Shown here: piece after piece, positions 1 to 32,640 of the stretch
How the letters are laid out: every line of letters begins with the position of its first letter
How positions within the stretch are numbered: position 1 is the stretch's first letter
Source: an uncultured Bacteroidota bacterium
Lineage (GTDB): Bacteria; Bacteroidota; Bacteroidia; Chitinophagales; Chitinophagaceae
Assembly: GCA_903881585.1 (NCBI GenBank)
Contig: CAIRTW010000376.1
Coordinates: 1 to 32,640 of the forward strand
DNA length: 32,640 bases
Direction: 5' to 3'
The notes under the pieces: model-generated
Told to the model about the DNA's origin: nothing
Database searches by the model: none
Seen by the model: only the letters and a program-made list of their open reading frames with translations
Made by a program: the position numbers and the translations under genes

Positions 1-19
1 GTTTACGTTTTCACCGGAA

Positions 20-1102
20 TTATTTCACCACAGGCACATACGCCACATTAGTACCACTCAGCACCGGCACATAGTAGATGCCCGCTGGCAGTGATTGAAT
101 ATCCACCGTGCTCTTATTGTCCTGGGATGCTACTATGGCCGAACTAACATTGAACACATCCACATGATAACTTGCCCAGCCGGAGGGTATGCTTAGTGTG
201 AAAATGCCATTCGCCGAAGGGTTTGGGAATGCCGAAACATTTGCCGGAGTATTTGTTGCATGATGCACCATAAGGCTGGTATCTCTGAGGCGATCGCGGT
301 ACTTGATACTGGTTATCAGTTCTGTGCCGGCAATTACCTGGCTCACCACCCACAACGCCGGAAAATGATCGCCGTTTACCAGCCATTTATATTGTATGCT
401 GTTATTGGGAAAGCCAATAGCAGTGCCACCAAAAGATATGGAATCAATTTCGTGTATTTCAGACCGCACGCGTATGCAGTTCACCGGCGTGGTGTAGTAG
501 GGTGTAGTGATCGTGCCCCAGCCATCTACTGTGGTATTGCGGTAGCCAGTCTCTGTGATGCCGCCTGTGGATGGTATGCTTATAGGCAGCGAATAATAGT
601 TGCTGCTGCTGCTGCCGTAGGTGAGCGGAAACAGATACCACACATCAGGATCGGTGTAGTTGGTGCCAACGGGAAATGTGTTGATGGTCGCAGCAAATGC
701 CGATGCAACATAGGCTGGCGGAATATCGATCTTTTCAAAAAAATCATATAGGCTCGAAATAGTAATGCCGGGCGCTACTCTGCCTATCACCGTATCGATA
801 ATGCTCGGCAGGCCGTCTGCGAACTTATAGCCGTAAAGATCCGAAGGCAGCGTAAATGATAGTATGGGGCTTATTTCGGCTGTTGTCTGGTAAAGGTCCA
901 TTCCCTGTGATGTGGGGACGAGATTATAGCTCCACGAAGTGTTTGCACCACTGTCTGCAGGGCTTATGGCTGCCGATGTGGCCACGTTGCTGTATATGAA
1001 AGTATCGTGTGCTACGGGCATATCAGCTGCCGTAATAATGATCTGTGAATAGGTGTATTGGCTAAAAAAAGTAGCAGCAAGAATAGTAAGCAGTCGCTTC
1101 AT
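20..1102 (-). CDS. Secreted protein with T9SS type A sorting domain
   Basis: A 360-residue exported protein of unknown function. The N-terminus (MKRLLTILAATFFSQYTYS) is a signal peptide with a likely cut just before Gln20. The last 75 or so residues look like a Por secretion tail: an FPNPSANGIFTL segment, then a beta-rich stretch with FNVSSA and LPAGIYYVPV, ending in VPVVK. In the T9SS such tails direct the protein across the outer membrane and are removed by PorU. I could not assign a domain to the middle part. The frame stays open upstream to 1186, but I chose the ATG at 1102 because it begins the signal peptide and because a -7 promoter element (1115-1122) lies inside the longer reading. 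It belongs functionally with porU and porV at 27.5-32.5 kb. Confident as an exported T9SS cargo; function unknown. Confidence 0.85.
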   Translation of the reverse strand: MKRLLTILAATFFSQYTYSQIIITAADMPVAHDTFIYSNVATSAAISPADSGANTSWSYNLVPTSQGMDLYQTTAEISPILSFTLPSDLYGYKFADGLPSIIDTVIGRVAPGITISSLYDFFEKIDIPPAYVASAFAATINTFPVGTNYTDPDVWYLFPLTYGSSSSNYYSLPISIPSTGGITETGYRNTTVDGWGTITTPYYTTPVNCIRVRSEIHEIDSISFGGTAIGFPNNSIQYKWLVNGDHFPALWVVSQVIAGTELITSIKYRDRLRDTSLMVHHATNTPANVSAFPNPSANGIFTLSIPSGWASYHVDVFNVSSAIVASQDNKSTVDIQSLPAGIYYVPVLSGTNVAYVPVVK

Positions 1103-1114
1103 GGCTGTGAGTTT

Positions 1115-1122
1115 CAAAAATA
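1115..1122 (-). promoter_or_regulatory. Bacteroidota -7 promoter element (TATTTTTG)
   Basis: On the minus strand this reads TATTTTTG, a match to the Bacteroidota primary sigma factor -7 consensus TAnnTTTG. It lies 12 bp upstream of the ATG at 1102. I found no good TTG at the expected -33 spacing, so the call rests on the -7 box and its position. Confidence 0.45.
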
Positions 1123-1240
1123 CATATGAAATTAAAACGCGAAAGTACCCAATATGATGGCAATAACCAATTTCAGTGATTTCCATCCGCTAAACTCAAT
1201 AAATGAATATCATTAACAAATGTGGATTTTCATTTAATAT

Positions 1241-1253
1241 CGCCTGAAAGGCG
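1241..1253. repeat. Small palindrome of the CCT-GAA-AGG type
   Basis: CGCCTGAAAGGCG is a 5-bp inverted repeat around a GAA loop. The same plan (GCCCT-GAA-AGGGC) recurs at 22396-22408 and 22464-22476, so it is probably a diverged member of that intergenic family. Confidence 0.45.
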
Positions 1254-1344
1254 CGCCAATCCTAATTCCATCCCCCTAATTCCTAATTCCCAATAGGCTA
1301 TATTGATTATGAAAATCTATATTGTTAATGGTTAACTTATTTGA

Positions 1345-1374
1345 TTGTTATTCAAAAGTTAATGATTATTTTTG
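1345..1374 (+). promoter_or_regulatory. Complete Bacteroidota-type promoter (TTG-N19-TATTTTTG)
   Basis: TTG at 1345-1347 is followed, after 19 bp, by TATTTTTG at 1367-1374. This is the standard -33/-7 arrangement for the phylum. The predicted transcription start falls near 1380, about 10 bases before the ATG of the small reading frame at 1390. Confidence 0.6.
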
Positions 1375-1389
1375 TGAAAACATTTGCTT

Positions 1390-1575
1390 ATGGAACTTTC
1401 TACACAAAAATCAGACTGCTTGAATTTCGACAGGAGCTTGCTGGTAAAGTCTCCCAAAGAAGCAATGCGCAAAACACTACGCAACACCCTCGAAAGGCAG
1501 GGCCTGGTGGTAAACTTATTTCCCACCTCTTTTGTGACGCGGCCAAAAGATGCGATGATGAATATATGGAGGTGA
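1390..1575 (+). CDS. Possible small protein (61 aa), unrecognised
   Basis: A 61-codon frame (MELSTQKSDCLNFDRSLLVK...) starting at an ATG about 10 bases after the predicted start of a well-formed promoter and ending in TGA. The product is basic, has no signal peptide or membrane helix, and contains a charged stretch KSPKEAMRKTLRNTLERQG followed by a hydrophobic run LVVNLFPTSFV. I do not recognise a family. It sits alone in the 525-bp gap between the T9SS cargo gene and the membrane-protein pair, and points toward the end of the latter. The promoter is the main support; without it this would look like a chance frame. It could instead be an untranslated RNA. Confidence 0.4.
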   Translation: MELSTQKSDCLNFDRSLLVKSPKEAMRKTLRNTLERQGLVVNLFPTSFVTRPKDAMMNIWR

Positions 1576-1627
1576 GGGGGAGCTTTGTTGGTGTTACCTG
1601 ATGCAGATCCGCACCAGCGCAACTATG

Positions 1628-3196
1628 CTAATTATTTTTATTAAAGCTGTTTAATGTGTCTTTAAGATACTCATTAGTTATGTCGATCACGTCGGTTGTT
1701 ACATAAACTATTTGTGCACTATCGGGGTTAAAACCATATAGCGGATTTTTTGAAGGATCTATACTGTGTAGGGAACGAGAATCAATAAAGACTAATTTTT
1801 TGCTCTTGTTTTGGTAGAAATCAAAGAAGTAGCCATCTCCTAATGTCCAGTTAAGCCCGGTTTCCGCATTTGCATCTTTGAGTTTCTCCCAGACAAAAAG
1901 CGTAGCAGTGTTAGAATGTATTGTTCCTTTTTTTATTGCCCTTCCAAAAATAGCGGCATTTCTTTCCGCGTCTTTCATGTAAAGAAGATCGGCTCCCTGG
2001 TTTAAATAATTGTAATCAGACCATAAAAATATAAGAATGTACAAAGCGAAAATTGCATTTTTGATGTAGCGGTTCCTAAAGCGCAGGCTGTTAAAAGAAA
2101 TCACCAAAATAAGCAGGAAAATGCTGAAAGATGCCTGTAACCATCGCTGTTCCAGCCGAATAGTAACCACTGCCGGAACGAGGCAAAAAACAAAAAGAAT
2201 GCAAAGAAATAAAACAATGAAATAATTTGTTTTCTGCGCTTCATCTTGCGTAAAGACTTTCGGCATCCTTATTAAAAACAATAAGAGTATTTCTACGCTT
2301 CCATATATGGCCAGGAGCGTAATAAAAAGGTTAATTCCTTGTATGGATGTAAATGGAAAACCGGTCACATATGCCGGTCCGGAGTTCATTTTGAAAATCG
2401 ATAAAAAACCATCTGAAAAAAAAGAAGCGGCCGAAGTGAGGGAAAAGGAAATATTTGTGCCACCTGTCCCTACAAAAAAAGGCATAGAGTAAATGAATTT
2501 CTTTAGCACTACGTTCAGCACAATGGACATACACGCCAATAGGCTAAGAGTAAATTTGCGTTTTAATGTAAGATGTTTTAGGCCAGGAAAGAGAAATAGC
2601 ACTACTACAATGAACGGAAAGAGTACAATATATCGCTCATGAGTACAAATGGCTAAATTGGCAAATAGCACACTCCAAAGAACTGCTGTTTGTAAACTCT
2701 TAGCTGGTTCCGAAGTTCTTATGAGCGCCCTTAAAATGAAATAAACAGACAGCAAAAAAAACGACATCGCTAATCCCTCCAATGCTCCGCCATTAAAAAT
2801 ATCGGCAAAATCATAGAATGAGAACCTGGACAAACCATAGATCAGGCTAAACAACAGAGATGTGAAAGGGGATCTCAAAAAAAGATTTAAGACTAGCGCA
2901 ACAAGATAAGTGTTGATGGTTTGTATCAGAACATTAAACAGATAATAGCCCATTATGTTTTTCTGAAAGAGCTCGAAAATAAGTTTAAGGCTTAAGGCCT
3001 GAACAGGCCTGAATTTTCCGTTTATTGCTGTGGAATTGACTATATCTGAAATGCTGCTGTTTTTTGAAAGATCCCGAAACACGTATAAGTCATCGCCGTA
3101 AACCGTGTTCGTTTTCCACTGCTGGAAAAAGAAGTAGATAATGACAGGAACAGCCATTACGCACAAAGCAAATAATATTTTCTTATTTCTGTCCAT
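1628..3196 (-). CDS. Polytopic membrane protein, GT-C glycosyltransferase-like
   Basis: A 522-residue integral membrane protein with about ten hydrophobic helices. After the first helix an outward-facing loop carries YGDDLYVFRD (Asp35, Asp36) and then GKFRPVQ near residue 60. An acidic pair in the first external loop is typical of GT-C enzymes that use lipid-linked sugars, so an envelope glycosyltransferase or related transporter is plausible, but I do not recognise a specific family. A soluble tail of roughly 120 residues follows the last helix. Its ATG begins at the base next to the TAG stop of the upstream YfhO-like gene (TAGATG), which points to translational coupling and a shared role. 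The role in surface polysaccharide or protein glycosylation is inferred. Confidence 0.65.
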   Translation of the reverse strand: MDRNKKILFALCVMAVPVIIYFFFQQWKTNTVYGDDLYVFRDLSKNSSISDIVNSTAINGKFRPVQALSLKLIFELFQKNIMGYYLFNVLIQTINTYLVALVLNLFLRSPFTSLLFSLIYGLSRFSFYDFADIFNGGALEGLAMSFFLLSVYFILRALIRTSEPAKSLQTAVLWSVLFANLAICTHERYIVLFPFIVVVLFLFPGLKHLTLKRKFTLSLLACMSIVLNVVLKKFIYSMPFFVGTGGTNISFSLTSAASFFSDGFLSIFKMNSGPAYVTGFPFTSIQGINLFITLLAIYGSVEILLLFLIRMPKVFTQDEAQKTNYFIVLFLCILFVFCLVPAVVTIRLEQRWLQASFSIFLLILVISFNSLRFRNRYIKNAIFALYILIFLWSDYNYLNQGADLLYMKDAERNAAIFGRAIKKGTIHSNTATLFVWEKLKDANAETGLNWTLGDGYFFDFYQNKSKKLVFIDSRSLHSIDPSKNPLYGFNPDSAQIVYVTTDVIDITNEYLKDTLNSFNKNN

Positions 3197-5575
3197 CTAG
3201 TCAGTAATAGTCTGTATTGCTTTCTTACGTGATGTTTTTAGATAAAACCACAAAACAGCAGAAAGAAGAATTCCCGATAAAATCATCCATAGACCAATGA
3301 TCCAATATCGTATTTTATACGTCATTTCAATATCGTGTGCTCCGGGGGTGAGAAACACTCCGGTCATGCCGCCGTCAACAATAATCTTCTCTGTTTCTTT
3401 CCCATCTACTTTTAGGTGCCAGCCCTTATCGTAGGGTATAGATAAGTACATTAATTCATTCCTTCGTGCGATTATTTTACCAGACAAGTGATTGTCGGTA
3501 AATTCACTGATTGCAAGTGTATCCGTGCTTAGTTCGCTCATATCATTGCGGAGCATTACCGAATCCGGATAAACTGTAATAGTATCTTGCAAATTGTACA
3601 CTGCAAGGCCAGGTATTTTGTTGATTTCTCCATCTTTAATAACAAATGCTTTGAGACTGATGAACTCTTTCTGTTTCATTGAAACACTGTCGAACGCACT
3701 TTCTTTAATAAAATGAGTGTAGGTGAACCCAAAAGGCAGCACAAACTTATTTCTGAAAATCTTGACATCGCCGGTCTTAGTTACAGAATCCCACATCATC
3801 TTAGAAAGCGGCACAGAATCGCGCTTGGTCATAAAATATTTCACTCTGTTCTCCGCTTCCAATATTGGGTTATCCAGCAAGCCCTTCGCCCAGCGCGATT
3901 CCCTCTCATTACCTTTACCTGCCACGCCCATTGTTTCTAAAAACTTAATATAGTAAAGCTGGTTGAAAGGGAAGTACGAACTTGTGCTATTATAGCCTTG
4001 TGCCAGGCCATAATTCAGATCGGAGTAGCGTGCTGAGGCTGGCTGGAAACTTTTGTCTATACGTACAAAGGAGGAGTCTGTATGCTGTATATATCTTGCC
4101 GCATCGAGAAAGTAATCGTTGTACTGGAATTTATAATTTAGATTCTGTATTGTGTATGCATCCCGCCTGTTTCCCGTAATGCCGGTATTGTAGCAAAGCT
4201 CATAAAACAGAACAATAAAAAAAGCAAATTTCAGGAAGGTGAAGTTTTTAGTTTTATTCGCTCTTAGTAAGATTATTGTATAAAGTGATAGAACAACAAT
4301 GGTGAACAGCAATAGCGTGTAATCAAGTGCATCCTTGCCGGGGAAAAAAGGATAGATCAACAGCAATATGGCAGCTACGAAGGTGTGTATCAGTATGCGT
4401 ACGTTTATTTTTTGATTCTTAATGATGAACTCCAGCGCGTGTAATGAATAATAGATGATCACAACAGAAACAAAAAACGAATACGCTCTGTAATAATCGC
4501 CTGAAAACAACCAGAATGCGTCCCGGAAATATGGGAACGCAATTGGTAAAAGCCAAATACCAAGGAACACGGCAAACAGGATACGCAATCGTTTATTTAA
4601 AAACTGGAACACCTGTGGAACTAATAGTAAACAGGGTAATCCACAATAGAACATCGGTGCTTCAAGTATGCAATCCCATCCTTTGAAATGGTCCCCGCTA
4701 CCGATTATATCGTTAGAGAACAGGCGCATTACACAAGTCCCAAATTGAAATTGATCAATTAGTGCAAATGGATATTGGGACGACAATTGATGCGACAACG
4801 CGCTGGTCTCAGACCCGCGCGGGCTTTCTATGAGCAGCATAATATTCTCCAGCAAGAACGGCCCGGATAGCAGTATGCCTATGGCAGATAGCCCCAGCAT
4901 TTTCAGAAACAAACCGAAGAGGGTAGTAACGCTGAAACGGTCTTCCTGTAGCAACCGGAAAATGGTATAGAGGACCATAAACACCCCAAACAGATACAGA
5001 TTGAATGGCATGGAAATACAGGCAAAGGTTACCGCAAGCGGAAATAACCCCCATTTCCCTTTTTGGAACAGGCGCTCAAAAGCGAGCAGGAATAAAGCGA
5101 GATTAAACGCCTCGGAAGAAAACCCGAACCACGGGCTGCCCTCAATAATGTAGCTGCAAAATGCGAAACACATGCAGCCAATGATGCAGGTATAGTCAGA
5201 TAGTTTTAATTCCCGCAGGTAGAAGAAGAAGGTTACGCCGGAGCAGATGATCGTTATCACCTCCATGTATATAGCCGCGCCAAGTATATGCTTGGTGCCC
5301 ACCAGGTACAACATGGCTTGGAATGGGTCGCGCAATACCAGCGGAAAAAGGCTTTGGCCCATCCCCATTTTAAATGACCACCTGGGTATGCCATGATGGG
5401 CAATGTAATCGGCGTTGTTGTGGAAAAAAGGGTAGGAGAGATAATAGCCGTCGCTGGTAATATCATAAAAAAAATAAGCCTTTTTCAGCAGCAGGAAATC
5501 CTTAAAAGCTATACAGCAAATTAAGCTGATCAGTCCAAACGCTATCCATGGAACTATTTTGTTAGGTTTATTCAT
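3197..5575 (-). CDS. YfhO-family membrane protein
   Basis: A 792-residue protein with a dozen or so membrane helices in its first 500 residues, a long external region, and one last helix near the C-terminus. The closing segment (residues 710-792: YLSIPYDKGWHLKVDG, then a GGMTGVFLTPGAHDIEMTY run and a terminal helix) is the recognisable signature of the YfhO family. Members are linked to glycosylation of lipoteichoic acid in Firmicutes and are common, with unknown roles, in Bacteroidota. The frame is open upstream to a TTG at 5623; I chose the ATG at 5575 because the extra 16 residues are polar and unlike the family start. The downstream GT-C-like gene abuts its stop codon, so the two are probably one operon acting on envelope glycans. 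Family call is good; function is inferred. Confidence 0.8.
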   Translation of the reverse strand: MNKPNKIVPWIAFGLISLICCIAFKDFLLLKKAYFFYDITSDGYYLSYPFFHNNADYIAHHGIPRWSFKMGMGQSLFPLVLRDPFQAMLYLVGTKHILGAAIYMEVITIICSGVTFFFYLRELKLSDYTCIIGCMCFAFCSYIIEGSPWFGFSSEAFNLALFLLAFERLFQKGKWGLFPLAVTFACISMPFNLYLFGVFMVLYTIFRLLQEDRFSVTTLFGLFLKMLGLSAIGILLSGPFLLENIMLLIESPRGSETSALSHQLSSQYPFALIDQFQFGTCVMRLFSNDIIGSGDHFKGWDCILEAPMFYCGLPCLLLVPQVFQFLNKRLRILFAVFLGIWLLPIAFPYFRDAFWLFSGDYYRAYSFFVSVVIIYYSLHALEFIIKNQKINVRILIHTFVAAILLLIYPFFPGKDALDYTLLLFTIVVLSLYTIILLRANKTKNFTFLKFAFFIVLFYELCYNTGITGNRRDAYTIQNLNYKFQYNDYFLDAARYIQHTDSSFVRIDKSFQPASARYSDLNYGLAQGYNSTSSYFPFNQLYYIKFLETMGVAGKGNERESRWAKGLLDNPILEAENRVKYFMTKRDSVPLSKMMWDSVTKTGDVKIFRNKFVLPFGFTYTHFIKESAFDSVSMKQKEFISLKAFVIKDGEINKIPGLAVYNLQDTITVYPDSVMLRNDMSELSTDTLAISEFTDNHLSGKIIARRNELMYLSIPYDKGWHLKVDGKETEKIIVDGGMTGVFLTPGAHDIEMTYKIRYWIIGLWMILSGILLSAVLWFYLKTSRKKAIQTITD

Positions 5576-5747
5576 TTCCGGTTTGGGCGTCAGACTTTTT
5601 TCCAACGAGCCTCCAATTTTCAAACGCGCAGCAAATTACTGATTTTCAAATGAAACAGACATTCTCTCCTATTAAGCCGAATTCCTCGGTTCTTTTATCT
5701 GGCAAACCACTCCCGCATCCTACCATCTTCATGTCCATTAAATTGCC

Positions 5748-5772
5748 GTCATCCTGAGCGCAGCCGAAGGGC
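5748..5772. repeat. Intergenic repeat, GTCATCCTGAGCG type
   Basis: GTCATCCTGAGCGCAGCCGA followed by AGGGC resembles a short element seen scattered between genes in many Bacteroidota genomes (from memory). Only one copy is in this window, so the repeat call rests on recognition rather than on internal evidence. Confidence 0.4.
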
Positions 5773-5838
5773 AGACTGTCAATTTGTCAATTTTTACACT
5801 TTGGAATGCAGATTGTTGGGAGTAATTTAAATAATCCA

Positions 5839-5856
5839 TCCCGATAGCTATCGGGA
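5839..5856. repeat. 18-bp perfect palindrome TCCCGATAGCTATCGGGA
   Basis: A perfect inverted repeat located 29 bp upstream of the htpG start. Near-identical copies occur at 7809-7826 and 15510-15527, all between genes, so it is a dispersed element rather than an htpG-specific operator. Confidence 0.75.
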
Positions 5857-5885
5857 CTAATAACAAATACAAAATTCCGAAAAAT

Positions 5886-7766
5886 ATGCAGGAAAAAGGA
5901 ACGATATCCATCCACACGGAGAACATATTCCCCATTATCAAGAAGTTTTTATACTCAGACCACGAGATATTCCTCAGGGAGCTGGTGTCTAATGCCGTAG
6001 ATGCGGTACAAAAGATAAAGCGCCTGGCAGCTTTGGGCCAGTATAATGGCAGCCTGGGTGAGCCATTGGTCGAAATTTCTTTCGATGCGGACAAAAAGAC
6101 CATTACCATAGCCGACAATGGCCTCGGCATGACAGCCGAAGAAATTAAGAAATACATCAATCAGATCGCATTCTCCGGCGCTACGGAGTTTGTAGAGAAA
6201 TTCAAGGACTCCAAAGATGCCAACGAGCTGATCGGCAAGTTCGGCCTTGGGTTCTACTCTGCCTTTATGGTGGCAGACCATGTAGAGATACAGACACTGT
6301 CTTACCAGGATGGTGCACAGCCCGCACACTGGGTTTGTGATGGCAGCACAGAATTTGAGATCACAGAAGGTGACCGCGCCGAAAGGGGCACTACCATTAT
6401 TCTGCATGTAAACAAAGACTGCGAAGAATTCCTGGACAAATACAAGCTGCAGGAGATACTGGATAAGTACTGCAAGTTCCTGCCGGTGCCGGTGAAGTTT
6501 GGCACCAAAGAGGAGTACGTGGATGACGGTGTGGATGACGAAGGCAAAACTAAGACCAAAGAGATAGCTGTTGATAACATCATCAACAACACCACACCTA
6601 TCTGGACCAAAATGCCTGCGGACCTTACCGATAAGGACTACCTCGATTTCTACCGGGAATTGTACCCAATGGGCGAGGACCCGCTGTTCTGGATACACCT
6701 TAATGTGGACTATCCCTTCAACCTCACTGGCGTACTATACTTCCCTAAGGTGAAGCCGGACTTCGAGATGCAGCGCAACAAGATCAAGCTTTTTTCGCGC
6801 CAGGTGTTTATTACCGACGATGTGAAAGACATTGTACCCGAATTCCTGATGCTGATGCACGGCGTTATAGACTCACCGGATATTCCGCTGAACGTGTCGC
6901 GCAGTTTCCTGCAGGCCGACAGCAATGTGAAAAAGATAAACAGCTACATCACCCGCAAGGTGGCCGATAAACTGTCGGAACTGTTCAAGAGCGACCGCAA
7001 GAGCTTTGATGCAAAGTGGCCCGACATCGGCATCTTCGTTAAGTATGGCATGATCAGCGATGAGAAATTTTATGACAAGGCCAAAGACTTCGCGCTGCTC
7101 ACTAACACTAAAAGCGAGAGCTATACACTCAACGAATACCGCGAAAAAGTACAAGCTGCGCAAACCGACAAAGATGGCATTGTAGTCTATATCTATACTA
7201 CCGACCCGGCAAAACAGGATTCATTCATACAGAGCGCCAGCCGCAAGGGCTATGATGTGTTGCTGATGAACTCCCCGCTGGACAGCCACTTTATTCACAC
7301 CATGGAGCGCAAGCTGGAAAAGACACAACTGAAGCGCGTGGACGCAGATGTGGTGGACAAGCTGATCGCGAAGGAAGAGAAAATTGAATCAGTGCTAAGT
7401 GAGGCGGAGAGTAAGGATGTGAAAGAGATATTTGAAAAGGCCATCAATAAACCTAACATGAAGGTGGAAATAGAGGGCCTCAGCACAGACGAAGTACCCG
7501 TGACTGTAACCATGGACGAGTTTATGCGCAGGATGAAGGATATGTCGGCAATGGGCGGAGGAATGAGTTTCTACGGCGTTATACCCGACAACTACAAAGT
7601 GGCCATCAACGGCAATCACAAGCTCATCAGCAAAATACTGAAAGCCGGCAAAGACGAACAAATTAAACTTGCAAAGCAGGCATTTGATCTTGCTATGCTG
7701 TCACAGGGCATGCTCACTGGCGCAGATCTTACAGAGTTTGTAAACAGGAGTATTGAGTTGATATAG
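5886..7766 (+). CDS. htpG: Chaperone protein HtpG (Hsp90)
   Basis: A 626-residue cytosolic Hsp90, the usual bacterial length. The N-terminal ATPase (GHKL) domain is complete: FLRELVSNAVDA with catalytic Glu32, Asn36 and Asp39; ADNGLGMT (Asp77) for nucleotide binding; and the glycine loop GKFGLGF at 117-123. The middle domain includes YPFNLTGVLYFPK and the conserved NVSRSFLQ segment, and the C-terminal dimerisation domain is present, ending without the eukaryotic MEEVD tail. It folds client proteins in an ATP-dependent dimer cycle. It appears to be a single-gene unit: divergent from the YfhO-like operon upstream and closed by a strong terminator at 7860-7897. No heat-shock operator was recognised; a repeat palindrome sits just upstream of the start. 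Confidence 0.98.
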   Translation: MQEKGTISIHTENIFPIIKKFLYSDHEIFLRELVSNAVDAVQKIKRLAALGQYNGSLGEPLVEISFDADKKTITIADNGLGMTAEEIKKYINQIAFSGATEFVEKFKDSKDANELIGKFGLGFYSAFMVADHVEIQTLSYQDGAQPAHWVCDGSTEFEITEGDRAERGTTIILHVNKDCEEFLDKYKLQEILDKYCKFLPVPVKFGTKEEYVDDGVDDEGKTKTKEIAVDNIINNTTPIWTKMPADLTDKDYLDFYRELYPMGEDPLFWIHLNVDYPFNLTGVLYFPKVKPDFEMQRNKIKLFSRQVFITDDVKDIVPEFLMLMHGVIDSPDIPLNVSRSFLQADSNVKKINSYITRKVADKLSELFKSDRKSFDAKWPDIGIFVKYGMISDEKFYDKAKDFALLTNTKSESYTLNEYREKVQAAQTDKDGIVVYIYTTDPAKQDSFIQSASRKGYDVLLMNSPLDSHFIHTMERKLEKTQLKRVDADVVDKLIAKEEKIESVLSEAESKDVKEIFEKAINKPNMKVEIEGLSTDEVPVTVTMDEFMRRMKDMSAMGGGMSFYGVIPDNYKVAINGNHKLISKILKAGKDEQIKLAKQAFDLAMLSQGMLTGADLTEFVNRSIELI

Positions 7767-7775
7767 GTTTTGTGG

Positions 7776-7799
7776 AACCTGTCTGCCGACAGGCAGGTT
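7776..7799. repeat. Intergenic palindrome with CCTGTC/GACAGG arms
   Basis: Right after htpG, AACCTGTCTGCCGACAGG continues into CAGGTT, giving outer arms AACCTG/CAGGTT and alternative inner arms CCTGTC/GACAGG. It resembles a dispersed element common in Bacteroidota. There is no T-run after it, so it is not a terminator. Confidence 0.5.
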
Positions 7800-7808
7800 A
7801 GTAATTGG

Positions 7809-7826
7809 TCCCGATAGCGATCGGGA
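7809..7826. repeat. Copy of the TCCCGAT-ATCGGGA palindrome
   Basis: TCCCGATAGCGATCGGGA differs by one base from the perfect palindrome at 5839-5856. It lies between htpG and its terminator, so it would be transcribed in the htpG 3' untranslated region. Confidence 0.7.
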
Positions 7827-7859
7827 TGGATTGTTTCGTAATACATGATCCTTCCCACT

Positions 7860-7897
7860 AAAAAGCATAGAGCGGCATCGGCCACTCTATGCTTTTT
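7860..7897. terminator. Bidirectional intrinsic terminator (htpG / PDZ gene)
   Basis: Arms AAAAAGCATAGAG and CTCTATGCTTTTT pair over 13 bp; inside them GGC/GCC pair around an ATCG loop after a single mismatch. The A-tract on one side and T-tract on the other let it work in both directions, as suits two converging genes (htpG ends at 7766, the PDZ protein gene at 7923). Confidence 0.9.
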
Positions 7898-7922
7898 ATA
7901 TAATGCTATTGTTCCGCAATCT

Positions 7923-8693
7923 TTACCTGCACGCGCTGCTTGCACTGCTGCATCCGCCGCAGTCGGCGGGCAGGTCCTTTTTAACGAGTTCCACGTGCCT
8001 TGTTTCTGTGCCATCATAGTCCCTCACAGTTACGGCTGCATTATCGCCGGCGCTTAGAGTTTTCATGGCTGCTGCAAGATCATTGCCATCGTTTATTTTC
8101 TGGTCATTGATCTTAGTGATAACATCGCCGCGCTCTATCCCCGCTTTGCAGGCAGGGCCGCCCGGCAGTACCTCATCTACCACTACGCCCTCTTCACAGC
8201 AATTGCTGGTACCCCAGACACCCAGCATACCTTCGGCTTTTTCACCGGTATAGGTATTAGTAGCAATGTGCTCTACTGCAGTTACGGGAGCAGGTGGTGG
8301 CGGCGGTGGCGCTATATAGTTGATTATGATCTTGTGATCTTCACACAATGGGTTCTTTATAGTGGTCAGCAGGCTGTCGTTAACATACACTTCGCCATTT
8401 TTGATGCTCACTATTGCCACTGAATAGCGGTCATCAATAGAAATAGATTCGATAGTTGGCCTTATTGGTTCTTTTTTTACAGCGTGGTGATGGTGCGCAA
8501 CCGCTTTGTGTGGCCTGGCGACTGCCGCTACACTTTTTGCGTGATGTTTCTTATAATGATGGACTGTTTTCCCCATCGTATAACAGGGACTACCTGCAAC
8601 TGTTTTCTTTTGATTTGCAGCCTGTTGTGCAAATCCGGCGCTGCCGCTTAATAGCGTTGCCGTTGTTAGCAATATGATCATGTAGTTTTTCAT
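7923..8693 (-). CDS. Exported His-rich, Pro-rich PDZ-domain protein
   Basis: A 256-residue protein with an unusual order of parts: a signal peptide (MKNYMIILLTTATLLSGSAGFA, likely cut before Gln23); a basic His-rich stretch at 45-70 with nine histidines including HHHH; a middle region around 80-128; a proline run APPPPPPAP at 129-137; and a PDZ domain at about 155-238 (GMLGVW, PGGPACKAGIERGDVITKIND). It ends in a Cys-containing tail (DCGGCSSASSACR), with another Cys pair at 165-166 in the PDZ loop. There is no protease domain, so this is not DegP/HtrA. PDZ domains bind peptide ends; the His and Cys clusters suggest metal binding, which is inference. It is a single gene closed by the shared terminator at 7860-7897. 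I do not recognise a named family for the whole protein. Confidence 0.8.
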   Translation of the reverse strand: MKNYMIILLTTATLLSGSAGFAQQAANQKKTVAGSPCYTMGKTVHHYKKHHAKSVAAVARPHKAVAHHHHAVKKEPIRPTIESISIDDRYSVAIVSIKNGEVYVNDSLLTTIKNPLCEDHKIIINYIAPPPPPPAPVTAVEHIATNTYTGEKAEGMLGVWGTSNCCEEGVVVDEVLPGGPACKAGIERGDVITKINDQKINDGNDLAAAMKTLSAGDNAAVTVRDYDGTETRHVELVKKDLPADCGGCSSASSACR

Positions 8694-8805
8694 AAAATAG
8701 TTTTAATGCAGAAATGAATATTAAAAAATCACGCCATCGGGGGAAATGTGGGGTCTGGAGTTACAATTTATTTTGTTTACTTTTCGCATTCTAATAACAT
8801 GATCA

Positions 8806-10392
8806 ATGAAAAAAATATCCTTATTTCTCCTTGCAATTGTATCGCTATCTCTTATTTCCTTTAAAGGGGATAAAGACGATAAAGTGGACCTGCACACAAT
8901 TGTGCTCATTAAAAATGAGGGTTTCAATAACTCAAAAGTTATGGAGACCCTGTTCGAGCTTACGGATGTGAATGGCCCACGGCTTACCGGCTCCACAGGT
9001 ATGAGAAACGCAGAGAAGTGGGCTAAAGCAAAATTTGAAAGCTGGGGACTGGCAAATGCCAACATAGAGCAATGGGGCGGTTTTGGAAAAGGGTGGGAGA
9101 TTAACAAAAGCTATGTGGCCATGACCGCACCTTACTATCAGGCGCTCATAGCGGTGCCAAAGGCGTGGACCCCGGGCACAAATGGACCCGTGAGTGGCAG
9201 CGCAATTTTTGTGAAAATAGACAGCGTGGGCGACATGGCTAAGTATGCAGGTAAGCTCAGGGGAAAGATCGTGATCATGTCTGCCATGAATAATGAAACA
9301 AAACCAAACTTCACTGCCGATGCAAAACGCATGACTGATTCAGAACTGTATAAGATGGAGTTTGATCCGCATATAGATGAAGGCACCACCAACCTTAGCC
9401 AGAAGCCCAAGGCTGCGCCGCAAACACGGCAGGCGATGATGAATCTGAGGCTCAAAATAGACTCGTTCCTGTTGCAGGAAGGCGCACTGGCGGTGATAAG
9501 CGGAGGCAGGGGCTCTATGGGTACCGTCTTTACTTCCAACGGTGCATCTCGCGCATGGGATGCTAAACCTGTACTGCCCGAAATGGAAATGGGCAGTGAG
9601 CACCTCGGGCGGCTGATAAGGCTGCTGGAAGTGGGCAAGGATGTATCGCTGGAAATGGATACACGAACAACTTTTCTTACTGCCGACACTACTGAGAATG
9701 TAGTAGTAGCCGAGATACCGGGAACCGATCCCAAGCTGAAGGATGAGCTGGTAATGCTGGGCGGCCACATGGATAGCTGGCACGCGGCCACCGGCACTAC
9801 CGACAACGGTACTGGCAGCGCAGTCATGATGGAAGCCATACGGATACTGAAAGCAATAGACGTTAAACCGCGCCGCACTATCCGTGTGGTGTTGTGGAGT
9901 GGGGAAGAGCAGGGACTGCTCGGTTCACGAGGCTATGTAAAGAATCATTTTGGCGACAGGCTCACGATGGCATTAAAACCGGAGCACGCTAAAATATCCG
10001 CCTATTATAACTTAGATAACGGGGCAGGGAAAATAAGGGGAATTTTTGCGCAGGGCAATGACGAAGCGGTACCGATATTCAAAGAGTGGCTTGCTCCCTT
10101 TGCCGACCTTGGCGCAAGTACAGTAACACTGAGGAATACAGGATCCACAGACCATATCTCTTACGATGAAATAGGCATTCCGGGCTTCCAGTTCATACAA
10201 GACCCGCTGGAGTATGGTAGTCGCACCCATCACACCAATATGGACTCTTACGACCGTGTAAGCAGCAACGATCTGCAGCAGGCCGCAATTATTGTTGCGT
10301 CATTTGTTTATAACACGGCTATGCGCGAGGAGAAGATACCACGCAAGCCACTGCCGAAAGTGAACCCGTCGCCTACTAGCTATTTGAGGTAA
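8806..10392 (+). CDS. Exported M28-family zinc metallopeptidase
   Basis: A 528-residue peptidase with a short hydrophobic N-terminal segment (MKKISLFLLAIVSLSLISF) for export. Residues 110-260 include a protease-associated-like part (GSAIFVKIDSVGDM...LRGKIVIMS). The M28 catalytic domain has the full two-zinc set in order: GGHMDSW (His321, Asp323), TDNGTGS (Asp333), SGEEQG (Glu367/Glu368), NLDNG (Asp404) and SRTHHTNMD (His475 or His476). Such enzymes are aminopeptidases or carboxypeptidases; the exact specificity cannot be read here. It probably acts in the periplasm or at the cell surface. The next gene starts 10 bp after its stop, so the two are likely cotranscribed. Family assignment is firm; substrate unknown. 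Confidence 0.93.
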   Translation: MKKISLFLLAIVSLSLISFKGDKDDKVDLHTIVLIKNEGFNNSKVMETLFELTDVNGPRLTGSTGMRNAEKWAKAKFESWGLANANIEQWGGFGKGWEINKSYVAMTAPYYQALIAVPKAWTPGTNGPVSGSAIFVKIDSVGDMAKYAGKLRGKIVIMSAMNNETKPNFTADAKRMTDSELYKMEFDPHIDEGTTNLSQKPKAAPQTRQAMMNLRLKIDSFLLQEGALAVISGGRGSMGTVFTSNGASRAWDAKPVLPEMEMGSEHLGRLIRLLEVGKDVSLEMDTRTTFLTADTTENVVVAEIPGTDPKLKDELVMLGGHMDSWHAATGTTDNGTGSAVMMEAIRILKAIDVKPRRTIRVVLWSGEEQGLLGSRGYVKNHFGDRLTMALKPEHAKISAYYNLDNGAGKIRGIFAQGNDEAVPIFKEWLAPFADLGASTVTLRNTGSTDHISYDEIGIPGFQFIQDPLEYGSRTHHTNMDSYDRVSSNDLQQAAIIVASFVYNTAMREEKIPRKPLPKVNPSPTSYLR

Positions 10393-10402
10393 GATATTTA
10401 TT

Positions 10403-11845
10403 ATGCTACCTGTACCTATGCCCTTTATCAACAACAGCAGATGCAGATATTTCCTGGCGCTGGCTGCACTTTTTGTGTCGCTGCAACTCCATGGGCAGGA
10501 CACCGGAAGGATCGTAAATGATGTCACCCAGTTAAACCCAATTAAAGTTAGTGCAATAATAACACCGGCAACAACACAGGAGATCGTTGATGCGGTAAAA
10601 GAACACAAAGGGCCGGTTTCCATAGGTGGCGGCCGATTCAGCATGGGCGGACAAACGGCTACAGAAGATGCCGTGCAAATCGACATGAGAAGTTTCAACC
10701 GCATTGTTGCTTTCTCTGCTGCAAAAAAAGAGATCACTGTCCAGGCCGGTATAACGTGGAGAAAGATACAGGAACACATAGATTCGTTCGGCCTGTCGGT
10801 TAAAATAATGCAGACTTATGCAAACTTTACCGTCGGCGGATCTTTGAGCGTAAACTGCCATGGGCGGTATACTGGCCAGGGCCCAATTATATTGTCTGTA
10901 AAGCAAATAAAGATCGTTTTGGCAAATGGTGACCTGGTTGCAGCCAGTCCCGCAGAGAATACGGAAATATTTTATGGCGCTATTGGTGGTTATGGCGGTC
11001 TGGGGGTTATTACTGAGGTTACACTTTCGCTTACTGACAATTGCAGGGTAAGACGCTCAAGCCAGGTGATGCCGGTTTCTGCGTACCCGGAATTCTTTGC
11101 CGCTAACGTCAGGAATGATTCCTTAATGATGTTCCACAACGCAGATATCTATCCGAAAAGATACAAAAGAATAAGGGCTGTTTCTTATAAAAAAACAAGC
11201 GATAGTGTCACGGTCAAATACCGGATAAAACCTGTGGGCAAAAAATACCGTTTCAACAAAATGGCCTTTAAAATCATCTCTGAATTCCCGGAAGGCAAAT
11301 GGATAAGGCAGCACATCATAGACCCGTTTACCTACAGCAAAGACCCTGTAGAATGGAGAAACTATGAGGCGAGTTATGATGTAATGGAACTGGAGCCTAA
11401 ATCAAGGAAGAAAAAAACTTATGTACTCCAGGAATATTTTGTGCCGGTTGCTGCATTCGACAGCTTTTATTCTTCAATGACAAGAATACTGCGGGAGCAT
11501 AAGGTCAATGTAATGAACATCTCCGTAAGAAATGCAAAGCAGGACCCGGGATCAATGCTGGCGTGGGCACGAACAGAGGTTTTTGCTTTTGTACTCTACT
11601 ACAAGCAGGGAACAACACAAAAAGACAAAGACAAAGTAAAAGGCTGGACCAGGGAGCTGGTGGATGCCGTGACCGCAAATAACGGAGCATACTATCTCCC
11701 CTACCAGGTGAACGCTACACCGGAACAGTTTTCCAAAGCATATCCTGGTGCGGCCACGTTCTTTGAGCTAAAAAAGCGTCTTGACCCAGATAATAAATTC
11801 AGGAACAAATTGTGGGACGCATACTATACGCCAGCGCAAAAATAG
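10403..11845 (+). CDS. Exported FAD-linked oxidase (FAD_binding_4 / VAO type)
   Basis: A 480-residue flavoprotein of the vanillyl-alcohol oxidase fold, resembling the sugar-lactone oxidase group (gulono- or arabinono-lactone oxidases) and DprE1. An N-terminal hydrophobic segment (residues 15-31) ends LQLHG and is followed by Gln32, so the enzyme is probably periplasmic. The FAD-binding half is clear: ITPATTQEIVDAV, SIGGGRFSMGGQ (73-84), VQAGITWRKIQ, the GGSLSVNCHGR loop (145-155) and GAIGGYGGLGVIT. Where many relatives have Gly-His-Ser, with His linked to the flavin, this one has Gly-Arg-Phe-Ser, so FAD is probably held without that covalent bond. The C-terminal substrate domain ends in RLDPDNKFRNKLW, typical of the family. 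Probably cotranscribed with the M28 peptidase; the substrate is unknown. Confidence 0.88.
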   Translation: MLPVPMPFINNSRCRYFLALAALFVSLQLHGQDTGRIVNDVTQLNPIKVSAIITPATTQEIVDAVKEHKGPVSIGGGRFSMGGQTATEDAVQIDMRSFNRIVAFSAAKKEITVQAGITWRKIQEHIDSFGLSVKIMQTYANFTVGGSLSVNCHGRYTGQGPIILSVKQIKIVLANGDLVAASPAENTEIFYGAIGGYGGLGVITEVTLSLTDNCRVRRSSQVMPVSAYPEFFAANVRNDSLMMFHNADIYPKRYKRIRAVSYKKTSDSVTVKYRIKPVGKKYRFNKMAFKIISEFPEGKWIRQHIIDPFTYSKDPVEWRNYEASYDVMELEPKSRKKKTYVLQEYFVPVAAFDSFYSSMTRILREHKVNVMNISVRNAKQDPGSMLAWARTEVFAFVLYYKQGTTQKDKDKVKGWTRELVDAVTANNGAYYLPYQVNATPEQFSKAYPGAATFFELKKRLDPDNKFRNKLWDAYYTPAQK

Positions 11846-11852
11846 GTGCAGC

Positions 11853-12695
11853 TCATAGCTTCCACCACCGGAAGTTTTCCAGTGCAGCTGCCCGTTTCGT
11901 TGCAGGTGTTTCCGGGCCGCCAAAATTGGCATCTCGGTAATTTTGCCAGCCGTTCATTAAATATTTATCTGCCGGGCTAAAGCCACCCGCACCTTCATCA
12001 AGATCGCCACAAGCGGGGATGCGGTAATCGCCCCAGCTGCATCTTTTTATGCTGTCCGTTTTGTTCTTTTTCCAGAGGCCTATAAATTGATTGTTGCAAT
12101 AGCTGTCCGATATGTTGTTTAGGTTGTCGTAAAACATATGCTGGCTGGAATCGAGGTAGAACCTCGTCGTTAGTCTGCCGGTAATAGTTCCGCTTGTTGG
12201 CCTGGTCGTGTCTTCGGTGAATTTTATATCGCAATAAGCTACTCCCTGTTTAAATAAAACCTCACTGTTTTTTTTGTCGGGCCTCGGCACTATCATGACC
12301 GTAACTTCTTTGCTTACTCTCGCTTTTACTACAGTTATTGTTCCATAAAATTTGCGCACACTATCCTTCACTTTCGTCTTCCCGGTTACCACATATCTGT
12401 AAGCATTGCCGGTGTCTTTTTTTATAGTTAAGTAGTGAATGTAGAACCGCTGATAATCCAGTCCGATGAACCCATAAGGCTCCGGAAATTTGTCGGTAAG
12501 CTCCCCCTCGAAAATGAGCTTTTCTGCAGAATAATGTTCATTCTCCAATACACGGATGCTGTCACCTCGCCACAATTTACTGAGGTCGAAGGTTTTGATG
12601 GACAGGTAAAAATTGGTAGAATCAGCGGGCATGGCCCAGCCGGTAGTGCCAATCGAAAACGCAATTCCCAAAACTATAAAAACAAACAACTTCAT
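11853..12695 (-). CDS. Exported protein of unknown function (280 aa)
   Basis: A 280-residue protein with a clear signal peptide (MKLFVFIVLGIAFSIGTTGWA) and a mature part that looks beta-rich, with alternating hydrophobic strands such as YRYVVTGKTKVKDSVRKFYG. The C-terminal third has several Cys and aromatic residues (SYCNNQFIGLWKKN, KRCSWGDYRIPACGDLDEG) and an end rich in Trp (ENFRWWKL). I recognise no domain. It starts 8 bp after the stop of the GH92 mannosidase gene and is the last of three close same-strand genes, so it is likely made with that enzyme. It converges with the FAD oxidase gene, ending 7 bp away with no obvious terminator between them. Confidence 0.75.
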   Translation of the reverse strand: MKLFVFIVLGIAFSIGTTGWAMPADSTNFYLSIKTFDLSKLWRGDSIRVLENEHYSAEKLIFEGELTDKFPEPYGFIGLDYQRFYIHYLTIKKDTGNAYRYVVTGKTKVKDSVRKFYGTITVVKARVSKEVTVMIVPRPDKKNSEVLFKQGVAYCDIKFTEDTTRPTSGTITGRLTTRFYLDSSQHMFYDNLNNISDSYCNNQFIGLWKKNKTDSIKRCSWGDYRIPACGDLDEGAGGFSPADKYLMNGWQNYRDANFGGPETPATKRAAALENFRWWKL

Positions 12696-12703
12696 AAAAC
12701 GAT

Positions 12704-14989
12704 CTATTTGGAGTGCTTATCGCTCATATAAAATACGAGGTCGCCACCGCCCATTATTTCCAGCCAGGTTATATAATTCCTATCCAGTACTTTGCCATTC
12801 AATGTCACTTTTTGCACATACACATTCTTATCGCTTTGGTTCTTTGCGGTGACTATAAATGTCTTCCCGTTTTCCAGGTGCAGACTTGCTTTATCCATCG
12901 CAGGGCTGCCCAATGAGTACTGTCCATTGCCGGGCGCTACCGGGTAGAACCCAAGTGTGCTCAGTATATACCACGCGCTCATCTGGCCGCAGTCGTCATT
13001 GCCGCCAAGGCCGTCGGGGCCAGGATGGTATTGCTTCTTCAATATCATCCGCACTCGCTCCTGTGTTTTCCACTGCTGGCCGGTCCAGTTGTATAAGTAA
13101 GTCAGGTGATGCGATGGCTCATTGCCATGTACATAGTTGCCTATTATACCATCCCTTGTAATGTCCTCGGTCTTTGCAAAGAAGCTGTCCGGCAGTTGCA
13201 TGGTGAACAGGGAGTCCAGATGTTTCGTAAACCTTTTCTTACCGCCCATCATCTTTATCAGTTCATCTGGTGCATGTGGCACATAAAGGCTGTAGTTCCA
13301 CGCATTGCCTTCTATGAACCCCGGCTCATCGGTGTTCAGCACATCAAACTCTTTTTTAAAGCTTCCATCACTCATGCGTGGCCGCATATAGCCGGTCGTT
13401 GAATCAAATACATTGTGGTAACTTCTCGAACGCCGGATAAACATGTTAAAAGTATCCCGCCAGTAAAGTTTTAAAGCCATTTGCGCTATGCACCAATCAT
13501 CATAAGAATACTCCAGCGTCTTGGATACCGATGATCCATTCTTGTCTTCCGGCACATAGCCCATCTTCATGTAATATTCCAGGCCATCGTAGCCTTTGTG
13601 TGTTGCTGTTGCAATACATGCATTCAGCGCTCTTACAGGGTCAACACCGGGAGCGTTATTTATTACAGCATCAGCGATCACCGAAACGGCATGATAGCCT
13701 ATCATGCACCAGTTCTCATTTGCAGAGTTGCTCCAAACCGGCAGCATATGCTCCGCGCTTTGATCAAAATGTGCCAGCATGGAGTTTACCATGTCGCTGT
13801 TACGTTTCGTCTGTATAATGCCGAGTAGCGGGTGCAGCGCCCTATGTGTATCCCACAGCGAGAAAGTAGTATAGTTTGTCCAGCCGGAAGTTTTATGCGT
13901 TTGTTGGTCAAGCCCGCGATATTCGCCATTCACATCCATGTACTCAGTAGGGTTTATGAACGCATGATACATCGACGTGTAAAAATTCTCCTTCGTTTCT
14001 TTATCCGCTGCGATCTCTATTTTATGTAGCTCCTGCTCCCATGCAGCCTGTCCTTTCTTCTTCACTTCATCAAAATCCCAGTCCGGCGCTTCTGCATGCA
14101 GGTTCGCCAGCGCATTGGCAGTGCTCACCGGTGAAATGGCAAACTTGATCTTTATCTTTTCTCCGTCTGCCGTTTTGAAGTTGAACCACGCCCTGATCTG
14201 TGTGCCCGCTATCTCCGGGAAATTTTTCCTTTGGTCAAACTTCCCCCAGAATCCATGATACACTTCTTTCTTCGAGCTATTCTGAAAACCATATTCGGTA
14301 ATGGGTTTCGACAGTACCATCGCAAAATACACAGTGCGCGTTTTTGCCCATCCGCTGGTTTGCCTGTAGCCCGTTATCAGCGTATCATTCTCCACCCGCA
14401 TATACGTCCACACGTTCTTATCCGGGTAGTTATAGATGCCATAGACTGCATCCAGTATTATGTGTGCATTGTCCGACTTAGGAAATGTATATTGATGAAA
14501 TCCAACGCGGGTAGTCGTAGTCAGTTCTGCAAGGATGTTGTACCGTTCCAGTTTCACTTTGTAATAATCAGCCTCTGCAACTTCGGTACTATGTGAGAAA
14601 GGAGAACGGAACCCACTCTCAGGTTTATCTGCCATACCAGGGTTAAGTTGCAGGTTCCCCGTCGTAGGCATGATCAGAAAGTCGCCAAGGTCTGAGTGCC
14701 CGGTACCGCTAAAGTGCGTATGACTAAATCCGACAATTGTTTTGTCCTCATATTGGTAGCCTGCGCAGTATTTATAAACGTCCTTGTTATAATGCCCATC
14801 TATCTCATAAGGCAGTGTATCGGTCTCCGGGCTCAGTTGCACGGCTCCAAACGGAACTGTTGCCCCCGGATACGTGTGTCCCATGCGGTCTGTTCCGATA
14901 ATCGGCTTTACATATTGAATGAGTTGCTCGTTTTGTGCGAACAGTGAGAGGCTGAAAAACAGAAAAACGGGTAAAAGGAATTTCTTCAT
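12704..14989 (-). CDS. GH92-family alpha-mannosidase
   Basis: A 761-residue exported glycoside hydrolase. The signal peptide MKKFLLPVFLFFSLSLFA is followed by Gln19. The N-terminal beta-sandwich has the family opening YVKPIIGTDRMGHTYPGATVPFGAVQLSPET and the HTHFSGTG segment. The (alpha/alpha)6 barrel carries LEYSYDDWC (acidic residue near 493), GNEPSHH, and GGNDDCGQMSAWY near 662-674, where the paired Asp residues match the calcium/base region known in GH92. These enzymes are calcium-dependent, inverting exo-mannosidases, mostly acting on alpha-1,2 linkages of N-glycans or fungal mannan; the linkage cannot be read from sequence. It lies 10 bp after the OsmC-like gene and 8 bp before an unknown exported protein. 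No SusC/SusD pair is in the window, so it is not part of a visible polysaccharide utilisation locus. Confidence 0.95.
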   Translation of the reverse strand: MKKFLLPVFLFFSLSLFAQNEQLIQYVKPIIGTDRMGHTYPGATVPFGAVQLSPETDTLPYEIDGHYNKDVYKYCAGYQYEDKTIVGFSHTHFSGTGHSDLGDFLIMPTTGNLQLNPGMADKPESGFRSPFSHSTEVAEADYYKVKLERYNILAELTTTTRVGFHQYTFPKSDNAHIILDAVYGIYNYPDKNVWTYMRVENDTLITGYRQTSGWAKTRTVYFAMVLSKPITEYGFQNSSKKEVYHGFWGKFDQRKNFPEIAGTQIRAWFNFKTADGEKIKIKFAISPVSTANALANLHAEAPDWDFDEVKKKGQAAWEQELHKIEIAADKETKENFYTSMYHAFINPTEYMDVNGEYRGLDQQTHKTSGWTNYTTFSLWDTHRALHPLLGIIQTKRNSDMVNSMLAHFDQSAEHMLPVWSNSANENWCMIGYHAVSVIADAVINNAPGVDPVRALNACIATATHKGYDGLEYYMKMGYVPEDKNGSSVSKTLEYSYDDWCIAQMALKLYWRDTFNMFIRRSRSYHNVFDSTTGYMRPRMSDGSFKKEFDVLNTDEPGFIEGNAWNYSLYVPHAPDELIKMMGGKKRFTKHLDSLFTMQLPDSFFAKTEDITRDGIIGNYVHGNEPSHHLTYLYNWTGQQWKTQERVRMILKKQYHPGPDGLGGNDDCGQMSAWYILSTLGFYPVAPGNGQYSLGSPAMDKASLHLENGKTFIVTAKNQSDKNVYVQKVTLNGKVLDRNYITWLEIMGGGDLVFYMSDKHSK

Positions 14990-14999
14990 TTAATTTATT

Positions 15000-15464
15000 T
15001 TACACATTGCATGTGGGCTCATGCCTCACCGGAAAATTTACTGAATTAGCAATAAAGCATTTGCCATGCGCATCATCGTGCAGCTGGTTTGCCTTGTCAA
15101 CCATGGCAGCATCGGTAATCGTAACAATAGGGTGGAGCACAACCTCGGTAAAACGCCCTGCTACCCCCGGTGCCAATGTAAGCGTACCTGTGGCGTTGTC
15201 TGTATAATCTGTCACAATGATCCCTGCATCGGCGCATAGGTGCAGGTACCATAGCATGTGGCAGGCACTGAGCGCAGCTACCATCATATCCTCAGGGTTA
15301 TGCTTAGTGTTCTCTCCTCTAAAGGGGGTATCTGATGAGGCAATAATATCCGGCTTGTTTTCTATTGATATGATGTGACTGCGGTCATAGCCCGTATAGC
15401 TACTCGTTCCTTCGCCCCGGTTGCCCGTCCACTTTACCGTAACAGGATAATTATGTGTCTGCAT
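15000..15464 (-). CDS. OsmC/Ohr-like peroxiredoxin family protein
   Basis: A 154-residue cytosolic protein of the OsmC family, which reduces organic hydroperoxides with a pair of cysteines. The helix motif NPEDMMVAALSACHMLWYL holds the likely peroxidatic Cys, and HGKCFIANSVNFPV near the C-terminus holds the second; both are retained, as in active members. The N-terminus has the usual beta strand layout (VTVKWTGNRGEGTSSYTGYDRSHIIS) and the Arg in TPFRGENTKHNPE fits the catalytic Arg position. It is the first gene of a three-gene minus-strand set with the GH92 mannosidase. The functional link with that enzyme is not obvious and may just be local read-through. Confidence 0.9.
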   Translation of the reverse strand: MQTHNYPVTVKWTGNRGEGTSSYTGYDRSHIISIENKPDIIASSDTPFRGENTKHNPEDMMVAALSACHMLWYLHLCADAGIIVTDYTDNATGTLTLAPGVAGRFTEVVLHPIVTITDAAMVDKANQLHDDAHGKCFIANSVNFPVRHEPTCNV

Positions 15465-15473
15465 TCGTAGTAT

Positions 15474-15566
15474 AGTTTGGAATTTGGATTTTTTGATTTT
15501 GGAATTTGGCCGCGATAGCTATCGGGATGTTTTTTTTGATTTTGGAATTTGTTCCTTGGAATTTCG
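15474..15566. repeat. Cluster of TTTGGAATTT repeats, left of acs
   Basis: Four diverged copies of a TTGGAATTT unit (near 15477, 15499, 15543 and 15556) separated by T-runs, with a CGATAGCTATCGGG palindrome in the middle. A similar cluster lies at 17589-17692 on the other side of acs; both contain TTGGAATTTGGCCG. It fills the gap between the acs stop and the OsmC start. Confidence 0.7.
15510..15527. repeat. Third copy of the CCCGATAGCTATCGGG palindrome
   Basis: CCGCGATAGCTATCGGGA keeps the perfect core CGATAGCTATCG (15513-15524) with one arm mutated compared with 5839-5856. It is inserted in the TTTGGAATTT cluster. Confidence 0.65.
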
Positions 15567-15568
15567 AT

Positions 15569-17482
15569 TTACACTCTTCCATCTTTTATGTCATTTACCA
15601 CACCGGGATCAAGCAGGGTAGAGGTGTCGCCAAGGTTTGCCATTTCCCCCTCGGCTATCTTCCTCAATATACGGCGCATTATTTTTCCACTTCTGGTTTT
15701 CGGCAGCCCCGTTACAAATTGTATTTTATCCGGTCGCGCTATCGGCCCTATGATGCGCGCTACGGTTTGTGCTATGTCTGCCTGTGCCAGTTGCTTGTTT
15801 TCCGGCATCCCGTCCATGATCACATACGCATAAATGCCCTGTCCTTTCAACTCATGCGGATAGCCTACCACTGCGCTTTCCAGTACACCTGTATGCATAT
15901 TTATTGCGTTCTCTACTTCAGCTGTGCCTATACGGTGGCCACTTACATTCAGCACATCATCTACACGCCCGGTAATGCGATAAAAACCATCAGCATCTCT
16001 ATAGCAGCCGTCGCCGGTAAAATACATGTCATCATAAGTAGCGAAATAATTCAGCCGGCACCGCTCATGGTCGCCCCATGTAGTGCGTATGATAGATGGC
16101 CATGGGAACCTGATACACAAGTTGCCGCTCACGTCATTACCTGTTATTTCTTTTCCCTGTTCATCCACCAATACCAGCTGTATGCCCGGCAGCGGCAGGG
16201 TAGCATAGCTCGGTTTGGCAGGGGTTACACCAGCAAGATTACTTATCAGGATTCCGGCTGTTTCCGTTTGAAACCAGGTATCTACAATCGGGCATCGCTT
16301 CTTGCCTATGTGTTCATCATACCAGTGCCACGCCTCTTCGTTTATTGGTTCGCCTACAGTTCCTAATACTTTCAGGCTGCTGAGGTCCTTACCTTCTATT
16401 GGTGTCAGTCCATAAGCCATCAGGCTGCGTATGGCTGTTGGTGCCGTGTAGATTATATTGACCTTATGTTTGTCAACAATATCCCACAAGCGGCCTGCAT
16501 CCGGCCATGTGGGCAACCCCTCATACATCAGCGATGTGCCGCCCGCGCATAGCACACTATACACAATGTAGGTATGTCCCGTTATCCATCCTATATCTGC
16601 TGTGCAGAAATGTATATCGCCCGGTTCATACTGAAACACGTTCACGAAACTATAAGTAGTATATACCATGTACCCCGCAGAACTATGCACCACACCTTTC
16701 GGCTTGCCGGTAGAGCCCGATGTGTATAATATGAACAGCGGATCTTCAGCATCCATTTCTTCCGCTGCTACCACTGGGTTGCCCTGCGCCTCCACTTTTT
16801 TGACCTCATCGGTCCACCACACGTCCCGGTCCTTTATCATGCTTATGGGCGCCTGTGTGCGCACATATACGATCACTCTTTTTACAAACGGGCAGGTCAC
16901 CAGGGCATCATCTATCACATTCTTCAGCGGAATGTCTTTACCGCCCCTGAATGCACCGTCTCCGGTCACTATGTATTCCACATGCGCATCCTGTAGCCTG
17001 TCTGATATGCTCTGTGCGCTAAAGCCGCCAAATATCACGGAGTGTATAGCGCCTATGCGGGCGCAGGCCAGCATGGCTATAGGCAATTCAGGCACCATAC
17101 CCATGTACAGGCACACGCGGTCTCCCTTTTTTACGCCATTGTTTTTAAGTACGTGGGCAAACTGGCTTACTTTAAAATGAAGTTCTTTATAGGTGAACAC
17201 TTTGTGCGCTTCGTCCCTGCCGTTAGGCTCCCAGACGAATGCCGGTGTATCGCCGATCTTATCCAGGTGCCGGTCCAGGCAATTCTCGGTTATGTTTAGC
17301 TTGCCATTGATGAACCATTTCACATCGGGTTTCTTAAAGTCCCATTCCAGCACTTTATCCCATTTCTTACGCCATACAAACTGCCCCGCAATATCACCCC
17401 AGAATTCTTCTGGCTGGTCAACGTTCTGTTTATAAACTTCCTTGTACTGCTCGTAAGACTTTATTTGAAAAGGATAAGACAT
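15569..17482 (-). CDS. acs: Acetyl-coenzyme A synthetase
   Basis: A 637-residue AMP-forming ligase that turns acetate, ATP and CoA into acetyl-CoA. The adenylation signature YTSGSTGKPKG is near residue 252-263; TWFQTETAG gives the nucleotide-contact segment; YFTGDGCYRDADGFYRITGRVDDVLNVSGHR covers the hinge and CoA-side loop; and KTRSGKIMRRILRKI holds the catalytic Lys600, which is the site of regulatory acetylation in known Acs enzymes. The N-terminus (EFWGDIAGQFVWRKKWDKVLEWDF) and the W/F-rich start match Acs rather than general fatty acyl ligases, and the length is as expected. A -7 element lies 37 bp upstream. The gene stands alone between two clusters of a TTTGGAATTT repeat. Confidence 0.96.
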   Translation of the reverse strand: MSYPFQIKSYEQYKEVYKQNVDQPEEFWGDIAGQFVWRKKWDKVLEWDFKKPDVKWFINGKLNITENCLDRHLDKIGDTPAFVWEPNGRDEAHKVFTYKELHFKVSQFAHVLKNNGVKKGDRVCLYMGMVPELPIAMLACARIGAIHSVIFGGFSAQSISDRLQDAHVEYIVTGDGAFRGGKDIPLKNVIDDALVTCPFVKRVIVYVRTQAPISMIKDRDVWWTDEVKKVEAQGNPVVAAEEMDAEDPLFILYTSGSTGKPKGVVHSSAGYMVYTTYSFVNVFQYEPGDIHFCTADIGWITGHTYIVYSVLCAGGTSLMYEGLPTWPDAGRLWDIVDKHKVNIIYTAPTAIRSLMAYGLTPIEGKDLSSLKVLGTVGEPINEEAWHWYDEHIGKKRCPIVDTWFQTETAGILISNLAGVTPAKPSYATLPLPGIQLVLVDEQGKEITGNDVSGNLCIRFPWPSIIRTTWGDHERCRLNYFATYDDMYFTGDGCYRDADGFYRITGRVDDVLNVSGHRIGTAEVENAINMHTGVLESAVVGYPHELKGQGIYAYVIMDGMPENKQLAQADIAQTVARIIGPIARPDKIQFVTGLPKTRSGKIMRRILRKIAEGEMANLGDTSTLLDPGVVNDIKDGRV

Positions 17483-17518
17483 GGATCCAAACGTTTTGTG
17501 TTTCCTGATTTGCTAAAT

Positions 17519-17526
17519 CAAATGTA
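17519..17526 (-). promoter_or_regulatory. -7 promoter element of acs (TACATTTG)
   Basis: On the minus strand TACATTTG matches TAnnTTTG, 36 bp before the acs ATG. No TTG is present at the usual -33 distance. A TGATTT-GCT-AAATCA hairpin overlaps it on the start-codon side and could be a regulator site. Confidence 0.45.
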
Positions 17527-17588
17527 GAAAGTAAACCCGAAATAAGGGAAATGATATTGGTCATTTATCCGGACAAAGCAGTCTCCCG

Positions 17589-17692
17589 CTTTGGAATTCC
17601 ATTTTTGGTCTTTGGATTTTAAACTTTGGAATTTCTCAGGTTGCTTTGGAATTTGGCCGTTTGGAATTTGGAATTTTAAGCTTTGGAATTTC
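17589..17692. repeat. Cluster of TTTGGAATTT repeats, right of acs
   Basis: At least five copies of a TTTGGAATT unit (starting near 17590, 17635, 17644, 17660 and 17681) plus a partial TTTGGATTTT fill the whole gap between the end of the permease gene and the acs upstream region. The cluster stops at the permease TAG. It mirrors the cluster at 15474-15566. Confidence 0.7.
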
Positions 17693-18931
17693 CTAGGTGG
17701 CTTTCAACGAAGGGTCCACAGCCTTCGTTGCCCTCATGGCGGGATACCATGCAGCCAGCACACCAACCACTAATATCGTAGCCATCACTAGCAGCAGGTC
17801 TGCTGTTTGTATCTCCACCGGGAAAGACGATGCCAGGAAATCGCCCTGCATGGGCACTAGTTTGAATTGTATCTGCACCAGGCAAATTGCGATGCCCAGC
17901 AGTATACCACCCAGCCCGCCTACGAACGACCACAGCGTTCCTTCCAGCATGAAAATCGACCTGATCGCGGCAGGCTGCGCACCCATCGCTTTCAGTATGG
18001 CTATATCTTTTCGCTTTTCTATCACCAGCATCGCCAGTGCGCCCACCATGTTAAATTCTGCAATAAAAAGTACGAGTACAAGTATCGCGTAGATGGCCCA
18101 TTTCTCGGTATGCATGGCCATGTACATCGTCTTGTTTTGTTCATACCTGCTTTCTACCCGGTAGTCTGTGCCGAACAATTGCTGCAATTGTTTTTTTATG
18201 GCTTCTACAGATGACGGATCAGCTTTTATTTCTATCGAGGAATATTTCCCTTCGGCATGAAACAACTGCTGCACCAGCGGCAGCGGTGCCAGCACATACC
18301 TGGAGTCAAATTCATTCTCTATCTTGAATATGCCCGCCGGGTGCAGCGAAAGCTGCTGGTAGGCGGATGCCGGGTCTGCCTCAGGATTGGTGGTAGTGGG
18401 GTTGGGATAGTAAAGGTCCATCTTGCTGAATGGGTAATTGAAGTCAAGCCCCAGCTCGTTGATGATGTGCAGGCCCACAATGGCCGTGTAAGGATGCCCC
18501 ATAGATACAGAGTCGGCGCCGTGAACTATATACTTCTTTACATCATTTACAGCGAAATAGTTTTTGTCAATGCCCTTTACTACGATCACGTTCTGGCCCT
18601 TATTGCTCTCGTCTATCACCATGGCATTGTCTTCTATGCAGGCGCTTACCGCCTGCACGCCGCTAATGACCCTTATAGCTGCCAGCCTGGCACTGTCTGC
18701 AGGGAAGAATTTTCCACGCACCACCGTTACCCTGATCTCCGGGTAAAAGCCCTTATAAAGTTCTTTCACCATAGACTCCAGCCCGTTGAACACCGAGAAT
18801 ATGATGATCATTGCTGCGCTGCTCACTGCTATGGCCACCATACTTATCCGCGACAATATAGGCACAGCATTTGCCGAGCGCTTGCCGCGCAGGTACCTGA
18901 TCGCCAGTTGCCATATTAGTGTGCGGTTCAT
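17693..18931 (-). CDS. LolC/LolE-type ABC transporter permease (FtsX-like)
   Basis: A 412-residue inner-membrane protein with the four-helix FtsX/LolE layout: one helix near residues 27-50 (ISMVAIAVSSAAMIIIFSVFNGL), a periplasmic domain of about 220 residues, and three C-terminal helices starting at AIYAILVLVLFIAEF. MLVIEKRKDIAILKAMGAQPAAIRSIFMLEG is the hallmark coupling segment, and the tail YPAMRATKAVDPSLKAT is typical. By homology it would help release lipoproteins from the inner membrane, together with an ATPase encoded elsewhere. It starts 3 bp after the rbfA stop, so the two are cotranscribed. Distinction from other MacB/FtsX-like permeases is fair, not certain. Confidence 0.87.
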   Translation of the reverse strand: MNRTLIWQLAIRYLRGKRSANAVPILSRISMVAIAVSSAAMIIIFSVFNGLESMVKELYKGFYPEIRVTVVRGKFFPADSARLAAIRVISGVQAVSACIEDNAMVIDESNKGQNVIVVKGIDKNYFAVNDVKKYIVHGADSVSMGHPYTAIVGLHIINELGLDFNYPFSKMDLYYPNPTTTNPEADPASAYQQLSLHPAGIFKIENEFDSRYVLAPLPLVQQLFHAEGKYSSIEIKADPSSVEAIKKQLQQLFGTDYRVESRYEQNKTMYMAMHTEKWAIYAILVLVLFIAEFNMVGALAMLVIEKRKDIAILKAMGAQPAAIRSIFMLEGTLWSFVGGLGGILLGIAICLVQIQFKLVPMQGDFLASSFPVEIQTADLLLVMATILVVGVLAAWYPAMRATKAVDPSLKAT

Positions 18932-18934
18932 TAA

Positions 18935-19318
18935 CTATGCCTGGGGCGGGGCGTTGAATTTTTCGTCGTCCTTTTTTATTTGTTTGAACAGCTCATCCAT
19001 TTTAAACACATGGTCCAGCGTATCATCTGAGAAGAAATGGAGGTCGGGCACTCTGCGCAGCTGGTCTTTTACACGCTGTCCCAGCAGTTTTCGCCATTCC
19101 CAGCCGCGCTCCTTTATTTTATGCAGCAGGGCAGGGGTATCTTTTATCTGAAAAAAACTTAAATAAACACGCGCTTCCAGCAGATCGGGGGTGATCATTA
19201 CCTTGGTAATGGAGACCATGCCGCCGTCTATAATATTCATCCCTTCGCGCTGAAAAATGTCACTCAGCTCTTCCATCACCAGCTTGCCCACCTGTTTTTG
19301 CCTTTTATTCTCTTCCAT
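18935..19318 (-). CDS. rbfA: Ribosome-binding factor A
   Basis: A 127-residue cytosolic protein with the RbfA KH-like fold: KRQKQVGKLVMEELSDIFQRE at the N-terminus, then VSITKVMITPDLLEARVYLSFF, and RRVPDLHFFSDDTLDHVFKMDELFKQI near the end. RbfA binds the 30S subunit and helps 16S rRNA 5'-end maturation, notably in the cold. Length is normal. It is the first gene of a two-gene operon with the LolC/E-like permease, with a 3-bp gap. A hairpin (19384-19412) lies about 65 bp upstream of its start. Confidence 0.94.
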   Translation of the reverse strand: MEENKRQKQVGKLVMEELSDIFQREGMNIIDGGMVSITKVMITPDLLEARVYLSFFQIKDTPALLHKIKERGWEWRKLLGQRVKDQLRRVPDLHFFSDDTLDHVFKMDELFKQIKKDDEKFNAPPQA

Positions 19319-19383
19319 TTACTTTGTATTAGCCGATAAAGTTATGAATTATTATCGCTTCAGTCCTGAATTGTTGCGTTTAG

Positions 19384-19412
19384 GTGTCCCATACCTTACA
19401 TCGGTGGGACAC
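19384..19412. promoter_or_regulatory. Hairpin GTGTCCCA-N13-TGGGACAC in divergent region
   Basis: A perfect 8-bp inverted repeat with a 13-base loop, between divergent rbfA and the Omp28-like gene. No T-run follows on either strand, so it is not an intrinsic terminator. It could be a regulator site or part of the rbfA leader; its role is not known. Confidence 0.45.
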
Positions 19413-19468
19413 TTCTTCATACCGATAAATAACAGTATTTGTGATATAAATTCTTTGTTATTATTTAC

Positions 19469-19476
19469 TAATTTTG
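19469..19476 (+). promoter_or_regulatory. -7 promoter element of the Omp28-like gene (TAATTTTG)
   Basis: TAATTTTG matches TAnnTTTG and lies 16 bp before the ATG at 19493. A TTTG at 19454-19457 is too close for the usual -33 spacing, so only the -7 box is convincing. Confidence 0.5.
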
Positions 19477-19492
19477 TACCTCATATTTTACC

Positions 19493-20422
19493 ATGAAAAA
19501 AATATTATTAGCGCTCGGTTGCTGCGTTGCGCTTTTTTTTGAAATCTGTAACGGCTGCAAAGAGGTCCCGCCAACAATCACATTCGGAGCCTCGGCGGCT
19601 AAGGATACCACCTACGTCATAACACCTGTTCCAGCTACAGATGCACACAATGTGCTCATAGAGGAATTTACGGGTGAGAGTTGCTCCAATTGCCCCGCGG
19701 CACATGCTGGTCTTGATGCCAACGCTTCTGTTATAGGCGGTACCACATTTGTTATCTCCTACTATGAAAACTCCTCCGCTCCTATCAATATACCGCCGAG
19801 TGGTGCATACTTTGATTTTAGAAACGATAAAGCATCAACCATATTGGCCAGTGCCATCTTCACAACGAACGCTGATAATACTTATCCTAACCTGCCGGGC
19901 GGCGGGGTTGACCGGGCTCCTGTTACATCCGGCACTCCCACCTACCTGGGTGCAAGCGCTTGGTCTGGGCTTATTGCAACCAGGGCAGCTGCGACTGATT
20001 CACTTAATCTCGCAGTTGCCAGTGTTTTTAGCATGGGTGTTGCCACCATCACGGCAACGATCACCTATACACAGGCCGTTTCAACGCCGCAGAATTTGTC
20101 GATAGCGATTGTGGAAGACAGTATTATTGATTACCAGGAACAGCCTTTGGGTGTTATTGATTCTACCTATTTATTCAAGGATGTGTTTGTGGATATGGTC
20201 ACTCCTGTACCGTTCGGAGATGCTATACTGGATACACTGGCTACAAAGGAAGCAGGGCGTGTTTTGAAAAAAGTATATACCTATACGGTCCCAACTTCGT
20301 TTGCCAAAGGTATTGTAACTCCTGCGCGTTGCCGGGTCATTGCTTTTGTGCATCAGCCATCAGGCGCAAGCCCTGATTTTCATGTCATACAATCGGCGCA
20401 GGCCAAATTGGTCGCACCATAA
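19493..20422 (+). CDS. Omp28-related exported protein with CxxC motif
   Basis: A 309-residue protein resembling the Omp28 family of Bacteroidota outer-membrane-associated proteins. Near residues 54-66 it has VLIEEFTGESCSNCPAAH, a thioredoxin-like strand and CxxC pair typical of that family. The N-terminus (MKKILLALGCCVALFFEICNGC) is hydrophobic and ends in Cys22 followed by Lys; this may be a lipidation site, but CNGC is a poor lipobox, so secretion by ordinary signal peptidase is also possible. The C-terminal half is beta-rich with no recognised domain. Preceded by its own -7 element and followed by a terminator at 20446-20475, it seems to be a single-gene unit. Redox function is inferred. 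Confidence 0.8.
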   Translation: MKKILLALGCCVALFFEICNGCKEVPPTITFGASAAKDTTYVITPVPATDAHNVLIEEFTGESCSNCPAAHAGLDANASVIGGTTFVISYYENSSAPINIPPSGAYFDFRNDKASTILASAIFTTNADNTYPNLPGGGVDRAPVTSGTPTYLGASAWSGLIATRAAATDSLNLAVASVFSMGVATITATITYTQAVSTPQNLSIAIVEDSIIDYQEQPLGVIDSTYLFKDVFVDMVTPVPFGDAILDTLATKEAGRVLKKVYTYTVPTSFAKGIVTPARCRVIAFVHQPSGASPDFHVIQSAQAKLVAP

Positions 20423-20445
20423 GCGCAGCGCTCAAAATGTTATTT

Positions 20446-20475
20446 TGCCTTGTCCCTGCGGCAAGGCATTTTTTT
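20446..20475 (+). terminator. Intrinsic terminator of the Omp28-like gene
   Basis: TGCCTTG and CAAGGCA pair over 7 bp around a 9-base loop, followed directly by a run of seven T. It lies 24 bp after the stop at 20422 and 27 bp before the next start. Confidence 0.85.
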
Positions 20476-20502
20476 AAAAGGTATTGAATATCCGCAAGCG
20501 AA

Positions 20503-21513
20503 ATGAAAAACACAGGTATTATCATCTTTTTGTTCACTGCTACGCTGTTCATTGCAGCGTGTGACGGCAATAAAGCTACTGAGGAAAACAAGAAGGCAGC
20601 CGTAACCGACACCACAAAGGAAAAGGCCGTGGCGGTACCTGCCTTTGATGCCGACAGCGCTTACGCATATGTGGCTAAACAAGTGGCCTATGGTCCGCGA
20701 CTGCCAGGCTCTCCCGCCCAAACCAAATGCGCGGCCTGGATGGACGAAATGCTTAAAAAAGTCTGCGATACCGTTTACAGGCAAAGTGTGCAGGTAAAGG
20801 GTGGTGACGGCAAATCGCTGCCCTGCATCAATCTTGTCGGCGTCATAAACCCACATGCTGCCGACCGCATTCTATTGCTTACCCACTGGGACAGCCGTCC
20901 GTGGGCCGATGAAGATACGAAAGACAAAGACAAACCCATCTTGGCCGCCGATGATGGCGGCAGCGGGGTAGGGGTGCTGCTGGAGCTGGCAGCCGCAATA
21001 AAGGCGCACCACATCTCGCCCTCACTTGGCATCGACATTCTCTTTACTGATGTAGAAGACTATGGAAAAAGCGCCTGGGGCGAAGATTCCTATTGCCTCG
21101 GCACACAATACTGGGCCACGCACCCGCATGTGCCCGGCTACAAGGCCACATTTGGTATTCTGCTGGACATGGTGGGCGCTCATGGTGCACAATTCCCCAT
21201 GGAAAGCTTTTCTATGAAATATGCCGGTGATATTCAGCAAAAAGTATGGCAATCAGCTGCAAGGGCTGGTTATTCTTCCTATTTCCCCTACCTCCCCGCA
21301 GATGAGATCACTGATGACCATGTACCAGTAAACAGGCTCGCAGGAATAAAAACCATAGACATCATCAATCTCAGTGCCGACCCCGAACATCCGTTTGCCC
21401 CGCACTGGCATACCCATGCCGATGTAATGGCTATCATAGATAAAAACACGCTGAAAGCGGTAGGGCAAACGTTGTTGCAAACGATCTATGAGCAATCGGC
21501 AAACGACAAGTAA
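20503..21513 (+). CDS. Glutaminyl-cyclase-like M28 lipoprotein
   Basis: A 336-residue lipoprotein: MKNTGIIIFLFTATLFIAAC gives a good lipobox (IAAC, Cys20) followed by a polar linker. The catalytic domain is M28-like of the glutaminyl-peptide cyclotransferase type: LLLTHWDSRPWADED, LAADDGGSGVGVLLELA, a TDVEDYG segment where M28 peptidases have Glu-Glu, LLDMVGAHGA, and HWHTHADV. These enzymes convert N-terminal Gln to pyroglutamate. In Bacteroidota many proteins exported by signal peptidase I have Gln at the new N-terminus, and five in this window do, so a periplasmic capping role fits well. A plain aminopeptidase remains possible. It lies between a terminator and lspA (115 bp downstream). Confidence 0.85.
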   Translation: MKNTGIIIFLFTATLFIAACDGNKATEENKKAAVTDTTKEKAVAVPAFDADSAYAYVAKQVAYGPRLPGSPAQTKCAAWMDEMLKKVCDTVYRQSVQVKGGDGKSLPCINLVGVINPHAADRILLLTHWDSRPWADEDTKDKDKPILAADDGGSGVGVLLELAAAIKAHHISPSLGIDILFTDVEDYGKSAWGEDSYCLGTQYWATHPHVPGYKATFGILLDMVGAHGAQFPMESFSMKYAGDIQQKVWQSAARAGYSSYFPYLPADEITDDHVPVNRLAGIKTIDIINLSADPEHPFAPHWHTHADVMAIIDKNTLKAVGQTLLQTIYEQSANDK

Positions 21514-21594
21514 AGCCATGGTGACGGGAATTGAAATAAACTGTTATCTTTTAATTCAAGCCATATTTGCCTCTTTTCTGTGTAGGTTGTATAG

Positions 21595-21602
21595 TATATT
21601 TG
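21595..21602 (+). promoter_or_regulatory. -7 promoter element of lspA (TATATTTG)
   Basis: TATATTTG matches TAnnTTTG, 26 bp before the TTG start of lspA. No well-spaced TTG upstream. It suggests lspA has its own promoter rather than depending on the cyclase gene. Confidence 0.5.
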
Positions 21603-21628
21603 CCCACAATTAAAACCTGAAAAATACC

Positions 21629-22354
21629 TTGAAGTACCGTAATGCCATACTGATCGTTTTGCTGGTTATCATTGCCGACCAATTGCTTAAGTTTTATATA
21701 AAGACCCATTTTGTAAATGGCGATGATGTGAAAATACTCGGCAGCTGGTTTCGGTTGCACTTCATTGAGAATGAGGGTATGGCCTACGGCATGAAGCTGA
21801 GCGAATCGGTGGCGGGTAAGTTATTGCTGTCTTCTTTCCGCCTTATCGCGGTAGTATTTGGATTCTACCTGCTGCACCGGCTGGTGAGTAAAAACTATGG
21901 TAAAGGTGTCATTATATGTGGGTCGCTGATATTGGCGGGCGCTATGGGTAATCTGCTGGACAGTATATTCTATGGCCTCATATTCACCGATAGCCCTTAT
22001 TCCTGCTTCTCCGGCAACTACGACAGCCTCCGCAATATGATGCAAAACCACAGCCAGGTAGGTGTGGCCCATCTTACGAAAATGGGACAGGGATATGGTA
22101 AATTTCTTCAGGGCAAAGTGGTGGATATGCTTTATTTCCCGCTGCTCGAAACCAGATTACCCAATTGGATACCATTTATGGGCGGTAAGAACTTTGTGTT
22201 TTTTGAGCCCGTGTTCAATATTGCTGATGCTGCTATTTCCGTAGGCGTGCTAACATTAGTATTCTTCCAGAAACGGCTCATCCACAAACCAATGGCTGCA
22301 AATACCATTACCCAGCCCGCAGAGCCAAACCCCGGCATTGCTGATAGCCGGTAG
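21629..22354 (+). CDS. lspA: Lipoprotein signal peptidase (signal peptidase II)
   Basis: A 241-residue inner-membrane aspartic protease that cuts signal peptides of lipoproteins at the lipidated Cys. Family boxes are in order: IADQLLKFYIK (15-25), FIENEGMAYGM (45-55), AGAMGNLLDSIFYG (103-116, catalytic Asp111), KVVDMLYFP (163-171) and FNIADAAIS (197-204, catalytic Asp200). It is well above the E. coli length (about 164); the extra lies mainly between Asp111 and KVVD (residues 117-162) and in the C-terminal tail, as in other Bacteroidota LspA. The start is a TTG; no ATG lies before the first helix, and a -7 element is 26 bp upstream. Lipoproteins coded nearby include GldJ, the glutaminyl-cyclase-like enzyme and the SecD-like protein. 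Confidence 0.95.
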   Translation: MKYRNAILIVLLVIIADQLLKFYIKTHFVNGDDVKILGSWFRLHFIENEGMAYGMKLSESVAGKLLLSSFRLIAVVFGFYLLHRLVSKNYGKGVIICGSLILAGAMGNLLDSIFYGLIFTDSPYSCFSGNYDSLRNMMQNHSQVGVAHLTKMGQGYGKFLQGKVVDMLYFPLLETRLPNWIPFMGGKNFVFFEPVFNIADAAISVGVLTLVFFQKRLIHKPMAANTITQPAEPNPGIADSR

Positions 22355-22395
22355 TTTAACTGATTCGGGTTTTGGTTAAGTTCAGCGTATGGAAA

Positions 22396-22476
22396 GCCCT
22401 GAAAGGGCGAGATCTCATAGCCCAGGGTGAAACCCTGGGTCAATAAACCCCCAACAACACAAAGCCCTGAAGGGGC
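22396..22476. repeat. GCCCT-GAA-AGGGC repeat array with CCCAGGGT hairpin
   Basis: Three small hairpins sharing a GAA loop lie between lspA and zapA: GCCCTGAAAGGGC (22396-22408), CCCAGGGTGAAACCCTGGG (22421-22439, perfect 8-bp arms) and GCCCTGAAGGGGC (22464-22476). The unit resembles a very common intergenic element of Bacteroidota (from memory). No T-run follows, so none is a plain terminator. Confidence 0.75.
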
Positions 22477-22517
22477 GCAATACCCGATAACGTTGTTCAA
22501 AAACAAAAAATTGTATA

Positions 22518-22546
22518 TTGCAAATACTATTGCAATCGTAGCTTTG
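22518..22546 (+). promoter_or_regulatory. Promoter of zapA (TTG-N18-TAGCTTTG)
   Basis: TTG at 22518-22520 and TAGCTTTG at 22539-22546 are 18 bp apart, close to the phylum consensus. The zapA ATG is 15 bp after the -7 box, giving a very short leader. This promoter would also serve the SecD-like gene downstream. Confidence 0.65.
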
Positions 22547-22561
22547 GGTAAACTATAATTC

Positions 22562-22888
22562 ATGGAAGAAGGACTGTTATCAATAACGGTATGGCTGGCT
22601 GGCCGCAGCTACCGCCTGCGCATCAAGCCGGAAGAGGAATCTGCGGTGCGCAAATCAGTGAAGCTGGCCGATCAGAGAGTCAATGAAATGCGTAGCCACT
22701 ACGCAGGCAAAGACGACCAGGATTTCATGGCCATGACCCTGCTCTCTTATGCATCAGACAGCGCTATAGAATCATTCAATAATCCCCTGCTGCAGGAAGA
22801 GCTCAATAAGATGTTTAAAAAAATAGACCGGGTTATGGCAAAGACTGCTGACGAAACAGATTCGCTTAAACATTTTTCCGGCGCGTAG
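22562..22888 (+). CDS. zapA: Cell division protein ZapA
   Basis: A 108-residue cytosolic protein that bundles FtsZ filaments at the division ring. The globular head (SITVWLAGRSYRLRIKPEEESAVRKSVKLADQRVNEMRSHYAGKDDQDFMAMTLLSYA) is a clear ZapA pattern, followed by a coiled-coil-prone helix (LQEELNKMFKKIDRVM). Length is normal. It has its own promoter at 22518-22546. Its TAG stop forms the first bases of the palindromic repeat 22886-22910, and the SecD-like lipoprotein gene begins 44 bp later on the same strand. Confidence 0.9.
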   Translation: MEEGLLSITVWLAGRSYRLRIKPEEESAVRKSVKLADQRVNEMRSHYAGKDDQDFMAMTLLSYASDSAIESFNNPLLQEELNKMFKKIDRVMAKTADETDSLKHFSGA

Positions 22889-22910
22889 AAACGTTGCATT
22901 GCAACGTCTA
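22886..22910. repeat. Palindromic repeat with ACGTTGC/GCAACGT arms, copy 1
   Basis: TAGAAACGTTGC, two to three central bases, then GCAACGTCTA. It includes the zapA stop codon. A second copy in the same orientation is at 24263-24287, so the two bracket the SecD-like gene. Confidence 0.75.
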
Positions 22911-22932
22911 ACAGCCCATCTCTTACCACATT

Positions 22933-24246
22933 ATGAGTTCTGTCCGCCAGAAATTCTCGCTCATCTTCACGCTTTTGTCCTTATTGGCCGGCGCTTTTTT
23001 TGTTACCGGTTGTAAAGGCTACGGTGATAAAACCGTAAAGCTCACCCTAAAGATCAGCATCGCTGATTTCATTCGCAACATAGCGAGTGACAGTGCAGAT
23101 GCCGGGCTCAACAAGGCTCTTGCCGATGCAAATAAGATCACAGCAAACAGGGATACTGCATTTATACCGGTATTCGCTGCAATTTACCGGCAGCAACATC
23201 CGGGCTATAACCTCGCTAAACTATTTGTAAAGGCCGCCCAGCATTCTATTTCCGCAAGCAGCACAGACGAAGAGGTGCTCTCCGTGCTCTCTGCCCAGGC
23301 AACAGAATCTGTAAAACGCACATTTCGCGTACTGCAGAGTCGTGTAGCTGCATCGGGTGATGAAAACAGCAAGACAGAATTGAACGCCCAAAGCGGCCTT
23401 GTAAAAGTGGAAATGAGGACCACAATGTCCGCAAGCCGCTTACTGTCTTATCTGTTATCCACCGGCGATCTCCAGTTTTTTGAAACATGGACCAATCCCG
23501 ATTTTTATCCCTATTTATCGGCAGCTAATGATACGTTGACACAATTGCTTTTCGGCACTGCAAAACCAGGAAAGCAGGGTAGTAAAACAAAAAAACAGAA
23601 CGATAAGGTAAGCGCAGGTGATACGGCAAACCTGCAGCAATATCTTAATAATGCAGCAAAAGACAAATACTATATGGGCGATACGGTAAGGAAAAGCCCC
23701 TTGTTTACACTGCTATTGCTTATGGTAGCTGATAGTGCGTTGTTACCAGGGCCGGTAGTCGGTTACGTTACCATTAATGATGTACCTAAACTTGCTAAGT
23801 TACTCGCAAATGAAGCAGTAGCGGCTATGCTCCCGCACAACATCCGTTTTGTCTATGGGCCTCCTGTTAGCAAGACAGACAGCCGTTTGCCGCTTTATGT
23901 AGTCAAACTGCCTGGTGAAGGCGATGTAACGATAAATGGAGGCAGCATCAGTGATGCAAAAGCGGGCGTTGGTTTTAATGGCAAACCTGATATCCATATC
24001 AGAATGAGTGTGCCCGGCACTATAAAATGGAAGGCATTGACAGGCCGCAACATAAACAAATACATCGCCATCGTTTATGATAACCAGGTGTTTTCCTGCC
24101 CACGGGTTGCAGATGAGATCTCATCCGGCAATACCGAGATCTCCGGCGATTTTACCATGGAAAGCGCAACAGATCTCGCCAATATTTTCAGATCAGGTAA
24201 ACTGCTGCTACCAGTACGCATCATCGAAAGCAACATCAACGAGTAG
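22933..24246 (+). CDS. Free-standing SecD periplasmic-domain lipoprotein
   Basis: A 437-residue protein that reads as the periplasmic part of a Bacteroidota SecD without its membrane channel. The N-terminal stretch (VKLTLKISIADFIRNIAS...GLNKALADANK) matches the start of the SecD P1 region; VKRTFRVLQSRVAASG matches the usual repeat there; and the end (352-437: PDIHIRMSVPGTIKWKALTG, RNINKYIAIVYDNQVFSCPR, then EISGDFTMESATDLANIFRS) matches the segment just before SecD helix 2. It stops there, at IIESNINE. Instead of helix 1 there is a signal with lipobox VTGC (Cys27), so it should be a lipid-anchored periplasmic protein. In SecDF the P1 domain handles substrate after the SecYEG channel; here a chaperone or SecDF-partner role is inferred. 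It follows zapA by 44 bp and is bracketed by repeats. A decayed fragment is possible, but the open frame and lipobox argue against it. Confidence 0.8.
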   Translation: MSSVRQKFSLIFTLLSLLAGAFFVTGCKGYGDKTVKLTLKISIADFIRNIASDSADAGLNKALADANKITANRDTAFIPVFAAIYRQQHPGYNLAKLFVKAAQHSISASSTDEEVLSVLSAQATESVKRTFRVLQSRVAASGDENSKTELNAQSGLVKVEMRTTMSASRLLSYLLSTGDLQFFETWTNPDFYPYLSAANDTLTQLLFGTAKPGKQGSKTKKQNDKVSAGDTANLQQYLNNAAKDKYYMGDTVRKSPLFTLLLLMVADSALLPGPVVGYVTINDVPKLAKLLANEAVAAMLPHNIRFVYGPPVSKTDSRLPLYVVKLPGEGDVTINGGSISDAKAGVGFNGKPDIHIRMSVPGTIKWKALTGRNINKYIAIVYDNQVFSCPRVADEISSGNTEISGDFTMESATDLANIFRSGKLLLPVRIIESNINE

Positions 24247-24262
24247 CTCCAAACTCCGGACG

Positions 24263-24287
24263 TAGAGACGTTGCACCGCAACGTCTA
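24263..24287. repeat. Palindromic repeat with ACGTTGC/GCAACGT arms, copy 2
   Basis: TAGAGACGTTGC, central CACC region, then GCAACGTCTA, in the same orientation as copy 1. A partial third copy, TAGAGACGCT, follows at about 24299-24308 and runs into the end of murF. Confidence 0.75.
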
Positions 24288-24306
24288 AATACTGGATATA
24301 GAGACG

Positions 24307-25596
24307 CTATCCCAATATCGCTTCCACCAGCGCCTCCATCCTGCTTCCCCGCGATCCTTTCACCAGTATCGAGCTGTTTTGCGGCAGATGTGCCTTGATG
24401 TAGCTGGCTGCTTCCGCAGAGTTCTCAAACCATGCATATCCGTTTTGCAGCCCTTTAAATTCCTTGCCCACCAGTATCACATCCTGCCACTCATATTGGG
24501 CTATCAATGCTACCAGTTCGCGGTGCTCATTCTGCTCTTCAGTTCCCATCTCCTTCATGCCGCCTATCCACAGTGCTTTGTTTGGCAGCTTAGCTTCTGC
24601 GAAGTTGAGTATTGCCGCGCGCATACTGGTAGGGTTTGCATTATAGGCATCCAGTATTATTTTGTTCGTTCCTTTCTGTAGCCATTGCGAGCGGCTGTTA
24701 TCCGGGTTATAGGCAGCAATTGCGGCCTTTATTTCATCAATAGAGATACCGAAATGAAGCCCAGCTGTCACCGCCGCCATCACATTCGGGAAGTTGTAAG
24801 CGCCTACCAGGTGCGTATCCAGTGTCGTCTCCGTATTGTCTGTGAGCATCGCTACCTGCAGAAACACATCGTTCATCAGCGGCTTGCCTATATACTGGGC
24901 ATTTGCACTTCCATAGGTGATTTGGCCAGTTATATCATGTGCCATGCCTTCCAGGTAGTCAAGGTCCGCATTGCGGAATATCGTACCGTTATGCGTCCTT
25001 AAAAAGTCATACAGTTCACCCTTGCCCTTACGCACACCTTCTATACCGCCAAAGCCCTCAATATGCGCCTTCCCGCAGTTGGTTATGATCCCATGTGTCG
25101 GTTCTGCGATCTCGCAGTAGCTGGCTATTTCTTTTTGGTGGTTGGCGCCCATTTCTATTATCGCCATTTGGGCGTTTTCCCTTATTTTAAGCAGGGTCAG
25201 CGGCACACCTATATGATTGTTCAGATTCCCTTCTGTGGCATAGGTCACAAATCGTTTAGCCAGTACTGCTGCCACCAGTTCCTTGGTCGTAGTCTTCCCG
25301 TTCGATCCCGTTATGGCTATGAATGGTATGTTGAACTGCCGCCTGTGATGTCGTGCTAGTTGCTGCAGTGTCTCCAGCGTATTATCCACCACAATGCAGC
25401 GGCTGTTGATAGCATATGCTGCATCGTCTATGATCACATAGGCTGCGCCCTTGTCCATGGCTTCTTGCGCAAACATATTGCCGTTAAAATTTGCACCGCT
25501 CAGCGCAAAAAAAATACAGCCCTCAGACAATTTTCGTGTGTCTGTTTGTATCAGCGGCTGCCGACGATATAACTCATATAATGCAGGGATCTCCAC
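24307..25596 (-). CDS. murF: UDP-N-acetylmuramoyl-tripeptide--D-alanyl-D-alanine ligase
   Basis: A 429-residue cytosolic Mur ligase that adds D-Ala-D-Ala to the UDP-MurNAc tripeptide, the last soluble step of peptidoglycan precursor synthesis. The N-terminal substrate domain starts DTRKLSEGCIFFALSGANFNGN; the ATP loop is ITGSNGKTTTKE (GSNGKTTT at 97-104); EGNLNNHIGVPLTLL, MGANHQKEI and TNCGKAHIEGFG follow in the central domain; DAYNANPTSMRAA and LWIGGMKEMG mark the C-terminal domain. The order and the D-Ala-D-Ala-type N-terminus point to MurF rather than MurE. The start is a GTG at 25596. It is downstream of gldJ on the same strand but separated by a strong terminator, so any shared transcription would depend on read-through. 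Confidence 0.95.
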   Translation of the reverse strand: MEIPALYELYRRQPLIQTDTRKLSEGCIFFALSGANFNGNMFAQEAMDKGAAYVIIDDAAYAINSRCIVVDNTLETLQQLARHHRRQFNIPFIAITGSNGKTTTKELVAAVLAKRFVTYATEGNLNNHIGVPLTLLKIRENAQMAIIEMGANHQKEIASYCEIAEPTHGIITNCGKAHIEGFGGIEGVRKGKGELYDFLRTHNGTIFRNADLDYLEGMAHDITGQITYGSANAQYIGKPLMNDVFLQVAMLTDNTETTLDTHLVGAYNFPNVMAAVTAGLHFGISIDEIKAAIAAYNPDNSRSQWLQKGTNKIILDAYNANPTSMRAAILNFAEAKLPNKALWIGGMKEMGTEEQNEHRELVALIAQYEWQDVILVGKEFKGLQNGYAWFENSAEAASYIKAHLPQNSSILVKGSRGSRMEALVEAILG

Positions 25597-25619
25597 GAGG
25601 CTGTTTTGTTGTAAAAATA

Positions 25620-25649
25620 AAGAACCCTCCTGATATCAGGAGGGTTCTT
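25620..25649 (-). terminator. Intrinsic terminator of gldJ (30-bp perfect palindrome)
   Basis: AAGAACCCTCC and GGAGGGTTCTT pair perfectly around TGATATCA, itself a palindrome. On the minus strand the stem is followed by TTATTTTTAC, making it a good terminator 20 bp after the gldJ stop and 24 bp before the murF start. Confidence 0.88.
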
Positions 25650-25669
25650 AAAACAAAGTTTGAAGGTTA

Positions 25670-27220
25670 TTATCTTTTGTGCCTTTTCTGCTGGCCGAAG
25701 CTGTTGCCACCTGGTTGCTCATCGCCGTCCGGGCTGCCGAGGCGGTCCATTACGCAGCGGAAACCAATATCACTTCTGGCAGTATTACCCTGTATGTAGC
25801 GACGTGTGCCCGGAGACATCCAGTATGCGCGGTCCGCAAATGAGCCACCCTTGTACACCTTGGTTGAATCATTTACAAGTGTATTGACGCCGTATGCATA
25901 AGTGAACTGCGACAAGCTGTCTCCATCCTTATAGTTGTTCAGGTCGCCGCTTCTTGTTTCATAACGGTTGTTTGCCTGTACTTCTGCATTGGTCAGGTTC
26001 TGGTAAGGAATATGACCGATCGTATCCCTGTCTTCAATAGTACCATCTTCCTGTACCGATGGACGAGTATATACATTACCACGGAATGGACGGAAATCAT
26101 CAACATCCTCATGTGAAGACGGACGGTAAGTATCCATTACCCACTCATTCACGTTACCAGCCATGTTATACAAACCGAACGCATTTGGCAGGAACGAATG
26201 TACAGGAGCTGTGATGTCTGCATTGTCATTCAGGCCACCGGCTACACCCATCGCATCGCCCTTGGCGCGCATGTAGTTTCCTTCAAATTCGCCCTGGTAC
26301 TGATTGTGAAGTCCATAGCGTGTTGTATTCTTTGGTCCCCATGGCAGTGTATTACGATCTGTTACAACTTCCTCACCACGGCGGCGCTTGTTTTCCGGTG
26401 TTGGGTTATTGCCTATCAGTCCAAGAGCTGCATATTCCCACTCAGCTTCTGTAGGGAGGCGGTAATCAGGGAAGAAAACACCATCAGACAGTGCGTATGG
26501 ACGGAAGCGGTCATCACCAGTTGCCTGCGGGTCGAGATTTCTTTTCTGATTGCCACCAACTCGGCCTTGGTACTGTCCGTTCATATAAGTTTCCATAGTG
26601 AACACATCCTCACCTGATTGCTCTGGGTTCGGGCGTATAGCACCTAACTTAATAAGGATAAACTCATTCACACGGTCAGTGCGCCATTTGCAAAAGTCAG
26701 TTGCCTGGTACCAGCTAACGCCTACCACAGGGTAGTCGTTATAGGCCGCAGCGCGGAAGTAATTTTTTACATAAGGCTCGTTATAAGCCAGCGCAGAACG
26801 CCATACTGTGGAGTCCGGCAGTGCCCTTTGCACCACATCCGGATAGTCATTTCCGTATGCGCGGCCCAGCCAGTAGATATATTCACGGTAACCTACGTTC
26901 GCAATTTCTGTTTCATCCATGTAGAATGAGGAAACAGATACAGTGCGCCGTACGCTGTTGTTTTCAAGGGTCGGCATTTCATCATCGGTAGCCCCCATGG
27001 TAAATCTGCCGCCTTGCACGAATACCATGCCGGTGGGAGTGGGCTGTCCTTTAAAATCTGCCACATCATACCCGCCCATAGACCTGTCGTTCAATGGCCA
27101 TCCCGTTACACGAGACATGCCATCTCCCTTGCCGTTCGCGGCTGAGTTCTTTGAACACGCAGAGAAAAACGTAGCTGCTCCTAAACAAAGTAAGCTAATA
27201 CCAATGATTTTTCTTTTCAT
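25670..27220 (-). CDS. gldJ: Gliding motility / T9SS lipoprotein GldJ
   Basis: A 516-residue lipoprotein with a clear lipobox (FSAC, Cys22) and a formylglycine-enzyme/SUMF-like domain over most of its length: MVFVQGGRFTMGATDDE, VGVSWYQATDFCKWRTDRVNE, RLPTEAEWEYAALG, GNVNEWVMDTY, KVYKGGSFADRAYW and IGFRCVMD. SUMF-like lipoproteins in this phylum are GldJ and GldK; its position beside porU and porV is the known gldJ setting. GldJ stabilises other gliding/T9SS proteins and is needed for secretion. A catalytic sulfatase-activating role is unlikely because the family is structural here. It is divergent from porU across 257 bp of AT-rich DNA and ends at a strong terminator. The tail (GNSFGQQKRHKR) is short and basic. 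Confidence 0.9.
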   Translation of the reverse strand: MKRKIIGISLLCLGAATFFSACSKNSAANGKGDGMSRVTGWPLNDRSMGGYDVADFKGQPTPTGMVFVQGGRFTMGATDDEMPTLENNSVRRTVSVSSFYMDETEIANVGYREYIYWLGRAYGNDYPDVVQRALPDSTVWRSALAYNEPYVKNYFRAAAYNDYPVVGVSWYQATDFCKWRTDRVNEFILIKLGAIRPNPEQSGEDVFTMETYMNGQYQGRVGGNQKRNLDPQATGDDRFRPYALSDGVFFPDYRLPTEAEWEYAALGLIGNNPTPENKRRRGEEVVTDRNTLPWGPKNTTRYGLHNQYQGEFEGNYMRAKGDAMGVAGGLNDNADITAPVHSFLPNAFGLYNMAGNVNEWVMDTYRPSSHEDVDDFRPFRGNVYTRPSVQEDGTIEDRDTIGHIPYQNLTNAEVQANNRYETRSGDLNNYKDGDSLSQFTYAYGVNTLVNDSTKVYKGGSFADRAYWMSPGTRRYIQGNTARSDIGFRCVMDRLGSPDGDEQPGGNSFGQQKRHKR

Positions 27221-27477
27221 AATTAAGCTCGAATATTTACACTAATAGTTAGTAGGTTCTTAAAAGCAATTACAATGATACCTCATTCTTTTGAAATTTT
27301 CAAGTTTTCACCAAGTAAGTCAAAAAAAAACTTATTTTTCCTTTTTTTTTAAACAATATAATATTTGTAATAAAAAAAACGTTATTGTTTGCCGGCACTA
27401 TCTACCACTGTCTTTTCAATACATTTATTCCCTAATTTTGAAGATAAGCCTTTCGTAAACTATTAATATAAAAATAA
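27221..27477. other. AT-rich divergent promoter region gldJ / porU
   Basis: About 257 bp, strongly AT-rich, with long A and T runs (27325-27385). It must hold promoters for both genes. One -7 element toward porU is visible (27433-27440); I found no TAnnTTTG toward gldJ. Confidence 0.6.
27433..27440 (+). promoter_or_regulatory. -7 promoter element of porU (TAATTTTG)
   Basis: TAATTTTG matches TAnnTTTG and lies 37 bp before the porU ATG. No TTG is found at the usual distance upstream, so confidence is moderate. Confidence 0.5.
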
Positions 27478-30400
27478 ATGAAAAATAAAATAATATTCCT
27501 GTTCCTCGCTCCTGTCTGCTTTTCTACGTTGCAGCGGGCTGGCGCTTATACCGGCTCTTACCAGGTGAAGTCCCGTGATGTGCATGATGGGTATATTATT
27601 GAGAAGGTCTGGTTAAGCAGTTATGCCATGCCGCAGGTTTCCATTTCGGGAATCACTTATACGGAGCATGTATCTCTTCCACACGATGCAAAGATATCAG
27701 ATCCGGCCAATATTAAGGTTATGATCGGGCTTGACCGCAAGCGTCCGTTTGCCGTGGTGCATGTCCCGGTATTTGCCGCAGGTTCGGAACCCGGAAGCAT
27801 TAATATGGTAAACGGCTTCTCACTTGACATCCGGGAACAACCGGCTTCAACCAGGTTGGCAGCTAAAGTTGCAGATGTTCAGCATTCGGCGCTTTCCCAG
27901 GGCACATGGTATAAAATAGGTATTACGCAGACCGGGTTTTATAAGATCGATAATAATTTCATTTCCAGTCTCGGCCTCAGCCCAGCAAGTATTAACCCTG
28001 CAAATATGCGGGTACTGGGTAATGGCGGCAATATGCTTTCCGAAAACAATGCTGTTTCCCGGCCAGCCGACCTTACTGAAAACGCGATATGGATGAATGG
28101 CGGAGCAGGGGGCATATTCAATAGTGGCGATTACGCAGTTTTTTATGGTGTGGGGCCACTTGAGTGGGATAAAGACAGCCTTAACCAGCGGTTTGTCCAC
28201 AACAATAATCTATATACAGATACCGCTTATTATTTTATTTCTTTCGATCAGGCTGCAGGCATGAGAATAACTCAGCAGGGAGATGCCGGAACACCCAATA
28301 AGACCGTGACGGATTTTAATTATTATGACGTTCATGATCTTGACCTGATAAATCCTGCATCTTTCGGTAAGCAATGGTACGGCGAGGAGTTTGCTGCTCA
28401 ATTGAACAACACTTCTCAGACTTTTAGCTTTGACATGGGCGCTCAGGTATCATCTGTTTACTGTAGTGTTTTCATGGCAGGTAGCTGCAGTGTCAATGGT
28501 AGCTCTTACAGTGTATCGGTCAATGGGCAAAGTATTGGGGCTGTGGGGATGGCTGCAACACCCAATGGCGGAGATAATTTAATAGCAAATGGTATTCTGG
28601 GCGGGCAAGTGACCTGTAATTCGCAGGCAGTTAATGTCGGGGTTAATTATGCGCCGGCAGATGGCTCAGGCCTTGCGTATCTTAATTATATAGAGCTCAA
28701 TGCCCGCCGCACATTAACAATTACAGGGGACCAGCTGAGTTTCCGCGATTGGCAGAGCACGGGCGCGGGAAATATTGCCCGTTACCAGCTGCAGGGCGCT
28801 AATAGCTTCACACAGGTGTGGGATATCACTAACCGCCAGGTCCCGGTGCTGATGAGCGGCACATTAAGTGGCAGTACATACAGTTTCACACAGGACGCAA
28901 GCAGGCTGCATGAGTTTGCCGCCATGAATAGCGCCAATCTGTTCACTCCGAAATTTGTAAACAAAGTAACCAACCAGGATTTGCATGGTATGCCGCAATG
29001 TGACCTGATCATTGTTGCTAACCCCGCTTTCTTCAACCAGGCCCAGCAACTCGCACAGTATCACAGAACGCATGACAACATGCGCGTTGTGGCTGTAACT
29101 ACGGACCAGGTGTACAATGAATTTTCGTCTGGCGGCCAGGATGTAAGTGCAATTCGTGATTTTGCACGGATGTTCTACGTGCGTGCGGGTTCCGATTCAA
29201 CCCAGATGCCTCGTTACCTTATTTTATTCGGCGGCGCTTCTTACGACTATAAAAACAGGGTGACCAACAACAGTAATTTTGTTCCGGTCTATGAATCAGC
29301 AGAATCCAATAATGACATCAATGGTTACTCTACTGATGATTTTTACGGATTCCTGGATGATTCTGACGATATAAATAACACGGGGATATTAAATATACTC
29401 GACGTAGGGGTAGGGCGCCTCCCTGCACGGAGTTCTGATGATGCTACTGCGCTTGTTAATAAGATAGTAAGTTATGCAGCGCCTGCCTCACTTGGTGCCT
29501 GGCGCATAGCTGCAATGTTCGTTGCAGACAATTGCGATGATGCAGGGAATCATATGGGCAATGCCGAAACAATGGCCGCAACTGTTGATGCGTGCTCCAG
29601 CAATCTTTATAATGAAGACAAGGCTTATTTAGATGCGGTGCCAACCATATCGACTCCTGCGGGCGACCGTTGTCCCAGCATAAATGCCGCTGTTGACAAT
29701 GATGTGTTTAAAGGAACATTCCTGATAAATTATAACGGGCATGGCAACACCGAGGTATGGGCCTCTGAAAGGATATTGACCCAGGACGATTTCAATACAT
29801 GGAACAATCCGAACATGCTCCCGTTCATGGTTACCGCCACCTGCGATTTTGGCCAATTCGATCATCCTCAATATGTATCTGCTGCCGAGCAGCTCGCATT
29901 GCGTGCCAATGGCGGGGTGATCACCGTACTGACAACTACTGCAGCCGTATATGCAGACTATAACGTGATCATTAACTCGCAATACCTTGCAGCGCAGTTT
30001 ACACGCAACGCAGATTATTCATGGAAGACTTTTGGCGATGCGTGCCGCATTGGTAAGAACAATACTTACGTGAATACACTGGCGCCAGATGAGCTCGCTA
30101 ATTTCCGCAAGTTCGCAATGCTAGGTGACCCTGCAATAACACCCGATTTCCCGAAATACAAAGTGAGCTTAGACAGTTTTACAGATGCAGCTACCCTTGT
30201 ACATGCAGATACGGTAAAGGCGCTCGGAGCATATGTGGCATACGGCAGTGTGCGCGATAATAATGGCAACGTTATGACTGATTTCAATGGCCTGGTTTCC
30301 GTTTCCTTTTATGATAAGCCACTCGTTGAAGACGTAAGTACTTACTTCGGTGAGCAGTCATTTAAGCTCAGAAATAATGTTATCTACAAGGGAAGGGTGT

Positions 30401-31227
30401 CCGTGACCAACGGCCTGTTCAGCCTCACATTTATTACACCCAAAGACATCAACTACTTTTTTGGTACCGGTAAGGTCAGCACGTATGCCCAGAATGGCAT
30501 TACAGACGCTGCCGGCGCCGATACAACGCTGACCGTCGGCGGATTTTCCGATAATCCTGTAAACAATACGATCCCTCCCGCTGTAAAGGCATATATCGGA
30601 GACAGTCTGTTCCTTAACGGCGGCATTACCGGCAATAATACTTCGCTTTTTGTTGCGCTCTATTCGCTCACTGGCATCAATGTTTCCGGCAGCAGCATTG
30701 GCCACGATCTTACAGCAGTGCTGGATGGCAATACAGAGGCGCCTTATATTCTTAATGACTATTACGAATCAGCCCCCAATACTTACCAGCGCGGATATGT
30801 TACTTTTCCTGTCAACGGAATAGCTGATGGGAAACATACTTTCACCGTGAAGGCATGGGATGTAAATGATAATATAGGGGAGGGTAGTGTGGACTTTACA
30901 GTTATTGATGGCCAGGTAGTGGATATTCAGAACCTGGGGAACTATCCCAATCCGTTTAACAACACAACGACATTTGTTTTTGACCATAACCACCCCGATG
31001 AGCAGCTCGACGTAAAAATAAGTATTTATAATATTGCTGGTGGATTGGTTAGAAATATAGAACAAAAATTTATACCTGAAGGCAGCAGAACCAACACAAT
31101 AACATGGGATGGCACCGATAATAATGGCGCAAGGCTGCCATCAGGAGTATACGTTTACAGGCTGAATATTTCTACCGATAAAGGTTTTCAGTCATCGGCA
31201 TACCAAAAACTGGTAATTGTACGTTAA
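27478..31227 (+). CDS. porU: T9SS sortase / C-terminal signal peptidase PorU
   Basis: A 1249-residue surface protease of the gingipain (C25) family. PorU removes the C-terminal sorting domain of T9SS cargo and attaches the cargo to the cell surface. After a signal peptide (about residues 1-23) and a beta-rich N-terminal region, the C25 domain spans roughly 500-900. The catalytic pair is visible: His755 in LINYNGHGNTEVW and Cys789 in MVTATCDFGQFDHP. DVGVGRLPARSSDDATALVNKIVSY is another C25 landmark. The last 100 residues (NYPNPFNNTTTFVF...NGARLPSGVYVYRLN) form a FlgD-like Ig domain, resembling a sorting tail. porV follows 89 bp downstream with its own promoter. The name is well supported by the catalytic motifs and by neighbouring gldJ and porV. 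Confidence 0.95.
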   Translation: MKNKIIFLFLAPVCFSTLQRAGAYTGSYQVKSRDVHDGYIIEKVWLSSYAMPQVSISGITYTEHVSLPHDAKISDPANIKVMIGLDRKRPFAVVHVPVFAAGSEPGSINMVNGFSLDIREQPASTRLAAKVADVQHSALSQGTWYKIGITQTGFYKIDNNFISSLGLSPASINPANMRVLGNGGNMLSENNAVSRPADLTENAIWMNGGAGGIFNSGDYAVFYGVGPLEWDKDSLNQRFVHNNNLYTDTAYYFISFDQAAGMRITQQGDAGTPNKTVTDFNYYDVHDLDLINPASFGKQWYGEEFAAQLNNTSQTFSFDMGAQVSSVYCSVFMAGSCSVNGSSYSVSVNGQSIGAVGMAATPNGGDNLIANGILGGQVTCNSQAVNVGVNYAPADGSGLAYLNYIELNARRTLTITGDQLSFRDWQSTGAGNIARYQLQGANSFTQVWDITNRQVPVLMSGTLSGSTYSFTQDASRLHEFAAMNSANLFTPKFVNKVTNQDLHGMPQCDLIIVANPAFFNQAQQLAQYHRTHDNMRVVAVTTDQVYNEFSSGGQDVSAIRDFARMFYVRAGSDSTQMPRYLILFGGASYDYKNRVTNNSNFVPVYESAESNNDINGYSTDDFYGFLDDSDDINNTGILNILDVGVGRLPARSSDDATALVNKIVSYAAPASLGAWRIAAMFVADNCDDAGNHMGNAETMAATVDACSSNLYNEDKAYLDAVPTISTPAGDRCPSINAAVDNDVFKGTFLINYNGHGNTEVWASERILTQDDFNTWNNPNMLPFMVTATCDFGQFDHPQYVSAAEQLALRANGGVITVLTTTAAVYADYNVIINSQYLAAQFTRNADYSWKTFGDACRIGKNNTYVNTLAPDELANFRKFAMLGDPAITPDFPKYKVSLDSFTDAATLVHADTVKALGAYVAYGSVRDNNGNVMTDFNGLVSVSFYDKPLVEDVSTYFGEQSFKLRNNVIYKGRVSVTNGLFSLTFITPKDINYFFGTGKVSTYAQNGITDAAGADTTLTVGGFSDNPVNNTIPPAVKAYIGDSLFLNGGITGNNTSLFVALYSLTGINVSGSSIGHDLTAVLDGNTEAPYILNDYYESAPNTYQRGYVTFPVNGIADGKHTFTVKAWDVNDNIGEGSVDFTVIDGQVVDIQNLGNYPNPFNNTTTFVFDHNHPDEQLDVKISIYNIAGGLVRNIEQKFIPEGSRTNTITWDGTDNNGARLPSGVYVYRLNISTDKGFQSSAYQKLVIVR

Positions 31228-31260
31228 TACCTTGTTAGCCCACAATTCTCATAAATATTA

Positions 31261-31290
31261 TTGAAAAATGGGCAAAATGGGATATTTTTG
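31261..31290 (+). promoter_or_regulatory. Promoter of porV (TTG-N19-TATTTTTG)
   Basis: TTG at 31261-31263 and TATTTTTG at 31283-31290 with exactly 19 bp between them. The porV ATG lies 26 bp after the -7 box. It lets porV be expressed apart from porU. Confidence 0.65.
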
Positions 31291-31316
31291 CAAAACCTTA
31301 AATTTACAATCATATA

Positions 31317-32516
31317 ATGGTGAAAACAATTGCTTTTTTAGGAACAATCTTAGTAACAGGGATAACGGTTTCCTCTGTTCGTGCTCAAACTGCCAATATT
31401 AATGGTACGAATACTAATTTTGTTACAACCGCCGTGCCATTTTTAAGAATATCGCCTGATGCACGTGCAGGAGCTATGGGAGATGCCAGCATCGCCGTTA
31501 GTCCTGATCCAAATGCACAATATTGGGACATCGCAAAGATTCCTTTCTCCGAAAAGAATTACGGTATTTCCATGACCTATACACCATGGTTGAAGGATCT
31601 CGTTCCTGATATCTTTCTCGCTTACCTGGCAGGTTATGCCAAATTCGGCGACAAAGGCGATAAGGCCATCAGTGCCTCTATGCGTTATTTTTCTTTGGGT
31701 AACATAGCATATACAGATGGATTAGGAAACTCAATTGGTACCGGCATGCCCCGCGAATATTCTTTTGACGCAGGTTATTCACAAAAACTTTCTGAATATT
31801 TAGGAACCGGCCTTAGCCTTCGGTATATACATTCAGCTATCGCCTCAGGTGTTAGCTATATTCCAGGTGGTGGCGATTACAGGCCAGGTAATGCGTTCAG
31901 CGCAGACCTTGGCGTTTATTATGCTAAAAAACATGAAGTAACCGATGATAAAAGCCATACATTCAGTTTTGGTGCCGTAGCCAGCAACATAGGCTCTAAA
32001 ATATCTTATAATTCCAGCCGCAAAGACTTCATCCCTATGAACCTCGGTGTTGGCGTTGCCTACAAATCGCAATGGGATGCTTACAACTCCATCACTTTTG
32101 CGCTTGATATAAATAAGCTCCTGGTGCCTGTGCTCAATTACCAGGGTAGCGATACGCAGGTAACAGTGGTGAACGGCATTTTAACATCGTTCGGAACAGG
32201 TAACCAGTTCAAAGAAATAGACTGGTCTTTAGGCGCAGAATACTGGTATCAGAATACCATCGCTTTCCGCGCAGGCTATTTTTATGAAGATGCTACGAAT
32301 GGCGACCGCCAGTATATTACCTGCGGCGTTGGTGTGAAGTACAACATATTTGCTTTGAATGCTTCCTACCTTGTTCCGCAAGGCTCAGGTACTACACGCA
32401 ACCCGTTGTCTAACACACTCCGTTTCTCCCTGATATTTGAGTTTAACAAACTGGAAAGCTCTGGCTCATCAGCTGATGATACTACTCCGCCGCCGCCAGC
32501 AGCTCCGGCCAAATAA
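31317..32516 (+). CDS. porV: T9SS outer-membrane shuttle protein PorV
   Basis: A 399-residue outer-membrane beta-barrel of the FadL-like family. The signal peptide MVKTIAFLGTILVTGITVSSVRA is followed by Gln24. The family opening AVPFLRISPDARAGAMGDASIAVSPDPNAQYWD is exact for PorV, and the rest shows barrel strands with alternate hydrophobic residues, ending in a phenylalanine-rich last strand (LRFSLIFEFNKL). An extra tail of about 20 residues (SSGSSADDTTPPPPAAPAK) follows the last strand. PorV receives cargo from the translocon and carries it to PorU; the adjacent porU gene fits this. It has its own promoter and a terminator at 32545-32566. Confidence 0.96.
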   Translation: MVKTIAFLGTILVTGITVSSVRAQTANINGTNTNFVTTAVPFLRISPDARAGAMGDASIAVSPDPNAQYWDIAKIPFSEKNYGISMTYTPWLKDLVPDIFLAYLAGYAKFGDKGDKAISASMRYFSLGNIAYTDGLGNSIGTGMPREYSFDAGYSQKLSEYLGTGLSLRYIHSAIASGVSYIPGGGDYRPGNAFSADLGVYYAKKHEVTDDKSHTFSFGAVASNIGSKISYNSSRKDFIPMNLGVGVAYKSQWDAYNSITFALDINKLLVPVLNYQGSDTQVTVVNGILTSFGTGNQFKEIDWSLGAEYWYQNTIAFRAGYFYEDATNGDRQYITCGVGVKYNIFALNASYLVPQGSGTTRNPLSNTLRFSLIFEFNKLESSGSSADDTTPPPPAAPAK

Positions 32517-32544
32517 TTTAAATGATAAGATCATCATAAAAGAG

Positions 32545-32566
32545 CCCCGCAAAAGCGGGGTTTTTT
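32545..32566 (+). terminator. Intrinsic terminator of porV
   Basis: CCCCGC-AAAA-GCGGGG followed by six T, 28 bp after the porV stop: a textbook terminator. The remaining 74 bases to the window end hold nothing I can identify. Confidence 0.93.
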
Positions 32567-32640
32567 GTTGAAATAATGTAATCGTTTGTACCGCAACCGG
32601 CCGCAATACAGTTCGCCTCAGATAGATATGTCATACCCCA

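Follow-up and report, generated by a model that had tools for sequence, protein, structure and literature searches.

SecDF is a membrane motor of 12 transmembrane helices with a proton relay, and the first periplasmic domain (P1) of its SecD part has been solved as a head on a base (3aqo, 3aqp, 5xam, 5yhf). Its functions are known from work on E. coli and Vibrio. PMC11470409 describes a P1 head that binds substrate in a pocket, pulls and moves with ion flow and contacts PpiD, while docking of SurA onto this head is an AlphaFold prediction in PMC9987972. According to PMC7695460, SecDF drives Sec components towards outer-membrane fractions in a shift that requires P1, and SecD cross-links to BamB, BamC and BamD. 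In the super-F form, as given in PMC8669966, the P1 base and P4 share one barrel. What the P1 head does without proton-driven motion is a question in protein export on which the gene described here, called X, bears.

The window, the whole stretch of DNA analysed, comprises 32,640 nucleotides from an uncultured freshwater Bacteroidota bacterium of the family Chitinophagaceae (genome G000). Its features around X are as follows.

22562..22888, + strand: zapA, the upstream neighbour in all six X-bearing genomes
22884..22911, + strand: 28-nt palindromic repeat, upstream copy, core ACGTTGCANNGCAACGT, overlapping the last bases of zapA
22933..24246, + strand: gene X, signal peptide and free-standing SecD P1 domain, 437 aa
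22933..23010, + strand: type II-like signal peptide, residues 1-26, where SecD has helix 1 (lipobox pattern, hydrophobic maximum)
23011..23013, + strand: codon for Cys27, predicted to be lipid-anchored, in the lipobox VTGC
23062..23226, + strand: helical insert, residues 44-98 (ORFs, alignment, model)
23266..23487, + strand: first half of the P1 base, residues 112-185, degenerate in X
23548..23679, + strand: low-confidence linker, about residues 206-249 (structure model)
23755..23922, + strand: second half of the P1 base, residues 275-330 (alignment, model)
23923..24204, + strand: P1 head subdomain (PF22599), residues 331-424 (Pfam match)
24205..24246, + strand: last base strand and stop, SecD helix-2 entry (QEQVVGPTLG) absent (alignment, model)
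24261..24288, + strand: the same repeat, downstream copy, 89% identical
24307..25596, - strand: murF, convergent downstream neighbour

X lies directly downstream of zapA, a position that we call the slot, in six of the 35 genomes of the genus (G000, G165, G164, G166, G174 and G171).

A P1 domain with a predicted lipid anchor

By domain match and structure model, the whole P1 fold, head and base, covers residues 33-436 of X, as in the solved P1 domains of SecDF. The protein scores 82.6 bits against the Pfam family of the SecDF P1 head (PF22599, gathering cut-off 27), and 265.6 bits against the NCBIfam SecDF equivalog NF009585, below the cut-off of 1037. X has no transmembrane motor; its open reading frame stops after P1, and the one hydrophobic stretch besides the signal sits inside the modelled fold. 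Compared with P1 of SecDF, X thus lacks the motor helices, the LDLxGG motif and the helix-2 entry, but has a predicted lipid anchor and a degenerate first base half. LDLxGG, the D1 motif, precedes the first P1 strand in all 39 SecDF rows, which had been picked by that motif. None of the 11 free rows has it, although two of these are C-terminal pieces unable to show it. The insert at residues 44-98 is common to the SecDF P1 domains of the same genus, but neither the G166 nor the G174 copy has it in its N-terminal piece. The first-pass annotation had read X as the SecD periplasmic domain made into a free-standing lipoprotein, with helix 1 swapped for a signal and an end before helix 2, and had proposed a search for such fragments beside a complete secDF. 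In agreement with this, the P1 fold, the Pfam match and the lipobox pattern support a free-standing predicted lipoprotein. The alignment shows SecD helix 1 and LDLxGG replaced by a predicted signal peptide and the end of X ahead of QEQVVGPTLG, and G000 encodes a separate full SecDF on a different contig.

The signal region, modelled with low confidence (pLDDT 42-50), has its hydrophobic maximum at residues 7-10. A signal-like N terminus with a Cys is found in all six slot loci. The strict lipobox pattern, [LVI][ASTVI][GAS]C, occurs in four of them, X itself reading VTGC; it is not met in the G164 (VICC) and G171 (FSAC) copies. Surface-exposed Bacteroidota lipoproteins carry an export signal, K-(D/E)2 or Q-A-(D/E)2, near the Cys, according to PMC5080379, and PMC11885536 classes F. 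johnsoniae lipoproteins lacking a surface signal as periplasm-facing. X reads CKGYGDK, and neither form of the signal was seen after Cys27. Position +2 is Lys, not Asp, the +2 rule for lipoprotein sorting coming from E. coli. Given the lack of the surface export signal and the Lys at +2, X is more likely to be located in the periplasmic leaflet of the outer membrane, as far as sequence can tell.

Head and base residues compared with SecDF

Invariant columns were defined as those at least 90% identical in 39 SecDF P1 rows, which are the genome's own one and the best-matching ones and not a random sample. Of the invariant residues, X of G000 retains 23 of 28 in the head (331-424), and for the first base half (112-185) the figure is 15 of 33. 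In the other slot copies, head retention is 21/28 (G164), 19/28 (G171), 20/28 (G174) and 21/28 (G166), and that of the first base half is 17/33 (G165), 16/32 (G164), 15/32 (G171) and 9/28 (G174). The corresponding values are 22/28 and 23/33 for a fusion protein (L045), and 20/28 and 11/31 for the free P1 protein of G101, both described below. When the SecDFs were left out one at a time, their minimum was 0.75 in the head and 0.83 in the first base half. Every free row falls under this minimum in the first base half. In the head, G000, G164 and G166 are inside the SecDF range, and G171 and G174 (two of the five slot copies scored) are under the minimum, as is G101. In the first base half, where SecDF P1 is best conserved, mean identity is 0.75 among SecDFs versus 0.33 between X and SecDF; in the head, the means are 0.63 and 0.42. 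With cruder borders, the head-base contrast in any single copy is modest (Fisher p 0.02 for G000, 0.08 for G164, 0.21 for G171, 0.01 for G174, 0.01 for G101 and 0.59 for the fusion), and the contrasts of the slot copies, which share ancestry, are not independent tests.

Since the P1 base and P4 form one barrel, the loss of base constraint in X fits the loss of the motor. X would be a natural separation-of-function protein, a motor-free and predicted membrane-tethered P1 with its head mostly kept and its motor-side base let go, its surfaces perhaps serving for binding and not for pulling.

Distribution, descent and possible role of X

The slot is without X in the other 29 genomes of the genus, including G170, G173 and G178, and X is therefore dispensable. 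Orthologs with about the same ends, whose absence would have counted against the first-pass annotation, do exist in relatives, and their synteny with zapA holds in the six genomes named. Long open reading frames are 35% (G164), 31% (G171) and 52% (G165, to the contig end) identical to X. X is followed by murF on the same contig in G000, G164 and G166, and by another gene in G171; the two sides of the G174 slot are on two contigs, and the G165 contig ends inside X. G164 also has a second copy of X that stops early. The G166 copy (L047:9582-10728) is split into two overlapping frames, through damage or an assembly error.

In our tree, from which the G166 copy was left out because it reads in two frames, the five other slot copies form one clade (support 100/99). 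This clade is nested in a 100/99 set of 13 rows, which also holds the fusion L045 and, from this genus and genera g6 and g90, seven SecDFs. An earlier tree set six X rows, including L045, apart from 24 SecDFs at 89/86. As the X rows are long branches, the shared slot is a firmer sign of common descent than the tree. Five changes are required to explain where X is present on a species tree built from five markers. Among the four genomes nearest to G000, only G165 carries X, and its sister copy in the same slot makes a gain in G000 less likely. The palindromic repeat that flanks X is dispersed and partly clustered, with 33 exact core sites in the G000 genome. At the X-less zapA-murF junction of G170 and G173 there is a single repeat copy, as expected after a deletion between repeats, versus the two flanking X in G000; no repeat was found at the G178 junction or in the G164, G171 and G166 stretches examined.

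X diverges much faster than its neighbours. Between G000 and G165 it is 52% identical, versus 87% for zapA, 88% for lspA and 77% for M28. For G166 and G174, the two parts of X are 39% and 52% identical, with 65% for omp28 and 84-95% for zapA, lspA, M28, murF and gldJ. The synonymous sites of X are saturated in both pairs. In G166 versus G174, its pS of 0.73-0.78 exceeds that of the neighbours (0.41-0.66), which may reflect allele replacement or poor alignment and would count against plain vertical descent between these two genomes. The base composition of X (GC 0.465, GC3 0.477) is like that of its neighbours. The dN/dS check proposed in the first-pass annotation can be made on a single near pair, the 126-codon overlap of two G174 contig ends, where dN is 0.03, dS 0.21 and dN/dS about 0.14, suggesting purifying selection on X provided that the two pieces are strain variants of one gene. 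Relaxed constraint or an arms race would likewise be consistent with the very fast evolution.

The best explanation, which we put forward tentatively and as a whole, is that X derives from a duplicate of the SecDF of its own genus, reduced to the periplasmic P1 domain, and is a passive tethered binder that tunes late export and outer-membrane protein traffic. X would be exported by Sec, lipidated at Cys27 and held at a membrane, facing the periplasm. Because a short tether separates Cys27 from the first strand, which starts at residue 33, the base would lie at the membrane and the head would stand out in the periplasm; having no proton drive, X would be unable to pull. Its binding partners, which it would hold or pass on as an accessory tuner, may be unfolded exported polypeptides or else chaperones docking on the SecD head. 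X would be a SecD head mirrored on the opposite membrane, in the periplasmic leaflet of the outer membrane. We infer the holdase role from the kept head. X is like the chaperones beside SecD, PpiD/YfgM and SurA, in its proposed role only, the capture of emerging polypeptides.

It is unlikely, yet deserves weighing, that X instead sits in the inner membrane as a SecDF regulator or decoy, competing with the SecDF P1 head for chaperones or shielding it from a putative attacker of SecD. Paralogues that retain a binding face without the engine are often modulators, and a protein that competes for or protects the P1 head would keep its own head mostly intact while its sequence changes fast. The head of X is better kept than the base, its divergence is fast, its presence is patchy, and a P1 protein lies directly upstream of secDF in G091. 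However, no secDF was found in the slot stretches examined of the six X genomes (3.5 kb only for G165), that of G000 is on another contig, and no inner-membrane retention signal that would hold X there is known to us for this group. Slightly less probable is that X is a duplicate in decay or close to neutral, in which case the ancestor of the genus would have captured a piece of SecDF once, and this piece would since have drifted and been lost repeatedly by deletion. The 29 empty slots among 35, the one repeat at the empty G170 and G173 junctions against two around X in G000, the two frames of G166, the truncated second copy in G164 and the head retention of G171 and G174 under the SecDF minimum would all fit such decay. 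It is countered by the long open frames in G164, G171 and, to the contig end, G165, by head retention inside the SecDF range in G000, G164 and G166, by the dN/dS of about 0.14 over 126 codons in the only near pair, and by the signal-like N terminus with Cys in 6/6 slot loci. The first-pass annotation had also taken nearness to lspA, gldJ, porU and porV as a functional hint. Membership of X in the type IX secretion or gliding machinery, for which its position is the argument, seems very improbable to us. At least 13 of the 29 genomes of the genus that lack X have the order zapA-murF-gldJ-porU all the same, so that the position near lspA, gldJ, porU and porV gives no functional hint, and X of G171 is not followed by murF.

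Other free P1 and P1-head proteins in the family

A P1-head model found the head in an open frame of less than 450 aa in 5 of 138 phylum-wide genomes, and in a frame of less than 600 aa in 11 of 137 family genomes. The latter gave 13 rows, including the G042 and G094 open frames, putative as genes; rows beyond that length, two of them of about 650 aa, were counted as SecD or as cut SecDF. Like X, these family proteins (PF22599) have P1, or its head, but not the membrane part of SecDF, and begin with a signal or hydrophobic segment; unlike X, those other than the free P1 protein of G101 have other domains, lengths or anchors, or type I-like signals. The claim that no protein of this form had been described therefore stands in part: no description of a free-standing SecD P1 lipoprotein was found in the open-licence literature, and the free, lipid-anchored architecture of the known SecD P1 domain seems undescribed, but free P1 domains and heads recur in the family.

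Among them are a 420-aa P1 protein with a signal and a Cys (G101:C10) and a 314-aa free P1 protein in G126. The best non-self match of the G101 protein among 394 genomes is the SecDF of G101 itself. Its placement in one clade with the five slot copies was rejected (AU p 0.026), as was a single clade of all nine free rows (AU p 0.024). Given that the free-P1 branches are very long, an independent origin of the G101 protein is likely but not certain. Its probable independent rise in another genus of the family suggests that P1 is useful alone. One could go further and suppose that in this family P1 heads were repeatedly freed from the motor and put to new use as receptors anchored in the periplasm, forming a motor-free trans-envelope relay with SecDF, which we consider improbable. 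In such a relay, X, probably on the outer membrane, would be the mirror partner of SecDF; polypeptides or chaperones would be taken from the Sec side and handed towards outer-membrane assembly, and the relay would have arisen by duplicating the exporter itself.

The free P1 gene of G101 (L050:7129-8873) overlaps a same-strand gene for a small Cys-bearing C39-peptidase-like protein, perhaps in one operon. The fusion (L045:1439-4496, L046:7669-10726) is 669 aa long, with Cys-bearing and hydrophobic segments at its N terminus and a SecD P1 domain at its C terminus. G168 and G172 share the 3 kb stretch that carries it at 98% identity, while the flanks examined show no other match, and we read this match as a possible mobile or exchanged segment. 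In G091 (L114:3993-8487), a 404-aa P1 protein whose two ends each carry a hydrophobic segment, judged by eye, is encoded immediately upstream of a full secDF. Secreted P1 heads of about 290 aa occur in four genomes, G031, G125, G001 and G101 (loci L109, L117, L118 and L119), with DUF4440 in both of those checked by Pfam (G031 and G001; L109 and L118). They are surrounded by complex I-like genes, which we take to be those of respiratory complex I (nuo).
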